Shown piece after piece: positions 1-64,000 of a stretch of DNA of 64,000 bases. The DNA is from Sphingomonas sp. LY29. GTDB taxonomy: Bacteria; Pseudomonadota; Alphaproteobacteria; Sphingomonadales; Sphingomonadaceae. The stretch covers positions 1,240,001 through 1,304,000 of the forward strand of contig NZ_CP141587.1 of NCBI RefSeq assembly GCF_035593985.1, read 5' to 3'. Position numbers and translations under genes: made by a program. A model generated the notes under the pieces. That model was not told the DNA's origin. It worked only from the letters and a program-made list of their open reading frames with translations, and did not search any database. Every line of letters begins with the position of its first letter. Positions within the stretch are counted from its first letter, which is position 1.

Positions 1-1
1 G

Positions 2-1213
2 ACCAGCGGCAATGTGCCCTGCGCGATCATGTTCCTCGACCTCGACGGGTTCAAACCGGTCAACGACACCTTCGGTCATCCCAAGGGCGACGCGGTCCTT
101 CAGGCCGTCGCCAAGCGACTTTGCGACAATGTCGGCAGCGACGGACACGTCGGGCGCATGGGTGGCGACGAGTTCGCGATCGTCATCACAGACGCGCAAT
201 CGCGCCACCGGGTCGAACAGCTTGCCGATGCGATCATCGCGTCGATCGCCGAGCCGTACATGATCGACCAGACCGAAATCCGCATCGGCGTGTCGATCGG
301 TTGCGCATTCGGCCCGATCGACGGCGCGACCGTCGACGACCTGATCCTGAAAGCCGACCTTGCCTTGTACGAGGCGAAGGGCGCGGGTCGCGGCGTCGCC
401 AAATATTTCTCGTCGGAGCTTCAGACCGAGCAGGACGACCGGATCCGCCTGGAAACCGACCTGCGCGGGGCCATCGCCGCACGGCAGTTTCACCTCGTCT
501 ACCAGCCGCTCGTTAACGCCAAGACGCAGAAGCTGATCGGGTTCGAAGCGCTGCTTCGCTGGAACCACCCGCAGCGCGGCTTCATTCCGCCCAACGTCTT
601 CATCCCGGTCGCTGAGGAAAGCGGCCTGATGCCCGCGATCGGCGAGTGGGTCATCGAGGAAGCGTGCCGGGCGGCGGGCACCTGGCCCGAACCGATCACG
701 GTGGCGCTGAACATCAGCCCGAAGCAGATCGTCCTGCCGTCACTGCCCAACACGGTCAGCCAGGCGATCGGCCGTCACAAGATCCAGGCCAACCGCCTCG
801 AACTCGAAGTCACGGAAGGCGTCTTCCTAGGCGACAATGGCACGACCCTCGACGTGCTTCGCCGCCTGCGCACCCTTGGCGTCGGCATCGCACTCGACGA
901 CTTCGGCACCGGCTATTCGTCGATCGGCTATTTGAACAAGGCCGTCTTCCACAAGCTGAAGATCGACGGCAGCTTCGTTCGCGAGGCCGGATCGCGTCCC
1001 GAGAATGTCGCGATCATCAAGTCGATCGTGCAGCTCGCCAAGTCGTTCCGCATGTCGATCACCGCCGAGGGTGTCGAGACCGCCGAGGATTTCGAGCGGA
1101 TGCGCGACCTCGGATGCGATACCATCCAAGGCTATTTGTTCGGGCGGCCGCTGTCGTACGAGCGCGCCAACCAGATGGTGCTGGGCCTCGGCGCGAAGCG
1201 GATGGCGGGCTAG
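2..1213 (+). CDS. GGDEF-EAL cyclic-di-GMP turnover protein (5' end outside window)
   Basis: The frame is open from the first bases of the window, so the true start and any sensor domain lie upstream. The visible part opens inside a GGDEF domain (FLDLDGFK, then an intact GGDEF near residue 55). A complete EAL domain follows from about residue 150, with an intact EAL in GFEALLRW, DDFGTGYSS and a C-terminal AEGVET. Both signatures look competent, so it could make and degrade c-di-GMP. The usual RxxD inhibitory site ahead of GGDEF is not visible (VGSD instead). Its stop shares CTAG with the convergent histidine kinase. The family call is secure; the net activity is not predictable. Confidence 0.95.
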   Translation, partial: TSGNVPCAIMFLDLDGFKPVNDTFGHPKGDAVLQAVAKRLCDNVGSDGHVGRMGGDEFAIVITDAQSRHRVEQLADAIIASIAEPYMIDQTEIRIGVSIGCAFGPIDGATVDDLILKADLALYEAKGAGRGVAKYFSSELQTEQDDRIRLETDLRGAIAARQFHLVYQPLVNAKTQKLIGFEALLRWNHPQRGFIPPNVFIPVAEESGLMPAIGEWVIEEACRAAGTWPEPITVALNISPKQIVLPSLPNTVSQAIGRHKIQANRLELEVTEGVFLGDNGTTLDVLRRLRTLGVGIALDDFGTGYSSIGYLNKAVFHKLKIDGSFVREAGSRPENVAIIKSIVQLAKSFRMSITAEGVETAEDFERMRDLGCDTIQGYLFGRPLSYERANQMVLGLGAKRMAG

Positions 1214-3588
1214 GCCGACGCCAGCACGTCGTTCATCGCCGCTTCCAACGCGGCGGGACGAAACGGCTTGGCAAGAATGAGCGCGGACGGCGCAGCCGCG
1301 CGGATCGCGTCAGTCTCGCTGAAGCCCGAGACGAACAGGATCGGCTGACCGGGCCGGCGCGACAGCAGTTCGCTCGCCACCTCCGCGCCAGACATTCCCG
1401 GCATGACGAAGTCCAGGACGACCAAGTCGGGCTTGAAGCGGTCGAACAGCTCGAGCCCCGCCGCGCCATCCGCCGCCGACGCAACGGTGTGGCCGAGTTC
1501 CTCCAAGGCCTCGACCACGAAGCCGCGCACGTCGTCGTCGTCGTCGATGACCAGCACCGACTTGGCGGCCTGCTCGCGTCGCAGCGCGTCGCCGGTGCGC
1601 CCGCCGCTCGCGGGGACGACGCCGTCCTGCTCCGCACGGCGGAACAGCAGGCGCACGGTGGTCCCAAGCCCAGGTTCACTGTCGATCCGCGCTGTCCCGC
1701 CCGACTGACGCGCCATGCCATAGACCATCGCCAGGCCGAGCCCGGTACCCTTGCCGACGTCCTTGGTGGTGAAGAAGGGCTCGAACGCACGCGCGACGAC
1801 CTCGGGCGGCATTCCTTCGCCCGTGTCCGAAATCGACAGTTGGACATATTCGCCGTCCGCCAGTTCGGGATCGTCGGCGATATTCACCTTTTCGGTCGCG
1901 AAGGTCAGCGTGCCGCCGGCGGGCATCGCGTCGCGGGCGTTGATCGCGACGTTGAGCACCGCGACCTCCAACTGAGTGGGGTCGGCCATGACCGGCAGAT
2001 AGTTTTTTTCGAGCTTGAATTTCTTGGCGATGCCCGGCCCAAGCACGTTGCGAAGCAGCGGCCGCATTTCCTCGATCAAGGGGCCGACATAGGTCGGCCT
2101 CACCTCCAGCCGCTGGACCCGGCTGAAGGTCAGCAGCTGCGCGGTCAGGCGCGCCCCGCGCTCGGCCGCCGCCAGCGCGTTGTTCGCGTACCGTTGCAGG
2201 CGCTCGCCCTCGACCTGCTTGGCGATCATGTCGAGCCCGCCGACGACGACGGTCAGCAGATTGTTGAAATCGTGCGCGATGCCGCCGGTCAGCTGGCCGA
2301 GCGCCTCCATTTTCTGGCTCTGGCGAAGCTGGTCCTGCGCGGCCTTTAGCTCGGTGATGTCGCGCGCCTCGAACAACAGATACTCGATCGTGCCCGCGGA
2401 ATTGCGAACCGGACGAAGTGACACGTCGAGATAGGCGGTGGTCATCCCCTCCTTCTCAAGCTTCACCTCGCGCTCGAAGTCCTCTCCCGCCGCGGCGGCG
2501 GCCACGGCGTCCCGCATCAGTTGCTGGTGATGCGGAAACGCCTTCAGCGTCGGAGCGTCCCAGATCTTGTCGCCGATCGCCTTGGTCGGTTCGGGATCGC
2601 GCCACTCGGCATTGGTGCGGTTCATCTGCAGCACCGTCCCGTCCGGCGCCGTCAGCACCACGACCTCGCGCACCGTGTCGAAAATCGAACGCAGCCGACC
2701 TTCGCTTGCCGTCAGTTCGACAGTGCGCGCGTCGACCAGGCGGCGCAGCTCCAGTTCGGCTTCCTTGGTGACGGTGATGTCAGTCGCGACGCCGATGTAG
2801 CCGATCAGCTTGCCTTCTCCGTCGCGGCGCGGCTGCGACGTCGCCTGCATCCAGCGATATTCGCCCGACGGCACCCGGAAGCGAGCCTCCAGCGTGTAGG
2901 TCTTGCCCGTCGCTTCGCCGGCGAGCGTTTCGCGAATCATGCGCGCATGATCGTCGGGATGGATTCGCTCCGACCACTCGATCGTGCGCGCTTCCTTGGG
3001 CGTCGTCCCCATCAGTTCGACGTAGGCCGCGTTGACGAAATCCCGAGTGCGGTCGAGCCGGGTCACCCACATCGGCACCGGCGCCGAATCGGCGATGCGG
3101 CGGAAGCGCGCTTCGCTTTCCTTGAGCGCGGTCACTGCCTCGCGTTGCTCGGTGACATCCTCGACCAGCATCACCACGCCGCCGACGATGCCGTCAGGCG
3201 ACAGTTGCGGAATGTAGCTGGTTTGCGCCGTCAGTCGGCCGCGGCTCGGATGCTCAAACTCGCGGCTGAATTTCTGCGGCTCGCCCGCAAAGGCCGCATC
3301 GATCATCGGCTTGCGGGCGCGATAGGCGTCGCTGCCGAGCACGTCTTCCACCGACTTGCCTAGGATGACGCTGCGCGGCTGCTCGAGCCAGTCGGCGAGC
3401 GCGCGATTGACGAAGCGGTAGCGTTCTTGCCGGTCGATATAGGCGATCATCACCGGGATCGCGTCGGCGATGCTCAGGATCGCGGAAAAATCGAAGGCCG
3501 CATCGGGAAGGGTGCGCACGCCGCCGGCCCCGACCGAAGGCGGGTTACGCTTGCGCGATCGCGACTCGTGATCCCCCCGATCCGCCAT
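1210..3588 (-). CDS. PAS-PAS-PAS hybrid sensor histidine kinase with C-terminal receiver
   Basis: About 792 residues and probably cytosolic: no membrane segment or signal peptide is seen. Three PAS domains (about 34-148, 161-273, 297-413, the second ending in a PAC-like stretch) precede an HDFNN H-box with the phospho-accepting His near 439. The ATPase domain has an N-box (NARDAMP) and G-box (GKGTGLGLA). A receiver domain follows with an acidic cluster IDDDDD and phospho-acceptor Asp near 726 in VVLDFVMPG. No DNA-binding output domain is present, so the signal probably passes to another protein. I chose ATG at 3588; an in-frame GTG at 3624 would add 12 residues. Ligand unknown. Confidence 0.93.
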   Translation of the reverse strand: MADRGDHESRSRKRNPPSVGAGGVRTLPDAAFDFSAILSIADAIPVMIAYIDRQERYRFVNRALADWLEQPRSVILGKSVEDVLGSDAYRARKPMIDAAFAGEPQKFSREFEHPSRGRLTAQTSYIPQLSPDGIVGGVVMLVEDVTEQREAVTALKESEARFRRIADSAPVPMWVTRLDRTRDFVNAAYVELMGTTPKEARTIEWSERIHPDDHARMIRETLAGEATGKTYTLEARFRVPSGEYRWMQATSQPRRDGEGKLIGYIGVATDITVTKEAELELRRLVDARTVELTASEGRLRSIFDTVREVVVLTAPDGTVLQMNRTNAEWRDPEPTKAIGDKIWDAPTLKAFPHHQQLMRDAVAAAAAGEDFEREVKLEKEGMTTAYLDVSLRPVRNSAGTIEYLLFEARDITELKAAQDQLRQSQKMEALGQLTGGIAHDFNNLLTVVVGGLDMIAKQVEGERLQRYANNALAAAERGARLTAQLLTFSRVQRLEVRPTYVGPLIEEMRPLLRNVLGPGIAKKFKLEKNYLPVMADPTQLEVAVLNVAINARDAMPAGGTLTFATEKVNIADDPELADGEYVQLSISDTGEGMPPEVVARAFEPFFTTKDVGKGTGLGLAMVYGMARQSGGTARIDSEPGLGTTVRLLFRRAEQDGVVPASGGRTGDALRREQAAKSVLVIDDDDDVRGFVVEALEELGHTVASAADGAAGLELFDRFKPDLVVLDFVMPGMSGAEVASELLSRRPGQPILFVSGFSETDAIRAAAPSALILAKPFRPAALEAAMNDVLASA

Positions 3589-3654
3589 GCGGGAAACGCT
3601 GCCTCTTCCGGCGTGAAGAGTCACGCACTGTTGTGGATAAGTCCGGCGCTCGAC

Positions 3655-4170
3655 TCAGTCGAAGTGGAGTCGGCGGTAGCGCCCGCGGAAATACAGCAGG
3701 GGGTCTAGCCCGGGCTCGAACGTGGCCTTCACCACTTCGCCGATCAGGATGAAATGGTCCCCGCCGTCATGCACTGCGTGGCGCCGGCATTCAAAGACGG
3801 AAAGCGAGTCGAGCAGCACCGGCGCGCCATGCTCGCCGAGCGTCCAGTCGGTCTGGCCAAAGCGATCTTCGACCCGCGTCGAAAAGGTGATTGAGGCCGG
3901 CTGCTGGCCGGTCTGAAGAACATTGACGGCAAAATCTTCGGCAGCTTCGAGCGGACCCGCGCTTGCCGCGCCCTTGGCCACGCAGACCAGGAGCAATGGC
4001 GGGTCGAGGCTGAGCGAGGTGAAGCTGTTGGCGGTCAGGCCGATCGGCTGCGATCGTGAATCGAAGCATGTGACGACGGTGACCCCGGTCGCAAAGCAGC
4101 CGAGTGCGTCGCGCAGCGTGCGCGGATCCGATCCGCTTCGGTATTCGTGGCTGCTGCGTTCGCCCGTCAT
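3655..4170 (-). CDS. flavin reductase family protein
   Basis: 171 residues of the flavin-reductase (FMN-binding split-barrel) family, which supplies reduced flavin to two-component monooxygenases. Recognisable features are the N-terminal FATGVTVVT, the LTANSFTSLSLDPPLLLVC strand-loop, and the C-terminal PLLYFRGRYRRL. The start is ATG at 4170, where family similarity begins; the reading frame stays open upstream but that stretch does not look like protein. An AT-rich TTTATA lies just upstream on this strand, so the leader may be very short. No partner monooxygenase is nearby. Confidence 0.88.
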   Translation of the reverse strand: MTGERSSHEYRSGSDPRTLRDALGCFATGVTVVTCFDSRSQPIGLTANSFTSLSLDPPLLLVCVAKGAASAGPLEAAEDFAVNVLQTGQQPASITFSTRVEDRFGQTDWTLGEHGAPVLLDSLSVFECRRHAVHDGGDHFILIGEVVKATFEPGLDPLLYFRGRYRRLHFD

Positions 4171-4226
4171 GCGCCCGCCTATAAAGGCTCGGCGCGCGAA
4201 GGCCATGCTTGGATGACAGGAGGGCG

Positions 4227-4258
4227 ACGGACGCGTGCCCCCGGGAGCACGCGTCCGT
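4227..4258 (-). terminator. 12-bp hairpin downstream of urcA-like gene
   Basis: A perfect 12-bp inverted repeat (ACGGACGCGTGC with its complement, 8-nt loop) lies immediately after the UrcA gene stop on the minus strand. There is no T-run after it on either strand, so it is at best a non-canonical terminator or a 3'-end-protecting stem. Confidence 0.45.
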
Positions 4259-4268
4259 TGGACCGGGA

Positions 4269-4670
4269 TCAGCGGAAGCTGATCGTGATCGCCGCGGCCG
4301 CGATCGTCGAGTTGCCGGTGAGCGCAATTTCCTGCGCGCGGCGCACGGCGGTGCGGATCTGCGGACGGGCCCCCGCCCATGCGTCGGACGAGCAGGACAT
4401 ATGCTCTTCGCTGGCGTTGCTGACGCCGTCGTTGAGGCGATAGCAGATGCGGTGCACCGCGCTGCCGACGCGGCGGAAGAGCTTCTTTTCGTCGGCCTTG
4501 ATGGCAAGATTGAGGTCGCGATAGCTGACCCGCTCGGTCATTTGGTCGCCCGACGGTGCGGTGACGGTGGCCGAACGATTCTGGGCAGCCGCTCCAGCGG
4601 CCAGGGTGACACAGACAAGGGCCAGCGTGGCCGTTCCGGCAAGCGTGCGGAGGGACGAATTTGCAGGCAT
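4269..4670 (-). CDS. UrcA family protein (copy 1)
   Basis: 133 residues with a Sec signal peptide (cleavage expected after AAGAAAQ) and the UrcA pattern: VSYRDLNLAI near the start of the mature part, a conserved Cys pair, and a C-terminal RRAQEIALTG region. UrcA proteins are small exported proteins of sphingomonads and relatives with no established function. The start has a good AGGAGA ribosome site. It is the last gene of a urcA - LytTR - urcA arrangement on the same strand. Its spacing of about 55 nt from the regulator is compatible with co-transcription. Confidence 0.88.
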   Translation of the reverse strand: MPANSSLRTLAGTATLALVCVTLAAGAAAQNRSATVTAPSGDQMTERVSYRDLNLAIKADEKKLFRRVGSAVHRICYRLNDGVSNASEEHMSCSSDAWAGARPQIRTAVRRAQEIALTGNSTIAAAAITISFR

Positions 4671-4725
4671 TTCCAGTCTCCTATGAAGCCCCTCCCGACG
4701 GGAAGGCAGGGCCAGAAATGCGCGA

Positions 4726-5439
4726 TCAGTCTACAATCTGCATTTCGTTTTCGGTCGACGGCGCCGCGCCGTCGCCGACCGCGTATCTCGTCGCCGAAAC
4801 AGGCATTTCCGTCGCCGGTTCGTCCCGCAACATGCGCACGACTTCGGCGACGTGGCTCTTGGCGATTCGCACCTTTTCGCCGCTCGTTAGAATGGCGTTC
4901 CACACCCGCCCGCGGTGGAGCAGTCGGTTGACCGCGCGGCGGTTGACGACGGTCGAGCGATGTACGCGCAGAAATTCACCCGGATCGAGTTGTCCGGACA
5001 GGCTGCAGAGGCTTGTCCCCAGCAGCCACGACCGATCGCCGCACTGCACGCGGACATAGTCCCCTTCCGCGCGGATCAGATCGATCGTGTCGCACTCTAT
5101 CCGCTGCAAGCCATCGGCGGTCGGCGCCCACAGATGGTCGCGATATTGCTGGTCCCGCCGGACGTATCGGCAGCACACGAAGCTGGTTTCGAGGTGAGTG
5201 ACGACCTTGTCGAAATGCTCGGCATGATCGGCGGTCCAGCGATGATAGGTCGGCACGTCGGGCGTCGCCACTTCGATCATGAAGTCGAAGCTGCCGGCGA
5301 CCTCGACCGAATGTCGAGTGCGGTGGTCGTCCACAAGCAACTGTTTCAGGCGCTCAACCTCGGCCGGTAGACGCGGATCGAAACGGAAGCAGACAATGAC
5401 CCGTAATCCGTCCGAGGGTGCGCCGCCATCAAGCGACAT
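4726..5439 (-). CDS. LytTR DNA-binding regulator with N-terminal AsnC/Lrp-type ligand domain
   Basis: 237 residues. Residues about 12-95 resemble the Lrp/AsnC C-terminal effector-binding fold (VEVAGSFDFMIEVATPDV is the typical 'G.yD.ll.v...d' strand pattern). Residues about 110-205 are a LytTR DNA-binding domain (IDLIRAEGDYVRV, then GEFLRVHRSTVVNRRAV). There is no receiver domain and no helix-turn-helix, so both halves are used outside their usual partners. Flanked by two urcA genes, which are its likely targets. A 17-bp palindrome lies 25 nt upstream of its start. LytTR is secure; the AsnC-type half rests on pattern only. Confidence 0.85.
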   Translation of the reverse strand: MSLDGGAPSDGLRVIVCFRFDPRLPAEVERLKQLLVDDHRTRHSVEVAGSFDFMIEVATPDVPTYHRWTADHAEHFDKVVTHLETSFVCCRYVRRDQQYRDHLWAPTADGLQRIECDTIDLIRAEGDYVRVQCGDRSWLLGTSLCSLSGQLDPGEFLRVHRSTVVNRRAVNRLLHRGRVWNAILTSGEKVRIAKSHVAEVVRMLRDEPATEMPVSATRYAVGDGAAPSTENEMQIVD

Positions 5440-5463
5440 GGATGCACCCCCTACGAACAGGCG

Positions 5464-5480
5464 ATTCGTTTACCACGAAT
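5464..5480 (-). promoter_or_regulatory. palindrome ATTCGT-N5-ACGAAT upstream of the LytTR gene
   Basis: A perfect 6+6 inverted repeat with a 5-nt AT-rich spacer, 25 nt upstream of the LytTR start codon. It is a possible operator for autoregulation. LytTR proteins usually bind direct repeats, so another regulator is also possible. Confidence 0.4.
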
Positions 5481-5527
5481 TTAATAGGATGTCGCGCGAC
5501 CCCTTCCCGACGCGAAACCGAATGCCT

Positions 5528-5914
5528 CTAATTTCTGACGATCGTAATAGTCGACGCCGCCGCCAGCGTGGCGGAGCCGGTTGCCGCCATTTGCTGGGCA
5601 CGAGCCACTGCACTGGCGATCTGCGGACGTGCCTGCGCCCGCGCGTTGGCTGCGCAGGTCGTAAAGTGACGCTCCGGCGACGCGGAATAGGTGTTGTTGG
5701 CGGCGCAGACCTTACGAATGGCCTTTCCAACCCTTTTCTCCAAAGTTGCCGCGCCTTCCGTGGAGGCGAGATTTAGGTCGGTGTATGACACCTTTGCAGT
5801 CGGCACCTCGCTTGGCTTGGCTTGGACGACCACAGGTCGCTGGGCGACGGCTGCTGCCGATGACAGGATCAACGACGCAGCGATTGCGCCACTGCACGAA
5901 AATCGAGCAAGCAT
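5528..5914 (-). CDS. UrcA family protein (copy 2)
   Basis: 128 residues. The start MLARF at 5914 is fixed by a signal peptide (SGAIAASLILSSAAAVAQ) and an AGGAG ribosome site 8 nt upstream; longer frames read through non-protein-like sequence. The mature part carries VSYTDLNLAS, two Cys, and the C-terminal SAVARAQQMAATG, closely paralleling the copy at 4269-4670. The two paralogues flank the LytTR regulator on the same strand. Function unknown, presumably periplasmic. Confidence 0.88.
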   Translation of the reverse strand: MLARFSCSGAIAASLILSSAAAVAQRPVVVQAKPSEVPTAKVSYTDLNLASTEGAATLEKRVGKAIRKVCAANNTYSASPERHFTTCAANARAQARPQIASAVARAQQMAATGSATLAAASTITIVRN

Positions 5915-5932
5915 TTCATCATCTCCTGTTCG

Positions 5933-5950
5933 GTTCGCCGGGTGGCGAAC
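5933..5950 (-). promoter_or_regulatory. palindrome GTTCGCC-N4-GGCGAAC upstream of urcA copy 2
   Basis: A perfect 7+7 inverted repeat 19 nt upstream of the copy-2 start codon. It could be an operator at the promoter or a hairpin in the leader. Its sequence differs from the ATTCGT palindrome in front of the regulator, though both contain TTCG. Confidence 0.35.
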
Positions 5951-6077
5951 TAAATCGGAGATGCGCTTCGCGGGGGCGCCACACACCTGTGTTTCGACCT
6001 GCAATGTCGAGCCGTCGGCGAAACGTTCCGCGGAGCGCCAAACGGGCGCTGAGGGTCGCCCAATCGACAAACGACAA

Positions 6078-7376
6078 TCAGTTCGCGGGGCGAACCCGGC
6101 CGGTGCAGGTGCCGAAGCCGATTGTCGCCGCGCCCTCGCCGACACATCGCGCCGCGAGCGTGAGCTCGTCGCCATCTTCGAGGAAGCTTCGTTGCTCCCC
6201 GCCCGGCAAGGTGAGTGGCGCCTTGCCGCCCTGGCTAATCTCCAGCAGCGAGCCGAGCCCCGAGGAATCCTCCACCGACAGGGTGCCGGTGCCGATCAGG
6301 TCGCCCGGCTGAAGGTTGCAGCCGTTCGACGCGTGGTGGGTGACGATCTGCGCCGCCGACCAGTACATCGCGGCCGCGGCCTCGCCCCTGCTCAAGACGT
6401 GCGGCTTGGTCCCGGCCTCGCGCATCGCGGCCGTCAGGAGCGTAACTTCCAGCTCGATGCCCAGCGCGCCGCCCTGTCGGTCGTCGGCATGGTCGAGGTA
6501 CGGCAGCGGCGAGGGGTCGCCTTCGGGGCGCGCGCCCATTGCCCGACGGAAGGGAGCCAGCGCCTGCGGCGTGACCACCCAAGGCGAGATGCTGGTCTGG
6601 AAATTCTTGGCGAGGAACGGCCCGAGCGGCTGATATTCCCACGCCTGCAAGTCACGCGCCGACCAGTCATTGAGCAGGCAATAGCCGGCGATATGCTCGC
6701 CCGCCTCACCTATCGAAATGGTCTCGCCCAGCTCGTTGCCACGCCCGATGAAGATGCCAAGCTCCAGCTCATAGTCTAGCCGCCGCGACGGGCCGTAATC
6801 GGGCACGTCGGCAGTCGGCGGCTTGCGCTGTCCCTTGGGCCGAACCACCGGCGTTCCCGAAAGCCGCACCGACGACGCCCGGCCGTGATAGCCGATCGGC
6901 ACATATTTGTAGTTGGGCAGCAGCGGCTGATCGGGGCGGAACTGCTTGCCGACGTTGGTCGCGTGATGAATGCCGACGTAGAAGTCGGTGTAGTCGCCAA
7001 TGGTGCACGGCAGGTGCATCTCGGCCGCCGATTGCGACACCAGCATCGGCTCCAGCGCGGCGCGATGCTTATCGTCCGACAGCAGGTCCGACAGGCGATG
7101 GCGGAGCGCCTGCCCATCGCGATGTCCATGTGCGAACCAGGCATTGAGGTGCGGCAACGTGAGCGCCAGCCGCATGTGGTCGTCGAGCAGGTCGCCTGTT
7201 GCCAGCATGCGGCAATCGAGGATGCGGTCGCCGATCGCAACTCCGATGCGCGGCTCTTCCCCGCGGCGTGAGAAGACGCCGAGCGGCAAGTTCTGGATCG
7301 GGAAATCGGGATGGCCGTTGGCGCTGTCGACCCAGCTGGTCAGCGCGGGATCGTGGGTGTGGTCAACTTGAATCAT
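6078..7376 (-). CDS. fahA: fumarylacetoacetase
   Basis: 432 residues, the usual length. Catalyses the last step of tyrosine/homogentisate breakdown, hydrolysing fumarylacetoacetate to fumarate and acetoacetate. Conserved blocks visible are the metal/catalytic [16 protein letters not shown] (Asp and His), [11 protein letters not shown], the metal-binding [10 protein letters not shown], and [19 protein letters not shown]. The start ATG at 7374-7376 overlaps the hmgA stop (ATGA), implying translational coupling. Longer in-frame starts lie inside hmgA and lack similarity. Confidence 0.97.
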
Positions 7377-8659
7377 CGGGGCAAAATCGCTTTTGGAAAA
7401 TCGGCCCAGGCCGCGTCGTAATCGGGTTGCGCACGATCGAGCGCGAAGCGGGTCGGTCGATAGGCCCAACAGCTTTCGACCATGAACGCCATCGTTCCGT
7501 CGATCTTGACCGGGCCGAGCGTAGCTTCGCTGGCCTTCTGCCAGCTGTCGAGGTCGGGACCGTGGCCGCTCATCAGATTGTGGAGTGACAGTCCGCCCGG
7601 GCGAAAGCCCTCGGCCTTGGCGTCATAATCGCCGTGGATCAGGCCCATTGCCTCGCTCATCACGTTGCGATGGAACCATGGCGGCCGGAACGTGTCCTCG
7701 GCGACCGCCCAGCGCGGCGGAAAGATGACGAAGTCGGCATTGGCGCGGCCGGGAACGTCGCTCGGCGAGGTCAGCAGGGTAAAGATCGAGGGATCGGGAT
7801 GGTCGAAGCTGACCGTTCCGATCGCATTGAACCGCGCCAGTTCGTAGCGGCACGGGACGAGATTGCCGTGCCACGCGACCACGTCGAGCGGGCTGTGGTC
7901 GAGCGTCGTGGCCCACAGGCTGCCCAGATATTTCTGGACGACCTCATGCTCGCCGTCGACATCCTCGAACGCCGCGACCGGGGTTTCAAAGTCGCGCGAC
8001 GCGGCGAGACCGTTGGCGCCGATCGGGCCGAGGTCTGGAAGGCGGAACATCGCGCCATGATTTTCGGCGACATAGCCGCGCGCTTCGCCATCGATGTCGA
8101 CCCGGAAGCGAATGCCGCGCGGGATCAGCGCGATCCAGCCGGGCGCGACCTCCATCCGCCCAAGCTCGGTAAAGATTCTCAGCGTCCCCGACTGCGGGAT
8201 GATCAGCAGTTCGCCGTCGGCGTTGACGAAAATGCGCCGCTCCATCGACTTCGTCGCGCGATAGAGATGGAGCGCGACTCCCTCGAGGTCGGCCGGATCG
8301 CGGTTGGCGAGCATCGTCGCCAGCCCGTCGATGAAGTCGCCATCGCCCGGAAGGTCGGCAAGTGGATCCCAGCGCAGGCGATTGGGGGCGAGCGGCTCGC
8401 TGACCGTTCCAGGCGCGAAGAGGCTGGCGCCGTCATATTTCACGAACGGGCGGTGATCGGCGGTCGGCCGCATCCGGTAAAGCCAACTGCGGCGGTTCTC
8501 GTGACGCGCGGCGGTAAAGGCGCTTCCCGACAATTGTTCGGCGTAAAGGCCGAAGGCGGGACGCTGCGGGCTGTTGCGCCCCTTCGGCAGGGCGCCGTCG
8601 ACCGCTTCGCTTTCGAAATGGCCGCCGAAGCCCGTCTGATAATGTACTGTCTCGGTCAC
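7373..8659 (-). CDS. hmgA: homogentisate 1,2-dioxygenase
   Basis: 428 residues. Opens the ring of homogentisate to maleylacetoacetate with non-haem Fe(II). The iron-ligand block is visible ([14 protein letters not shown], then [10 protein letters not shown]). I chose the GTG at 8657-8659 ([15 protein letters not shown]): the family begins here, and the in-frame codons up to 8731 run through the stem of a terminator. The terminator arm GAGGGGG lies about 9 nt upstream of the GTG and may double as the ribosome site. First gene of hmgA-fahA; the maleylacetoacetate isomerase is separate at 17.8 kb. No hppD was found in the window. Confidence 0.96.
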
Positions 8660-8665
8660 GCGCGC

Positions 8666-8702
8666 AAAAACCCCCTCGTTTCCGGTCTGGGAAGCGAGGG
8701 GG
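8666..8702 (-). terminator. rho-independent terminator of the small membrane protein gene
   Basis: On the minus strand, arms CCCCCTCG and CGAGGGGG extend inward through TTCC/GGAA with one mismatch, followed at once by TTTTT. It ends the gene at 8738-8956 and sits directly in front of the hmgA start. Confidence 0.8.
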
Positions 8703-8737
8703 TGGTTACGCGCGCGGGGCGCGACAATCAAATGGGG

Positions 8738-8956
8738 TTAGTTGACGTTGACGTCGATCGAATCGGGAATCGTGATTTCCGTCTTGTCGCCGCCGAAGCC
8801 GAGCTCGTCGCGGAACAGGAACAGAAGGACCACGACGACGATCACCAGCAGCACCACTGCCAGCACGCCGCCACCGCCGCCACGATCACCGGTTTCGATG
8901 ATCGTCGTGCGTTCGACCGTATCGCGGCCATCGACCGTTTCGCGTTCTTCAACCAT
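8738..8956 (-). CDS. small single-pass membrane protein, stress-promoter controlled
   Basis: 72 residues. A charged N-terminus (EERETVDGRDTVERT) leads through GGGGG into one strongly hydrophobic helix (VLAVVLLVIVVVVLLFLF). A short acidic tail rich in Asp and Val follows. Start ATG at 8956 with AGGGAG 8 nt upstream; a GTG three codons earlier would sit on that ribosome site. The gene is preceded by a perfect EcfG-type promoter and followed by an intrinsic terminator, so it is a monocistronic unit probably induced in the general stress response. Family not recognised. Confidence 0.8.
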   Translation of the reverse strand: MVEERETVDGRDTVERTTIIETGDRGGGGGVLAVVLLVIVVVVLLFLFRDELGFGGDKTEITIPDSIDVNVN

Positions 8957-8996
8957 GTTTTTCACTCCCTGTTGTTCTGCTTTCGTTGGCGAAACA

Positions 8997-9021
8997 AACG
9001 AGCGCTATGTCCGGCGGTTCC
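8997..9021 (-). promoter_or_regulatory. EcfG (general stress sigma) promoter
   Basis: On the minus strand GGAAC (9021-9017), a 16-nt spacer and CGTT (9000-8997) match the alphaproteobacterial EcfG consensus exactly. The -10 element lies about 40 nt upstream of the start codon of the small membrane protein. Confidence 0.7.
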
Positions 9022-9106
9022 CTTTCGTCCTCGATTGGAACGGGCCGACGCATCCTAGCGGCCCATCGTTCGTTGCACGCGCACAAGATCAACCAGGAGA
9101 AAGTCC

Positions 9107-9358
9107 ATGAGCGGTTTCGAAGACATCAAGGAACATATGGAAGTGATCGGCGCCGACGGCGTCCATGTCGGCACCGTCGATCGCGTCGTCGACGACCGCA
9201 TCAAGCTGACCAAGGCCGACAGCGGCGAAGGCAGCCATGAAGGCCATCATCACTTCATCTCGCGCGGCCTCGTCGCGTCGGTCGAAGACGACCAGGTTCG
9301 CCTGTCGGCCAACGGCGACGTCGCCGTGACGTTCGAGGAAGAAGAAGGCGACCGCTAG
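9107..9358 (+). CDS. DUF2171 domain protein
   Basis: 83 residues, essentially one DUF2171 domain (PRC-barrel-like). Features are VIGADGVHVGTVDRV, a basic-acidic middle, HHHFISRGLVASVEDDQVRLS, and an acidic tail. An AGGAG ribosome site lies 8 nt upstream of the ATG. Divergent from the EcfG-controlled small membrane protein, so both may be stress genes, but I find no EcfG match on this strand at the right place. Function unknown. Confidence 0.88.
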   Translation: MSGFEDIKEHMEVIGADGVHVGTVDRVVDDRIKLTKADSGEGSHEGHHHFISRGLVASVEDDQVRLSANGDVAVTFEEEEGDR

Positions 9359-9369
9359 GTTGGTCTTCG

Positions 9370-9410
9370 ACTTTCCGCCGGTCGGTGCGCATGCGCCGAC
9401 CGGCGAAAGT
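9370..9410 (+). terminator. long hairpin after the DUF2171 gene
   Basis: Arms ACTTTC and GCCGGTCGG pair with CCGACCGGC and GAAAGT around a 10-nt loop with a single bulged base, starting 12 nt after the stop. No T-run follows, so it is a probable but non-canonical terminator. Confidence 0.5.
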
Positions 9411-9418
9411 GCGTCCCG

Positions 9419-9946
9419 ATGAGCCGATTTCGCCGGCGCCGCCGCGAGAGCGGACCGCGCAATAGAACGCGGCAGCGGATCATCCGCGCGCTCATTTTCG
9501 TGCCCTTGCTCATTCTCGCCGGCGCCTTGCTTGACCCGGCACTCATTCCGCCGATGGGTCCGACGGCCAGCGGTCCCGAACGGATCGACACCAATTTTAC
9601 CATCTGCGGCCGCGGGCGAAGCCATGCCTGTGTCGTCGACGGAGACACGTTTCGTCTTGGGCCGCGCCGCGTGCGTATCGTTGGGATCGACGCGCCTGAG
9701 CTTCGCGACTTCAAATGCGCGCGCGAACAGCAACTCGCCGAGCGCGCGACGGTCCGTCTGCAGCAGCTCCTCAATCAAGGTCCGTTCGACATGATTGCGC
9801 ACCGAATGATGAGGCAAGATCGCAATGGACGCGACCTGATGGCGATTGAACGCGGCGGCAAGTCGATCGGCGACCAACTAATCGCCGAGGGCCTCGCCCA
9901 TCGCTACGTCAACGCCAAGCTCGATTGGTGTGGGGGAACGACATGA
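9419..9946 (+). CDS. thermonuclease (SNase)-like protein, membrane-anchored
   Basis: 175 residues. A basic N-terminus (RFRRRRRES) precedes one hydrophobic segment (residues about 22-40). The remainder is a Staphylococcus-nuclease fold with DGDTFRLGPRRVRIVGIDAPE, which holds the Ca2+-binding Asp, first catalytic Arg and Glu positions. A second Arg is in DRNGRDLM. Predicted to cleave nucleic acid outside the cytoplasmic membrane. Its TGA overlaps the ppk2 ATG (ATGA), so the two genes are coupled. Confidence 0.85.
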   Translation: MSRFRRRRRESGPRNRTRQRIIRALIFVPLLILAGALLDPALIPPMGPTASGPERIDTNFTICGRGRSHACVVDGDTFRLGPRRVRIVGIDAPELRDFKCAREQQLAERATVRLQQLLNQGPFDMIAHRMMRQDRNGRDLMAIERGGKSIGDQLIAEGLAHRYVNAKLDWCGGTT

Positions 9947-10713
9947 AACGCAAGAAATACGAGAAGTTGATCGAGCCGATGCAGGCCGAGCTGGTGACGA
10001 TGGCGCGCTGGGTCGCGGCGACGGGGCAACGGCTGTGCATCCTGTTCGAAGGCCGCGATACCGCCGGCAAGGGCGGTGCGATCCAGGCGATCGCCGACAA
10101 GCTCAACCCGCGCCAATGCCGCGTCGTCGCACTGCCCAAGCCGACCGAGACCGAGCAGAAGCAATGGTATTTCCAGCGTTTCGTCTCGCACCTGCCTGCA
10201 CGAGGAGAAATCGTGCTGTTCGACCGTAGTTGGTACAATCGCGCCGGCGTCGAACGCGTCATGGGCTTCGCGACCGAGGAGCAGGTCGACGACTTCCTGC
10301 GCGCCGCTCCCGCGTTCGAGCGGTTGCTGGTCGACGATGGGATGCTGCTGTTCAAATATTGGCTCGGCTGCGACCAGGAGATGCAGGAGGAGCGGTTTGC
10401 AGAACGGCTCGCCGATCCGCTCAAGCGATGGAAATTGTCACCGATCGACCAGCAGGCGAGGGCCAAATATGCCGACTATACCCGGGCGCGCGAGGCGATG
10501 CTGAAGGCGACCCATTCCGCCGCGACGCCATGGACGCTGGTCGACTTCAATGACCAGAAGCGCGGGCGACTGACGCTTGTACGCGATCTGCTCGATCGAT
10601 TGCCCGACATGACCTGCCCGGAGCCGGCGATCGACTGGCCGCCGCTCGGCCATCCGCCGATCAAGGAGAAGTATGGCGTGCTGAAGCCGATCGCCGACTT
10701 CAGGGCCGACTAG
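9943..10713 (+). CDS. ppk2: polyphosphate kinase 2 family protein
   Basis: 256 residues, typical of single-domain PPK2, which moves phosphate between polyphosphate and nucleotides. Visible are the Walker A loop GRDTAGKGG, the Walker B/lid DRSWYNRAGVERVMGF and the downstream basic lid. Start ATG at 9943 overlaps the nuclease stop. Subclass (NDP versus NMP phosphorylating) cannot be fixed by eye. The stop shares CTAG with a convergent small reading frame. Confidence 0.94.
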   Translation: MKRKKYEKLIEPMQAELVTMARWVAATGQRLCILFEGRDTAGKGGAIQAIADKLNPRQCRVVALPKPTETEQKQWYFQRFVSHLPARGEIVLFDRSWYNRAGVERVMGFATEEQVDDFLRAAPAFERLLVDDGMLLFKYWLGCDQEMQEERFAERLADPLKRWKLSPIDQQARAKYADYTRAREAMLKATHSAATPWTLVDFNDQKRGRLTLVRDLLDRLPDMTCPEPAIDWPPLGHPPIKEKYGVLKPIADFRAD

Positions 10714-10829
10714 CGCGCGGCGGCCGAGTGCCGGACTTGGCGGCTCACGGCGCGTGCCAAGGGGCAGCGACGGAGCGCAATCACAATGCCGCCCCCCAAC
10801 AGTGCCACGATTGCCAATCCCGTCATCAT
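10710..10829 (-). CDS. putative 39-residue membrane protein
   Basis: Begins MMTGLAIVALLGG, has one hydrophobic helix of about 17 residues and a basic tail (RRCPLARAVSRQVRH). The ribosome site is weak (CAGGGG). Its stop overlaps that of ppk2 by exactly four bases, as in six other convergent pairs of this window; this is the best argument that it is real. Unrecognised. Confidence 0.35.
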   Translation of the reverse strand: MMTGLAIVALLGGGIVIALRRCPLARAVSRQVRHSAAAR

Positions 10830-10914
10830 CTTGCCCCTGCCGGTCGATTGCGACGGGATAGAGATTGCAAGCGGCGGGACGGTTGCATCGCGATGACGAT
10901 GCGATGAAATCTCG

Positions 10915-11859
10915 TCAGGGCGCCGCGGTCGGGGACTTCGACGTCGGAGTGGAACGCCGCCGACCGGCCAGCGCAAGCAGCATCCCGCCCAGGGCGAGGA
11001 CCCCGCCGACGACTGCGTAAACGCTCCACTGGTATCCTTCGAACACGGTCGACAGGCTCATTGCGATGACCGGGACGAGCACGCTCGAATAGGCCGCGCG
11101 GCCGGGTCCTATCTTGCGGACGACCGGGATATAGAGGCTGAACGCGAGCACCGTCGCGGCGAGCGCGAGGTAGATCAGCCCGAACCAGTAACCGGGGCGC
11201 GGGTCGGTCGTCGGCGGACCCGCGACGATCAGCGCGATGACTGCATCGAGCACGGCCCCGATCGCCATCGACCAGGCGAGCAGCGAAAGCAGCGGATAAT
11301 CCTTTGCAGTTGGGCCTGCCTGGTAGACGTTCGATGCGGACGCGCCGAGCAGCCCGACGATGGTCAGGCCAAGTCCGATCGCGATTTCCGTCCCACCGGC
11401 GGGATTGCGGGCGAATTCGTTCCAGAACAGGATGCCGATGCCGGTGACCGCGACCAGTCCCGCCGCGAAGAAGCGTGCCGTCGGCTTCTGTCCCAGGAAG
11501 CCCCACGCGAGGAGGCTGTTCGGGATCAGCAGCAGGGCGAACACCGTCGCGACGAGGCCCGAGGCAATATAATGTTCGGCAAGGTAGACGCCGTTGAAGT
11601 TGATGCAGAACTGGCACGCACCGATGATCGTCGCCGCAACCAGTCCGCGCCGATCGATCGCAAGGCTCTGCCCCTTCCAGTGCGCCACCGCCGCCATCGC
11701 CACCGCCGCGATCGCGAAGCGGTAGGTCACCGACCATTGCGGCGCGACCGTGCCGAGCTGGTCGCGAATGACGATCCACGTCGATCCCCACACCAGCGTG
11801 AAGATGATGAAGGGAATGATGATCGACGCGTCGATGCGCGCCTGGCCGTCCTGGCTCAT
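10915..11859 (-). CDS. DMT-superfamily (EamA) transporter
   Basis: 314 residues with ten predicted membrane helices in two EamA repeats. The N-terminal signature is FTLVWGSTWIVIRDQLGTV; the second repeat starts near residue 165. Members export amino acids or metabolites; the substrate is not predictable. The start codon overlaps the threonine aldolase stop (ATGA), so it is co-translated with an amino-acid enzyme, which makes an amino-acid exporter plausible. Confidence 0.92.
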   Translation of the reverse strand: MSQDGQARIDASIIIPFIIFTLVWGSTWIVIRDQLGTVAPQWSVTYRFAIAAVAMAAVAHWKGQSLAIDRRGLVAATIIGACQFCINFNGVYLAEHYIASGLVATVFALLLIPNSLLAWGFLGQKPTARFFAAGLVAVTGIGILFWNEFARNPAGGTEIAIGLGLTIVGLLGASASNVYQAGPTAKDYPLLSLLAWSMAIGAVLDAVIALIVAGPPTTDPRPGYWFGLIYLALAATVLAFSLYIPVVRKIGPGRAAYSSVLVPVIAMSLSTVFEGYQWSVYAVVGGVLALGGMLLALAGRRRSTPTSKSPTAAP

Positions 11860-12875
11860 CCGGTCGGCGAATCGAGCGCGGCAATTGCCCTGGCTAGCCG
11901 ATCGACTGCGGCCATGTCCTGATCCCAGCTCGTGACCAGCCGCACTTCGCCCGGCGCCCAGTCGTAAAAGTCGAAACCCTGCGCGCGGATCGCGGCTGCT
12001 TCATCGCCGGTCATGCGCAAGAACAATTCATTGGCCTCGACCGGATAGACCAGCCGCGCGCTGCCCGCCGCTTCGGCAAGTCGCGCCGCGGCCTCGTTCG
12101 CCGCGCGTGCATTCGTCAGCCACACGTCACCGTCGAGCATCGCCAGCAATTGCGCGGCGAGGAAGCGCCCCTTCGAGAGTAGGTGACCCGAGCGCTTGCG
12201 CTGGCGCGGGACCGCGTCGGCCTTGCTCGGGTCGAAGAAGACCAGCGCTTCCGCACTCATCCCGCCATTCTTGACGAAGCCGAAGCTGAGGACGTCGACC
12301 CCCGCGCGCCACGTCACGTCGGCGGGATCGGCACTGGTGAAGGCGACGGCATTGGCGAAGCGCGCCCCGTCCATATGAAAGCCGAGTCCGCGCCGCCTGG
12401 CGACGTCGCCCAGTGCGGCGACTTCGTCGGCACGGTAGCTCAAGCCATATTCGGTTGCGTTGGTGATCGACAGCGCCGCCGGCTGAACCTGATGCACGTC
12501 ATAGCGAACCCGCGAACAGGCCTCCTCGACCGCGTCGGGCGACAGCTTCGCGCCTTCACCCTGGAGCAGAGTCAGCTTCGCGCCATGAGTGAAAAATCCC
12601 GGCGCGCCCGCCTCGTCCTGCTCGATATGAGCGAATTCGTGGCACAGGATCGATCCCGTCGGCGGGCACAACGCGGCGAGGCCGAGGCAGTTCGCCGCCG
12701 TGCCGGTGGTGACCCACAGCGCGCGCACCGGCGTCCCGAACACATCGGAGAAGGCGCCATCGAGCTTCGCCGACCATTGGTCGCCGTCGTAGGCGGTATC
12801 GAGCCGGTTGGCGTCGCCGAGCGCGGCGAGCACTGGCGGGCAAACCGCGGCGGCATTGTCGGAGAAGAAGCGCAT
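11856..12875 (-). CDS. ltaE: threonine aldolase family PLP enzyme
   Basis: 339 residues. Fold-type I PLP lyase of the low-specificity threonine aldolase / beta-eliminating lyase family, splitting threonine to glycine and acetaldehyde. Diagnostic blocks are FFSDNAAAV at the start, HIEQDEAGAPGFFTHGAKL, FHMDGARFANA and FGFVKNGGMSAEA. The Lys of VKNGG is the expected PLP lysine, as in the TKNGG branch rather than the SKGLG branch. The start MRFFSDN at 12875 follows family similarity; further upstream the frame runs into the tRNA-Thr gene. Operon with the DMT transporter. Confidence 0.9.
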   Translation of the reverse strand: MRFFSDNAAAVCPPVLAALGDANRLDTAYDGDQWSAKLDGAFSDVFGTPVRALWVTTGTAANCLGLAALCPPTGSILCHEFAHIEQDEAGAPGFFTHGAKLTLLQGEGAKLSPDAVEEACSRVRYDVHQVQPAALSITNATEYGLSYRADEVAALGDVARRRGLGFHMDGARFANAVAFTSADPADVTWRAGVDVLSFGFVKNGGMSAEALVFFDPSKADAVPRQRKRSGHLLSKGRFLAAQLLAMLDGDVWLTNARAANEAAARLAEAAGSARLVYPVEANELFLRMTGDEAAAIRAQGFDFYDWAPGEVRLVTSWDQDMAAVDRLARAIAALDSPTG

Positions 12876-12947
12876 TGCCGGGCTGTGGCGATGCGAGGCC
12901 AAGAGGTCAATTGTCGTGGAAGGCGCTGTGCCGATCGTCCCGAGGGG

Positions 12948-12993
12948 ATCATTCGAACAGGCTCGTCCGCGTGGACGGGCCTGTTCGAATGAT
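12948..12993 (-). repeat. 21-bp near-perfect palindrome after tRNA-Thr
   Basis: Left arm from ATCATTCGAACAGGC and right arm to GCCTGTTCGAATGAT, continued by CGTCC/GGACG with one T.G pair and a 4-nt loop. It begins 2 nt past the 3' end of the tRNA on the transcribed strand. No T-run follows. It may be a processing or termination structure for the tRNA transcript. Confidence 0.6.
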
Positions 12994-12995
12994 GG

Positions 12996-13067
<72 letters not shown>

Positions 13068-13158
13068 ATGTCTGGAGGACGGGCGGGCCTATGGCCGAGC
13101 CTGCCCACCCCGTCAAGGCGCTTGCCGATGCGCGCGCGCAACATTAGCGATCGAGGCG

Positions 13159-13290
13159 ATGGCAAAGGACGATCCCGCCAAGGCCGAACGGTTGGCCGCT
13201 GCGCTTCGCGCCAACCTGCGCCGCCGCAAGGAGCAGGCGCGCGCGGCGGGCGATCAGCCGAAGCTGCCGACCCACGACGCGAGCGAATAG
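13159..13290 (+). CDS. small basic cytosolic protein (43 aa)
   Basis: MAKDDPAKAERLAAALRANL followed by a very basic RRRKEQARAA and a polar tail. Mostly helical and charged, with no signal or membrane segment. GAGG lies close upstream of the ATG. Proteins of this size and pattern occur as conserved hypotheticals in sphingomonads. Its last 37 bases are antisense to the next small reading frame, so the two may not both be genes. Confidence 0.6.
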   Translation: MAKDDPAKAERLAAALRANLRRRKEQARAAGDQPKLPTHDASE

Positions 13291-13421
13291 CCCGCGTCGA
13301 GCCCGCGATTGAGCGCAACGCGCGGTCCCAATATGTACATCGCCGCCAGCACCCAGCCGAGCGCGATGAATGCCAGCGGCTGCGCTACCGAGCGAGCGGA
13401 GCGCATTCCTTTTCGAGCCAT
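13254..13421 (-). CDS. putative 55-residue single-pass membrane protein
   Basis: Starts MARKGMRSARSV and has a hydrophobic helix around LAFIALGWVLAAMYIL. The C-terminus is GYSLASWVGSFG. It starts inside the end of the aminopeptidase P gene (37-nt overlap) and so could be its downstream partner. Unrecognised; support comes only from the membrane-protein-like composition. Confidence 0.4.
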   Translation of the reverse strand: MARKGMRSARSVAQPLAFIALGWVLAAMYILGPRVALNRGLDAGYSLASWVGSFG

Positions 13422-15184
13422 GTCCTGTCTTCCCCCTCCAGTTGCGGGCCGAGCTTTGCGAGCACCGCGGTATGATAATCGTCGACCCACTGCCGCTCGC
13501 CATCGCTGAGCATGGCAACGTCGATCAGGCGTCGGTCGATCGGCACGAAGGTCAGCGTCTCGAACCCCAGCATGTCCTTGTCGGCGCCGGGAATCTCGCG
13601 TGGCACGACCAGCACCAGATTCTCGATCCGGATGCCATAGTCGCCGACCTTGTAATAGCCGGGTTCGTTCGACAGCATCATGCCCGCGACCAGCGGCTCG
13701 TCGCCACCCGACTGCGAACTTCCGACCGGCGAGATCCGCTGCGGTCCTTCATGCACCGACAGGAAGGCGCCGACCCCGTGGCCGGTGCCGTGGGCATAAT
13801 CGAGCCCGGCCCGCCACAACGGCGCGCGCGCGAAACTGTCGAGCTGCGAGCCGCGCGTGCCCTTGGGGAAGACGGCGGTGGCGATACCGATATGACCCTG
13901 CAGCACGCGGGTAAAGCGGTCGCGCATCTCCGCGGTCGGCTCGCCAATCGGAACGGTGCGGGTGATGTCGGTGGTCCCGTCGCGATACTGCGCGCCCGAA
14001 TCGACGAGGTAGAGCGAGCCCGGCGTCAGCGGCACGTTCGATTCCTCGGTGCCCTTGTAATGCGGCAGGGCGCCGTTGGCGCCGAATGCGCTGATCGTGT
14101 CGAACGACAAGTCGACGACCTCGCCATGCTCGCGGCGAAGGTCGAGCAGCTTGTCGGCGGCGATCATCTCGTCGACCCCGCCGGCGGGCGCGGTCTCGTC
14201 GATCCAGCGAAGGAAGCGCGCCACCGCCGCCCCATCGCGCGCCTGCGCGGCGTGGTGACCGGCGATCTCGGCGTCATTCTTGATCGCCTTGGGCAGCACC
14301 GCGGGATCGCGCGCGCTCAAAATCGTCGCGCCGCCTTCTTCCAACGCACGGGCGATCGCCGACACCGAGCGTTCGGGATCGACCGCGACCGTCTTGCCCG
14401 CCAGCCCGCGCAGATAAGGCTCAAAGTCGGCGCGGTCTTGCAGCCGGACGCCATTGCCGAGGTGCTGCGCGATCTCGTCGCCGACCTTTTCACGGGCCGT
14501 GAACAAATCGGCGGTGCCGTCGGCATGGACGACGGCAAACGCCAGCGCGACCGGCGTATGGCTGACGTCCTGCCCGCGAATGTTGAACGTCCAGGCGATC
14601 GAATCGAGCGCGGCGAGCACCGCCGCGTCGGCGCCCTTGTCGCCAAGCCAGTCGGCAATGGCGTGGCGCTTGTCGGCGGAATTGCGGCCCGCGAGGTCGT
14701 CAGGCTGAACGACAAGCTTTGCGACCGACGGCTGGGGCCGGTCGGCCCACACCGCGTCGATCGGATTGCGCTCGACGGCGACCAGTTGGGCGCCGACCGA
14801 CTTCAGCCCGTCGCTCGCCCCACGAACCCAGTCGCGGCTGTGGAGCCACGGGTCGTAGCCGATGCGGGCGCCCTTGGCCGCGTGCGCCTTCAGCCATCCG
14901 GCCGGGCTGGTTTCGGGCACCGATTCATAACTGAAGTCGTTGCCGTCGACTTGGCTGCGGACCTGCACGGTGTAGCGCCCATCGGTGAAGATCGCGGCCT
15001 TGTCGGCCAGCACCACCGCCGCACCCGCCGATCCCTTGAAGCCGGTCAGCCACTCCAGCCGTCCGGCGTAGCTACCGACATATTCGCTCATATGCTCGTC
15101 GGTCAGCGGCACGACGAATCCGTCGAGGCCGTCGGCGGAAAGCTGGGCACGAAGGGCGGCGAGACGGTCGGCGGAAAGGGTCAT
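13385..15184 (-). CDS. pepP: aminopeptidase P family (Xaa-Pro aminopeptidase)
   Basis: 599 residues, the long three-domain form also found in eukaryotes: two creatinase-like N-terminal domains then a C-terminal pita-bread M24 domain. Metal ligands are visible in YLVDSGAQYRDGTTDITRT (two Asp), the His of HGTGHGVGAFLSVHEGP, and the Glu residues of LSNEPGYY and RIENLV. It removes N-terminal residues ahead of proline. The start at 15184 (MTLSADRL) is clear; the frame remains open far upstream only as antisense of the next gene. Divergent from prolyl oligopeptidase, another proline-directed peptidase. Confidence 0.95.
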   Translation of the reverse strand: MTLSADRLAALRAQLSADGLDGFVVPLTDEHMSEYVGSYAGRLEWLTGFKGSAGAAVVLADKAAIFTDGRYTVQVRSQVDGNDFSYESVPETSPAGWLKAHAAKGARIGYDPWLHSRDWVRGASDGLKSVGAQLVAVERNPIDAVWADRPQPSVAKLVVQPDDLAGRNSADKRHAIADWLGDKGADAAVLAALDSIAWTFNIRGQDVSHTPVALAFAVVHADGTADLFTAREKVGDEIAQHLGNGVRLQDRADFEPYLRGLAGKTVAVDPERSVSAIARALEEGGATILSARDPAVLPKAIKNDAEIAGHHAAQARDGAAVARFLRWIDETAPAGGVDEMIAADKLLDLRREHGEVVDLSFDTISAFGANGALPHYKGTEESNVPLTPGSLYLVDSGAQYRDGTTDITRTVPIGEPTAEMRDRFTRVLQGHIGIATAVFPKGTRGSQLDSFARAPLWRAGLDYAHGTGHGVGAFLSVHEGPQRISPVGSSQSGGDEPLVAGMMLSNEPGYYKVGDYGIRIENLVLVVPREIPGADKDMLGFETLTFVPIDRRLIDVAMLSDGERQWVDDYHTAVLAKLGPQLEGEDRTWLEKECAPLAR

Positions 15185-15277
15185 CAGACAAGCACCATGT
15201 CGTTGATCGAAGGGTCGTGCGGGCCTTAGCGCCGTTTTGCGCTGGACGCGACGCCCGCCGCTTGCTTCACTCTTGCC

Positions 15278-17422
15278 ATGACCCAGCGCATCCTTGCCAT
15301 GGCGCTTGCCGCCACCATCTTGGCCCCTTCCCCCGCCCTTGCCCAGAAAGCGACCATGACCGCGACGACCAGCCTGCCTGCGCCCCCGCGTGCCGAAGCC
15401 CGCCCCTATAGTTACGAGCGGCACGGCATCCGCGTTGAGGACTCCTACGCATGGCTGCGCGACAAGGGATATCCCAAGGTCGATGACAAGGACGTGCTCG
15501 ATTATCTGAAGGCCGAGAACGCCTATTTCGAAACCGCGATGAAGCCGCACGCCGCGCTGACCGAAACGATGTTCCAGGAAATGAAGGGCCGCGTGAAGGA
15601 GGACGACAGCTCGGTCCCCTTGAAGGATGGCGACTGGCTCTACTGGTCCGCGTTCAAGCCCGGCACGCAGTATCGCGACTGGTATCGCAAGCCCGTCGCG
15701 GGCGGCGCCGAGACGCTGATCTACAGCGAAAACAAGGAAGCCGAGGGCAAGGAATATTACCGCCTCGGCGCCTTCTCGGTCAGCCCCGACGGCAAGCGGC
15801 TCGCGACCCTGGTCGACGATGACGGGTCGGAGCGGTTCAAGCTGGTCGTTCGCGACCTCGTCAGTGGCAAGGTGCTGGAAACCGTGACCGAAGTCGGCAT
15901 TGGCGAGCCGGTGTGGACCAGCGATTCCAAGGGCCTCGTCTTCACCGAGGTCAACGACCAGTGGCGCAGCTATCGCGCGCGTTATCATGTCGTCGGTCGC
16001 CCGGTCGCCGAGACCAAGACGCTGTTCGAAGAAAAGGACGACATCGCCTTTTCGGTCGGGGTCGGCCGCACCACCGACAACAGCCTGATCGTGATATCGA
16101 CCGGCAACAATTCGTCGAACGAAATCCGGCTGGTCCCCGCCAACAGGCCCGACGCGCCGCAGAAGCTGGTCCGCCCACGCAAGGCCGACGTCCAGTATGA
16201 GATCGATGCCGCCCACGGGAAGCTGTGGATCCTCAGCAACGACGAGCACGTCAATTTCCGCGTTGCCTCCGCCGATCCCGCCAAGCCCGAGGCGTGGACG
16301 ACGGTCATTCCCGGCAGCGACCGCACCTATCTTCGCGGCGTCACCTCGCACCGCGATCACCTGCTGGTCAGCAGTCGCGTCGACGGCCTCGATCAGCTCG
16401 TGCTGCGCGATTACGCCAGCGGCAAGGAAGAGCGCGTGCCGTTCGCCGAGGCCAGCTACACCGCGAGTTTCGCGGGAAACCCCGACTATGCGCCCGCCGC
16501 CTACCGGCTGAGCTACTCGTCGATGGTAACCCCCGGGACGGTCTACGACTATGACCCGAAGACGAAGAAACTCGCCACGCTGAAGGTTCAGGAAATCCCG
16601 TCGGGATACGACGCGTCGGCCTATGTCACCGAACGGCTGATGATCCCGTCGCGCGACGGCAAGCAGATCCCGGTTTCGGTGGTTCGCCGCAAGGACATGA
16701 AGAAGGACGGATCGGGCAAGCTGTTTGTCTACGGCTACGGCGCCTACGGCTATGCCATCCCGCCCAGCTTCTCGACCAGCCGCCTCAGCCTCGTCGATCG
16801 CGGCTTCGCCTTTGCTATCGCGCACATCCGCGGCGGCGACGACTTGGGCTACCAGTGGTTCCTCGACGGGAAGCTAAAGGCGCGCACCAACACTTTCAAC
16901 GATTTCGTCGACGTCACTCGTGGCCTGATTGCGCAAGGCTACGCCAAGCCCGGCCGCGTCGCCGCGCAGGGCGGATCGGCCGGCGGCGAGTTGATGGGCG
17001 CGGTCGTCAACCAGGCCCCCGAACTGTTTGGCGCGGTCGTCGCCGACGTACCGTTCGTAGACGTGCTCAACACGATGCTCGACGACACGCTGCCGCTCAC
17101 CCCGGGCGAGTGGACCGAATGGGGCAACCCGATCAAGGACAAGGCGGCGTTTGAGCTTCTGCGCAGCTACAGCCCCTACGACAACGTCACCGCCAAAGCC
17201 TATCCGCCGATGCTGATCACGGGCGGCCTCAACGATCCGCGCGTGACCTATTGGGAACCGGCCAAGTGGGCTGCGAAACTGCGCGCCACCAAGACCGACA
17301 ACAATCTGCTGCTGCTCAAGATCAACATGGGCGCGGGCCACGGCGGCAAGTCGGGCCGCTGGAACGCGCTCCACGAGGTGGCGGAAGCCTACACCTTCGT
17401 CGCCACGCAGATCGGCGAGTGA
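15278..17422 (+). CDS. prolyl oligopeptidase family serine peptidase (S9A), exported
   Basis: 714 residues with a signal peptide (ILAMALAATILAPSPALAQ). The seven-bladed propeller domain (about 60-430) is followed by an alpha/beta hydrolase domain with nucleophile Ser in GGSAGGEL, the catalytic Asp probably in GGLNDPRV, and His in GAGHGGKSG. Predicted to cut short proline-containing peptides in the periplasm. Its TGA overlaps the GTG of the thioesterase gene. Confidence 0.95.
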   Translation: MTQRILAMALAATILAPSPALAQKATMTATTSLPAPPRAEARPYSYERHGIRVEDSYAWLRDKGYPKVDDKDVLDYLKAENAYFETAMKPHAALTETMFQEMKGRVKEDDSSVPLKDGDWLYWSAFKPGTQYRDWYRKPVAGGAETLIYSENKEAEGKEYYRLGAFSVSPDGKRLATLVDDDGSERFKLVVRDLVSGKVLETVTEVGIGEPVWTSDSKGLVFTEVNDQWRSYRARYHVVGRPVAETKTLFEEKDDIAFSVGVGRTTDNSLIVISTGNNSSNEIRLVPANRPDAPQKLVRPRKADVQYEIDAAHGKLWILSNDEHVNFRVASADPAKPEAWTTVIPGSDRTYLRGVTSHRDHLLVSSRVDGLDQLVLRDYASGKEERVPFAEASYTASFAGNPDYAPAAYRLSYSSMVTPGTVYDYDPKTKKLATLKVQEIPSGYDASAYVTERLMIPSRDGKQIPVSVVRRKDMKKDGSGKLFVYGYGAYGYAIPPSFSTSRLSLVDRGFAFAIAHIRGGDDLGYQWFLDGKLKARTNTFNDFVDVTRGLIAQGYAKPGRVAAQGGSAGGELMGAVVNQAPELFGAVVADVPFVDVLNTMLDDTLPLTPGEWTEWGNPIKDKAAFELLRSYSPYDNVTAKAYPPMLITGGLNDPRVTYWEPAKWAAKLRATKTDNNLLLLKINMGAGHGGKSGRWNALHEVAEAYTFVATQIGE

Positions 17423-17829
17423 GCGAGCAGCGCCCGGTCTTCACCCATGCCGTGACGGCGCGGCCCGAGCACATCGATGAGCTTGGGCACGTCAACAATG
17501 CGGTGTGGGTGCAGTGGATCCAGGAAGTGGCGTTGGCGCACTGGTATTCGGTCGCCGACCCCGCGCACCAGGACGGTTACATCTGGGTCGTGGTGCGGCA
17601 CGAGATCGACTATCTGCGCGCCGCCTTCGACGGGGAGACGCTAACCGGACGAACGTGGGTTGGCGAGGCGCCGAAGGGTGCGCGGTTCGAACGGCACATG
17701 GAGTTCGTCGGCGAGGACGGAAAGGTCCGCGTTCGCGCGACCACGGTATGGGCGATCATCGACAAGGCCGCGGGTCGCCCGATTCGCGTCCCGCCTGAGG
17801 TGGTGGCGCCGTTCATGGCCCAAGGCTAA
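17419..17829 (+). CDS. 4HBT-family acyl-CoA thioesterase
   Basis: 136 residues with GTG start overlapping the peptidase stop (GTGA). Hotdog-fold signature with catalytic Asp region HIDELGHVNNAVWVQWIQE, then YLRAAFDGETLTGRTWV. Hydrolyses acyl-CoA thioesters; the chain-length preference cannot be read from sequence. Confidence 0.87.
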   Translation: MSEQRPVFTHAVTARPEHIDELGHVNNAVWVQWIQEVALAHWYSVADPAHQDGYIWVVVRHEIDYLRAAFDGETLTGRTWVGEAPKGARFERHMEFVGEDGKVRVRATTVWAIIDKAAGRPIRVPPEVVAPFMAQG

Positions 17830-17839
17830 AAGGCCTTCC

Positions 17840-18490
17840 ATGACCCTGCCGATCCTCCACGATTACTGGCGCTCGTCCGCCGCCTACCGAGTCCGTGTCG
17901 CGCTCGCGCTCAAGGGCATCGACTATGAACGGCGCACGGTCGACCTTGCCAAGGACGAGCAGAAAAGTGACGCCTATCGCGCGATTAATCCGCAGGGCTT
18001 TGTGCCGATGCTGGAGATCGACGGGCACCGCCTGATCCAGAGCTTGGCGATCATCGTCTACCTCGACCAGACCCGCCCCCAGACGCCGCTGATGCCCGCC
18101 GACCCGGTCGATGGCGCGCACGTGCGCGGGATGGCGATGGTGATTGCCTGCGACACGCACCCGCTCAACAACCTTCGTGTGCTTCGCTACCTCGACAATG
18201 AACTGCGCGTCGGCGAGCCGCGCAAGAACGCCTGGTACGCCCACTGGATTACGGAGGGCTTCCGCGCGCTGGAGGATCTGGCGCGGCCGCGTGCCGGCGA
18301 CTTCCTGTTCGGCGACCAGCCAAGCATCGCGGACGTCTGCCTCGTCCCACAAATGTACAACGCCCGCCGCTTCGGCGTCCCGGTCGAGGAATTCGATCTG
18401 CTCCGCGCGATCGACGAGCGGGCCAATGCCCTGCCCGCCTTTGCCAACGCTCATCCCGAAGCCATCGCCCGCCAGGAGGCCCAGTCATGA
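17840..18490 (+). CDS. maiA: maleylacetoacetate isomerase (zeta-class GST)
   Basis: 216 residues. Glutathione-dependent cis-trans isomerisation of maleylacetoacetate to fumarylacetoacetate. The N-terminal SSxxxR motif (YWRSSAAYRVR) is the zeta-class active site; NPQGFVPMLEIDG and QSLAIIVYLD form the glutathione site, and GDQPSIADVCLVPQ is the GST N-capping box. It links hmgA and fahA at 6-8.7 kb but sits in a different operon. Its last bases overlap the class II aldolase start (ATGA). Confidence 0.94.
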   Translation: MTLPILHDYWRSSAAYRVRVALALKGIDYERRTVDLAKDEQKSDAYRAINPQGFVPMLEIDGHRLIQSLAIIVYLDQTRPQTPLMPADPVDGAHVRGMAMVIACDTHPLNNLRVLRYLDNELRVGEPRKNAWYAHWITEGFRALEDLARPRAGDFLFGDQPSIADVCLVPQMYNARRFGVPVEEFDLLRAIDERANALPAFANAHPEAIARQEAQS

Positions 18491-19302
18491 ACCGCGTCGA
18501 TTCGATGAACAAGGGGTTCGACCGCGCCTCGCCAATGGCCAGCGTCGACATCCCCAGCCTCGAGGGAAAGGTCAGCGACGAGGAATGGGCGATCCGCGTC
18601 GACCTTGCCGCCGCCTATCGGCTTGTCGCGCATTACGGCTGGGACGACCTCATTTTCACCCACCTGTCGGCGCGCATTCCGGGGCCGGAGCATCATTTCC
18701 TGCTCAACCCTTATCAATTGATGTTCGAGGAAGTGACCGCGTCCTCGCTGGTCAAGGTCGACGTGCACGGCAATCCGGTCGATCCCACCCCCTTCATCAC
18801 CAACCCCGCCGGGTTCACCATCCATTCGGCGATCCACATGGCGCGCGACGATGCACAGGCGGTGATGCACCTCCATACGCCCGCCGGGCAGGCGGTGACT
18901 GCGCATGAGGACGGGCTGCTGCCGCTGACGCAGACCGCGATGCTGATCCGCGCCGACCTTGCCTTCCACGATTACGAGGGCGTCGCGGTCGACCTCGACG
19001 AGCGCGGACGGATCGTCGCTGACCTCGGCAACAAGGGCGGGATGCTGCTTCGCAACCACGGCACGCTCGCGGTCGGCGGCAACGTCGGCGAATGCTTCGT
19101 GAAGCTCTATTTCATCGAGCGTGCGTGCGAGGCGCAGATCATGGCGCTGTCCGCGGGCGACAAGGTCAGCATGCCGCCGCAAGGCGCCGCCGAACTCGCC
19201 GCCGGACAGGGCGGAACGGGCCTCAAGATGGCAGCCAATTTGCTCGCCTGGCCCGCGCTGAAGCGCAAGGCGTATCGCCTCGATCCGTCGTTCGCGACCT
19301 AA
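18487..19302 (+). CDS. class II aldolase/adducin family protein
   Basis: 271 residues. Metal-binding His pair in MHLHTPAGQAV and a third His in LLRNHGTLAVGG match class II aldolases. The N-terminal YGWDDLIFTHLSARIPG is typical of the uncharacterised adducin-head bacterial subgroup. Substrate unknown. Position directly after maiA suggests co-expression, not necessarily a shared pathway. Confidence 0.9.
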   Translation: MNRVDSMNKGFDRASPMASVDIPSLEGKVSDEEWAIRVDLAAAYRLVAHYGWDDLIFTHLSARIPGPEHHFLLNPYQLMFEEVTASSLVKVDVHGNPVDPTPFITNPAGFTIHSAIHMARDDAQAVMHLHTPAGQAVTAHEDGLLPLTQTAMLIRADLAFHDYEGVAVDLDERGRIVADLGNKGGMLLRNHGTLAVGGNVGECFVKLYFIERACEAQIMALSAGDKVSMPPQGAAELAAGQGGTGLKMAANLLAWPALKRKAYRLDPSFAT

Positions 19303-19823
19303 TGACCGCCCCGGCGCATCCCGACGGGATTGACGAGGTCTCGCGCGAAAGGGGCGGCGTTGCCTGGGTCAGTTGGTTCCGCCTAGCCGCGATCGGCGCG
19401 CTCCCGGTCATCGGCTTGCTCGGCTATCTCGGCGGCGCGCCTTCTCCGACGGCAAAGGGCGCCAGCGCTGCGGCGACGATCGAGGTTCATAGTCCCCGCC
19501 GCCTCCGCAACGGCATCTTCTTCGAATATCGAATCGCCGTCACGGCGCGACAGCCCGTTGCCGACGCGGTCGTCGCGATCCCGTCGGCACTGTGGCGCGA
19601 TTTCACCATCAACACGATGATCCCTGCCGCGACCGAGGAGGAATATGTCGATGGCGAATATCGCTTCCACTTCGGTCCGCTCGGCGCCGGAAAGTCGCTC
19701 CGTTTCAAGATCGACGGCCAGATCAACCCGCCCCACGTCGGCACCACGCACGCCAGGATCCGATTGCTCGACGGCGAGCGCGAAGTGACCGGCGTCGGGA
19801 TCAGCCAGACGGTCTTGCCCTGA
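19302..19823 (+). CDS. membrane-anchored protein of unknown function
   Basis: 173 residues: a short cytosolic start, one hydrophobic helix (FRLAAIGALPVIGLLGYLGG) and an external beta-rich domain of about 120 residues (FEYRIAVTARQPVADAVVAI ... FHFGPLGAGKSLRFKIDGQI). Start ATG overlaps the preceding TAA by one base and its TGA overlaps the next ATG, so it is embedded in the operon. Family not recognised. Confidence 0.75.
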   Translation: MTAPAHPDGIDEVSRERGGVAWVSWFRLAAIGALPVIGLLGYLGGAPSPTAKGASAAATIEVHSPRRLRNGIFFEYRIAVTARQPVADAVVAIPSALWRDFTINTMIPAATEEEYVDGEYRFHFGPLGAGKSLRFKIDGQINPPHVGTTHARIRLLDGEREVTGVGISQTVLP

Positions 19824-20275
19824 TGGACATCGTCCTTCGTGCCACGGTCATCTTCTTCATCCTGTTCGTGCTGCTTCGCGTGCTCGGCAAGCGGCAGCTT
19901 GGGCAGATGACCCCGTTCGAGTTCGTCGCGCTGGTGGTGCTTGGCGATTTCGTGCAGCAGGCGGTGACCCACAACGACTTTTCGATCACCGCCGCGACGC
20001 TGGCGGTCGCGACCTTTTCCTTCTGGTCATTGGTGCTGGGCTGGATCAGCTATCGATCGAAAAAGATGCGCCGGGTGCTTGAAGGCGAGCCGCGAGTCCT
20101 GATCCGCCAGGGCGAGTTCATCGAAAAAGTGCTCGAACGCGACAAGATCACCCGCGACGAGGTGCTGAGCGAAATGCGCCTCGCCGGAATCGCCCACCTC
20201 GCCGAGGTCGAGTGGGGCATCCTGGAGCCCAGCGGCAAGATCAGCTTCCTCAAGCGCGACGGCGATCAGGACTGA
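19823..20275 (+). CDS. DUF421 (YetF-like) membrane protein
   Basis: 150 residues: two to three N-terminal helices and the signature LLRVLGKRQLGQMTPFEFV, then a cytosolic alpha/beta domain (RRVLEGEPRVLIRQGEF). Function of DUF421 proteins is unknown. Paired by a one-base overlap with the preceding membrane-anchored protein, which suggests a complex. Confidence 0.9.
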   Translation: MDIVLRATVIFFILFVLLRVLGKRQLGQMTPFEFVALVVLGDFVQQAVTHNDFSITAATLAVATFSFWSLVLGWISYRSKKMRRVLEGEPRVLIRQGEFIEKVLERDKITRDEVLSEMRLAGIAHLAEVEWGILEPSGKISFLKRDGDQD

Positions 20276-20307
20276 CCGGCGCCGCGGGAAAGCAGTAAAA
20301 ATGAAAA

Positions 20308-20384
20308 TGGTCGGGGAGAGAGGATTCGAACCTCCGGCCCCTGCCTCCCGAAGACAGTGCTCTACCAGGCTGAGCTACTCCCCG
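20308..20384 (-). tRNA. tRNA-Pro (CGG anticodon), CCA encoded
   Basis: Minus strand, 74 nt plus encoded CCA. Acceptor CGGGGAG/CTCCCCG, D-arm GCTC-AGCCTGGTA-GAGC, anticodon loop TTCGGGA giving CGG, T-loop TTCGAAT. T-rich sequence follows the 3' end. The other tRNA here (Thr) lacks an encoded CCA. Confidence 0.96.
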
Positions 20385-20459
20385 ACCGGGACCGGATGGC
20401 GGACCATCCGGTGCAGGAGCGAGGGCCTGTTAGCGGGGGCGTTCCCAAACCGCAAGCAT

Positions 20460-20480
20460 GTCCTGAACTTGTCGAAGGAC
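20460..20480. repeat. sphingomonad-type 21-bp intergenic palindrome
   Basis: GTCCT-N11-AGGAC; read on the other strand it begins GTCCTTCGACAAG. This closely resembles a short palindrome I associate with many intergenic copies in sphingomonad genomes. Only one copy is seen here, in the gap between tRNA-Pro and the reductase gene; the rest of that gap shows nothing. Confidence 0.5.
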
Positions 20481-20499
20481 GACGCGGCCGCCCTCCGCT

Positions 20500-21807
20500 T
20501 CAATGACCTAAAAGACCGAGCCATTCGTCATGCCGCACGATCTTTTCGCGCGGGCTGCCTTCTCGCGCGGCGGCGGCTTCGGCGGCTTCGATCGCACGCC
20601 ACTCGTCGTAGCTGGTCGACCGATGCCCGCGATCGGCCAGCAATCGGTCGAGCCCCCCGCCACCGGCTTTGCCATCGGCACCCTCGGCAGGGAATAGCGC
20701 CGCGATCTGCTCGGCGACTTCATAGCCGTCAGGACGATTGGTGCCGATCGTCCCCGACGGTCCGCGCCGCGCCCAGCCCACAGCATAGAGGCCGTCTGAG
20801 ATCCGGCCACCTTCGTTGGCAAACTTCCCGCCGCGATCGTCATAGGCCACGCCGTCGATTGGCGGGGTGCGATAGCCGATGCAGCTGACCACCAGCGAGG
20901 CCGGGATCGCATAGGTCTCACCGGTGCCGACGCTCTGCCCGGTCTCGTCGAGCGCGGTTCGTTCGACGATGAGTCGCTCCGCCCGCGTGGCACCTTCGAT
21001 CGCCACGGGACGCGCGAAGAAGTCGAAGTGGATATGCTTGGGCTTGCCCTCGTCGTCATGCGCCGCGAACTCGCGGAGGTGCGCGACCGACTTTCGAGCG
21101 CCGGGGTCGAGCGACCCGTCGGCGTCGGGCGGCGGCAGGTCGGCGGCCTCGACCTCGGCCTCGGCGGCGGCGAGATGGCCGAGTTCGCCCAGTTCCTTTG
21201 GGGTCATTGCGATCTGGTGCGGGCCGCGCCGGCCGACGATGGTGATGGTGCGGATCGCCGAACCTTCGAGCGCGTCGAGCGCATGCGCCACGATGTCCGA
21301 GCCGGCGAACTCCTCGCGAGTCTTCGACAGGATCCGCGCCACGTCGAGCGCGACATTGCCGTTGCCGATCACCGCCGCGGCGTCGCCGTCGAGCGGCGGG
21401 TCGAGGTCTGCGAAGTCGGGATGGCCGTTGTACCATCCGACGAACGCCGCCGACCCGATGACGCCAGGCAGTTCTTCACCGGGAATGCCAAGCGATCGGT
21501 CGAGCGGCGCACCGGTGGCAAGGATCACCGCGTCGTAGAGTTCGCGAAGTTCGGGGATGGAAACGGTGTCGCCGATCGCGACATTGCCGACGAACCGCAC
21601 CTGCCCTTCGTCGACGACCTTGTCATAGCGCTTGGCCACCGCCTTGATCGACTGGTGGTCGGGCGCGACGCCGAAGCGGATCAGGCCGTAGGGGACAGGC
21701 AGCTTGTCGATGATGTCGATGCGCGCGGAGTCGCCATAGGCCTTGCCCAGCGCCTCGGCGGTGTAGAAGCCCGCCGGTCCCGATCCCACCACCGCGAAAT
21801 GCCGCAT
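20500..21807 (-). CDS. ferredoxin/adrenodoxin-NADP+ reductase (FprA-like)
   Basis: 435 residues of the glutathione-reductase fold, adrenodoxin-reductase branch. FAD-binding GSGPAGFYTAEALGK at the N-terminus, NADP-binding AVIGNGNVALDVARIL, VGRRGPHQIAMTPKEL, and the C-terminal FAD contact GWARRGPSGTIGTNRPDG. It moves electrons between NADPH and a ferredoxin, which is not in the window. The start is M at 21807 (MRHFAVVGSG), placing the nucleotide-binding loop at residue 8. Confidence 0.93.
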   Translation of the reverse strand: MRHFAVVGSGPAGFYTAEALGKAYGDSARIDIIDKLPVPYGLIRFGVAPDHQSIKAVAKRYDKVVDEGQVRFVGNVAIGDTVSIPELRELYDAVILATGAPLDRSLGIPGEELPGVIGSAAFVGWYNGHPDFADLDPPLDGDAAAVIGNGNVALDVARILSKTREEFAGSDIVAHALDALEGSAIRTITIVGRRGPHQIAMTPKELGELGHLAAAEAEVEAADLPPPDADGSLDPGARKSVAHLREFAAHDDEGKPKHIHFDFFARPVAIEGATRAERLIVERTALDETGQSVGTGETYAIPASLVVSCIGYRTPPIDGVAYDDRGGKFANEGGRISDGLYAVGWARRGPSGTIGTNRPDGYEVAEQIAALFPAEGADGKAGGGGLDRLLADRGHRSTSYDEWRAIEAAEAAAAREGSPREKIVRHDEWLGLLGH

Positions 21808-21873
21808 GCCGTGCTCCCGTTCGTGTCCGGCGGCGATGCTAGGCTTGGCGGCCACGGGCGCAAGCCCATCGGT

Positions 21874-22197
21874 TCAGTCTTTTCGCTTGTCCTCGAGCAG
21901 GATGGTGCTGCCTTTCGACTTCAGCATCGCCTCGATCGGCCCCGCGAAAAAGCCGAGCATGCCCGGAAGCACGATGTGGCAGCGGACCTTCGTCTCTTCG
22001 ACTTCGATGCGCGCATCGACCGACTGGCCCATCGCCTCGACCTTCAGGTTGAGCGTGTCCCCGGTCCATGACGAAGCGACATGGCTTGCCCCGCCGGGGA
22101 TGTGATCCTTCAGCTTGTGGATGTTGTCGCCCAGCCGGCGCTTGGCTTCGGCCTGGCCGAGATTGTGAGGAAGGTCGACGTCGATGGGGCGCTGCAT
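21874..22197 (-). CDS. polyhydroxyalkanoic acid system family protein
   Basis: 107 residues matching the small PHA-system family (PF09650 type): VDLPHNLGQAEAKRRLGDNI at the N-terminus, a central SSWTGDTLNLKVEAMGQSVD, and a hydrophobic C-terminal helix before a Lys-rich end. Proposed role near PHA granules or lipids, unproven. No PHA synthase lies nearby. Divergent from the peptidase gene. Confidence 0.83.
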   Translation of the reverse strand: MQRPIDVDLPHNLGQAEAKRRLGDNIHKLKDHIPGGASHVASSWTGDTLNLKVEAMGQSVDARIEVEETKVRCHIVLPGMLGFFAGPIEAMLKSKGSTILLEDKRKD

Positions 22198-22257
22198 GGA
22201 CCCACAGATGCGACCGGCGGCGTTGCTTTTCAATGCCGGGAGGCGTTTGATGGCGTG

Positions 22258-23016
22258 ATGATCCGCCGTTTCTTCTCGTTGTTGACCCTGCTGACGGTCG
22301 CCGTCCCGGCGGCCGCTCAGCAGCAGCAATGGTTCAACCCGGCGGCCGAATATATCACGCCGGGACAGGACGAGCCCGGCTATCGTCGCTGGGCCGCGTC
22401 GGCGGCGTGGCGACCGGTCTACGTCAAGGCGTTCAACGACTATCTCGTCGCCAACGGCGTCGGCGGAGTCGCACCGACGTGGCAATTGCTGCGCACCGCG
22501 ACCGACTGGCAGAAATGCGGCGCAGAGCCGTTCGAGGTGCCGCCGAGCTATGCGTGGCCGAACATCGTCGCGGCGCTGCGCTACATCGGCGCCTACATCG
22601 TTCCGGCGATGGGACCGGTCGAGCCCGTTTCCGTTTACCGCAATCCTGCGCTCAACGTCTGCGCCGGGGGTGCCGCGACCAGCACGCACAAGGACATGGG
22701 CGCGGTCGACATGGTGCCGCTCCGCCCGGTGCATCGCGAGACGCTGATGAGCGGTCTTTGCGCCATCTATTCGACAACGGCGGAACCGAACCACATCGGC
22801 CTCGGCTTTTACAAGGGGCTGCGGTTTCACATCGATGCCCGCAAATATCGCGAGTGGGGCACGCAGGGCCGACGCGGAGGGTACGGCTGCACCGCAGTGC
22901 TGGCCGAAGGGGCGGCGAGCTTCAATCCATTACCGACGGCCGCTGCGGCGCCGAGCCCCGCCGGGTCGCCGCGAGTGGTGCGGATGCCGGTCGATCCGCT
23001 CGCGCCGCAGCGCTAG
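22258..23016 (+). CDS. exported M15-like (D-Ala-D-Ala carboxypeptidase-type) protein
   Basis: 252 residues: signal peptide (FFSLLTLLTVAVPAAAQ), then a domain with STHKDMGAVDM and FHIDARKYREW. The first corresponds to the SxHxxGxAxD zinc site and the second to the HxD end of M15 peptidases. A conserved Cys pair is possible. Predicted periplasmic zinc peptidase acting on peptidoglycan; a GTG one codon earlier is also possible as start. Medium confidence in enzymatic activity. Confidence 0.7.
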   Translation: MIRRFFSLLTLLTVAVPAAAQQQQWFNPAAEYITPGQDEPGYRRWAASAAWRPVYVKAFNDYLVANGVGGVAPTWQLLRTATDWQKCGAEPFEVPPSYAWPNIVAALRYIGAYIVPAMGPVEPVSVYRNPALNVCAGGAATSTHKDMGAVDMVPLRPVHRETLMSGLCAIYSTTAEPNHIGLGFYKGLRFHIDARKYREWGTQGRRGGYGCTAVLAEGAASFNPLPTAAAAPSPAGSPRVVRMPVDPLAPQR

Positions 23017-23020
23017 ACCC

Positions 23021-23048
23021 CTTGTGTTGCCGGGGTAACACACCACAT
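23021..23048 (+). promoter_or_regulatory. clpB promoter region: heat-shock-like elements and dyad
   Basis: CTTGTGT, 15 nt, then CCACAT resembles a weak sigma-32 promoter (CTTGAAA / CCCCAT). A dyad TGTGTTGCC-GG-GGTAACACA (23023-23042, one mismatch) overlaps it. The clpB ATG follows 26 nt downstream. Confidence 0.35.
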
Positions 23049-23073
23049 CGCCACCATCGACGAGGGGTAAACG

Positions 23074-25653
23074 ATGGATCTTGAGAAACTGACCGACCGC
23101 GCGCGCGGGTTCCTCCAGGCGGCACAAACGATCGCCGGACGCGAGCATCACCAGCGGATCACGCCGGGCCATTACGTCAAGGCGCTGCTCGACGACGAGC
23201 AGGGGATGGCGGTCGGCCTGATCAATGCGGCGGGGGCCGACGGACAGGCCGCGCGGCGCGAAGTCGATGCGCTGGTCGCGCGCCAGCCGGCGGTGACCGG
23301 CACCGGCGCCACGTCCGCGCCAGCAATCGACGGCGACCTCATCCGCCTGCTCGACCAGGCGCAGGCGATCGCGACCAAGGCAGGCGACACCTACGTCACC
23401 GTCGAGCGAATCCTGCTTGCCGCCGCGCTGTCGAAGGGCAGCGAGGTCGCGGAGGCGCTTGGCCGATCGGGCCTGACTCCGCAAAATCTCAACGCCGCGA
23501 TCGAAAAGCTTCGCCAGGGCCGCTCGGCCGACACGCAGGGCGCCGAGGACCGCTACGATGCGCTCAAGAAATATGCCCGCGACCTGACGCAGGCGGCGGA
23601 GGACGGCAAGCTCGACCCGGTCATCGGCCGCGACGAGGAAATACGCCGCACCATCCAGGTGCTCGCGCGCCGGACGAAGAACAATCCGGTGCTGATCGGG
23701 GAGCCCGGCGTCGGCAAGACCGCGATCGCCGAGGGTCTCGCGCTGCGCATCGCCAATGGCGACGTTCCCGACGGCCTCAAGGACCGCAAGCTGCTGTCGC
23801 TCGACATGGGCGCTCTTATCGCCGGCGCGAAATATCGCGGCGAGTTCGAGGAACGGCTGAAAGGCGTGATCGACGAGGTTCGCCAATCGGCGGGACAAAT
23901 CATCCTGTTCATCGACGAGATGCACATGATCGTCGGCGCCGGAAAGACCGAAGGGTCGATGGATGCCGGCAATTTGCTCAAGCCGGCATTGTCGCGCGGC
24001 GAGTTGCACGTCATCGGCGCGACCACGCTCGACGAATATCGCAAGCATGTTGAAAAGGATGCCGCGCTCGAACGTCGATTCCAGCCGGTGTTTGTCGGTG
24101 AGCCGACCGTTCCGGACACCATCTCGATCCTTCGCGGGCTGAAGGAAAAGTATGAGCTTCACCACGGCGTGCGCATCACCGACGCGGCGCTGGTCGCAGC
24201 GGCGACGCTGAGCAATCGCTACATTTCCGATCGCTTCCTGCCCGACAAGGCGATCGACCTCATGGACGAGGCCGCGTCGCGCCTGCGGATGGAAGTCGAA
24301 TCGAAGCCCGAGGAGATCGAGAATCTCGATCGCCGCATCATCCAGCTGAAGATCGAGCGCGAAGCGCTCAAGAAGGAGAGCGACGCCGCCTCGAAGGATC
24401 GACTCGGCACGCTCGAAGGCGAACTTGCCAACCTCGAACAACAGTCAACTGAACTGACCACGCGCTGGCAGGCCGAAAAGGAAAAGATCGGCGCCGAGGC
24501 CGAGCTGAAAGGCCAGTTGGACGCCGCCCGGATCGAACTGGAGCAGGCGCAGCGCGCCGGGGATCTCGCCAAGGCCGGCGAGCTTCAATATGGGCGCATT
24601 CCCGAGCTTGAGAAAAAGCTGGCCGACGCCGCAGCCGCGTCCAAGGGCGCCATGCTTCGCGAGGAAGTCACTGACCAGGACATCGCCTCCGTCGTCAGCC
24701 GTTGGACCGGCGTTCCCGTCGAACGGATGATGGAAGGCGAGCGCGAGAAGCTGCTGAGCATGGAGCAGGCGATCGGCGCGCGCGTCATCGGGCAGGATCA
24801 GGCGGTCAAGGCCGTCAGCGCCGCGGTCCGCCGCGCCCGCGCCGGTCTTCAGGATTCCAACCGCCCGCTCGGCTCCTTCTTGTTCCTCGGACCGACAGGC
24901 GTCGGCAAGACCGAGCTGACCAAGGCGCTCGCCCAATTCCTGTTCGACGATTCGACCGCGATGGTCCGCATCGACATGTCCGAATTCATGGAAAAGCATG
25001 CCGTGTCTCGGCTGATCGGCGCGCCGCCGGGCTATGTTGGTTATGAGGAAGGCGGCGTGCTGACCGAGGCGGTCCGGCGGCGCCCCTATCAGGTCGTGCT
25101 GTTCGACGAGGTCGAAAAGGCGCACGGCGATGTCTTTAACATCCTGTTGCAGGTGCTCGACGACGGCCGCCTGACCGACGGCCAAGGCCGCACGGTCGAC
25201 TTCACCAACACCATCATCATCCTGACCTCAAACCTCGGCAGCCAGTATCTCGCTTCACTCGGCGAGGACGAGAATGCATCGAACGTCGAAGCGCAAGTGA
25301 TGGAGGTCGTGCGCGGTCATTTCCGCCCCGAATTCCTCAATCGCCTCGACGAGATCATCCTGTTCCACCGGCTGTCGGCAAGCCACATGGGCCCGATCGT
25401 CGACATCCAGATTCAGCGGCTGCAGTCGCTGCTGCAGGATCGCAAGATTGGGTTGGAATTGACCGACGCGGCGCGCGCGTGGCTCGGACGGGTGGGCTAC
25501 GATCCCGTTTATGGAGCACGGCCGCTCAAGCGTGCGGTGCAGAAGTATCTCCAAGACCCGCTCGCCGACGAGATTCTCGCCGGCCGCGTGCACGATGGAT
25601 CGACGGTGAAGGTGGACGAGGGCGACGGCGGACTGGTGCTGACCGCCGCCTAG
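23074..25653 (+). CDS. clpB: ATP-dependent disaggregase ClpB
   Basis: 859 residues, normal length. N-terminal Clp repeat domain, first AAA+ domain with Walker [14 protein letters not shown], a central coiled-coil M-domain (about 400-520, rich in EALKKES and heptads), and the second AAA+ domain with [14 protein letters not shown] and FDEVEKAH. With DnaK/DnaJ it extracts proteins from aggregates. Ribosome site GAGGGG 8 nt upstream. The stop shares CTAG with the convergent dioxygenase gene. Confidence 0.98.
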
Positions 25654-26312
25654 GGCCGCTCCGCCCAGTGGCGCAGCAGCCGCTGCTGGACCAGTTGCAG
25701 CCGCGAGTAATTCTCCGGCTGCATCGACAGGCCCTCAAGCGCGGCGACCTCGTTCAGGTCGAATAGCAGGTTGCGGCGGAACGGATCGGCGATCTGGCTT
25801 TCGATGAAGCTGATCGCCACCAACCGCTCGCCGCGCGTGACAGGCTCAACCTCGTGGAAGGTGTCCGACGGGTAGATGATCGCTTCGCCCGGCTGCAGCC
25901 GAAAGCGCAGGCTGGCATCGCCGAGCATCACGTGCAGCGCGCCACCGTCGTAGTCGGACGGGTCGCTCAGAAAGACCGTGCAGCTGAGGTCGCTCCGCAC
26001 CACCGTCTGCCCGACATTGAGGAAGGCAGCATCCGCATGCAGGCCGTAATGCATGCCCGGCTGGTACCGCGTCAGCATTGGCGGCGCGATCCGCAGCGGA
26101 AAGGCGAACTCGCGAAACTCCTCGCTTCGCGCAAACGCACGCAGCAGCAGTTGCGAACTCGCCTGCCCCGCCTCCGCATCATGAAGCTGCTGGTTGTTCT
26201 TGGCCTTGTTGTGCGGGTTGGACGCGCGACCGTCGATGAATTGGGTGCGCGCGGCAATCCGGCGGCATTTGGCGATTTCGCCGGCGTCGAGGAGGGAAAG
26301 GATCCGGTACAT
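25650..26312 (-). CDS. PKHD-type 2OG-Fe(II) hydroxylase (PiuC-like)
   Basis: 220 residues. Prolyl-4-hydroxylase-like fold; iron ligands in [10 protein letters not shown] (HxD) and the distal His of [11 protein letters not shown], with the 2-oxoglutarate Arg in GERLVAI. The N-terminal NPHNKAKNN is typical of PiuC/Sbp-like PKHD proteins, which commonly neighbour TonB-dependent iron receptors. No signal peptide, so cytosolic. Last gene of the receptor/oxygenase/sulfotransferase run; its ATG overlaps the preceding stop by one base (TGATG). Confidence 0.92.
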
Positions 26313-27322
26313 CAGGCGCCTTGTGTGCGGCCAAGTGCGCGCTTCAGCAAGGGTGCGTTGAGGGCAGTCTCCTCAAGCATCGCCAGCGCCGCATCGATGT
26401 CCCTCGCATGGGCGCGCCCGGCTTCGGCAAGAAGGTCGGCGCGGAGCGCAGGAGTGTAATCATACTCCATCGCCTTGGAGTAGCGGCGCATCACCGGTCC
26501 AGCGAGCGCGTCATCGATTTCCACGTCGGTCAAAGCCAGCTTCAAATGCTTGACCGCGTTCGCCAGCTCTTCCTTTGGCGCCTCCAGAAAGCGGTCGAAG
26601 TCGAGCCACTGCACGCGCTCGCGCCCGATCGCGTCCTCGGAAGCCTCCAGCCCGGTCATCTCGCACGCCCAGGCGATCGCCGCGAGCTGTGCATCCGATG
26701 TCCGGTCAGGCGCACAATGGATGCCGCGTGTCGACAGTCGCCGCCGCCGATCGGCATCGAGCGTTCGCAATTCCTGCACCGAGTTCGGCCCGGCGAGGAT
26801 CGTGCATATGTAGGATCGCGCCGACGCCAGCATGAAGAGCGCGGGCATGTCCGGGCCGACCAGGAGAGGCGCCGCCTCGCTGACGAAGCTGGTCGCCTTG
26901 ACGACCGTCGCCTGCTCTGGCGCGAAACTACGTCCGGCCAACCTTGAAAGGCTGTCGGCAAGAGCTCGCCGCTCACTCTCCGGCGAGGCCAGCAGGTCGC
27001 GCAAGGCGCGCGGCTCTCGGACCGATAGGACTTCTCCCCCTTCGCCAAGCAGGCGAGCGACCAAGGTCGAGCCGACATGTCCAATGTGGAAAATCCAGCG
27101 CGCATTCGATGGGAACAGCGCCCCCGCGTCGACGACCTCTCCTAACGCGACGAGACGCGCCTCGGTCGTGGGCGACAGCATCCGGTCGTCGAGAAAGCTC
27201 GCCTGCCGATATCCCTCGACATCGAGCCGAACCAGCCGAGCCAAGCCTGCCGAAGGATCGATTGCCTGAACCAGCCACGAGGCATCGGCGGCGAAATTTT
27301 CAGGCAGGGGAAGCGGAGTCAT
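26312..27322 (-). CDS. sulfotransferase-like P-loop protein
   Basis: 336 residues, cytosolic. A P-loop FHIGHVGSTLVARLLG near residue 78 resembles the PAPS-binding GxxxSGTT loop of sulfotransferases, and SVREPRALRDL is a plausible second nucleotide-binding element. The remainder is unrecognised and helical. It sits between the two small secreted proteins and the PKHD hydroxylase on the same strand. The sulfotransferase assignment is by loop pattern only; a kinase-like P-loop role is possible. Confidence 0.65.
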   Translation of the reverse strand: MTPLPLPENFAADASWLVQAIDPSAGLARLVRLDVEGYRQASFLDDRMLSPTTEARLVALGEVVDAGALFPSNARWIFHIGHVGSTLVARLLGEGGEVLSVREPRALRDLLASPESERRALADSLSRLAGRSFAPEQATVVKATSFVSEAAPLLVGPDMPALFMLASARSYICTILAGPNSVQELRTLDADRRRRLSTRGIHCAPDRTSDAQLAAIAWACEMTGLEASEDAIGRERVQWLDFDRFLEAPKEELANAVKHLKLALTDVEIDDALAGPVMRRYSKAMEYDYTPALRADLLAEAGRAHARDIDAALAMLEETALNAPLLKRALGRTQGA

Positions 27323-27360
27323 GCCGCCGTCCTACCGGGCCGCGACACGACTGCAACCGC

Positions 27361-27621
27361 CTATTGCTGGTTGATGATCCCGACGTTCTTCTGAGCCCGC
27401 TCGACATCGTTCCGATGATCGGTTTTCTGCGCGGCCCATTCCGCCGACGTCATGCAAACGCGCTTCGACGCGAGGCGCGATCCGGTCTCCGTGATCCGCT
27501 CGCAAATCTTTTCGTTCGGATCCTTGGACACGCGCGGCCGCGACGTTTCAATCGAACTCACCTGCGCCAACGCCGGAACGGTAATCGCCACGGCGGCGAC
27601 AAATGTAACTGCCTTGAACAT
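27361..27621 (-). CDS. small secreted protein, paralogue B (86 aa)
   Basis: Signal peptide (MFKAVTFVAAVAITVPALAQ) and a mature part of about 66 residues containing KICERITETGSRLASKRVCM, then SAEWAAQKTDHRNDVERAQK and the end VGIINQQ. Two Cys probably form a disulfide. No Tyr is present. Exactly the same length as paralogue A (27656-27916) and aligned without gaps in the core. Function unknown; lies inside the TonB receptor/modification cluster. Confidence 0.85.
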   Translation of the reverse strand: MFKAVTFVAAVAITVPALAQVSSIETSRPRVSKDPNEKICERITETGSRLASKRVCMTSAEWAAQKTDHRNDVERAQKNVGIINQQ

Positions 27622-27655
27622 GCGTAAGTCCCTTCGATGCGCGGAGAGCCTTGGC

Positions 27656-27916
27656 TCAGCCGCCGTTCTTGATACCGACGTTCTGCTGCGCACGCTCGAT
27701 GTCGGTGCGGTGGCTGTTGCGCTGCGCTTCCCACTGGGCCGCGGTCATGCAGACCTTCTTGGACGACAGGCGCGAACCGGTCTCGGCGATGCGCTCGCAA
27801 ATCTGTGCGTTGGGATCCTTGGCGGGCTTGGCAGGCTTCGCGTCGGCCGGCGCGACCTGCGCCAGTGCCGGGACAGCAAACGCCGCACCGGCGAGGAGAG
27901 TAAGCGATTTCAACAT
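27656..27916 (-). CDS. small secreted protein, paralogue A (86 aa)
   Basis: Signal peptide (MLKSLTLLAGAAFAVPALAQ), a short Ala/Pro/Lys-rich linker, then QICERIAETGSRLSSKKVCM and QWEAQRNSHRTDIERAQQNV. The two-Cys core and the ends match paralogue B at most positions, so this is a tandem duplication. Unrecognised family, periplasmic or secreted. No Tyr, so it cannot be a tyrosine-sulfation target. Confidence 0.85.
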   Translation of the reverse strand: MLKSLTLLAGAAFAVPALAQVAPADAKPAKPAKDPNAQICERIAETGSRLSSKKVCMTAAQWEAQRNSHRTDIERAQQNVGIKNGG

Positions 27917-28001
27917 GTTCTTGAATCCCGCAGAAACAAAACAGGCTTCCGGTTAACAGATTGAAGCCAGCAACTCGACTCTGTTTTCGATGAATGGCGG
28001 A

Positions 28002-29627
28002 CTAAAGGGTATAGCCGAAGTGCCGCACCCACGGTTCGAGCGTCGGGAGCACCGACCTCATTTCTTCGCGATAGTGGCGCCAGCGGCCGTTCGACCGCGA
28101 ATAGAGCGGTTCGACGACCTGCGCATGGCTTGCGGTTGCGATCATTCCCCGCTTCGCGGCGATCGTGCGATGGTCGAGCATGGCCGGATCGAACGCGGTC
28201 CCGGCAAATTCGGCGATCGATCGCAATACTGGCTCAGGATGATCGATGAGGTCTTCGTACCGCACGTCGAGGACGTTGAGGCCCAGGACCGTGCGGGCCT
28301 CGGTCCACAAGGTCATGACGGCATCGTAGCAGGCGGCCGCGTCGTTCAGGGTCAGGAACGTTGCCATCGCCCAGTTCAGCTTGAACCGGGTTGCGAAGCA
28401 GCTCCACACCACGTCGCACGGATGTCGCAAGGCGAAGAGATATTTCGCGTCCGGAAACATGGCTTGGATCAAGGGCGCCCGAGATCCGCCAAGCGGCTGC
28501 TTGTCGACCTGAAGTCGGCCGGGATATCGCGCCTCTGCGCCCAGCGCCCGCCAGTAGGCGGCCCGGCGATCCTCAATATTCCCGCCCGCCTGTTCGGCAG
28601 CATCGAGAAAACCGCGCTCCTCGTGAACCTCAAGCTCGGACGATCCCATCAAGAAGGTGTCGAGCAGCGTTGTCCCGGAGCGCGGGAAGCCCAGCAGGAA
28701 AAGCGGCGAAGCGCGGCTATCGTCGGGCGCCACCTCGGGACGGTCCGACGATAATTTCCGTCGGCGGTCGGCAAGGTCGGTGAGGTAACGATGAGCTCCC
28801 GCCTCGGCATCGGGCTCATTGCGCCGGTCGGCGTCGTTCATCGCAGCAAAGGCATCCGCGGCGCGTCGATAGTCGCCAACCCGCTCGGCCAACTCGCCGA
28901 TCAATTGATGATAGGTTCCCTCCGGCAACGCGGACCGCGCCCGCTCCGCCGCTTCGAGCGCGGCCGCGAAGTCTTTCTTCTCACGCATCGCAAGAGCGTC
29001 GCCAAGCGCAATAAGGTCGTCCGAAGCGCCTGCGGAACGCGCATCGGCCATGACCTGGTCAAGCATACTCTCGCGATTGAGCGCCATCGCGAGCCCGGCA
29101 ATCCCCAGCAGCGCGTCGCGGTCGGCGGGGTGAGTGGTCAGGACCTCGCAATAGCGCTGCTCCGCCGCCTCAAGGCGCTCGGCCTCCGCCAATGCGCGAG
29201 CGGCCGCGACGCCTGTGCGTGCGTCGCCCGGATGACGATCGGCCAGCTGGTCGAGCCGGTCGGCGGCACCGGCCAAATCCCCGATGGCGTGCCGGGCGGC
29301 CGCGCCAAGATGGAGCCATTCGTCGCCCATCGGCCCGTCCACCGCCCGTCGGTCGATCGCCGCGAGCACATTCGCCTCGCCGCGCTGCATCAGGATCCGC
29401 GCGAGGCTGATCCAGGCGGGCTCATAATCGGGCGCGGCCCGCGTGGCCCGTTCGAAGCAACGCGTGGCCTCGTCGACCTGCCCCGCCTTCGCTTCGATCA
29501 TTCCGAGCATGTGCAGCATCGTCGCGTCATCAGTTTGCGCGGCAATCGCGTCGCGGAGGATCGCCCGGGCCTTGGCAACATCCCCGGCGCGATGCGCCTC
29601 CATGGCGCGATCGAGTGCCGCGCTCAT
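28002..29627 (-). CDS. TPR-sulfotransferase fusion protein
   Basis: 541 residues, cytosolic. Residues about 1-270 are TPR-like helical repeats. A sulfotransferase domain starts near 308 with the 5'-phosphosulfate loop FLLGFPRSGTTLLDTFL and the 3'-phosphate-binding FALRHPCDVVWSCF. This is the established 'TPR repeat-containing sulfotransferase' architecture; protein or small-molecule sulfation by PAPS is expected but the acceptor is unknown. The ATG overlaps the stop of the upstream TPR-oxygenase gene (ATGA). Confidence 0.93.
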   Translation of the reverse strand: MSAALDRAMEAHRAGDVAKARAILRDAIAAQTDDATMLHMLGMIEAKAGQVDEATRCFERATRAAPDYEPAWISLARILMQRGEANVLAAIDRRAVDGPMGDEWLHLGAAARHAIGDLAGAADRLDQLADRHPGDARTGVAAARALAEAERLEAAEQRYCEVLTTHPADRDALLGIAGLAMALNRESMLDQVMADARSAGASDDLIALGDALAMREKKDFAAALEAAERARSALPEGTYHQLIGELAERVGDYRRAADAFAAMNDADRRNEPDAEAGAHRYLTDLADRRRKLSSDRPEVAPDDSRASPLFLLGFPRSGTTLLDTFLMGSSELEVHEERGFLDAAEQAGGNIEDRRAAYWRALGAEARYPGRLQVDKQPLGGSRAPLIQAMFPDAKYLFALRHPCDVVWSCFATRFKLNWAMATFLTLNDAAACYDAVMTLWTEARTVLGLNVLDVRYEDLIDHPEPVLRSIAEFAGTAFDPAMLDHRTIAAKRGMIATASHAQVVEPLYSRSNGRWRHYREEMRSVLPTLEPWVRHFGYTL

Positions 29628-31108
29628 TCCAGAACGGCGACGTCGAATGCGACCGTCAGTCGCTCACCATCCGCAAACGGGCGCGTTCCGTGCCACATGG
29701 TGGACGGGAAGAGGGCAAGCCGACCCGGCTTCGGCTCGATCATTGCATAAGGTTCGCCCGTGAACCCGAGCTTCGGCTGCGGTCCGCCCAGCGTCAGATA
29801 TCCCGCGCGGTCCTCGCCGAGATCGTCGGGAAGCGCGATGTAGAGCGCGGAACTGATCCACCCCATCGGGTGGACATGGTCGCTATGCCGACCGCCCGAG
29901 GTCAGCCGAACCGACCAGGCGCCCGAAAATTCGATCGGCGACCGCTTCGGTCCCAGCAACGGATGGCGCTCGTCGTGCTTGGGCAAGCCCGCGACATGCT
30001 CGGCGACCACGCTGCGGATCGCCTCGCGCATCGCGACGATGTCGGGATCGATGTGATGAAACAGGTTGCCGTCGGTCTGGGTCCCGCCGCGCACCGATTG
30101 TTCGAGCGGCTGCCCCAGCGTCGTATGAAGCGCGCGCAGTTTCTGCGCGAGACGGTCGAGCGAGGGCAGCCGATCGGCGATATCGTACACCCCCGTGAAC
30201 CGCGCATCTCCTTCGAGCCACTTCCATCGCTCGTCGCCGAGCGTTCGCCATGCCAGCGACGCATAGGGCCAGAAGTGCCGCGCATCGGCGTGGGTCAGCC
30301 ACGGCTCGATCCGACGAGCCGCCGCGTCGGTCTTCCCCGTCCGAAGTAGGTGACGAATGTAGCGGATCGCGACGCTGCTGTCCTCGATCTCGCCCAGCGC
30401 TTCGAACATCGCCCCGGCCCGACCGTCCTCCCCCATTTCGTCGAGCGCGATCGCCTCGTTCACATCAAACAGACGGTGCTTTCCGATCGCGCGACGACCC
30501 TCCGCGATCACTGCGATCAGGCGCGGCCAGTGCTCGGCGTGGAGGAGGGATAGGATCTGGTCCCGGCGCAGGGCGAAGTCGGTCGGATGCGCCGCCAGCG
30601 CGGCATCGAAATTGTCGGTGAAGCCTTCGCGCTCACCATTGGCCCATCGCAGGTCGCTCAGCAGTTTCTGCCCAATCACCCATTGCGGGGATCGGGCGAC
30701 AATCTGGCGAAGGCCGGCGATCGCCGATTCGCCTTGTCCCGCCGCCAGAAAGGCGGCCGCCATGCCGATGATGATCTCCCCGTCCCCGGGCGCGATCTGC
30801 AGCGCGCGGGCATAGGCATCGACGCTGGGCAGACCGGCTTCGAACAGCGTGCGCGCAAGACCGTGGGCGATTCGGGCATTGGTCGGCGCCAGTTGCAGCG
30901 CGCGTTCCAGCGAAGGGATGGCAAGCTCGCGCCGGTCATACTGGCGCTGTATCAACCCGTGGAGATGCCAGGGCCTGAAATCGGCCGGCGACGCCCGCAT
31001 CGCGCGTTGGAGCGGTTCGATCATCGACGCAGCGCGCGGAGTGTCGAGCGCGGCGAGCGCTTCGCGAACGATCGTGTCGCTATCACTGCCCATCATCACT
31101 GCCGTCAC
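29624..31108 (-). CDS. TPR protein with C-terminal putative 2OG-Fe(II) oxygenase domain
   Basis: About 494 residues. TPR-like repeats occupy roughly residues 20-250. The C-terminal 110 residues fit the putative 2OG-Fe(II) oxygenase family of PF13759 type: HSDHVHPMGWISSALYIAL with iron-ligand His, the distal His in PSTMWHGTRPF, and Arg in GERLTVAFD. I chose the GTG at 31108, which makes a GTGA overlap with the preceding gene; ATG at 31096 is an alternative. Neighbours on both sides are also TPR enzymes, so the three may form one assembly. Confidence 0.9.
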   Translation of the reverse strand: MTAVMMGSDSDTIVREALAALDTPRAASMIEPLQRAMRASPADFRPWHLHGLIQRQYDRRELAIPSLERALQLAPTNARIAHGLARTLFEAGLPSVDAYARALQIAPGDGEIIIGMAAAFLAAGQGESAIAGLRQIVARSPQWVIGQKLLSDLRWANGEREGFTDNFDAALAAHPTDFALRRDQILSLLHAEHWPRLIAVIAEGRRAIGKHRLFDVNEAIALDEMGEDGRAGAMFEALGEIEDSSVAIRYIRHLLRTGKTDAAARRIEPWLTHADARHFWPYASLAWRTLGDERWKWLEGDARFTGVYDIADRLPSLDRLAQKLRALHTTLGQPLEQSVRGGTQTDGNLFHHIDPDIVAMREAIRSVVAEHVAGLPKHDERHPLLGPKRSPIEFSGAWSVRLTSGGRHSDHVHPMGWISSALYIALPDDLGEDRAGYLTLGGPQPKLGFTGEPYAMIEPKPGRLALFPSTMWHGTRPFADGERLTVAFDVAVLE

Positions 31109-32256
31109 AGACCGGCAAACCCGACGCCTGCGCGCGCGATGATCCGCGCCACCGCGGCCCGTTCCGCGGAACCAAGCGCCGGCGGCCACAGGTCCAGGAT
31201 CATCACCACGCGCAACTCGTCGCTGTCATTCCACGCCTCGTGCTCGATCGTGTCGTCGAACACGAACGCCTCGCCCGGGCGCCATTCGCGCGTCGTCGCA
31301 CCGACGCGAAAACCGCAGTGCGGCGGAACGATCAGCGGCAGATGGCACACCAGTCGCGTGTTCGCGACGCCGGTGTGCGCGGGAATGCGCGTGCGCGGCG
31401 CGAGCATCGAGAACATGGCGTTGGGCGAGGCGCCAAGAACATCGGGCTGCGGAAGCGCCGCCAGCAAAGCCATCGTCGCTGGGCAATGACGCGCATTGCG
31501 ATCGATCGTCCGGCCGTTCTGGATAAGGTGCAGCGCACTCCAGTCGCGGTTGTGGTTGAGCGCCTCCCATTGGCGAAGCGGCACCCGGTCGGGATATTGG
31601 ATGTAGGGCACCATCGCCGCCGCCTCGGCCTCCAGCAGCGTCTGGAATTCGTCGCGAATGGTCGCGGTGGCAGCCTCGAGCTTGTCCAGGAACGGAAAGT
31701 CCGCGCGGTCGTGAAATTCCCGCTCCGGCAGGCCCGGAAAGTGGAAGTGGCTCGGCTCCTGGTGGAAGACCTGCGTGGTGCGAGCATGGTTGGTGACGAA
31801 GCGCGTCAAGCGTTCTCGCTGCTCGGGCGATGCGGCCTCGCCGATCTCGGCCATCAAACCGACGGTCAACGCGTCGGCGTGGCTCGCGGCCCGATCCTTC
31901 GCGCGCTGGAAAACCGGACGCATCGCCGGCGGCATTTCCGACTCTTCAGGCGCCTGTGCGACGGCATGACCGAACGCCTCGCCAGCGCGCGCATCGCCCA
32001 GCCGGTCGAGCAGCATCGCCCTTGCCAGCAAAAGAGAAAAGTCGAGCGGCTGAAGCGCAAGCCCGCGATCCGTCGCGGCCAGTGCGCCGGGGAGGTCGCC
32101 GGACGCCCGACGCATCGCCGATAATTTGGTCCACAGCATGAACTGGCCGGGATCGCTCTCCGTCGCCTGCTCCAACAGGCGTGCCGCCCCGGCGACGTCG
32201 CCCATGGAAGCTGCCCGGTCGGCGTCCTGCTCGATGCTGGAAACGGCGTTGCTCAT
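31105..32256 (-). CDS. TPR - aspartyl/asparaginyl beta-hydroxylase protein
   Basis: 383 residues. The N-terminal 100 are TPR-like; the rest is an aspartyl/asparaginyl beta-hydroxylase domain of PF05118 type with the first iron His in RIPAHTGVANTR, the second His in DDTIEHEAWND, and the central NRDWSALHLIQNG. Fe(II)/2OG hydroxylation of Asp or Asn side chains, or of a small molecule, is expected. Cytosolic, without signal peptide. An intrinsic terminator separates it from the TonB receptor gene upstream. Confidence 0.92.
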   Translation of the reverse strand: MSNAVSSIEQDADRAASMGDVAGAARLLEQATESDPGQFMLWTKLSAMRRASGDLPGALAATDRGLALQPLDFSLLLARAMLLDRLGDARAGEAFGHAVAQAPEESEMPPAMRPVFQRAKDRAASHADALTVGLMAEIGEAASPEQRERLTRFVTNHARTTQVFHQEPSHFHFPGLPEREFHDRADFPFLDKLEAATATIRDEFQTLLEAEAAAMVPYIQYPDRVPLRQWEALNHNRDWSALHLIQNGRTIDRNARHCPATMALLAALPQPDVLGASPNAMFSMLAPRTRIPAHTGVANTRLVCHLPLIVPPHCGFRVGATTREWRPGEAFVFDDTIEHEAWNDSDELRVVMILDLWPPALGSAERAAVARIIARAGVGFAGL

Positions 32257-32283
32257 CGCGGCTCACCATGCCGCGCCTTTGCA

Positions 32284-32319
32284 CAAAAGAAAACGGCGGA
32301 CCTCCGAGGAGGCCCGCCG
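32284..32319 (-). terminator. intrinsic terminator between TonB receptor and TPR-hydroxylase genes
   Basis: Minus strand: GGCGGGCCTCC pairs with GGAGGTCCGCC (one G.T), followed by TTTTCTTTT. It lies about 27 nt after the receptor stop. The downstream enzyme genes either depend on read-through or have their own promoter between 32257 and 32283. Confidence 0.75.
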
Positions 32320-32345
32320 CAATCTTTTGGTCGAGTGCCGAAGAC

Positions 32346-35300
32346 TTAGAAGTCGACGGTGAACCCGGCGAACAAGTACCGGCCCAGCGAGTCATAGACC
32401 TGCGGGAAGGTGTTGCCGTTGCCGAAGCCGGCCGGGATGACCTGGCCACCACCGAGCGGCGGACGGCGATCAAGGATGTTGTTCGCACCGACGCGCAGGT
32501 TGAGCTGGTCGCGGATACGAGCCGAGAGCGCGAGATCGAAGTAGTTCTGCGCCTTCAGTTCCTTGTTGCCCTCGAGCACGGTGCCCGACAGATCTTCGTC
32601 GTTGCTGGCCGCATCGTTCTTCACGCGGCTGAAGTGACGCCACTGACCCGAAATCCCAATCCCCGACGGGAAGGTGAAGCCGAGACGGAACTTGTGGCGC
32701 CACTTCGGGTTCGGGGTGCCGCACTGGTTACCGAAGTAGCCGGCGCAGTCGTAGGTGATGTCGCCAAGCGGGTTGACTTCGAGCTTGTCGAGGTAGGTGC
32801 CGACGAGGCTGGCGTTGAAGTTGCCCCACGTTCCGATTTCACGGGCGTAGGACGCGTTCAGATCGACGCCGCGGGTCTTGATGCCACCCACGTTGGTGTT
32901 GATATCGGTCACGAAGCCGTTCGGTGTCAGATAGAGCGAGCCGAACTGGTCGCGGTTGATCCGATCGCAGAAGAAGGGATCAGCCGTATCCACGCACTGC
33001 GACACGATCGTGTCGAAACCGATCGTTCCGATGGCGTCCTTTACGCGGATGTCAAACCCGTCGACCGTGATCGCCAGACCCGGAATGAACCGCGGCTGGA
33101 GTACGAGACCAAGCGTATACGAGTCAGCCGTCTCCGGAGTCAGATCAGGGTTGCCACCAATGAAGCCGTTGTACTGATCGGCCACGTTGGCGCGGATCGA
33201 GCCATACTGAGCAGCGGTGACACCGGTCAGCTGGCACTGTGCCAGCGTCGCGTCCGGCTCTGCACCGGCGCACGGATCGGCAGAACCAGTCAAGCCGACC
33301 GACTGTGCCGAGAAGAGCTCGACGACGTTCGGCGCGCGGACTGCACGGTTGTAGCTGCCGCGGAGGCGAATGTCGCGAACCGGGGCAATTTCAGCTTCGA
33401 TCTTGTAGGTGTCGGTCGAGAAGCTGTTGCCGGCAACCGAGTAGTCCGAATAGCGGTAACCGCCGCGCAGCGTGAATTCGTGGATGAACGAATTGCTGAC
33501 GATCGGCACTTCGATTTCGCCGAACAGTTCCTTGACGTCGAACTTGCCGCTGACGCCGATGGTCGGGCCGCCCTGGCCGGCGAGGTCGCCGGTCGAGAAG
33601 GCCTGGTCGGTCTTCAGCGTCAGTGCTTCCTTACGATACTCGCCACCGATGTTGAGGCCGATGCCGCGATCCGCCCACGGGCTCTGGATGCCATATTCGC
33701 CCAGTTCCGCGGTGATGTTGAGGTTGGCAACGGTTTCCTGCGTGTCGCCGCGCTGGAAGCCCGGGGTCTGCAGGTAGTTCAACGCGGCCGGCGTGACGCC
33801 ACCCGGTGCGAAGATGTCGTAGGGGACGCAGTTCGGGTCGGTACCGTCGAGGACCGAGATACAAACCGGCGCGCCGGAGACCGGATCCGCAACGACCTGC
33901 TGAGCACGGCCGAGACGCGTGACCGAGAAGTCGTTGAGATAGGTTTCAGCGAGGATCGTCTTCCCGAATTGGTAGGACGCATCGTACGACAGGCCACGAC
34001 CCAGATCGCCGCGCATGCCGGCAACAATACGGTAGGCGGTGTGCTGGAGGTCGTCCTGGCGGCCACCACCTTCAACGTTACGACGAAGGGGGATCAGGAT
34101 CGCCGAGTTGAACGGACCCGTTGGGCCGTTGAACGTGGTCGGAGCGTTGAAACCAAGCAGCGGGGCCTGAAGCGGACCATCGCCGTCGGGATCGACACCG
34201 AAGATCGGGGTCTGACCCACGAGGTTGCCGAAGTTGCTGTTGAACTCGCCGTCGAACACGGCTGCGTCCGTAGGATCGTACGCCGCCGTAACGCAGATTG
34301 CGTCACGCTGTTGCGTCGAGAGCAGCGGGTTGTTGCAGTTCAGCGAGGTCGTGTTGCCGAAGTTACCCGACGGAGCGATCTGCGCGATAGACTGATCGTC
34401 CATGAACATCGCTTCGAGGTAGGGCTTGGCATAATCGCTGATCTCGAACTCGGCGAAGGCACCGGCCGTGTAACGCTCGTTCGGGCGCTGGTAGTAGTTG
34501 TACGGCGCGAAGTTGAACGGCGTCGAACCCGGAATGAAGTTCCGGCCGGTACCAACCTGGAACGTTCCGACGTTCGTGAAGAAGGTGCCGTTGGCCGACG
34601 TGCCCGAACCACCGCAGCTGTAGCGGCGACCGGTCGTTGCGATCTGAGCGGCGTTGAGGCCGGTCAGCGAACAGGCCGAATAGTCGCGGCGATCCTGGGT
34701 GATCGCGTCCTGCTTGCGGTACGTGGCATAGGCCATGATGTGACCGCGGTTATCGGCGAAGCCGGTTCCGAAGGCGACCGAGATGTCCTGCGCGCCACCG
34801 TCGGTGACCATGCCGCCGGGCCGCGGGAAGCCACGCGCGTCGATCGCGTCGGCAACGTCGTTGCTCAGACGGTTGTTGTGGTTGAACACGCTCGCCTGGC
34901 CGTCAATGCGAAGGCCGGTGAAGGTGGTGTCCATGATGAAGTTGACAACGCCCGCGACGGCGTCGGCGCCGTACACCGACGAAGCACCGCCGGTCAGGAC
35001 GTCGACGCGCTTGATCAGCGACGACGGGACGAAGTTGATGTCGGCGACCGGCGAGCGCGGGTCACCCGGCATCAGGCGGCGGCCGTTGATCAGGACGAGC
35101 GTGCGTGCCGAGCCGAGACCACGAAGGTTGACGGTGGCGGTGCCGGTCGAACCGTTCGAGACGTTCGAACCCTGCGCCGCGAACGACTGCGGCAGCGAGT
35201 TGATGAGATCTTCGGTGCGGGTCGTGCCCTGAAGCTTGACTTCCTGAGCGCTGATGACGGTGACCGGGCTGGCCGAGGTCAGGTTCGGCTGCGGAATGCG

Positions 35301-35510
35301 CGAGCCGGTGACGACGACGTCCTGGGCTTCCTGGATTTCCTCACCAGTGGCCGAGGTCGACGGCGGCGTCGTACCTTCCAAGGGAGCAGTGGTTTCCGGC
35401 GGATTCTGGTCGGCCGGCGGAACTTCCTGCGCGAAGGCAGGATTGGCGACCATGCTAGCACCGACCAGGAGGGTCGTGGCGAGCAGGCGCTGGCGGAAAT
35501 CGAGCTTCAT
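32346..35510 (-). CDS. large TonB-dependent outer-membrane receptor
   Basis: 1054 residues. A signal peptide (LLATTLLVGASMVANPAFAQ) is followed by a Pro/Thr-rich linker, a TonB-box-like DVVVTGSRIPQPN, a plug domain (EDLINSLPQSF, NLRGLGSARTLVLINGRRL) and a long 22-strand barrel ending in the aromatic YLFAGFTVDF. The barrel is of the roughly 1000-residue sphingomonad/caulobacter type, Cys- and Asn-rich in the extracellular loops. Ligand unknown; the PiuC-like hydroxylase in the same run hints at iron-linked uptake. Upstream region 35511-35735 carries a GTGTC dyad. Confidence 0.96.
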   Translation of the reverse strand: MKLDFRQRLLATTLLVGASMVANPAFAQEVPPADQNPPETTAPLEGTTPPSTSATGEEIQEAQDVVVTGSRIPQPNLTSASPVTVISAQEVKLQGTTRTEDLINSLPQSFAAQGSNVSNGSTGTATVNLRGLGSARTLVLINGRRLMPGDPRSPVADINFVPSSLIKRVDVLTGGASSVYGADAVAGVVNFIMDTTFTGLRIDGQASVFNHNNRLSNDVADAIDARGFPRPGGMVTDGGAQDISVAFGTGFADNRGHIMAYATYRKQDAITQDRRDYSACSLTGLNAAQIATTGRRYSCGGSGTSANGTFFTNVGTFQVGTGRNFIPGSTPFNFAPYNYYQRPNERYTAGAFAEFEISDYAKPYLEAMFMDDQSIAQIAPSGNFGNTTSLNCNNPLLSTQQRDAICVTAAYDPTDAAVFDGEFNSNFGNLVGQTPIFGVDPDGDGPLQAPLLGFNAPTTFNGPTGPFNSAILIPLRRNVEGGGRQDDLQHTAYRIVAGMRGDLGRGLSYDASYQFGKTILAETYLNDFSVTRLGRAQQVVADPVSGAPVCISVLDGTDPNCVPYDIFAPGGVTPAALNYLQTPGFQRGDTQETVANLNITAELGEYGIQSPWADRGIGLNIGGEYRKEALTLKTDQAFSTGDLAGQGGPTIGVSGKFDVKELFGEIEVPIVSNSFIHEFTLRGGYRYSDYSVAGNSFSTDTYKIEAEIAPVRDIRLRGSYNRAVRAPNVVELFSAQSVGLTGSADPCAGAEPDATLAQCQLTGVTAAQYGSIRANVADQYNGFIGGNPDLTPETADSYTLGLVLQPRFIPGLAITVDGFDIRVKDAIGTIGFDTIVSQCVDTADPFFCDRINRDQFGSLYLTPNGFVTDINTNVGGIKTRGVDLNASYAREIGTWGNFNASLVGTYLDKLEVNPLGDITYDCAGYFGNQCGTPNPKWRHKFRLGFTFPSGIGISGQWRHFSRVKNDAASNDEDLSGTVLEGNKELKAQNYFDLALSARIRDQLNLRVGANNILDRRPPLGGGQVIPAGFGNGNTFPQVYDSLGRYLFAGFTVDF

Positions 35511-35583
35511 AAAATATCTTCCCCTTGCTTGCCGCGGTCGTAGCGCGACAGACGGTTCCGCAATGTTTCCATCGCTTCACAGA

Positions 35584-35601
35584 GTGTCTGTTACGTGACA
35601 C
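35584..35601 (-). promoter_or_regulatory. dyad GTGTC-N8-GACAC upstream of the TonB receptor
   Basis: A perfect 5+5 inverted repeat with 8-nt spacer, 74 nt upstream of the receptor ATG. It could be a regulator site. I see no convincing Fur-type box and no EcfG match in this 225-bp divergent region. Confidence 0.35.
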
Positions 35602-35735
35602 GGCGAGGTGCTGGCAACGACCTGACCCTGTTCCGCCACTCTTCTGCGGACCCGTGTCGTAAAATTGCAACAGCGGCGCCTTGTGCCTGAAGGGTGCGAC
35701 GCCATAGGCTGCTGGTAGCAAGGGGAGACCGAATC

Positions 35736-36254
35736 ATGTCCCGCATTTTGATTGTCGCGAGTGTCGCGCTGCTGGCCCAGCCGGCGATCGCCCAGAAGCG
35801 CGCCCGCGCAGATTCGGCGCAAGTGCATCGCCTGCTGGGCTGCCGGGCCGAGGCCGATCCGGCCAAGCGGCTCGCCTGCTTCGACCGCGAAACCTCGTCG
35901 ATCGAAACGGCCATCGCCCGCAAGGACCTGGTCTTCGTCGATCGCGAGCGAGCCACTGCGGCGCGCAAGGATCTGTTCGGATTCTCGGTACCCAGCTTCG
36001 GCGGCCTGTTCGGCGGCGGCGACGAGGATGACATCAAGCAGATCGAGAGCACCGTCGTCGCGACGAGCCGCAATGCCGACGGGGGCTGGGTCATCACGCT
36101 GGCCGACAAGTCAGTGTGGAGCCAGACCGACGACACGCCGCTCGGGCTGTCGCCGAAGCGCGGCAACAAGGTCGTCGTCCGCCGGGCCACGCTCGGCGCC
36201 TTCCGCCTCAGCGTGAACGGGCAGCCGGGACTGAAAGTGAAGCGGGTAGGTTAG
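35736..36254 (+). CDS. periplasmic protein of unknown function
   Basis: 172 residues: signal peptide (MSRILIVASVALLAQPAIAQ), then LLGCRAEADPAKRLACFDRE, a two-Cys motif common to short periplasmic bacterial domains. A Gly-rich FGGLFGGGDEDD stretch follows, then a beta-rich C-terminal half (GGWVITLADKSVWSQTDDT). AGGGGAG ribosome site 9 nt upstream. Divergent from the TonB receptor; its stop shares four bases with the DUF2093 gene. Not assigned to a function. Confidence 0.82.
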   Translation: MSRILIVASVALLAQPAIAQKRARADSAQVHRLLGCRAEADPAKRLACFDRETSSIETAIARKDLVFVDRERATAARKDLFGFSVPSFGGLFGGGDEDDIKQIESTVVATSRNADGGWVITLADKSVWSQTDDTPLGLSPKRGNKVVVRRATLGAFRLSVNGQPGLKVKRVG

Positions 36255-36463
36255 AGGGCGCCGGCCTTCTGCTCGGCCTTCAGGCTGGTCGCGGCGTCGA
36301 TGTAGGCTTCCTGCCGCGCCACCGACCAGTAGCGCAGTTCCTCCAGCGGGATCGCGGTGCCGGTGACCGCACAGCGGACATGATCGCCCGTCGCCAGCAT
36401 CCGGAACGTGCCCTCTAGATAATGGATCTTCGCCTCGCGCGATCCGCCGCCACTCATCAACAT
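36251..36463 (-). CDS. DUF2093 domain protein
   Basis: 70 residues, the usual size. KIHYLEGTFRMLATGDHVRCAVTG and IPLEELRYWSVARQEAY identify the alphaproteobacterial DUF2093 family of unknown function. It directly follows xseA on the same strand, a frequent association. Confidence 0.88.
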   Translation of the reverse strand: MLMSGGGSREAKIHYLEGTFRMLATGDHVRCAVTGTAIPLEELRYWSVARQEAYIDAATSLKAEQKAGAL

Positions 36464-36465
36464 CG

Positions 36466-37872
36466 TCAGCCCTCGTCGAACAGTCCGGGCTGCGGATAGG
36501 GGCTGGCGCGCTTTCGCTCAACCCGCTTGGCCTTTTGGAAGCTGACCGGCCCCGACCCGTCGCCGACCTGCGCTGCCACTACGCCATCGGCGAAATGAAG
36601 GTCGATCGCGCCGACATCGCGCGCCGCGGCGGCATGGACCAGCGTCTTGCCGCCTCGATCGGTCACCCGCACGAAGCCGCGCGATAGCGGTCGCTCGGGA
36701 TGTGCCAGTTCCGCAAGGCGCCACAGCCCGGCGAGTCGTTCCCCCGCCCGCTCGACCCGATCGGTCAGCAACCGGGCCTGCAGCCTCGGCGCGATTTCCG
36801 CCAGGTCGGCGCGCGCGTGCGCGGTCCGCTGGGTCAGCCCGCGCGGCAGGCGATCGGCCACCTCGTCGAGCCGTTGCGCGAACGGCGAGAAGATCGCTTC
36901 GGGCGCGGGCCATCGCACGACGCTCTGGTCGAGCCGCTCCGCGGCACGGCCGGCGGCACGAGTCGCACAAGCGCTCTGGCGGTGACTTAATTCCCCTAAC
37001 AGGCCGAGCAGTTCCGCGCGCACCGGAACTGCCATCTCCGCCGCGGCGGTTGGGGTCGGCGCCCGGCGATCGGAAGCGAAGTCGATCAGCGTCGTGTCGG
37101 TCTCGTGTCCGACGGCAGAAATCAGCGGGATCGGCGATTCGGCCGCGGCGCGTACCACCTCCTCCTCGTTGAAGGCCCACAGATCCTCGATCGAGCCGCC
37201 GCCGCGCGCCACGATCAGCAGGTCGGGGCGAGGCACCGGCCCGCCCTCGGCCAGCGCGCCGAACCCACGGATCGCCTCGGCGATTTTCGCCGCCGATCCC
37301 TCGCCCTGCACTGGCACCGGCCAGACGATCACCCGTGTCGGGCATCGATCTTCAAGGCGGTGAAGGATGTCGCGGATGACCGCGCCGGTCGGCGACGTGA
37401 CCACGCCGATCACCTTGGGAAGGAAGGGCAGAGCCCGCTTGCGCTCTTCGCCGAACAGCCCTTCGGCGGCCAGTGCGCGGCGGCGGCGGTCGAGCAGCGC
37501 CATCAGCGCACCCTCGCCCGCCAGTTCCATCCGGTTGACCACGATCTGATATTTCGACCGTCCGGCGTAGGTCGTCAGCTTGCCGGTCGCGATGACTTCG
37601 GCGCCATCTTCGGGTCGGAAGGCGAGGCTTCCCGCCTGACCCTTCCAGATCACCGCGTCGATGCACGCCCCCTCGTCCTTCAGCGTGAAGTAGCAGTGGC
37701 CCGACGCGTGCCGCTTCCAGCCACTGATCTCGCCGCGCACACGGACATGGCCGAACGCCGATTCGACCGTGCGCTTGAGTGCGCCCGACAGTTCGCTGAC
37801 GCTTTGTGCGGGCGAATTGTCGCCGTCCTTCGCCTCGGCTAGGAGACCGGACGTTTCGTCGGGGAATGCCAT
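36466..37872 (-). CDS. xseA: exodeoxyribonuclease VII large subunit
   Basis: 468 residues. N-terminal OB-fold ([20 protein letters not shown]), then the catalytic region with [35 protein letters not shown] and [26 protein letters not shown] kept in order, followed by a coiled C-terminal region. With the small subunit XseB (not here) it degrades single-stranded DNA. The start ATG (37872-37870) is the reverse of the purD start: both lie in one CATG. Confidence 0.96.
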
Positions 37873-39121
37873 GAAAATCCTGTTGCTTGGTTCGGGTGGG
37901 CGCGAAGATGCGCTGGCGTGGCGCCTGACGCAATCGCCAAGCTGCACGTCGCTGGTTGCCGCGCCCGGCAATCCGGGCATCGCGCGCTGGGCCCAATGCG
38001 TGTCGATCGACCCGGCCGATCCACAAGCCGTCGTCGCGCTGGCGAAAGAACGGGCCATCGACCTCGTCGTCGTCGGTCCCGAAGCTCCGCTCGTCGCGGG
38101 GGTGGCCGACGCCTGCCGCGCCGCCGGAATTGCCGCCTTCGGGCCCAGCGCCGCCGCGGCGCAGCTCGAAGGCTCGAAGGGGTTCACCAAGGACCTTTGC
38201 GCCAACGCCTCGATTCCCACCGCCGCCTATGTCCGCGTCGAGACCGAGGCGGCCGCCCTCGCCGCGCTCGATCGCTTCTCGATCCCGGTCGTCGTTAAGG
38301 CCGACGGCCTCGCCGCGGGCAAGGGCGTTACCGTGGCGATGACCCGCGCGGAGGCCGAGGCCGCGATCCGCGCGGCAGGCGACGGCGCGATGGTGATCGA
38401 GGAATTCCTGACCGGCGAGGAAGCCAGCCTGTTCGCACTGGTCGACGGGACACGCTGCGTCGTGCTGGCCTCGGCGCAGGACCACAAGCGCGTCGGCGAA
38501 GGCGATACCGGCCCGAACACCGGCGGCATGGGCGCCTATTCGCCCGCCCCGGTGCTCACCCCCGCACTCGAAACACGCGCCATGCGCGAGATCGTCGAAC
38601 CGACCGCCCGCGCGATGGTCGAGGCCGGGACGCCTTTCTCTGGCGTACTCTACGCCGGCCTGATGCTCACCGCCGACGGGCCGAGCCTGATCGAATATAA
38701 TGTCCGTTTCGGCGATCCCGAGTGCGAGGCGATCATGCCGCGGATCGAGGGCGACTTTGCCCAATTGCTCCACGATGTCGCCACCGGCGCCCCGTTCGAC
38801 GCACCCAAGTTGTCGTCGGACACGACGATGACGGTCATCCTTGCCGCGAGGGGTTACCCGGGTACGCCCGCGAAGGGCGGCTCAATTGGCGGGATCGAAT
38901 CCGCCGAGGAGGTCGACGGCGTGACGGTCTTCCACGCCGGCACTTCGCGCCACGACGGTAGGCTCGTCGCCAGCGGTGGCCGCGTGCTCGCGGTCACGGC
39001 GCGCGGTGCCAATCTTGGCGAAGCCGCCACGCGGGCTTATCGAGCAGTGGATGCAATCGCCTTCGACGACGGTTTCCACCGGCGCGATATCGGCTGGCGA
39101 GAGCTGGAAAGGACCGCATGA
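37871..39121 (+). CDS. purD: phosphoribosylamine-glycine ligase (GAR synthetase)
   Basis: 416 residues. De novo purine step 2, ATP-dependent ligation of glycine to phosphoribosylamine. Visible are the N-terminal [18 protein letters not shown]-grasp blocks [17 protein letters not shown] and [16 protein letters not shown], the GARS signature [15 protein letters not shown], and C-terminal VFHAGTS. Divergent from xseA at a shared CATG, so promoters must lie in each other's coding sequence. The stop overlaps the next ATG. Confidence 0.97.
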
Positions 39122-39438
39122 CCCGGTTTCGAATTTTGATGCTCGGCATCGCCGCCAGCCTCGCCTTCACCGCGCTGTGGCACGGGCCGCTTGGTGCTGG
39201 CGACCGAATGGCGACGCGCGCCGAAGTCATCGCGCGGCGCACGCTCGACTATTACGAACTGCCGATGATTCAGGCGCGGATGGAGCGGCAGCCCATGTCG
39301 CGCCGCATCGTCCTGTCCGGTCCGGCCGACAATTTTCAACGTGGCGAGCTGGTCCGGATCATGGACCAGATCCCGGGCATTCTCGAAGCCACCTGGGACC
39401 CCGCCTCGCTCCCGCAGGAACGGAGGGTCGTCCCATGA
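39118..39438 (+). CDS. small exported or membrane-anchored protein
   Basis: 106 residues with an uncleaved-looking hydrophobic N-terminus (ILMLGIAASLAFTALW), followed by a domain ending ELVRIMDQIPGILEATWDP. This recalls the last turn of a BON-like domain, a weak resemblance. Coupled by ATGA overlaps to purD upstream and to a 39-residue gene downstream. Function unknown. Confidence 0.75.
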   Translation: MTRFRILMLGIAASLAFTALWHGPLGAGDRMATRAEVIARRTLDYYELPMIQARMERQPMSRRIVLSGPADNFQRGELVRIMDQIPGILEATWDPASLPQERRVVP

Positions 39439-39554
39439 TTCCGCTAGCCATCGAAGCGCAGATGCTCGGCCTGCTCGGCTTCGCGATCGGAATGATCGGC
39501 GCCTATGTCGGCGAGCTTCGGCGTCGCGCAAACTATTGGAAAAAGAGGATCTGA
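39435..39554 (+). CDS. 39-residue membrane microprotein
   Basis: MIPLAIEAQMLGLLGFAIGM continues into GAYVGELRRRANYWKKRI: one membrane helix and a strongly basic cytosolic tail. ATGA overlap with the preceding gene and only 4 nt before the HHH-protein gene. This placement and composition make it a likely genuine small gene, probably a partner of its neighbours. Confidence 0.7.
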   Translation: MIPLAIEAQMLGLLGFAIGMIGAYVGELRRRANYWKKRI

Positions 39555-39558
39555 CCGA

Positions 39559-40065
39559 ATGGAATTCATGACCATCTACTGGCCCGTCCTGCTAATCGGC
39601 ATCGTCATCGGTGCGATCGTCGGCTATTTCTACTTCCGCCCGCGCCAGAGCGTCCGCCTCAGTGACGACACGCCGGTTCGGCCTCACATGGCGGTCGCCG
39701 CGCAGCCGGTCGAGGCGCCGCACGAAGGCCGTGGCATTTCCGACGAAGCCGCCGCGGCGACCAGCGACGTCGCCGGCCAGTTCCTCGGCACCGATGTCCA
39801 TGACGAACTTCCCGGAGCGGACGGCGCGCCGGACAATCTGCAGCAGTTGAAGGGCGTCGGCCCCAAGCTTGCTGGGATCCTCAACGAGCGCGGGATCACT
39901 CGCTTCGACCAGATCGCGAGCCTGTCGGCAGGTCAGGTCGAAACGCTCGACGCCCAGCTCGGCGCCTTCCGCGGCCGCTTCGAGCGTGACCGGATCGTCG
40001 AGCAGGCATCCTATCTCGCGCGCGGGGACACCGACGGCTACCGCGCCCGCTTCGGCAACCTCTAA
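39559..40065 (+). CDS. membrane protein with C-terminal helix-hairpin-helix domain
   Basis: 168 residues. One N-terminal helix (WPVLLIGIVIGAIVGYFYF), a polar linker of about 60 residues, then LQQLKGVGPKLAGILNERGI with FDQIASLSAGQVETLD: tandem HhH motifs like those of the 'flap endonuclease-like' small proteins. DNA binding at the membrane is possible; no nuclease residues are visible. Alternative start ATG at 39568. Stop shared with the convergent CBS protein (CTAA). Confidence 0.83.
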   Translation: MEFMTIYWPVLLIGIVIGAIVGYFYFRPRQSVRLSDDTPVRPHMAVAAQPVEAPHEGRGISDEAAAATSDVAGQFLGTDVHDELPGADGAPDNLQQLKGVGPKLAGILNERGITRFDQIASLSAGQVETLDAQLGAFRGRFERDRIVEQASYLARGDTDGYRARFGNL

Positions 40066-41408
40066 CTGGTCTTGGCCGCCGCCTCGTCCTCGGACCGGCG
40101 GCGGCGAGGACGGCTGACGAGCAGCTTGTCGATCTTGCGGCCGTCCATGTCGATCACCTCGAACCGGAAGCCGTCGAACTTGAACGTTTCGCCGGTCACC
40201 GGGATCTTCTTCAGCACCGACAGCGCGAAGCCCGCCGCGGTCGAATAGTCGCGCTCGCTCGGCATCGACACGCCCAGCCGGTCGCCGAGCAGGTCGGCGC
40301 TCGCCGAACCGGACACCAGCCAGCTGCCGTCCTCGCGCTCGACGCACGGCGGGTCCTCGCCCTCGTCCAGGTCATTGGCGAACGCCCCGGCCAGCGCCGC
40401 CAGGATCGACCCCGGCGTGACGATACCGTCGAGGTGGCCATATTCGTCATGGACCAGCGCCAACGGAACGTCGGCCGATCGAAGCACCGCCAGCGCGTCC
40501 ATCGCATCCATCAGATCGGGAATGACCGGCGCCGCCTTGGTCAGCGAGCGGACGTCGAGCGTCTCACCCGCCAGTAGCGCGGTCAGCATGTCGCGCGTCG
40601 ACACCACGCCGACGATATTGTCGACCGACCCGTCCGCGACCGGGATGCGGCTGTGCGGTGTTTCGGCCAGCGCCTTGCGGACATCTTCCTGACTGCAGGC
40701 GATGTCGATCCAGTCGATGTCCATGCGCGGGGTCATCACTTCGCGCACCGGACGGTCGGCCAGCCGAACGATGCCCGAGATGATCGCTCGCTCATTCTCC
40801 TCGAGCACGCCTGCGGTCTGCGCCTCGGCGACGACCAGGTGCAATTCCTCGGCGGTCACGACATTCTTGTTTTCGCGCGTGAGTCCTAGCGCCTTGAAGA
40901 TCATCGCGCTGGTGCGATCGAGCAGCCACACGAACGGCGCGGTGACCTTGCTCAGCCAGAACATCGGGCGCGACATGATGACCGCGATCGCCTCCGGATT
41001 GCGAAGTGCGAATTGCTTGGGGACCAGTTCGCCGATGACCAGGCTGGCAAACGTCGTCACCGCGATGACGAGCGTGAAGCCGATCGTTTGCGCCATTTCC
41101 GGCTCGACACCCAGCATCGCGACCCGCTGACTGACCGGCATGCCCAGACTCGCGCCCGAATAGGCACCGCTGACGATTCCGATCAGGGTAATGCCGATCT
41201 GCACGGTCGACAGGAACCGGCCCGGCTCCGCCGCCAGCTTGAGCGCGGCCTTGGCACCCGCCGACCCGGTCTTTGCCAGCGCCTTTAGACGTGCCTCGCG
41301 CGCCGACACGATCGCCAGCTCGCTCATCGACAGAAGTCCGTTCACCGCGACGAGCGCGAGGATCAGGATGAGGTCGAACCAAGGAAAGGGAAGAAGCGCG
41401 TCGCCCAT
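40062..41408 (-). CDS. HlyC/CorC (CNNM-type) transporter with CBS pair
   Basis: 448 residues: an N-terminal CNNM membrane domain with four hydrophobic segments (LILILALVAVNGLLSMSELAIV), a CBS pair (about 215-335, MTPRMDIDWID and GVVSTRDMLTALL) and a C-terminal CorC_HlyC domain (ALSVLKKIPVTGETFKFDG, FEVIDMDGRKIDKLLV). Probably involved in Mg2+/divalent cation handling. The start is ATG at 41408; an in-frame TTG at 41426 is possible. Confidence 0.93.
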   Translation of the reverse strand: MGDALLPFPWFDLILILALVAVNGLLSMSELAIVSAREARLKALAKTGSAGAKAALKLAAEPGRFLSTVQIGITLIGIVSGAYSGASLGMPVSQRVAMLGVEPEMAQTIGFTLVIAVTTFASLVIGELVPKQFALRNPEAIAVIMSRPMFWLSKVTAPFVWLLDRTSAMIFKALGLTRENKNVVTAEELHLVVAEAQTAGVLEENERAIISGIVRLADRPVREVMTPRMDIDWIDIACSQEDVRKALAETPHSRIPVADGSVDNIVGVVSTRDMLTALLAGETLDVRSLTKAAPVIPDLMDAMDALAVLRSADVPLALVHDEYGHLDGIVTPGSILAALAGAFANDLDEGEDPPCVEREDGSWLVSGSASADLLGDRLGVSMPSERDYSTAAGFALSVLKKIPVTGETFKFDGFRFEVIDMDGRKIDKLLVSRPRRRRSEDEAAAKTS

Positions 41409-41475
41409 AGCGTCTGAGAGGTCCAATGCAGTTTTCCGGAAGGTCCGGCAAGAGCCGCCCGATCGATATGGCTAC

Positions 41476-41500
41476 GGAACCATCGCGTCGGCGCCCCGTT
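41476..41500 (+). promoter_or_regulatory. EcfG (general stress sigma) promoter of the OmpA lipoprotein
   Basis: GGAAC (41476-41480), 16-nt spacer, CGTT (41497-41500), an exact consensus match 41 nt before the ATG. The complementary strand reads GGAAC-N16-GGTT, one mismatch, so weak activity toward the CBS gene is conceivable. Confidence 0.7.
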
Positions 41501-41541
41501 CCCCGTGACGTCCCATTCCTTAGACACTCCGGAGAGATTTC

Positions 41542-42213
41542 ATGCGTCGCATCACCATGCTGACGGGCTTCGCCATGACGGGCGCCATGCTCGTCACCGC
41601 CTGCACCACCAATCCCTACACCGGCCGCCGCGAGATTTCGCGGACCGCGATCGGCGCCATTGGTGGCGCGCTCGGTGGCTATCTCGTTGGCGATCTCGTC
41701 GGCGGACGCGGCGACCGGACCGAGAAGATCTTGGGCGCGGGCATCGGCGCCATCGCGGGCGGCGCGGTCGGCGCCTACATGGACCGACAGGAAGCCGACC
41801 TTCGCCGCCAGACCGCCGGCACCGGCGTTGACGTCATCCGCCAGGGCGACGACCTGATCCTGCGCATGCCGTCGGGAATCACCTTCGCGGTCGACCGCTA
41901 CGACGTCCAGCCGGGGGCGCGCAGCACTCTCGACGAGGTGGCGCGCACGCTGTCGAGCTACAATCAGACCTATGTTGACGTGCTCGGCCACACCGATTCG
42001 GACGGGTCGGACGCCTATAATCAGGGTCTGTCGGAACGCCGCGCCAACGCGGTGGCCGACTATCTTTCGTCGCGCGGCGTCGCGCGTGCCCGCATGGGCG
42101 TCCGCGGCTTTGGCGAGACGGCCCCGATCGCCAGCAACGCGACGGTTGAAGGCAAGGCGCAGAATCGCCGCGTCGAGATCAAAATCGTCCCGGTGACCCA
42201 GCCGGGTTACTGA
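41542..42213 (+). CDS. OmpA-family outer-membrane lipoprotein
   Basis: 223 residues. Lipoprotein signal with Cys after MLVTA, two glycine-zipper stretches (IGAIGGALGGYLVGDLVGG; GAGIGAIAGGAVGAYM), then an OmpA peptidoglycan-binding domain (DVLGHTDSDGSDAYNQGLS ... RVEIKI). Anchors the outer membrane to the wall. Good GGAGAG ribosome site; an EcfG promoter upstream and a T-rich terminator downstream make it a monocistronic stress gene. Confidence 0.93.
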   Translation: MRRITMLTGFAMTGAMLVTACTTNPYTGRREISRTAIGAIGGALGGYLVGDLVGGRGDRTEKILGAGIGAIAGGAVGAYMDRQEADLRRQTAGTGVDVIRQGDDLILRMPSGITFAVDRYDVQPGARSTLDEVARTLSSYNQTYVDVLGHTDSDGSDAYNQGLSERRANAVADYLSSRGVARARMGVRGFGETAPIASNATVEGKAQNRRVEIKIVPVTQPGY

Positions 42214-42234
42214 TCGACCGACAATAATGAGGAA

Positions 42235-42259
42235 GGGCGCCCGTCGCGGCGCCCTTTTT
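42235..42259 (+). terminator. rho-independent terminator after the OmpA lipoprotein gene
   Basis: GGGCGCC/GGCGCCC stem with 6-nt loop followed by TTTTT. It begins 21 nt after the stop and abuts the convergent tadA stop. Confidence 0.85.
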
Positions 42260-42753
42260 CATGTCCGCCGTGCGGCGAAGAAGTCCTTGAGCTGCCGTCC
42301 CGCCTCGCCCTCGCCGATTCCGCCGAGCACGTCGGGCCGGTGATGGCAGGTCGGCTGCGCGAACACGCGCGCGCCATGGACGACGCCGCCGCCCTTGGGA
42401 TCGTCGGCGGCAAAGCGCAACGCGTCGAGCCGTGCCAGCGCGATCGCCCCCGCGCACATCGCGCACGGCTCCAGCGTTACCCACAGAATGCACCCATCGA
42501 GCCGCGCCCGGCCCAGCCGGGTGGCGGCGTGGCGAATCGCGACGATTTCGGCGTGAGCGGTGGGGTCGAGCGTCCCGCGCATCGCATTGCGCCCCTCGCC
42601 GACGATCTCGTCGCCGAGCGTCACCACCGCGCCGACCGGCACCTCGCCCGACTCGGCAGCGGCAGCGGCGAGGTCGAGCGCCCGGCGCATCGGCGCGGGC
42701 AACGGAAAGCCACTCACCGCGCCGGCTTCATCAGGGACGAGCGTCGCGGTCAT
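42259..42753 (-). CDS. tadA: tRNA-specific adenosine-34 deaminase
   Basis: 164 residues. Zinc-deaminase motifs TAHAEIVAIRHAA (His and catalytic Glu) and LEPCAMCAGAI (two Cys). Converts A34 to inosine in tRNA-Arg(ACG). The family normally begins near MRRALDLAAAAAESGEVPVG (ATG at 42690), so the first 21 residues may be untranslated; neither start has a clear ribosome site. Confidence 0.93.
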   Translation of the reverse strand: MTATLVPDEAGAVSGFPLPAPMRRALDLAAAAAESGEVPVGAVVTLGDEIVGEGRNAMRGTLDPTAHAEIVAIRHAATRLGRARLDGCILWVTLEPCAMCAGAIALARLDALRFAADDPKGGGVVHGARVFAQPTCHHRPDVLGGIGEGEAGRQLKDFFAARRT

Positions 42754-42765
42754 GCAGCATGAGCC

Positions 42766-43080
42766 CTAGGGAGCGGTCGAATTGGCCGGCACATCGGCCG
42801 GACGGCGAACCTCGACATTGGGAACCTGAACCTGAGTCTCGCCGCGGCGGATCTGTACTTCCGGCACGGCAACGTTGGCGGGCTTGGTGCCGATCGCGAC
42901 CGACCCGGTCTCGACTTCGAACGCGGGCGCCTGACCGGCGCGGGCGCGGATCGTCCCGTCCTCGGCCTGCACCGTCGGCGGCGTCGCCGGGCGGGTCTGC
43001 GTGAAATTGACGAGGCCAAGAGCCACCGCACCGATCAGGGCGACGATGGCAAGGATGAGGATCAGGAGAATGGCGCGCAT
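42766..43080 (-). CDS. single-pass membrane-anchored protein of unknown function
   Basis: 104 residues. An N-terminal helix (MRAILLILILAIVALIGAVA) is followed by an extended periplasmic part rich in Val, Pro and Glu (VAVPEVQIRRGETQVQVPNV) with no recognisable domain. Start taken at 43080 to place the helix first; ATG at 43116 is possible. Twelve bases upstream of tadA on the same strand. Confidence 0.7.
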   Translation of the reverse strand: MRAILLILILAIVALIGAVALGLVNFTQTRPATPPTVQAEDGTIRARAGQAPAFEVETGSVAIGTKPANVAVPEVQIRRGETQVQVPNVEVRRPADVPANSTAP

Positions 43081-43175
43081 GGGCTTGGCTTTCGCTGAAT
43101 TGATTCGGTTCTGCAACGTGCGATGCCGGTCGCGGTTGCGACACTGGCGAAAGAAGACGTTTCGGCCCGCTGCGG

Positions 43176-43204
43176 TTGACGAAGCGCGGAGTCGCTAGTA
43201 TCGG
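43176..43204 (+). promoter_or_regulatory. candidate rpmB promoter
   Basis: TTGACG at 43176-43181 with a TAT-containing element 14-17 nt downstream (TAGTAT / TATCGG). A near-perfect hairpin GGGCGCAC-TC-GTGTGCCC (43217-43234) lies in the leader. The -35 is good, the -10 is poor. Confidence 0.35.
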
Positions 43205-43261
43205 GCAGCGCTTTCCGGGCGCACTCGTGTGCCCACCCTTCGATAATTAGGATATGAGCTG

Positions 43262-43552
43262 ATGTCGCGCGTTTGCGAGCTGACCGGCAAGGGTCGTCAG
43301 GTGGGCAACAATGTTTCCCACGCCAATAACAAGACCAAGCGGACCTTCCTGCCCAACCTGCAGAACGTCACGCTGATGTCCGAATCGCTTGAAAAGAGCG
43401 TGAAGCTACGGGTTTCGACCCACGGCCTTCGCTCGGTCGAGCATGTCGGCGGCCTCGACAATTGGCTGACCAAGACGAAGGCCGAGAAGCTCAGCACCCG
43501 CGCGGTCAAGCTGAAGCGCGAGCTGGCCAAGAAGGCGAAGGCTTCGGCCTAA
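43262..43552 (+). CDS. rpmB: 50S ribosomal protein L28
   Basis: 96 residues, alphaproteobacterial length. Begins [20 protein letters not shown] and continues [14 protein letters not shown]; the C-terminus is Lys-rich. Only one Cys near the N-terminus, so it is not the zinc-ribbon form. Monocistronic, with hairpins in the leader and after the stop. Confidence 0.98.
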
Positions 43553-43583
43553 GCCGTTCGGGCTTACCGGCCCGGCAACGAGA

Positions 43584-44525
43584 TCACGACGCCCGGCCTT
43601 CGCGCCGGGCGTTTGTCGTTGCGGGAGGCCGGGTCCAATCGAGCGCCACGAGGAGCGTCCGCGCTAGCACGCGATGCCCGTCGTCGCTCACCAGCCAGAT
43701 CCGCCAGCCCCCGCCGCGCCGAGGCACGATCTGCATTCCTTCGAAATTGTCCGATGGTCCGCCCGGAAGCGCCGTCAAGGGGCCAACCGCATAGCCCGTC
43801 TCGCTTGCCCGCAATTCGGCGACTGCCTGGTGGACGCCTTTCAGCCCCTTGCCGCGCAGCAGCAGCCACATCGACCCATCCGGCGCCGTGGCGGCGTCCG
43901 CGATCTCCATCCGCCCGTCGAGTGACAGCGATCGAGTCCTTCCTCCCCTGACCTCGACGAGGCCGCGGCCATTCTCCGCCAAGGCGACGATCCTGTCGCC
44001 ACGATCGATCAGGCCTTCCGCCCCACGATTGCGCCGCCAGCCATTGCCGCCAAGGTCGGCGACTTCCGATCCGCGCGTGAAAGCCTCGTCGAATCGCCAC
44101 AGCGAATGAAACTGCTCGAAGCCGACGATCCATCCGCCCGGAATAGGCAGCAGCGATTCGGCATCGCGCGAGACTTTGTAGGTGGGATCACCCGGCCCAT
44201 CGGCCAGGTCGCGCACCGCCGCCTTCGGCTCCGTCACCGAAGGCGGATCGATCACCGCCACCCCGCCCAGATCGCTGATCACGACGAACTGCTTATTCTT
44301 GATCGCCAGCGCCGACAGCCCGCCCAGGCGAACGTCGGGTCCAGTCATGCGCCATGCCCCCGCCACCCGAAGCGGGCCTTCGCGATCGGCGAGGCGAACC
44401 GCCTCGTACGCCACGGGGACCACACGCGGCGGCCGGGAATGGCGATCGGGCATGTCGCGGATTGGTAGCGACACCAGCCACACCAGCGCGCCCAGAAACA
44501 AGCCATTGAAAAGAGGTGATTTCAT
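43584..44525 (-). CDS. esterase-like activity of phytase family protein
   Basis: 313 residues: an N-terminal hydrophobic segment (FNGLFLGALVWLVSLPI), then an exported beta-propeller with VGGLSALAIKN-like and GAEGLIDRGDRIVALAEN-type repeats of the PF13449 family. Conventional position between rpmB and cobT. Its final nine codons are read through the complementary strand of the rpmB terminator stem, so the Arg-rich tail is not expected to be conserved. Start taken as ATG at 44525; 44576 is possible. Confidence 0.83.
   Translation of the reverse strand: MKSPLFNGLFLGALVWLVSLPIRDMPDRHSRPPRVVPVAYEAVRLADREGPLRVAGAWRMTGPDVRLGGLSALAIKNKQFVVISDLGGVAVIDPPSVTEPKAAVRDLADGPGDPTYKVSRDAESLLPIPGGWIVGFEQFHSLWRFDEAFTRGSEVADLGGNGWRRNRGAEGLIDRGDRIVALAENGRGLVEVRGGRTRSLSLDGRMEIADAATAPDGSMWLLLRGKGLKGVHQAVAELRASETGYAVGPLTALPGGPSDNFEGMQIVPRRGGGWRIWLVSDDGHRVLARTLLVALDWTRPPATTNARREGRAS
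43589..43620 (+). terminator. terminator of rpmB, inside the 3' end of the convergent gene
   Basis: ACGCCCGGC and GCCGGGCGT form a perfect 9-bp stem with a 6-nt loop, followed by TTGTCGTT. It lies 36 nt beyond the rpmB stop. Confidence 0.6.
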
Positions 44526-44588
44526 GAACGGACGCTGCACGCGGTGTTCAGCCTCGGCCAAGCGCGAATCGGCCATATGATTCGCATA

Positions 44589-44682
44589 GGCGGGGTTTCC
44601 CCCTTTTCCCCCGCCGCACCTATCCCTCGCGTCGCGTAACGAGGGGGGCCCGGATCGAGCAATCGGTCCGGGCCCACTTTTT
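44589..44682 (+). ncRNA. candidate small RNA with three hairpins
   Basis: Between two minus-strand genes the plus strand carries TATGAT at 44576-44581. At the expected start distance begin three consecutive stems: GGCGGGG/CCCCGCC (44589-44615, C/T-rich loop), CCCTCG/CGAGGG (44624-44645) and a 13-bp terminator stem. No protein frame is evident. No convincing -35 is visible. The C-rich first loop could pair with Shine-Dalgarno sequences. Unknown family; not tmRNA, SRP or RNase P as far as I can see. Confidence 0.45.
44646..44682 (+). terminator. strong intrinsic terminator on the plus strand, antisense to the end of cobT
   Basis: GGGCCCGGA-T-CGA closed by a GCAA tetraloop with the full complement (one T.G), then ACTTTTT. 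It points away from both flanking minus-strand genes; on the minus strand no T-run follows, so it is not a cobT terminator. Confidence 0.75.
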
Positions 44683-46513
44683 ATCCGCGCTGGTCGAACA
44701 GCGACGCCAGCTGCTCGATGAGTGCGCCGCCGAGTTGCTCGGCATCCATGATCGTCACCGCGCGCTGATAATATCGTGTCACGTCGTGACCGATGCCGAT
44801 CGCGGCCAGTTCGACGCTGGACCGCCCTTCGATCCAGCCAATCACCTGCCGCAGGTGCCGCTCCAGATAGGTCCCGCCATTGGCCGACGCGGTCGAATCG
44901 TCGACCGGGGCGCCGTCGCTGATCACCAGCAGGATTCGCCGCTCCTCACGCCGTGCCAGCAGGCGCTGGTGCGCCCACAGCAGCGCCTCGCCGTCGATAT
45001 TTTCCTTCAGCAGCCCTTCGCGCATCATTAGGCCAAGGCTTCGCCGCGCATGGCGGTACGGCTCGTCGGCGCGCTTGTAGACGATGTGGCGAAGGTCGTT
45101 GAGGCGGCCCGGATGCGGCGGTCGCCCTTCGGCCAGCCACTGCTCGCGGCTTTGCCCGCCCTTCCAGCCACGCGTCGTGAAGCCGAGCACCTCAGTCGCG
45201 ACCCCGCACCGCTCGAGCGTGCGCGCGAGGATGTCTGCCGACGTCGCCGCAATAGAAATTGGGCGGCCGCGCATCGACCCGCTATTGTCGATCAGCAGGC
45301 TGACCACCGTGTCCTTGAACTCGGTCTCGCGCTCGATCTTGTAGCTCAGGCTGTGCGCGGGGGAGACGATGACGCGCGCCAGCCGCGCCGCGTCGAGCAT
45401 TCCTTCCTCCTGGTCAAAGTCCCAGCTGCGCGCCTGCTGCGCCATCAATCGCCGCTGCAGCCGGTTGGCGAGCCGCGTCACCACCCCGCCAAGGCTCGCC
45501 ATCTGCTGGTCGAGATAGGCGCGGAGCCGCGTCAGCTCTTCCTCGTCGCACAGTTCGTCGGCAGTGACGACCTCGTCATATTTCGCGGTGTACGGACGAT
45601 AGTCGGTCGGCGGCTCGTCGGCCCAATTTCGCCGCTGCGGCGCGGCGCGCGCCTGCTCGCCGCCATCGTCGCCGCTCGACGCGTCGCTGTCGTCGCTTTC
45701 GGCATCCTGTTCGGACTCGCGCTCGTCGCCGTCGTCGCTGTCGCGCTGCTCGCTGCGCATCTCCATCTCGCCGCCGTCGGCATCGCCGTCGCTGTCGGCA
45801 TCCTCGGCGTCGTCGGGACCTTCATCCTCGCCCTGCTCGTCCTCTCCCCCTTCGTCAGGCGCTTCGTCGGCGGGGTCTTCGGCGTCGGCGAGGTCGAGAT
45901 CCTCAAGCAGCCGCCGCGACAGCGTCGCAAACGCCGCCTGATCGTCGAGTGTCAGCGCAAGCGCATCGAGCTCCCCCCCTGCTTTTTCCTCAATCCAGTC
46001 GGCAACGAGGTCCAGTCCCGGCCTGGCCGCGGCGGGGGGCGCTTCGCCGGTCAGGCGTTGCCGGGCCAGCAGCCCGATTGCAGTCGCCAGCGGCACTTCC
46101 TCTGCGACGCGGGCGCGCGTGATCGGGTCGATCCGGGTCCGCGATTCCAGGTGGCGGCCAAGGTTGGCGCGAACCCCATCCATCCCCTTCGACCCCAGCG
46201 CCTCGACCCGCGCATCCTCCAGCGCATCGAACACCGCGCGCGCCTCGCCCTCGGCATGGGGCGCCCGCGCGGCGTGAAGCTTCGCATCATGATGCCGCAG
46301 CCGAAGCGCCAGCGCGTCGGCCGCGCCGCGCGCCTCGGCGACCAAGCCAGGTTCAAGCGAGGGACCGGGCGAGGGAACGCGGGCGACCTTGCCGACCGAG
46401 GCAGCGCTGCTTTCGCTCGCGAACACCACCTCGGCCTCGGCATCGTGGCCGAGGGCGCGCGCCGTCCCGCTCAGGATCGCGCGGAATTGGTCGAGGGGGG
46501 AAGCGACGGCCAC
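44681..46513 (-). CDS. cobT: cobaltochelatase subunit CobT
   Basis: 610 residues. N-terminal helical region, a long acidic stretch (about 215-290: runs of Asp, Glu and Ser), and a C-terminal von Willebrand A domain with MIDAS motif [10 protein letters not shown]. With CobS it forms the AAA+ engine that drives CobN for cobalt insertion in aerobic B12 synthesis. No CobN or other B12 gene is in the window. Ten bases separate it from cobS upstream. Confidence 0.95.
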
Positions 46514-46523
46514 GGCGATCGCG

Positions 46524-47528
46524 CTACCCGCGACCGACGATGCTTTCGGGCAGGTCCTTGCCGAACACGCGCTGATAATATTCGGCGATCAGCGGCCGCT
46601 CGGCCTCGTCGCATTTGTTGAGGAAGCTTAACCGGAAGGCGAAGCCGACGTCGCCGAAGATCAGCGCGTTCTGCGCCCAACTGATCACCGTGCGCGGGCT
46701 CATCACCGTCGACACGTCACCGTTGATGAAGCCTTGGCGGCTGAGGTCGGCGACCTTGACCATCTTGGTCACGGTGTCCTTGCCGCCTTCGCTGTCATAC
46801 TCGCCCGACTTGGCGAGCACGATCTGCGCCTCGGTCTCCGCCGGCAGATAGTTGAGCGTGGCGACGATGTTCCAGCGATCCATCTGCCCCTGATTGAGCG
46901 CCTGCGTGCCGTGATAGAGGCCGCTGGTGTCGCCGAGGCCGATCGTGTTGGTCGTCGCGAACAGGCGGAACCACGGATGCGGGCGGATGACGCGATTCTG
47001 GTCGAGCAGGGTAAGCTTGCCGTCGGTTTCCAGCACGCGCTGGATGACGAACATCACGTCCGGGCGGCCCGCGTCATATTCGTCGAACACCAGCGCGACC
47101 GGGTGCTGGAGCGCCCACGGCAGCAAGCCTTCACGGAACTCGGTCACCTGCTGCCCGTCGCGAAGCACGATCGCATCGCGGCCGACCAGGTCGATGCGGC
47201 TGATGTGCGCGTCGAGGTTGATGCGAATGCAGGGCCAGTTCAGCCGCGCCGCGACCTGTTCGATATGAGTCGACTTGCCGGTGCCGTGATAGCCCTGGAC
47301 CATTACGCGGCGATTGTTGGCAAACCCCGCGCAGATCGCCAGCGTCGTGTCCGGATCGAACACGTAAGCGGGGTCGAGGTCAGGGACACGCTCGTCGGCC
47401 TCGCTGAAGGCGGGCACCTCGAGGTCGCTGTCGACGCCGAATGCCTCTCGAACCTTGACCATCTTGTCGGGGGTCGAGAGGATGGTGTCGGAACGCCTGT
47501 CGAGCGTGACGTTGGGGATTTCGGTCAT
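46524..47528 (-). CDS. cobS: cobaltochelatase subunit CobS (AAA+ ATPase)
   Basis: 334 residues, standard. Walker [16 protein letters not shown], Walker B region [14 protein letters not shown] and sensor [11 protein letters not shown]. The N-terminus [18 protein letters not shown] is typical of CobS. Same-strand operon with cobT. In related genomes a J-domain gene normally lies just upstream; here an HxlR-led module intervenes. Confidence 0.96.
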
Positions 47529-47537
47529 GCCCCGGCC

Positions 47538-48245
47538 TTAAGCCGAAGCTTTCCCCGCCTCAACACCCTTGGCGTCGACCTTCGACGGCAAGGGGAACAG
47601 CGTCACGAACCGCTCGACGACCGCGCGGTCGCCCTCGATCACCAGCAGGTCGAGCGGCTGGCCGCCATAGACCACCGCCGCGAGCAGCGTCGGCGCGGCG
47701 GTAATGATCGCGTCCGCACCTTCGACCGGACCCTTGATGACTTTGATCCCGCCCTTGCGGATCCGCGCCACGTAGCGGTCGGCACCGAAGCGAAAGCCGA
47801 TCTTGGCATCAAACCCCTTGGCGCGCTTCTCGCTGATCATCGTCCGGAACGACAGCAGCACCGACACCCCGCTGATCGGCAACGTCGGGTCGTGCGCGGG
47901 CGACCTCGCCGCCCATCGCCCGATTGACTGGACGATCGGCTCGACCTCCAGTCCCCACGGCGTCGCTTCGTAGACTTGGACGCTCGCGGGCGGGGGAAGT
48001 TTGATTCGACGGACCAGCCCACGCTCCTCCAGTTCGGCGAGGCGCTGGGTCAGCACATTGGCGCTGATCCCCGGCAGGTCGCCACGAAGCTCGGAAAACC
48101 GCCGTGGCCCGAACAAAAGCTCCCGCAGGACCAGCAACGCCCAGCGCTCGCCAATCAGTTCGAGGGCGTGAGCAGTGCCGCAAGCGTCGTCATATCGCCG
48201 CTTCGGCTCCGCTCGCCGCTCATTGGTTACTTTTTCTAACTCCAC
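47538..48245 (-). CDS. HxlR-family transcriptional regulator
   Basis: 235 residues. Winged-helix HxlR domain (residues about 18-110: YDDACGTAHALELIGERWAL, FSELRGDLPGISANVLTQRL), extended by a C-terminal SCP2-like domain (about 135-220) that may bind a hydrophobic ligand. GTG start at 48245. Divergent from the seven-gene VOC/GST operon; a CTAACT palindrome covers its own start codon. Only 10 nt from cobS. Confidence 0.92.
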   Translation of the reverse strand: MELEKVTNERRAEPKRRYDDACGTAHALELIGERWALLVLRELLFGPRRFSELRGDLPGISANVLTQRLAELEERGLVRRIKLPPPASVQVYEATPWGLEVEPIVQSIGRWAARSPAHDPTLPISGVSVLLSFRTMISEKRAKGFDAKIGFRFGADRYVARIRKGGIKVIKGPVEGADAIITAAPTLLAAVVYGGQPLDLLVIEGDRAVVERFVTLFPLPSKVDAKGVEAGKASA

Positions 48246-48258
48246 GGTTGTCAGTTAG
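48236..48258. promoter_or_regulatory. palindrome CTAACT-N11-AGTTAG at the HxlR start
   Basis: A perfect 6+6 inverted repeat overlapping the regulator GTG start and lying 57 nt before the first divergent gene. HxlR proteins bind dyads in such divergent regions, so it is a likely autoregulatory operator. Confidence 0.5.
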
Positions 48259-48314
48259 GACCGAGCGGTTTAGAAATCAAGCCGAATCGAGTCGTTACGA
48301 GAGGATTTGCAACG

Positions 48315-48752
48315 ATGAGCCCAACGATCTTCCTCAATTTACCGGTCTCCGACTTCGCCGCCTCCCAGCGGTTCCTCGAAGCGCTTGGCGCGGCCAAAAA
48401 TGCGAATTTCTCTGACGACACGGGCGCGTGCATGGTCTTGTCCGACAGCATTTATTTCATGCTGCTTTCGCACGAGAAATATCGGCAGTTCACTCCGCTT
48501 CCGATCGGCGATGCAAAGTCGTCGAGCACCGCGCTGATCGCCTTGTCGCGCACCGACCGCGAGCATGTCGACCGCAGCATCGAAGCCGGGGTCGCCGCCG
48601 GCGGCACCGCCGACCCTGCGCCGAAACAGGATCACGGCTTCATGTACGGGCGGAGCATCGCCGACCCCGACGGACATCATTTCGAACTATTCTGGATGGA
48701 CCCCGCCGTCGCCGAGCAGGGCGCATCGGCGGTCGCGAGCGTCGAGGGCTAA
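48315..48752 (+). CDS. VOC (glyoxalase-fold) protein 1
   Basis: 145 residues, a single VOC domain pair: SPTIFLNLPVSDFAASQRFL at the start and a C-terminal MYGRSIADPDGHHFELFWMD with a metal-binding Glu. First gene of the seven-gene set. Enzymatic activity (isomerase, dioxygenase or binding) undetermined. Confidence 0.87.
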   Translation: MSPTIFLNLPVSDFAASQRFLEALGAAKNANFSDDTGACMVLSDSIYFMLLSHEKYRQFTPLPIGDAKSSSTALIALSRTDREHVDRSIEAGVAAGGTADPAPKQDHGFMYGRSIADPDGHHFELFWMDPAVAEQGASAVASVEG

Positions 48753-48755
48753 TCG

Positions 48756-49472
48756 ATGACCAATCCCACCATCACGGCCTATGACTGGGTTCCCGATTTC
48801 GCCCGAGGGTACGTCCGCGACCTTCGCGTCCGCTGGGCGCTCGAAGAAGTCGGCCAGCCCTACGAGGTCCGCTACCTGTCGCAGGGCAGCCAGAAGCAAC
48901 CGTCGCACCGCGCGATCCAGCCGTTCGGCCAGGTCCCGACTTACGAGGAGGACGACCTGACCTTGTTCGAGTCGGGCGCGATCGTCCTGCACATCGCGGC
49001 GCGGCACCCTCGATTGATGCCGACCGCGCCGCAAGCCCGCGCCCGTGTCTACGAATGGGCCTTCGCCGCGCTCAACACGGTCGAGCCGCCGATCGCCGAC
49101 CTTGCCATCGCGACTTTGTTCGAGGCCGACCAGCCCTGGTCGAAGCCCCGGCTTCCCGCGGTGAAGGAGCGCATCGACGAGCGGATCGGCGACTTGTCGC
49201 TTCGGCTTGGCGAGCGCGAATGGCTCGACGGCGATTTCAGCGCGGGCGACCTGCTGATGGTCAGTGTCCTTCGCGATCTCACCGACAGCGGGATGCTTGC
49301 CACCTATCCCAACCTCGCCGCCTACGTCGCGCGCGGCGAGGCCCGCCCCGCCTTCCAGAAGGCGCTGGCGGACCAACTGGCGGGCTTCACCGGAGAGGCG
49401 CCCCCGCAATTCGCCGAATGGCTCGAGAAAATGAAGACGGCGCAAGCCGCACTGCAAGGAGAGAAAGCATGA
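48756..49472 (+). CDS. glutathione S-transferase family protein 1
   Basis: 238 residues. Thioredoxin-fold N-domain (VRWALEEVGQPYEVRYL, QPFGQVPTYEEDDLTLFESGAI with the cis-Pro and ES glutathione contacts) and an all-helical C-domain (DFSAGDLLMVSVLRDL N-capping box). ATGA overlap with the DUF1428 gene. Confidence 0.92.
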   Translation: MTNPTITAYDWVPDFARGYVRDLRVRWALEEVGQPYEVRYLSQGSQKQPSHRAIQPFGQVPTYEEDDLTLFESGAIVLHIAARHPRLMPTAPQARARVYEWAFAALNTVEPPIADLAIATLFEADQPWSKPRLPAVKERIDERIGDLSLRLGEREWLDGDFSAGDLLMVSVLRDLTDSGMLATYPNLAAYVARGEARPAFQKALADQLAGFTGEAPPQFAEWLEKMKTAQAALQGEKA

Positions 49473-50188
49473 CCTACGTCGAAGGATTCGTCGCGGCCGT
49501 CCCCACCGCGAACAAGGATGCCTATCTGGAGCACGCCCGGCAGGCGTCGGACTTCATCATGGGCAATGGCGCCAGCCGGATGGTCGAAAGCTGGGGCGAC
49601 GACGTCCCCGTCGGCAAGGTCACCGATTTTCCCGGCGCGGTGCAGGCGAAGGAGGACGAGACGGTCGTCTTCAGCTGGTTCGAATATCCCGACAAGGCCA
49701 CCCGCGACGCCGCCAACGAGCGCATGATGACCGACCCGCGCATGGAGGAAATGAGCAAGGACATGCCCTTTGACGGCAGCCGCATGATCTATGGCGGTTT
49801 CGACGCCTTCGTCGACGAGCGGGCGGAAGGGACGACCGGCTATACCGACGGCTATGTGCTCCCCGTCCCCACCGACAAGAAGCAGGCCTATGCCGACATG
49901 GCACAGACGATGGCGGTCAAGTTCAAGGACATGGGCGCGCTGCGCGTGGTCGAGGCGTGGGGCGACGACCTGCCCGACGGCAAGGTCACCGATTACAAGC
50001 GCGCGGTGAAGGCCGAGGACGGCGAGAACGTCGTCTATTCCTACGTCGAATGGCCCGACAAGGCGACGCGCGATTCCGCCTGGGCGACGATGATGGCGGA
50101 CACGTCGATGCAGGGCCAAGAAATGCCCTTCGACGGTAAGCGCATGTTCTGGGGCGGCTTCCAGCCGATCCTGGACACCAAGGCCTGA
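49469..50188 (+). CDS. tandem DUF1428 protein (two-domain fusion)
   Basis: 239 residues made of two DUF1428 domains in series (about 1-117 and 122-236). Each carries the same landmarks: ESWGDDVPVGKVTDF and EAWGDDLPDGKVTDY, PDKATRD, MPFDGSRMIYGGF and MPFDGKRMFWGGF. Single-domain DUF1428 proteins are about 118 residues and dimerise, so this is a covalent dimer. Function unknown. Confidence 0.93.
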   Translation: MTYVEGFVAAVPTANKDAYLEHARQASDFIMGNGASRMVESWGDDVPVGKVTDFPGAVQAKEDETVVFSWFEYPDKATRDAANERMMTDPRMEEMSKDMPFDGSRMIYGGFDAFVDERAEGTTGYTDGYVLPVPTDKKQAYADMAQTMAVKFKDMGALRVVEAWGDDLPDGKVTDYKRAVKAEDGENVVYSYVEWPDKATRDSAWATMMADTSMQGQEMPFDGKRMFWGGFQPILDTKA

Positions 50189-50215
50189 ACCCGAACCGCA
50201 GCCGGAGAGCCGATC

Positions 50216-51028
50216 ATGCCCAATCCCGAAGGCGACTTCATCTGGTATGAATTGATGACGACCGACCATGCCGCCGCAAAGTCATTCTACGACGCCGTCG
50301 TCGGCTGGGATATCGCCGCCGACTCCGTGGCGCCGGGCATGGAATATCGAATGATCGGCATCGCCGGCGGCGGCATGGCCGGCGGGGTCATGACCCTCGA
50401 CGAGAAGATGATCGCGGGCGGCGCGCGACCGCTATGGATCGGCTACATCCACACCCCCGACGTCGATGCCAAGGTCGCTTCGATCACTGCCGACGGCGGC
50501 GGGGTGATGATGCCGCCATGGGACCAGCCCGGCGTCGGCCGGCTGGCGATGGTCACCGATCCGTCGGGCGCCGCCTTCTACCTCATGGACCCGCTTCCGC
50601 CCGAGGGGCAGGAAGACGCCAACAGCACCGTCTTCTCGGTCGATCAACCGCAGCACGTGCGCTGGAACGAACTGTGGACCGGCAACCCGGCTCAGGCGGT
50701 CGAATTCTACGCAAAGCACTTCGGATGGACGCAGGAAGGCGGGATGCCGATGGGAGAGATGGGCGACTATCAGTTCGTCCAGAATGCCGGCGTCCGGATC
50801 GGCGCGATCATGCCACTGATGCCCGACGTTCCCCATCCGATGTGGAACTTTTACATCGGCGTCGACGACATCGACCGCGCGAATGAAGCCATCAAGGCCA
50901 ATGGCGGGACGGTCTTCCAGGAACCGATGCAGATCCCTGGCGGCGAATATTCGCTCAATGCCGCCGACCCGCAGGGCGCGACGTTCGGCCTCGTCGGCCC
51001 GCGCAAGAACACAGGAGAAAACGCATGA
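50216..51028 (+). CDS. two-domain VOC family protein 2
   Basis: 270 residues, two VOC domains (about 8-125 and 138-260): FIWYELMTTDHAAAKSFYD and RWNELWTGNPAQAVEFYAKH. Resembles the Cfp30B-like antigen group. Overlaps the next gene by ATGA. No catalytic call. Confidence 0.9.
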   Translation: MPNPEGDFIWYELMTTDHAAAKSFYDAVVGWDIAADSVAPGMEYRMIGIAGGGMAGGVMTLDEKMIAGGARPLWIGYIHTPDVDAKVASITADGGGVMMPPWDQPGVGRLAMVTDPSGAAFYLMDPLPPEGQEDANSTVFSVDQPQHVRWNELWTGNPAQAVEFYAKHFGWTQEGGMPMGEMGDYQFVQNAGVRIGAIMPLMPDVPHPMWNFYIGVDDIDRANEAIKANGGTVFQEPMQIPGGEYSLNAADPQGATFGLVGPRKNTGENA

Positions 51029-51522
51029 CCGACAAGCTGACCACCGTCCTGTGGTTCGACCATGGCGAGGCGCGCAAGGCCGCCGAATTCTATGCCGCCA
51101 CCTTTCCCGACAGCTTGGTCGGCGGGGGGATGATCGCGCCCGGCGATTATCCCGACGGCAAGCAGGGCAATGAGCTGACGGTCGACTTCACCGTCCTTGG
51201 GCGCGCCTTTTCCGGACTCAACGGCGGACCGAACTTCAAGCCGAACGAGGCGGTCAGCTTCATGGTCATGACCGAGGACCAGTCCGAGACCGACCGCTAC
51301 TGGAACGCCATCGTCGACAATGGCGGGGCGGAAAGCGACTGCGGATGGTGCAAGGATCGCTGGGGTTTTTCCTGGCAGATCACCCCCCGTGTGCTGCTGG
51401 AAGCGACCACCAGCGCCGACACTGCCGCGGCTAGGCGCGCCTTCGAAGCAATGATGACGATGAAGAAGATCGACGTCGCCACGATTGAAGCCGCCCTTCG
51501 CGGAGAACGCGCCGATGCGTAA
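51025..51522 (+). CDS. VOC family protein 3 (PhnB / 3-demethylubiquinone-type fold)
   Basis: 165 residues. TTVLWFDHGEARKAAEFYA, then CGWCKDRWGFSWQITP, match the PhnB-like 3-dmu-9_3-mt group. Overlaps the RibD-like gene by eight bases. Confidence 0.9.
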   Translation: MTDKLTTVLWFDHGEARKAAEFYAATFPDSLVGGGMIAPGDYPDGKQGNELTVDFTVLGRAFSGLNGGPNFKPNEAVSFMVMTEDQSETDRYWNAIVDNGGAESDCGWCKDRWGFSWQITPRVLLEATTSADTAAARRAFEAMMTMKKIDVATIEAALRGERADA

Positions 51523-52237
51523 GGTCCGTGGCAGCGCATTCGTTTCGCTCGACGGCGTCCTGCAGGCCCCCGGTGGCCCGAGCGAGGATCCGACGGGCGG
51601 CTTCCAGCACGGCGGCTGGCTCCCGAAATTCTTCGACGCACAGGTCGGCGAGGCGATCGACGACTTTTTCGGCGCCGACTACGACCTGCTTCTCGGGCGT
51701 CGGACATACGACATCTTCGCGGCCTACTGGCCTTATGTCGGCGGCGAAGCGACCGGCATCGGCGAGGTATTCGAGACCGCTGGCAAGGAAGAAGGCGACG
51801 TAGCCGCGATCGAGATGGGCCGCGCCTTCACCGAAGCCAACAAGTACGTCCTCACCCGCGGGACGCCCGATCTTGATTGGTCGAACAGCCACCGCGTCGG
51901 CGGTATCGACGAACTCCGCGCAATCCGCGACGGCGACGGCCCCGACCTGCTCATTCAGGGCAGCGGCACGCTCTATCCTCAGCTTCTGGCTGCGGGCCTG
52001 CTCGACCGGCTCACGGTGATGACCTTCCCGGTGGTACTCGGCCAGGGCAAGCGCCTGTTCGGCGACGGCACCCCGGCCGAGGCGCTCAAGATGGTCGATC
52101 ACAAGGTGACCGGTTCGGGCGCGGTCATCGCCACCTATGAGCCTGCGGGCTCGGTCGAGCAGGGCTGGGCGGGACCGCAATCGACCAGCGAGCGCGAGCA
52201 GGTGCGGCAGGCGGCGATCGCGAACGATCGCTGGTGA
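51515..52237 (+). CDS. dihydrofolate reductase (RibD C-terminal-like) family protein
   Basis: 240 residues. RGSAFVSLDGVLQAPGG, LLLGRRTYDIFAAYWP and IQGSGTLYPQLLAAGLLDRL identify the RibD C-terminal/DHFR-like reductase family (NADPH-dependent, substrate unknown). Start ATG at 51515 within the end of the VOC gene. GTGA overlap with the following GST. Confidence 0.9.
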   Translation: MRKVRGSAFVSLDGVLQAPGGPSEDPTGGFQHGGWLPKFFDAQVGEAIDDFFGADYDLLLGRRTYDIFAAYWPYVGGEATGIGEVFETAGKEEGDVAAIEMGRAFTEANKYVLTRGTPDLDWSNSHRVGGIDELRAIRDGDGPDLLIQGSGTLYPQLLAAGLLDRLTVMTFPVVLGQGKRLFGDGTPAEALKMVDHKVTGSGAVIATYEPAGSVEQGWAGPQSTSEREQVRQAAIANDRW

Positions 52238-52893
52238 GCGACCTCACCCTCTTCGCGCATCCGTTCAGCAGCTATTGCTGGAAGGTGCTGATCGCCCTGT
52301 GGGCAGACGGCACGCCCTTCACCTACCGCAACGTCGACCCGTCCAATCCCGGCGCGATGGAGGACTTGCGCGCTCTCTGGCCGCTCGGAAAATTCCCCGT
52401 CCTGGTCGACGATGGCGAGGTGATTGCCGAAACCAGCTGCATTATCGAGCACCTCCAGGCCCGCCATCCCGGCCCCAACCACTGGATCCCCGACGGCAAA
52501 GACGGCCGCCGAACACGCTTTCTCGACCGCTTCTTCGACCAGCATGTGATGAACGCCGCGCAGCCCGCGGTAAATAATGCGCTCCGTCCCGCCGATGCCA
52601 AGGATGATTATGGCGAGGCGCAGGGGCGCACGGCGCTCAACACCGCCTACGATTGGCTCGAAGCCAATCTTGGCCACGGTCCGTGGGCGATTGGCGCTGC
52701 CTTCACGCTCGCCGACTGCGCCGCCGCGCCTGCGCTATTCTACGCCGACTGGATCGAGCCGTTTGGTCCTGAGCGACCGCGCCTCGCTGCCTATCGCGAG
52801 CGCCTGCTTGCCCATCCGGCGGTGTCACGCGCGGTCGAGGAAGCGCGGCCCTACCGCCATTACTTTCCGCTAGGCGCCCCCGACCGAGATTAG
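52234..52893 (+). CDS. glutathione S-transferase family protein 2
   Basis: 219 residues, GTG start. SDLTLFAHPFSSYCWKVLIAL and the WPLGKFPVLVDDGEVIAETSC glutathione-binding region. A Cys near the N-terminal end of the first helix suggests omega/beta-type chemistry, but the assignment is tentative. The TAG shares four bases with the convergent J-protein gene. Confidence 0.9.
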   Translation: MSDLTLFAHPFSSYCWKVLIALWADGTPFTYRNVDPSNPGAMEDLRALWPLGKFPVLVDDGEVIAETSCIIEHLQARHPGPNHWIPDGKDGRRTRFLDRFFDQHVMNAAQPAVNNALRPADAKDDYGEAQGRTALNTAYDWLEANLGHGPWAIGAAFTLADCAAAPALFYADWIEPFGPERPRLAAYRERLLAHPAVSRAVEEARPYRHYFPLGAPDRD

Positions 52894-53456
52894 GCGAAGG
52901 CGCGGCTGCCCTTGAGCAGATTATAGGCTTCGATCACCTGACCCAGCTTCGTCTCGAAGCTGCGGTCGCCGCCGTTGCGGTCGGGGTGATAGCGCCGCAC
53001 CAAGTCCGAATAACGCTGGCGAAGCGCGGTGCGGTCGATGTCGTCCTTCAGGCCGAGCGTATTGAGCGCGTTGCGCTCTGCACCGCTGAACCGCTCGACC
53101 GGCCGCCGTCGCGCACCGGCGCGAAAGCGCGCCGCGATGGCGTCGAGCGGATCGGAAAAGTCGCTCCACGCCGGGCCCGGGTCCGCGCCGCCGGTCGCGA
53201 ACGGTCGGCTGACACGCTCCCACCCCGCGATCGGTGACTGCGCCGCCTCAATCTCGTCGGGGCTCATGCCGGCAAAGAAATTGTACGACGAATTGTGCGC
53301 GCGGACATGCTCCAGGCACAGGAAGGCATAGACGCCTGGCCCGTCGAAATCCCCGGGGATCACCGGCGCCCGAAACTCGCCCGGCTCGCCGCACCCGGGC
53401 ACCGCGCAGCAGGTCGCGGCGCCTTCGATGCGGCCGTGGAACTTGGCCGACTTCAC
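52890..53456 (-). CDS. J-domain co-chaperone with N-terminal zinc-finger-like segment
   Basis: 188 residues. An N-terminal Cys/His cluster (CCAVPGCGEPG, FLCLEHVRAHN) is followed by a linker and a C-terminal J-domain with the essential HPD in YHPDRNGGDRSFE. It should stimulate DnaK. In this lineage such proteins are usually encoded directly upstream of cobS. GTG start overlaps the preceding stop (GTGA). Confidence 0.88.
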   Translation of the reverse strand: MKSAKFHGRIEGAATCCAVPGCGEPGEFRAPVIPGDFDGPGVYAFLCLEHVRAHNSSYNFFAGMSPDEIEAAQSPIAGWERVSRPFATGGADPGPAWSDFSDPLDAIAARFRAGARRRPVERFSGAERNALNTLGLKDDIDRTALRQRYSDLVRRYHPDRNGGDRSFETKLGQVIEAYNLLKGSRAFA

Positions 53457-53962
53457 GCGTATTCCCCCCACTCCAGGTCGATCAGGTCGTTGGTCTTCAG
53501 TTCGGCCCAACGCAGCGCGAAGGCGGCAATGTCGGCACGGATCGCATCGATCGCGGCATCATCGAGCGACATGTCCGGAACCTGCGACTGAATCCAGCCT
53601 GACGCCGCCATGTCGCGAAGCGCGCGATTGTCGCCGCCACCCATCCAGAAGTCGGCCTCGAAACATTCGACCAGCCGCTCCGCCTGCACCATCTCGACGA
53701 TCGCGGGGTCGGGCTTCGTCGCGCGCGATGCGCTGGCATGTCCGCCGACCTTCGCCATCAGACCGATCGCATCGGGGTCGGCGCCGCCGGCGATCTTCCC
53801 CCAAAACGCATCACGCAGTCCCAATCGGCGTTCCACCGCCAAATGCACATAGTCGTGCGGGATCGGCCCCTTCTTCGGGAAGTGGGTGACCGCCTTCGTC
53901 CCGTCGTCGCGGTCGATGTCGATCCGGTCGTCGACATGGCCTTTGGTAATCGAAATCCGCAC
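53453..53962 (-). CDS. hypothetical protein (169 aa)
   Basis: Cytosolic-looking, mixed alpha/beta: RISITKGHVDDRIDIDRDDG, then FPKKGPIPHDYVHLAVERRL, and a C-terminal Trp-containing helix. No family recognised. Ribosome site GAGGAAG ahead of its GTG start. Couples by GTGA to the J-protein gene and diverges from the BolA gene. Confidence 0.7.
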   Translation of the reverse strand: MRISITKGHVDDRIDIDRDDGTKAVTHFPKKGPIPHDYVHLAVERRLGLRDAFWGKIAGGADPDAIGLMAKVGGHASASRATKPDPAIVEMVQAERLVECFEADFWMGGGDNRALRDMAASGWIQSQVPDMSLDDAAIDAIRADIAAFALRWAELKTNDLIDLEWGEYA

Positions 53963-53985
53963 TGCTTCCTCATCTTTGGGATGGC

Positions 53986-53995
53986 CCTATATAGG
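53986..53995. promoter_or_regulatory. symmetric CCTATATAGG between the 169-aa gene and BolA
   Basis: A 10-bp palindrome holding a TATATA -10-like core in both directions, 5 nt before the BolA ATG. If used as a plus-strand -10, the transcript would start almost at the ATG. Confidence 0.35.
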
Positions 53996-53999
53996 ATCG

Positions 54000-54284
54000 A
54001 TGACCGCAACCTCCACCGGCCCTGTCGCCTCCGAAATGATCGCGCGCCTGACCACGGCGCTATCGCCGATCCACCTCGACCTCGAGGATCAGAGCGACCA
54101 TCACATCGGCCACGCCGGCCACGACGGCCGCGGCGAAAGTCACTTCTCTCTGACCATCGCCAGCCCCTCCTTTGAAGGCCAATCGCGTGTCGCCCGCCAG
54201 CGAATGGTCTACGCCGCGCTCGGCGACCTGATGAAAGAACGCGTCCATGCACTGACGATCAAGGCAATGGCTCCGGGGGAGTAA
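54000..54284 (+). CDS. BolA family protein
   Basis: 94 residues. MIARLTTALSPIHLDLEDQS, SHFSLTIASPSFEGQSRVAR and a C-terminal VHALTIKAM match BolA, including the FxGxxxVxRQRxVY-type stretch. Acts with monothiol glutaredoxins in Fe-S and iron signalling. The start ATG at 54000 is five bases after a TATATA core, raising the possibility of a leaderless transcript. Confidence 0.93.
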   Translation: MTATSTGPVASEMIARLTTALSPIHLDLEDQSDHHIGHAGHDGRGESHFSLTIASPSFEGQSRVARQRMVYAALGDLMKERVHALTIKAMAPGE

Positions 54285-54289
54285 ATCGG

Positions 54290-55177
54290 ATGAACAGGGG
54301 AATGATGCTGCTTGGCGCGCTGGCGCTGGCAAGCTGTGCTCAGCAGCCTGAAGACAGTTCTGGCGACGTGACCACCTCAGAATCAATGTCGCCCGACGTT
54401 TCCCCTTCGGCGGCGCCGACCGTCGCTTGGACTTACGACTATAGTTACCGCCTCGATGACGTGGCGATCGCAGGAGCGCAGGAAGCGAGCGCGGCAAAGT
54501 GCGAGGCGCTTGGACCCGCACGCTGCCGTATCGTGGGCCTCACCTACACTGTCGACGGCGACCGCAACATCGAAGGGGACCTGAGCGTCAAGCTGGCACC
54601 CGAAATCGCGCGTGAGTTCGGAAAGCAGGCCAGCGAGATCGTGACCAAAGCCGGGGGCGATCTCGCCCGCATGGAGTTCAGCGGTGACGACACAGAGGCC
54701 CAGTCACGTTCCGCGACCACCGCACAGAGCGACGCTCGCGCGCGGATCGCTGCGATCCGACAGGATTTGCGTGACCCGCGCCTGGGCGACCGTGAGCGGA
54801 CCGCGCTTCAGTCGTCGTTGCAACAACTCAACGATTCGCTGTCGAGCGCTCAGACCACTGCCGATAATGTTTCGGCCCGGCTGGCCTCGACGCCGATGAC
54901 GTTGCACTATGTCGGTCGTGGGCGCCTGACCGGCTTTGTGGCAAACCCGCTGGTGGAAGCGGGTCGGTCCTTCGTCGCCAGCATGGTAACGATGGTCAGC
55001 GCGGTCCTTCAGTTCCTTGCAATCCTGCTGCCGTGGGTACTCCTGCTCGGCCTGTCGTTCGCCATCGCTCGGTCACGGCCAGCGCTCACCTTGTGGCGTT
55101 GGCTGACCCATTGGCCAAGCGTCCGCAGCCTACAGCCGGTGGCACAGGACGACGATGTAGCCCCGCCACGCGCATGA
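54290..55177 (+). CDS. DUF4349 lipoprotein
   Basis: 295 residues. Lipoprotein signal (GALALASCAQQ), a polar linker, an extracytosolic domain with a DARARIAAIRQDLRDPRLGD coiled stretch, then one or two C-terminal membrane helices (VLQFLAILLPWVLLLGLSFAI). DUF4349 proteins have unknown roles. Five bases after BolA, ATGA overlap with the GNAT gene. Confidence 0.88.
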   Translation: MNRGMMLLGALALASCAQQPEDSSGDVTTSESMSPDVSPSAAPTVAWTYDYSYRLDDVAIAGAQEASAAKCEALGPARCRIVGLTYTVDGDRNIEGDLSVKLAPEIAREFGKQASEIVTKAGGDLARMEFSGDDTEAQSRSATTAQSDARARIAAIRQDLRDPRLGDRERTALQSSLQQLNDSLSSAQTTADNVSARLASTPMTLHYVGRGRLTGFVANPLVEAGRSFVASMVTMVSAVLQFLAILLPWVLLLGLSFAIARSRPALTLWRWLTHWPSVRSLQPVAQDDDVAPPRA

Positions 55178-55698
55178 ACCTTCGCCTCGCCACCAGTGCC
55201 GACCTACCCGCGATGATAGCGGTAATGGCGGCGGCGATCGGGCGGTTGCAGGACGACTATCTCACTGCCGAGCAGGTCGCGGCCAGCCATGCCGTCATGG
55301 GGCTCGATACCCAGCTGGTTGAAGACGGTACCTACTTCGTCGCGCTGGAGGGCGATCGCATCGTGGGTTGCGGTGGGTGGAGCCGGCGCGCGACGGTCTA
55401 TGGCGGCGACCACAGCATCGACCTGCGGGAACCGCGGCTGCTTGATCCCGCCACCGAGCCCGCACGCATCCGCGCCATGTACACCCACCCCGACGCCGCG
55501 CGCCAAGGCGTCGGCCGGCTCATTCTCGCCGCCGCCGAGCGGGCCGCGCAGGCCGAAGGGTTTACGGCCGCGCAGCTGATGGCAACCCTGTCCGGCGAGC
55601 CGCTCTACCGCGCCAGCGGCTACACCGCCGTCGAACGGACCACGGCACGCTCGGGCGGCGTCGATGTCCCGCTCATCTTGATGACGAAGCAGATCTGA
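55174..55698 (+). CDS. GNAT-family N-acetyltransferase
   Basis: 174 residues: N-terminal LRLATSADLPAMIAVMAAAI, acetyl-CoA loop MYTHPDAARQGVGRLILAAA, then GEPLYRASGYTAVERTT. Substrate unknown. Confidence 0.9.
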   Translation: MNLRLATSADLPAMIAVMAAAIGRLQDDYLTAEQVAASHAVMGLDTQLVEDGTYFVALEGDRIVGCGGWSRRATVYGGDHSIDLREPRLLDPATEPARIRAMYTHPDAARQGVGRLILAAAERAAQAEGFTAAQLMATLSGEPLYRASGYTAVERTTARSGGVDVPLILMTKQI

Positions 55699-55770
55699 CC
55701 CGACTTTGCGGACCTTTCGCATTCCTTCCGGCTGCTGATTGCGGTGAAATCCTGTGATAGAAGCGCGGTC

Positions 55771-56652
55771 ATGATCGAAATCATCCCCGTCACGCACGAC
55801 CTGGGCGACTTTAAGGTTCGCCGCACCCTCCCCGCCAAGACCCGCACGATGGTCGGCCCCTTCATCTTCGTCGACCAGTTCGGCCCCGCGCGGCTTTCCG
55901 CCGGGCACGGGATGGACGTGCGCCCGCATCCGCACATCAACCTCGCCACCGTCACCTATCTGTTCGAAGGCGCGATCGAGCATCGCGACAGCCTGGGGAC
56001 GCGCCAGGTGATCGAGCCGGGTGCGATCAACCTCATGACCGCAGGCACTGGCATCGTCCATTCGGAACGATCGCCCGCCGAAACGCGTCCGGACGGACCC
56101 GTTTTCTACGGCATGCAGACCTGGCTCGCGCTGCCCGACGGCAAGGAGGAAATCGACCCGGCGTTCGAGCATGCCCACGGCGACGCGCTTCCGACCGTCG
56201 AAGGCGACGGCGTGTCCGCCCGAGTGTTGATGGGCAGCCTTTGGGGCCAGACCGCGGGCGTCACCCAGCATAGCGGGACGATTTACGCCGACCTCGTGCT
56301 GTCGCCGGGCGGCAGCGTTCCGATCGATGCCGAGGCCGACGAGCGCGCGATCATGCTGACAGAGGGCGCGGCCAGCCTCGACGGGCAGCGTCTGGAACTG
56401 TTCACGCTCTACATCCTCGCCCCCGGCGAGGCGATGACGCTGAAGGCCGACGGGCCCGCCCGCGCCATGCTGCTCGGCGGCGAAGCGTTCCGCACGCCGC
56501 GCCACGTGTGGTGGAACTTCGTCTCGTCGGATCGCGAGCGAATCCGCCACGCGCGCGACGAATGGACCGCGCGCCGCTTTCCGCTCGTCCCGGGCGACGA
56601 GGAAGAATGGATACCGATCCCCAAAGTCCCCAAAACGGTCAGCTATCCGTGA
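55771..56652 (+). CDS. pirin family protein
   Basis: 293 residues. Double-stranded beta-helix cupin with metal-binding HPHINLATVTYLFEG and MTAGTGIVHSERS. Some pirins are quercetinases, others redox-linked regulators; no decision possible. Start ATG at 55771; GTGA overlap with the next gene. Confidence 0.94.
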   Translation: MIEIIPVTHDLGDFKVRRTLPAKTRTMVGPFIFVDQFGPARLSAGHGMDVRPHPHINLATVTYLFEGAIEHRDSLGTRQVIEPGAINLMTAGTGIVHSERSPAETRPDGPVFYGMQTWLALPDGKEEIDPAFEHAHGDALPTVEGDGVSARVLMGSLWGQTAGVTQHSGTIYADLVLSPGGSVPIDAEADERAIMLTEGAASLDGQRLELFTLYILAPGEAMTLKADGPARAMLLGGEAFRTPRHVWWNFVSSDRERIRHARDEWTARRFPLVPGDEEEWIPIPKVPKTVSYP

Positions 56653-57539
56653 TCAAAACGCGACGCGTTCGCCTTGCCAGCGGGATCACCCTCAACGTCG
56701 CGCTGGCCGGACGTGAAGACGCGCCGCCCGCCATCCTGCTCCACGGTTTCCCCGAATCGCACCGCACCTGGGGTTCGGTCGCGCCGCTGCTTGGCGACGA
56801 CGTCCGGCTCGTCATGCCCGACCTTCGCGGGTTCGGGGAAAGTGACCGGCCGCAGGATGTCGCGGACTACGCGACCGACACGCTGATCGCCGACCTGTTC
56901 GAATTGGCCGGCGCGCTTGGCATCGACCGCTTCGCGCTTGTCGGGCATGATTGGGGCGGCGCGGTCGCCTGGGCCGCGGCGATCCGGGGCGATCCGCGCA
57001 TCACCCGCCTCGCGATCGTCAACTCACCGCATCCGGCGATCTTCCAGCGAAGCATCATCGACGATCCGCAGCAGCGCGCCGCCTCGCAATACATCCGCGC
57101 CTTCCGCGATCCGGGGATGGAAGCGGCGGTCGCGCGGATGGGAGTCGATACATTCTTCGACAAAAGCTTCACCGGCCATGTCGATCTCTCGATCATCCCG
57201 GCCGACGAGCGCCAGCACTACATCGACGACTGGAGCCGCGACGGAGCGCTGACCGGCATGTTCAACTGGTACCGCGCCAGCCAGATCGTCGTTCCCGCCA
57301 ATGGCGAGGCCGCCGACATGCCCGCATGGGTTACCCGCGGTGTTCCGCGCCTGCGCATCCCGGTGCGGATCGTCTGGGGCCTCGACGACAAGGCGCTGCT
57401 CCCCATCCAGCTCGACGGGATCGGCGAGGTCGGCGACGAGGTCGAGGTGGTCCCCCTCCCCGGCGTCGGCCATTTCGCCCCGTGGCAGGCGCCGGCCCAA
57501 GTCGCCGATGCGCTGCGGCCCTTCCTCCGCGTGGCGTGA
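56649..57539 (+). CDS. alpha/beta hydrolase (epoxide hydrolase-like)
   Basis: 296 residues. HGFPESHRTWGSV oxyanion region, nucleophile in VGHDWGGAVAW (Asp of HDW, typical of epoxide hydrolases and dehalogenases), and the C-terminal catalytic His in GVGHFAPWQ. GTG start overlapping pirin. Confidence 0.92.
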   Translation: MIKTRRVRLASGITLNVALAGREDAPPAILLHGFPESHRTWGSVAPLLGDDVRLVMPDLRGFGESDRPQDVADYATDTLIADLFELAGALGIDRFALVGHDWGGAVAWAAAIRGDPRITRLAIVNSPHPAIFQRSIIDDPQQRAASQYIRAFRDPGMEAAVARMGVDTFFDKSFTGHVDLSIIPADERQHYIDDWSRDGALTGMFNWYRASQIVVPANGEAADMPAWVTRGVPRLRIPVRIVWGLDDKALLPIQLDGIGEVGDEVEVVPLPGVGHFAPWQAPAQVADALRPFLRVA

Positions 57540-57557
57540 ACGGCTAGGCGCTCGCCC

Positions 57558-58001
57558 ATGACTCGCTCGATCTCGCGCTCCGCCGCCCGGCTTGCCGCCG
57601 TTCAGGCCCTTTACCAGCAGGACATGGAAGGCACGCCGACCAACCGTCTGATCCACGAATTCCACGACCATCGGCTTGGCGCGACGATCGAGGATGCGAC
57701 TTATGCGGAGGCCGAGCACGGCTTCTTCGACGACCTCGTCATGGGCACCGTCGCGCGCAAGGACGATGTCGACGAGTTGATCTCCGCCAAGCTCGCCGAA
57801 GGCTGGACTCTGGCGCGGCTCGACAAGCCGATGAAGGCGATCCTGCGGGTTGGTGCCTATGAACTCATCGCCCGCGCCGATGTGCCGACCGCGACCGTCA
57901 TCAGCGAATATCTCGACGTCGCCGACGCTTTCTACGACAAGCGCGAAAAGGGCTTCGTCAACGGCCTGCTCGACGCCATCGCCAAGTCGGCGCGCGCCTA
58001 G
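57558..58001 (+). CDS. nusB: transcription antitermination factor NusB
   Basis: 147 residues. RSAARLAAVQALYQQDMEGT, DKPMKAILRVGAYELIARAD and VDVADAF-like YLDVADAFYDKREKGFVNG are the NusB core. Forms the boxA RNA-binding complex with S10. The stop is shared (CTAG) with a convergent gene; thiL lies downstream in the same direction, a common association. Confidence 0.96.
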   Translation: MTRSISRSAARLAAVQALYQQDMEGTPTNRLIHEFHDHRLGATIEDATYAEAEHGFFDDLVMGTVARKDDVDELISAKLAEGWTLARLDKPMKAILRVGAYELIARADVPTATVISEYLDVADAFYDKREKGFVNGLLDAIAKSARA

Positions 58002-58957
58002 GGATCGGCGCGGTCAAGGAACGCCAGCGGGATATCGACCCGCTGCGCCCAGGCGGTCTCGTTATGCTCGGTCCCCGCATAAGTGCGGAACATGAACGAC
58101 GGGCCGCGCCAGCCAGCAGCCGCAAGCACCGGCAGCAACGCCGACGAATAGGGGCCATAGCTGCCGTCCAGCGTCCCGGTGCCGTGGTCGATGTAGAGCC
58201 GGTTCACCCCGGGCCGCATCCGCGACGTGGCGAGATAGCGCCGGAATGCCTCCGCAACCTCGCCTGCCAGCGCCTGGTGATCGGCCCCCTTCTCGGTCGG
58301 GCTGCCCAAGGCGACGTGCATCGACACCGCCGCTGCCTGCCCGAATATCTGCGGATATTCGGCCATTGCGTAGAAGGCCATTAGCCCGCCCATCGAGCTT
58401 CCCATTACCGCCGTGTCCTGCGAACCGCGAAGCGTCCGATATTGGCGGTCGACCCGCGGCTTCACGATCCCGGTCAGGAATTTGAGGTAGGCTTCCCCGG
58501 AAAGCGCGCTCGGCGGGTCGCCGCTGTCGATTGTCATCGCCCGTTTCTGGAAGGCCGGTGTGAGCAGCGGAAAGATCTTCTGCGGGAACAGCGCATGATA
58601 GCGCGACCGTGGGCTCTGCACCCCGACAACGATCCAGTCGCGAAGGTCACCTTGCGCTGCCATCCGCGGGATGGTTTCGTCCATTCCCCATTCCTGGTTG
58701 AATTTGGTCAGGCTCTTGTCGAACAGATTCTGCCCGTCGTGCATGTACAGCACCGGATAACGCTTGCCCGGCGTCTTGCCGTAGCCGGGCGGAGTCCAGA
58801 TCCACACCGTCATCGGTCCCGCTGCGCCGCCGTCCATCGCCGGCCACGACTGAACCTGCCCAGCGCTCACCGTCGGGATCATCCGCGTCGGATCGTCGAC
58901 CGCTTGGGCGGGCGTCGCGGCCAGCAACGCGAACAGGGACAGCAACACTTTCATCAT
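57998..58957 (-). CDS. exported alpha/beta-hydrolase fold esterase (PF00756 type)
   Basis: 319 residues with signal peptide (KVLLSLFALLAATPAQA). Features are LYMHDGQNLFDKS, the nucleophile loop VMGSSMGGLMAF, and a C-terminal region with Asp and His (GTEHNETAWAQR). Related to the siderophore esterase / S-formylglutathione hydrolase-like group. GAGG lies 3 nt before the first ATG, so the second ATG (58954) may be the true start. Confidence 0.88.
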   Translation of the reverse strand: MMKVLLSLFALLAATPAQAVDDPTRMIPTVSAGQVQSWPAMDGGAAGPMTVWIWTPPGYGKTPGKRYPVLYMHDGQNLFDKSLTKFNQEWGMDETIPRMAAQGDLRDWIVVGVQSPRSRYHALFPQKIFPLLTPAFQKRAMTIDSGDPPSALSGEAYLKFLTGIVKPRVDRQYRTLRGSQDTAVMGSSMGGLMAFYAMAEYPQIFGQAAAVSMHVALGSPTEKGADHQALAGEVAEAFRRYLATSRMRPGVNRLYIDHGTGTLDGSYGPYSSALLPVLAAAGWRGPSFMFRTYAGTEHNETAWAQRVDIPLAFLDRADP

Positions 58958-59014
58958 GGCCTCATTGTCGGTCTATAAGGCGGCGATGTTCACCAGCGAC
59001 GCGGCCAAAAGGCA

Positions 59015-59953
59015 ATGAGCCACGGCGAATTCGCCCTGATCGAGAAGCTCCGCACGATCGCGACCCATCCGGCGGCGCGCGGCCTCGACGACGATGCCGC
59101 GGTGCTGGGAGACCTGGTGCTGACCCACGACAACATCGCCGAGGGCGTGCATTTCCTGCCAGACGATCCGCCCGCGTCGGTTGGGTGGAAGCTTGTCGCG
59201 GTCAACCTGTCCGACCTGGCCGCCAAGGGCGCCGAGCCAATGGGCGCATTGATGGGGATGACCATCGGCGGCGACGACGATTGGGACGAGAAGTTCCTGT
59301 CCGGAGTGGCTGCGGCCTGCGAGGCGTACGGCCTGCCACTGCTCGGCGGCGACACGATCGCGCTCCCGCCCGGCGCGCCGCGAGTGCTGGGCCTGACCGC
59401 GATCGGTCGCGGCGGGACGCATGTGCCCTCTCGGAGCGGCGGACGTCCCGGGGACCGCCTGTGGCTGGTCGGGCCGCTCGGCGACGCGATGCTCGGACTG
59501 TCGGTGTTGCAGGCCGACCGTCACGCCGAGGGCGCGCTGGTCGAAGCCTATCGCCGCCCGGTGCCGTTGCTCGCCGCGGGGCGGGCGATGGCGCCGCATG
59601 CCCATGCGATGATGGACGTGTCGGATGGACTGTTGCTCGACTTGGGCCGGATGATCACGGCAAGCCGGTGCGCGGCGCGCGTCGACCTCGACGCCGTTCC
59701 GCTGTCGCGCGCCTTCATCGCCGAGCGCGGCGCCAGTCGGCGGGCGAGGATGTCCGCGGCGACCGGCGGCGACGATTACTGCCTGCTCGCGGCACTGCCC
59801 GCCGACATCGACGCCTTAAGCCTTTCTTTACCTTCCGGCACGATCATGGCCGCGATCGGGACGCTGGAGGCGGGAAGCGGCATGACGCTGTTCGACGCCG
59901 AAGGCGAGGTGCCGTTGCCGGAGCAGCTTGGATATGAACATCGCCGCCCTTAG
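59015..59953 (+). CDS. thiL: thiamine-monophosphate kinase
   Basis: 312 residues. DDDAAVLGDLVLTHDNIAEG, VNLSDLAAKGAEPMG, GGDTIALPPG and MMDVSDGLLLDLGRM follow the ThiL order; phosphorylates TMP to TPP with ATP. A small reading frame overlaps its last 20 bases. Confidence 0.95.
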   Translation: MSHGEFALIEKLRTIATHPAARGLDDDAAVLGDLVLTHDNIAEGVHFLPDDPPASVGWKLVAVNLSDLAAKGAEPMGALMGMTIGGDDDWDEKFLSGVAAACEAYGLPLLGGDTIALPPGAPRVLGLTAIGRGGTHVPSRSGGRPGDRLWLVGPLGDAMLGLSVLQADRHAEGALVEAYRRPVPLLAAGRAMAPHAHAMMDVSDGLLLDLGRMITASRCAARVDLDAVPLSRAFIAERGASRRARMSAATGGDDYCLLAALPADIDALSLSLPSGTIMAAIGTLEAGSGMTLFDAEGEVPLPEQLGYEHRRP

Positions 59954-60023
59954 CACTCGCCAGTGGGTGATCGCGCTGCTCGGACTCTCGTCGGGAATGG
60001 CGACCGCACTGCTCGTCCGCTAG
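59934..60023 (+). CDS. putative 29-residue membrane microprotein
   Basis: MNIAALSTRQWVIALLGLSS then GMATALLVR: one short hydrophobic helix. It begins inside the 3' end of thiL in another frame and ends 130 nt before hppA. No clear ribosome site. Unrecognised, could be chance. Confidence 0.3.
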   Translation: MNIAALSTRQWVIALLGLSSGMATALLVR

Positions 60024-60152
60024 CCCCAAATCCCTGCCGCAACGGGCGGCTTGCGGTCCGCGCAAACCCCGTTACACCTTTCCCCATTCCTGGGCGCGAA
60101 GATCGGAAAACCGACATCGCCCACGACGTGCAATTGGGGGAAGATCACCGAC

Positions 60153-62258
<2,106 letters not shown>

Positions 62259-62278
62259 TTGAACGGATGCGAGTGAGG

Positions 62279-62313
62279 GCGGACGGAGGGGCGACTCTCC
62301 GTCCGCTTCCCTT
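62279..62313 (+). terminator. hairpin terminator after hppA
   Basis: Perfect 10-bp stem GCGGACGGAG/CTCCGTCCGC with an 8-nt loop, followed by TTCCCTT, 21 nt after the stop. Confidence 0.65.
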
Positions 62314-62374
62314 ATGGCGACATCGCCGCTAAAGGGACGCGACTTTTCCCAAGCGAACACCACGAAGGATTTGA

Positions 62375-62623
62375 ATGGCCAAGGAAGAACTTCTCGAGAT
62401 GCGCGGACGGGTGGTCGAACTGCTGCCCAATGCGATGTTCCGCGTCGAGCTGGAGAACGGTCACGAAATCCTGGGGCACACCGCGGGCAAGATGCGCAAG
62501 AACCGCATCCGCGTCCTGACCGGCGACGAAGTGCTCGTCGAACTGACCCCTTACGACCTGACCAAAGGTCGAATCACCTATCGCTTCATGCCCGGCCGCG
62601 GGGGCCCCGGCGTTCCTGCCTGA
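62375..62623 (+). CDS. infA: translation initiation factor IF-1
   Basis: 82 residues: [61 protein letters not shown] Gly/Pro tail (GRGGPGVPA) makes it about ten residues longer than the usual 72. ATG of maf overlaps its TGA by one base. Confidence 0.97.
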
Positions 62624-63195
62624 TGAAGCTGGTCCTCGCCTCGGCGAGCCCGCGGCGTCTCGACCTGCTGGCCCGCATCGGCGTTACCCCTGACCTAATC
62701 GATCCTGCCGATATCGACGAGAGCGTGCCCAAGGGCGAGCTTCCGCGAATCCATGCCGAGCGCCTGGCGTCGGAGAAAGCCGCCGCCGTCGCCGCCCGCC
62801 ATCCCGATGATCTGGTGCTGGCCGCCGACACCGTCGTCGCGGTGGGCCGGCGCATCCTGCCCAAGGTCGAGGACGAAGCGACGCTGCGCCAGTGCATGGC
62901 GTTGCTGTCGGGACGTCGCCACCGCGTCCTGACCGGAGTCGCACTCGCCGCGCCCGGCAAGCCGATCCGCACGCGCCTGGTCGAAACGATGGTGGCGATG
63001 AAGCGGCTGTCGGAGGCGGAGATCGACTTTTACGCGGGCCACGGCGAATGGCGCGGGAAGGCCGGCGGCTACGCGCTGCAGGGCTATGGCGAAGTCTATG
63101 TCCGCCATCTCGCCGGCAGCTATTCCAACGTGGTGGGGCTGCCGCTCGCGGAAACGCGGACCCTCCTCAAGTCGTCAGGCTATCCGCTTGCCTGA
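62623..63195 (+). CDS. maf: Maf-type nucleotide pyrophosphatase
   Basis: 190 residues. ASASPRRLDLL, ADTVVAVGRRILPK and KAGGYALQGYGEVYV are the Maf signatures. Hydrolyses non-canonical or pyrimidine NTPs. Order infA-maf-RNase E/G is conserved in this group. Confidence 0.95.
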   Translation: MKLVLASASPRRLDLLARIGVTPDLIDPADIDESVPKGELPRIHAERLASEKAAAVAARHPDDLVLAADTVVAVGRRILPKVEDEATLRQCMALLSGRRHRVLTGVALAAPGKPIRTRLVETMVAMKRLSEAEIDFYAGHGEWRGKAGGYALQGYGEVYVRHLAGSYSNVVGLPLAETRTLLKSSGYPLA

Positions 63196-64000
63196 ATGGC
63201 TGATCGAGCGCGGGATCGGCGAAGTCCGGGCCGCGCTTGTCGAACGAGGGGAGATTCTTGAAGCGCGGATTCTTCCCGATGGACGGATGCGGGCAGGCAC
63301 CGTCCTCCAGGCGAAGCTGTTGCGGATCGGTCCGCCCTGTATCGCGATGGCCGACGGCATCGAATATCTGATGCCGAAGCGACCGCCGGCAACCAGCGAG
63401 GGGTCGTCCCTCACGATCGAAGTCAGCCGTGAGAAGATCGATGGCCCCGAGGCCTGGAAGCGCCCGCTGGCGATGCCAAGCGACCGGTCCCCGTCGCCGG
63501 CTCCCGCACTCGAAGGGCGCGACCTCGCCTTCCCATCTCCTCGCGACGAGCTGGGCGAGGCTGGGTGGGGCGAGCTGATCGACGAGGCGCGCAGCGGATC
63601 GGTCGGCTTTTCCGGAGGAGAACTCCGCATATCGGTAACGCCCGCAATGACCTTGATTGACGTGGATGGCACCTTGCCGATCGCGGACCTGGCCATGGCC
63701 GGCGCCAAGGCCGCCGCACGCGCGATCCGGCGTCATGACGTCGGAGGATCCATCGGGATCGACCTTCCGACGATCGGCGGGAAAGAGGCCAGGCAGGCGA
63801 TCGGGTCCGCCGTCGACGCCATCCTGCCGCCCCCGTTCGAGCGGACCGCAGTCAATGGCTTCGGCTTCATCCAGATCGTCAGGCCCCGCCGCCGCGCTTC
63901 GCTGTTCGAACTGGCGGCCAATCGCCCGTCATTCGAGGCGCGAGCGCTACTGCGCCTCGCGGCACGAAGCAGCGGTGCGATCCGCCTCGTCGCCCACCCC
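63188..64000 (+). CDS. divergent RNase E/G-family protein (3' end outside window)
   Basis: 271 codons open to the window edge. The only sensible start is TTG at 63188, overlapping the Maf stop by eight bases (LPEWLIERGIGEVRAALV). Two metal-Asp regions fit the RNase E/G catalytic core: MTLIDVDGTLP and GGSIGIDLPTIGGKEA, with RTAVNGFGFIQIVRPRR resembling the strand that follows. The S1 domain seen in RNase E is reduced. An ATG at 63196 is in another frame and soon stops. Confidence 0.78.
   Translation, partial: MPEWLIERGIGEVRAALVERGEILEARILPDGRMRAGTVLQAKLLRIGPPCIAMADGIEYLMPKRPPATSEGSSLTIEVSREKIDGPEAWKRPLAMPSDRSPSPAPALEGRDLAFPSPRDELGEAGWGELIDEARSGSVGFSGGELRISVTPAMTLIDVDGTLPIADLAMAGAKAAARAIRRHDVGGSIGIDLPTIGGKEARQAIGSAVDAILPPPFERTAVNGFGFIQIVRPRRRASLFELAANRPSFEARALLRLAARSSGAIRLVAHP

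Follow-up and report, generated by a model that had tools for sequence, protein, structure and literature searches.

Within the 64,000-nucleotide stretch of Sphingomonas sp. LY29 DNA analyzed here (the window), eight minus-strand genes at positions 25650 to 35510 (the module) encode a TonB-dependent receptor together with oxygenases, sulfotransferase-like proteins and a pair of small secreted proteins. The linkage of these families in other genomes is real and exceeds chance, since every pair of five module families is colocalized 25 to >100 times more often than expected (99 genomes of the family), often near clpB, and 63 of the 80 named TPR-AspH loci hold a TonB receptor within 9 to 10 kb. 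The receptor recurs most steadily, while the parts around it swap from locus to locus. This recurring neighborhood, whose enzymes resemble human enzymes that hydroxylate and sulfate proteins, suggests an undescribed bacterial means of adjusting a receptor, a protein that partners it, or the cargo. Nutrients enter these bacteria mainly through TonB receptors, most of which have no assigned ligand. If enzymes tied to one receptor lineage modify proteins, receptor sequence alone would not set specificity, and the unexplained need of the receptor CciT for a cytosolic dioxygenase would widen to a larger enzyme set. The module would then offer a defined system for asking why an outer membrane receptor needs cytosolic oxygenases and sulfotransferases.

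Gene content and layout of the locus

The features of the locus are collected in Table 1. A preliminary description, made from the sequence alone, had counted nine genes, although its own list holds eight; eight are present, each at the place given for it and all on a single strand. The gene families that it named are borne out by profile matches (PF07715/PF00593, PF05118, PF13759, PF13469, and PF13640), and the N termini, judged by eye, agree with its statement that none of the enzymes has a signal peptide.

Table 1. Features of the receptor-enzyme locus and its flanks (window coordinates)
Feature	Position	Strand	Description
TonB-dependent receptor	32346..35510	-	1054 aa, signal-peptide-like N terminus; PF07715 E 1.1e-21, PF00593 E 9.2e-32
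Hairpin resembling an intrinsic terminator, separating receptor gene from enzyme genes	32293..32320	-	12-pair stem + T-run
TPR-AspH (TPR + aspartyl/asparaginyl beta-hydroxylase)	31105..32256	-	383 aa; PF05118 E 2.6e-43
TPR-2OG (TPR + PF13759 2OG-Fe(II) oxygenase)	29624..31096	-	about 490 aa; PF13759 E 1.2e-19
TPR-ST (TPR + sulfotransferase)	28002..29627	-	541 aa; Sulfotransfer_3 PF13469 E 5.7e-26
SEC1, small secreted protein, two core Cys	27656..27916	-	86 aa; conserved residues, predicted structure
SEC2, SEC1 paralogue	27361..27621	-	86 aa; 57% identical to SEC1
PLOOP, sulfotransferase-fold protein (predicted)	26312..27322	-	336 aa; AlphaFold2 model + structure matches
PKHD-type Fe(II)/2OG dioxygenase, PiuC/YbiX/CciO kind	25650..26312	-	220 aa; NF003974, PF13640 E 2.2e-12
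clpB, convergent neighbor; site landmark, outside module	23074..25653	+	recurrent near module families
G186, small divergent gene adjoining receptor	35736..36254	+	recurs with receptor

The receptor and TPR-AspH genes are separated by 89 nt. The TPR-2OG open reading frame reaches a GTG at 31189, and its likely start is the ATG at 31096, 8 nt past the end of TPR-AspH; TPR-2OG shares 4 nt with TPR-ST, and PLOOP shares 1 nt with PKHD. Neither a small-molecule backbone enzyme nor a peptidase or exporter gene was found among the eight genes with Pfam and NCBIfam profiles. G186 has no Pfam match at an E value of 0.01, its one subthreshold match having an E value of 0.025.

A terminator-like site lies within 120 nt past the receptor stop codon at 60 of 71 related loci, compared with 2 of 355 mononucleotide shuffles. 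Across the whole region there are six terminator-like sites, which is not above the shuffled value (7.2); the hairpin behind the receptor gene has by far the longest stem among them.

Linkage in other genomes

At the 80 named TPR-AspH loci, a sulfotransferase match (57 loci), TPR-2OG (54), G186 (49), and SEC (34) are found within 10 kb, PKHD occurs at 9, and clpB is in view at 17, some contigs being short. The loci with partners include Caulobacteraceae and gammaproteobacteria, and the complete set is present in one metagenome-assembled genome. In a Caulobacter locus (L202) and three gammaproteobacterial loci (L190, L194, and L195), the receptor, TPR-AspH, PLOOP, and PKHD occur together, and at L046 and L047, TPR-AspH, SEC, and PLOOP sit together some 36 kb away from clpB. 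SEC adjoins the receptor with no enzymes in view at L083, L095, L116, and L121, and accompanies TPR-AspH without a receptor at L033, L046, L047, L254, and L257, the last four being from one genus. Conversely, L128, L133, and L134 hold a receptor and one or more enzymes with no sign of SEC in view, and SEC is out of view at 46 of the 80 named loci, some of which are cut by contig ends.

Of 13 receptors scoring at least 676 bits (99 genomes, with at most 8 candidates scored per genome), 12 have a module gene within 8 kb, and the 13th has clpB alone within that distance. The preliminary description held that the linkage would be accidental if homologous enzyme genes proved to be scattered without the receptor and the small secreted genes in most genomes. 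The colocalization and the 63 of 80 loci with a receptor argue against accident; the part of the concern that stands is that the receptor is more than 9 kb away or absent at 19 of 40 TPR-AspH loci of the family (40 fetched of 60 matches) and that SEC reaches only 34 of 80. Where TPR-AspH scores below 230 bits, a receptor lies within 9 kb at only 2 of 16 loci, and such distant paralogues are mostly solitary. The suggestion that the enzymes modify a small molecule or an exported protein linked to uptake is accordingly supported in part: the gene linkage to a receptor speaks in its favor, but this linkage is not universal.

Enzymes of the module

The best solved-structure match of TPR-AspH is AspH (E 7.2e-24), in which a TPR domain likewise precedes the oxygenase domain. 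Residues H294, H339, and R349 are invariant in 16 sequences and align with AspH; we take the two histidines to be iron ligands and the arginine to be the 2OG ligand, so that TPR-AspH combines TPR, a PF05118 domain, and the iron-His and 2OG-Arg segments of AspH. Unlike AspH, which resides in the secretory pathway, TPR-AspH is cytosolic by its sequence; in addition, no EGF-like substrate was seen, and the AspH sequon is not conserved in the linked receptors.

Tyrosylprotein sulfotransferase 2 (TPST2; E 3.4e-11) is the closest match to the TPR-ST catalytic domain, which aligns with it nearly throughout (residues 17 to 249 of 251), and both share the P-loop PRSGTTL; TPR-ST thus has the PAPS-binding P-loop and the lengthwise similarity of a tyrosylprotein sulfotransferase. 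It differs from TPST1/2 and from RaxST in its N-terminal TPR domain and its linkage to a TonB receptor. RaxST and RaxX provide a bacterial precedent for sulfation of a gene-neighbor protein, whereas the SEC proteins neighboring TPR-ST mostly lack tyrosine. Because their catalytic domains have tyrosylprotein sulfotransferases and human AspH as closest relatives and are joined to TPR domains, TPR-ST and TPR-AspH would likely act on protein substrates, although the residue-level tests below found no site. PLOOP matches no Pfam or NCBIfam profile at an E value of 0.1; the solved structures nearest to its AlphaFold2 model (pLDDT 86.5) are nevertheless tyrosylprotein sulfotransferases along with other sulfotransferases (best E 3.1e-6), which supports the earlier guess that this P-loop protein is sulfotransferase-like.

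Small secreted proteins

SEC1 and SEC2 are, as first described, paralogues of 86 residues, predicted to be secreted from N termini that resemble signal peptides by eye. Residues C40, G47, S48, C56, T58, and W62 are invariant in sets of 14 and 41 sequences, and the predicted fold is a hairpin plus a helix (a moderate model, pLDDT 72.3). Tandem arrangement is common, 36 of 110 SEC matches lying within 1.5 kb of another.

SEC is not a general substrate for tyrosine sulfation, because a tyrosine is present in the scored region of only 7 of the 31 SEC proteins that lie up to 6 kb from a TPR-ST match and the two window proteins have none. An aspartate or asparagine four residues before the first cysteine ([D/N]-x3-C) was considered as an AspH site, being present in 30 of 35 AspH-linked SEC proteins and 12 of 27 others in the discovery set, where Lys/Arg at the +4 column was the stronger association. 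With the prediction fixed beforehand, 40 of 60 selected new loci (one of the 40 without SEC by the pattern used) gave 16 of 26 for AspH-linked SEC proteins and 14 of 20 for the others (p 0.76), and the site was rejected.

Search for modified residues in the receptor

The AspH sequon of human EGF-type domains is CX[DN]X4[YF]XC, and the window receptor holds a fitting segment, C-V-D-T-A-D-P-F-F-C. Among 60 receptors from fetched loci, only that of L134, a locus without TPR-AspH, has the sequon, which was therefore dismissed as a receptor site. Receptor columns were further compared with the presence of TPR-AspH, TPR-ST, and TPR-2OG in 71 receptors including that of the window. Asn728, the best column for TPR-AspH, is found in 54 of 61 receptors with TPR-AspH and 2 of 10 without; however, in the tree the Thr state at this position is confined to one clade and L116, TPR-AspH is in view for five receptors of that clade, and L093 and L133 retain Asn728 without TPR-AspH, the surrounding RAPN looking generic. 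The association is mostly a clade effect. Tyr467 (41 of 57 receptors with TPR-ST, 1 of 14 without) and Tyr513 (45 of 57 and 3 of 14) likewise trace the main clade; their link to TPR-ST looks like descent, because ten TPR-ST-positive receptors outside that clade carry neither. Asn728, Tyr467, and Tyr513 are thus conceivable sites but were discarded as evidence of one. The residue-level tests on receptors and SEC proteins thus yielded no modification site.

Comparison with CciT-CciO and other described systems

The PKHD protein passes the equivalog cut-off of NF003974 (205.3 against 143 bits) and so belongs to the PiuC/YbiX family. A siderophore-type receptor directly beside it was not found: six genes stand between PKHD and the receptor, which falls short of the cut-off in all 24 NCBIfam receptor models listed (TIGR01783, 37.7 against 223.5 bits). 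No E. coli-type Fur box with up to 3 mismatches was found in the window, the consensus being one that may not hold in this group. Iyer et al. in 2010 reportedly surveyed bacterial gene clusters with predicted peptide-modifying dioxygenases.

Full-text literature searches, with hits judged mostly by listing, returned no description of the receptor-enzyme-SEC set, in agreement with the preliminary statement that this combination has no described function; a close relative that had gone unnamed there is CciT-CciO (PMC12004947). Function of the Caulobacter receptor CciT has been demonstrated to require the cytoplasmic dioxygenase CciO, although CciT protein is produced in its absence; as models, the authors offer substrate synthesis, inhibitor removal, or substrate oxidation (PMC12004947). 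Like CciT-CciO, PiuA-PiuC, and Fiu-YbiX, our locus has in one cluster a TonB receptor and a cytosolic dioxygenase of the same PKHD-type family; unlike in those systems, PKHD is only an occasional member, and TPR-AspH, TPR-2OG, sulfotransferases, and SEC are commoner partners. In the co-occurrence table of a halotolerance study, AspH and sulfotransferase clusters are numbered beside lasso-peptide and PqqD entries, with the neighborhood not stated in that table (PMC10040529). In the text of a paper on sphingomonad TonB transporters covered by a term search, the words sulfotransferase, hydroxylase, and oxygenase are absent (PMC7142613), and “tyrosine sulfation” appears in the tables of another as a COG label (PMC12494485).

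Proposed receptor maturation and alternative explanations

We tentatively favor a receptor-maturation module, in which the receptor, SEC, or both would be modified by cytosolic enzymes prior to export. The receptor would be made in quantity, and the terminator past its gene would hold the enzymes at a low, catalytic dosage. The TPR-docked enzymes would act in the cytosol, ahead of Sec export, on proteins of the same cluster; this timing is suggested because they lack signal peptides. The AspH-type and PF13759-type oxygenases would hydroxylate side chains, the tyrosylprotein-sulfotransferase-like enzymes would add sulfate, and the candidate substrates would be receptor and SEC, which, G186 aside, are the recurrent nonenzyme members. 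The modified receptor, or a modified periplasmic or surface SEC partner, would then bind a particular ligand. This reading is favored because the catalytic domains and the PLOOP fold are nearest to protein-modifying enzymes, the eight genes include no small-molecule backbone enzyme, no other partner recurs as constantly as the receptor, SEC adjoins either the receptor without enzymes or TPR-AspH without a receptor, and the terminator-like site recurs. It is weakened because no modification site emerged, the AspH prediction for SEC failed, and CciT is made without CciO, for which the published models concern cargo or an inhibitor (PMC12004947). It is doubtful, though conceivable, that outer membrane receptors and secreted partners of sphingomonads and their relatives bear sulfated side chains and beta-hydroxylated Asp/Asn that interchangeable TPR-docked enzymes add in the cytosol, as a bacterial counterpart of the AspH and tyrosine-sulfation chemistry of the eukaryotic secretory pathway that would tune receptor specificity.

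The main alternative, which we consider somewhat unlikely, is that the cytosolic enzymes make, modify, or degrade the ligand imported by the receptor, as proposed for CciT-CciO and suggested for PiuC/YbiX. The family membership of PKHD, the dependence of CciT on CciO with its three models, and the receptor being the commonest partner would all fit; however, the CciO parallel covers one gene, because PKHD occurs at only 9 of 80 loci, the remaining catalytic domains resemble protein-modifying enzymes, a backbone-forming enzyme is absent among the eight genes (few unlabeled genes of other loci were profile searched), and the SEC pairs are left without explanation. It is improbable that SEC gives rise to a modified peptide or small protein that is exported, binds a nutrient, and is then taken back up through the receptor, as in a ribosomal peptide system with its importer. 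Such a system would account for the SEC genes, often tandem, that adjoin the receptor and for TPR-AspH with SEC where no receptor is present, but a precursor gene in each enzyme locus, as expected of ribosomally made modified peptides, is missing from view at L128, L133, and L134, as at other loci above; SEC proteins near TPR-ST seldom have tyrosine, the AspH-residue prediction failed, and the eight window genes include no peptidase or exporter. Very unlikely, finally, is a clpB-adjacent hot spot that collects functionally unrelated envelope genes: at 52 of 98 clpB sites in the family genomes, one or more of the five module families occur within 15 kb, other receptors stand at several sites that lack module genes, and many distant TPR-AspH paralogues are located elsewhere with neither receptor nor SEC, yet the families stay together away from clpB, which is in view at only 17 of the 80 named loci, as at L046 and L047, and the combination of receptor, TPR-AspH, PLOOP, and PKHD is kept at L202, L190, L194, and L195.

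Gene content of the window locus

In the preliminary description, a same-strand run of genes including a TonB receptor was reported, and open reading frame listing and profile searches of the window confirmed eight genes together with their families. These are the receptor, TPR-AspH (TPR plus PF05118 hydroxylase), TPR-2OG (TPR plus PF13759 oxygenase), TPR-ST (TPR plus sulfotransferase), two small secreted proteins (SEC), a P-loop protein with a predicted sulfotransferase fold (PLOOP), and PKHD, which a profile search placed in the PiuC family. Gene spacing and overlaps suggest that TPR-AspH through PKHD form a single operon. The genome carrying the window is one contig of 2.46 Mb. The further proposal, that the set modifies a small molecule or exported protein in connection with uptake, held in part: the gene set is real, modular, and centered on a TonB receptor, and its enzymes look protein-modifying, but the receptor is not obligatory.

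Features of the module and its borders
Feature	Position	Location or orientation	Remark
Module, 8 genes	25650-35510	between clpB and G186	all minus strand
clpB	23074-25653	convergent to module	
G186	35736-36254	small divergent gene	signal-peptide-like start
Terminator-like hairpin	32293-32320	between receptor and enzyme genes, directly after receptor	12 pairs

Linkage and modularity within the family

One set of 99 genomes of the window's family was used for all family searches. TPR-AspH gave 60 matches kept in 40 genomes, SEC 110 in 65, TPR-2OG 56 in 53 (E 1e-25), PLOOP 44 in 37 (E 1e-10), and TPR-ST 25 in 20 (E 1e-25); ClpB was found in 98 genomes. Within 15 kb of clpB were located 19/60 TPR-AspH, 34/110 SEC, 29/56 TPR-2OG, 22/44 PLOOP, and 14/25 TPR-ST matches, where chance would give 0.26 to 1.13 per family, assuming a 3.2-Mb genome. 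TPR-ST lies within 6 kb of 10 of the 56 TPR-2OG matches (expected, 0.07). PLOOP and SEC lie within 6 kb of 16 and 15 of the 60 TPR-AspH matches, respectively (expected, 0.25 and 0.50), with profiles made from TPR-AspH-neighbor sequences, which biases them toward linked cases, and with expectations that include distant matches. Only 3 clpB sites carry both TPR-2OG (29 sites) and PLOOP (19 sites). Receptor genes appear to be drawn to the clpB position as such, because other TonB receptors adjoin clpB where no module family was found (e.g., L101, L104, L107, L109, and L114).

Maps of the fetched loci, on which module families and a few neighbors are labeled, show the receptor with SEC (L083, L095, L116, and L121), with PLOOP (L117 to L119), with TPR-ST (L133), with TPR-2OG and TPR-ST (L128 and L134), or with these two and SEC (L085, L092, and L123), and fuller sets are likewise present. 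L093, from the window's genus, has the receptor, TPR-2OG, and two SEC genes, with only a weak TPR-ST match. TPR-AspH, SEC, and PLOOP occur without a receptor in four loci of a single genus (L046, L047, L254, and L257), and in the window's genome a further TPR-AspH, its second, precedes a SEC-like gene (L033:8176-9762; G000 C1:1846175-1847761), adjoining an ftsH-like gene with no receptor in view. The receptor is therefore the commonest yet non-obligatory partner of the module.

Generality and spread of the receptor link

For named genomes, contigs were searched with a 16-row TPR-AspH alignment, and the best 80 of at least 589 confirmed relatives were kept. Within 10 kb in these 80 loci, some of which are cut by contig ends, we found the receptor in 63, TPR-ST matches in 57 (weak ones can be TPR-only), TPR-2OG in 54, SEC in 34, clpB in 17, and PLOOP and PKHD in 9 each. 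G186, which had no Pfam match at E 0.01, recurs close to TPR-AspH and the receptor in 49/80, Caulobacteraceae among them.

The receptor link was scored over 120 loci (40 family and 80 named, at least three of which, L138, L141, and L164, come from genomes also in the family set), binned by how TPR-AspH scores against its window counterpart. Receptors were present at distances of up to 9 kb in 45/53 loci at ≥350 bits, 37/51 at 230 to 350, and 2/16 at <230; receptor-linked TPR-AspH enzymes are thus a subgroup, and distant paralogues mostly stand alone. L056 to L064 form a distant TPR-AspH group with neighbors of similar sizes in most of these loci; receptor and SEC are missing from the surrounding 9 kb in all of the group. 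In the receptor survey of the 99 genomes, with up to 8 candidates scored per genome, 21 of the 33 receptors listed at E ≤1e-110, and 12 of the best 13 by score, have a module gene at most 8 kb away. A replication set of the 40 best-scoring SEC loci from previously unused genomes gave the following counts at up to 9 kb from each locus's best SEC: the receptor in 28, TPR-AspH and PLOOP in 23 each, clpB in 20, TPR-ST in 6, and TPR-2OG in 1.

L154, from a Sphingomonas metagenome-assembled genome (MAG), carries the receptor, TPR-ST, TPR-AspH, TPR-2OG, two SEC genes, PLOOP, and PKHD in a row, and the receptor accompanies TPR-AspH in Caulobacteraceae (L197, L202, and L204), Steroidobacteraceae (L195), and Nevskia (L191 and L198). 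PKHD is near module genes in nine loci, with PLOOP in view in eight. In a class-wide sample, 4/144 genomes including the window's own had TPR-AspH at E ≤1e-35, two of them in its family. The contig of one TPR-AspH and receptor locus (L203:4365-5483) bears the title Klebsiella pneumoniae MAG; this title may be a binning error, because the locus resembles gammaproteobacterial L194 and L205.

Enzymes and secreted proteins

The best solved-structure match of TPR-AspH is AspH (E 7.2e-24), and the catalytic part of TPR-ST aligns almost full length with tyrosylprotein sulfotransferase 2 (E 3.4e-11). PLOOP had no matches in Pfam or NCBIfam. Its structure model (45-sequence alignment; pLDDT 86.5, pTM 0.85) retrieved sulfotransferases from the PDB, tyrosylprotein sulfotransferases at the top (33 matches at E ≤0.001; best, 3.1e-6), and the likeness is partial, since TM-scores are 0.31 to 0.57 with large RMSD. 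S85 and T86 (P-loop Ser-Thr), E103, and K142 are invariant in the 45 sequences, consistent with an active enzyme. The TPR domains of the three TPR enzymes may be related; a weak hint is that 11 of the 37 TPR-only matches of the TPR-AspH query fall inside a TPR-2OG or TPR-ST match or at most 900 nt away from one.

Neither SEC protein of the window had a Pfam match at E 0.1. C40, G47, S48, C56, T58, and W62 are invariant in 41 homologues, and the model (mean pLDDT 72.3; core blocks 78 to 91) is a two-strand hairpin with one core Cys per strand, followed by a helix. The profile matches 220 database proteins (120 listed); among those listed is P0055 of Novosphingobium chloroacetimidivorans (HNO88_003594), called a YARHG-domain protein by one source, and a PLOOP homologue (P0226, HNO88_003596) is two locus tags away. 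SEC genes, some tandem, also occur without a receptor in view in L078, L080, L087, L088, L091, and L094, where neighbors alike in size and order suggest that SEC has another conserved site. The SEC-like gene L033:9358-9762 has two SEC-type cores, and one member (G388 C1:1765217-1765447) has a stop codon inside the matched stretch.

Substrate tests and precedent

Tests of the AspH sequon in the receptor, of receptor positions against enzyme presence, and of SEC Asp/Asn and Tyr as substrate sites were not positive. Full-text searches turned up no account of the present gene combination in the literature covered, which excludes most subscription papers and all preprints; a 2010 survey would be the likeliest to mention such clusters. 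The nearest tested precedent is the Caulobacter receptor-dioxygenase pair CciT-CciO, which has one enzyme family in common with the window module. In that system, CciT-supported growth needs the cytoplasmic dioxygenase CciO, other tested Fur-regulated receptors are independent of it, CciT protein is still present without it, and the substrate is unknown (PMC12004947).

A terminator-like site behind the receptor

A terminator-like site lies within 120 nt past the stop codon in 60/71 related receptors (>650 bits), compared with 2/355 mononucleotide shuffles; its position is kept across genomes, and the stem sequences differ. Terminators behind strongly expressed genes are commonplace; the notable point here is that same-strand enzyme genes often come close behind, and this may represent a dosage arrangement.
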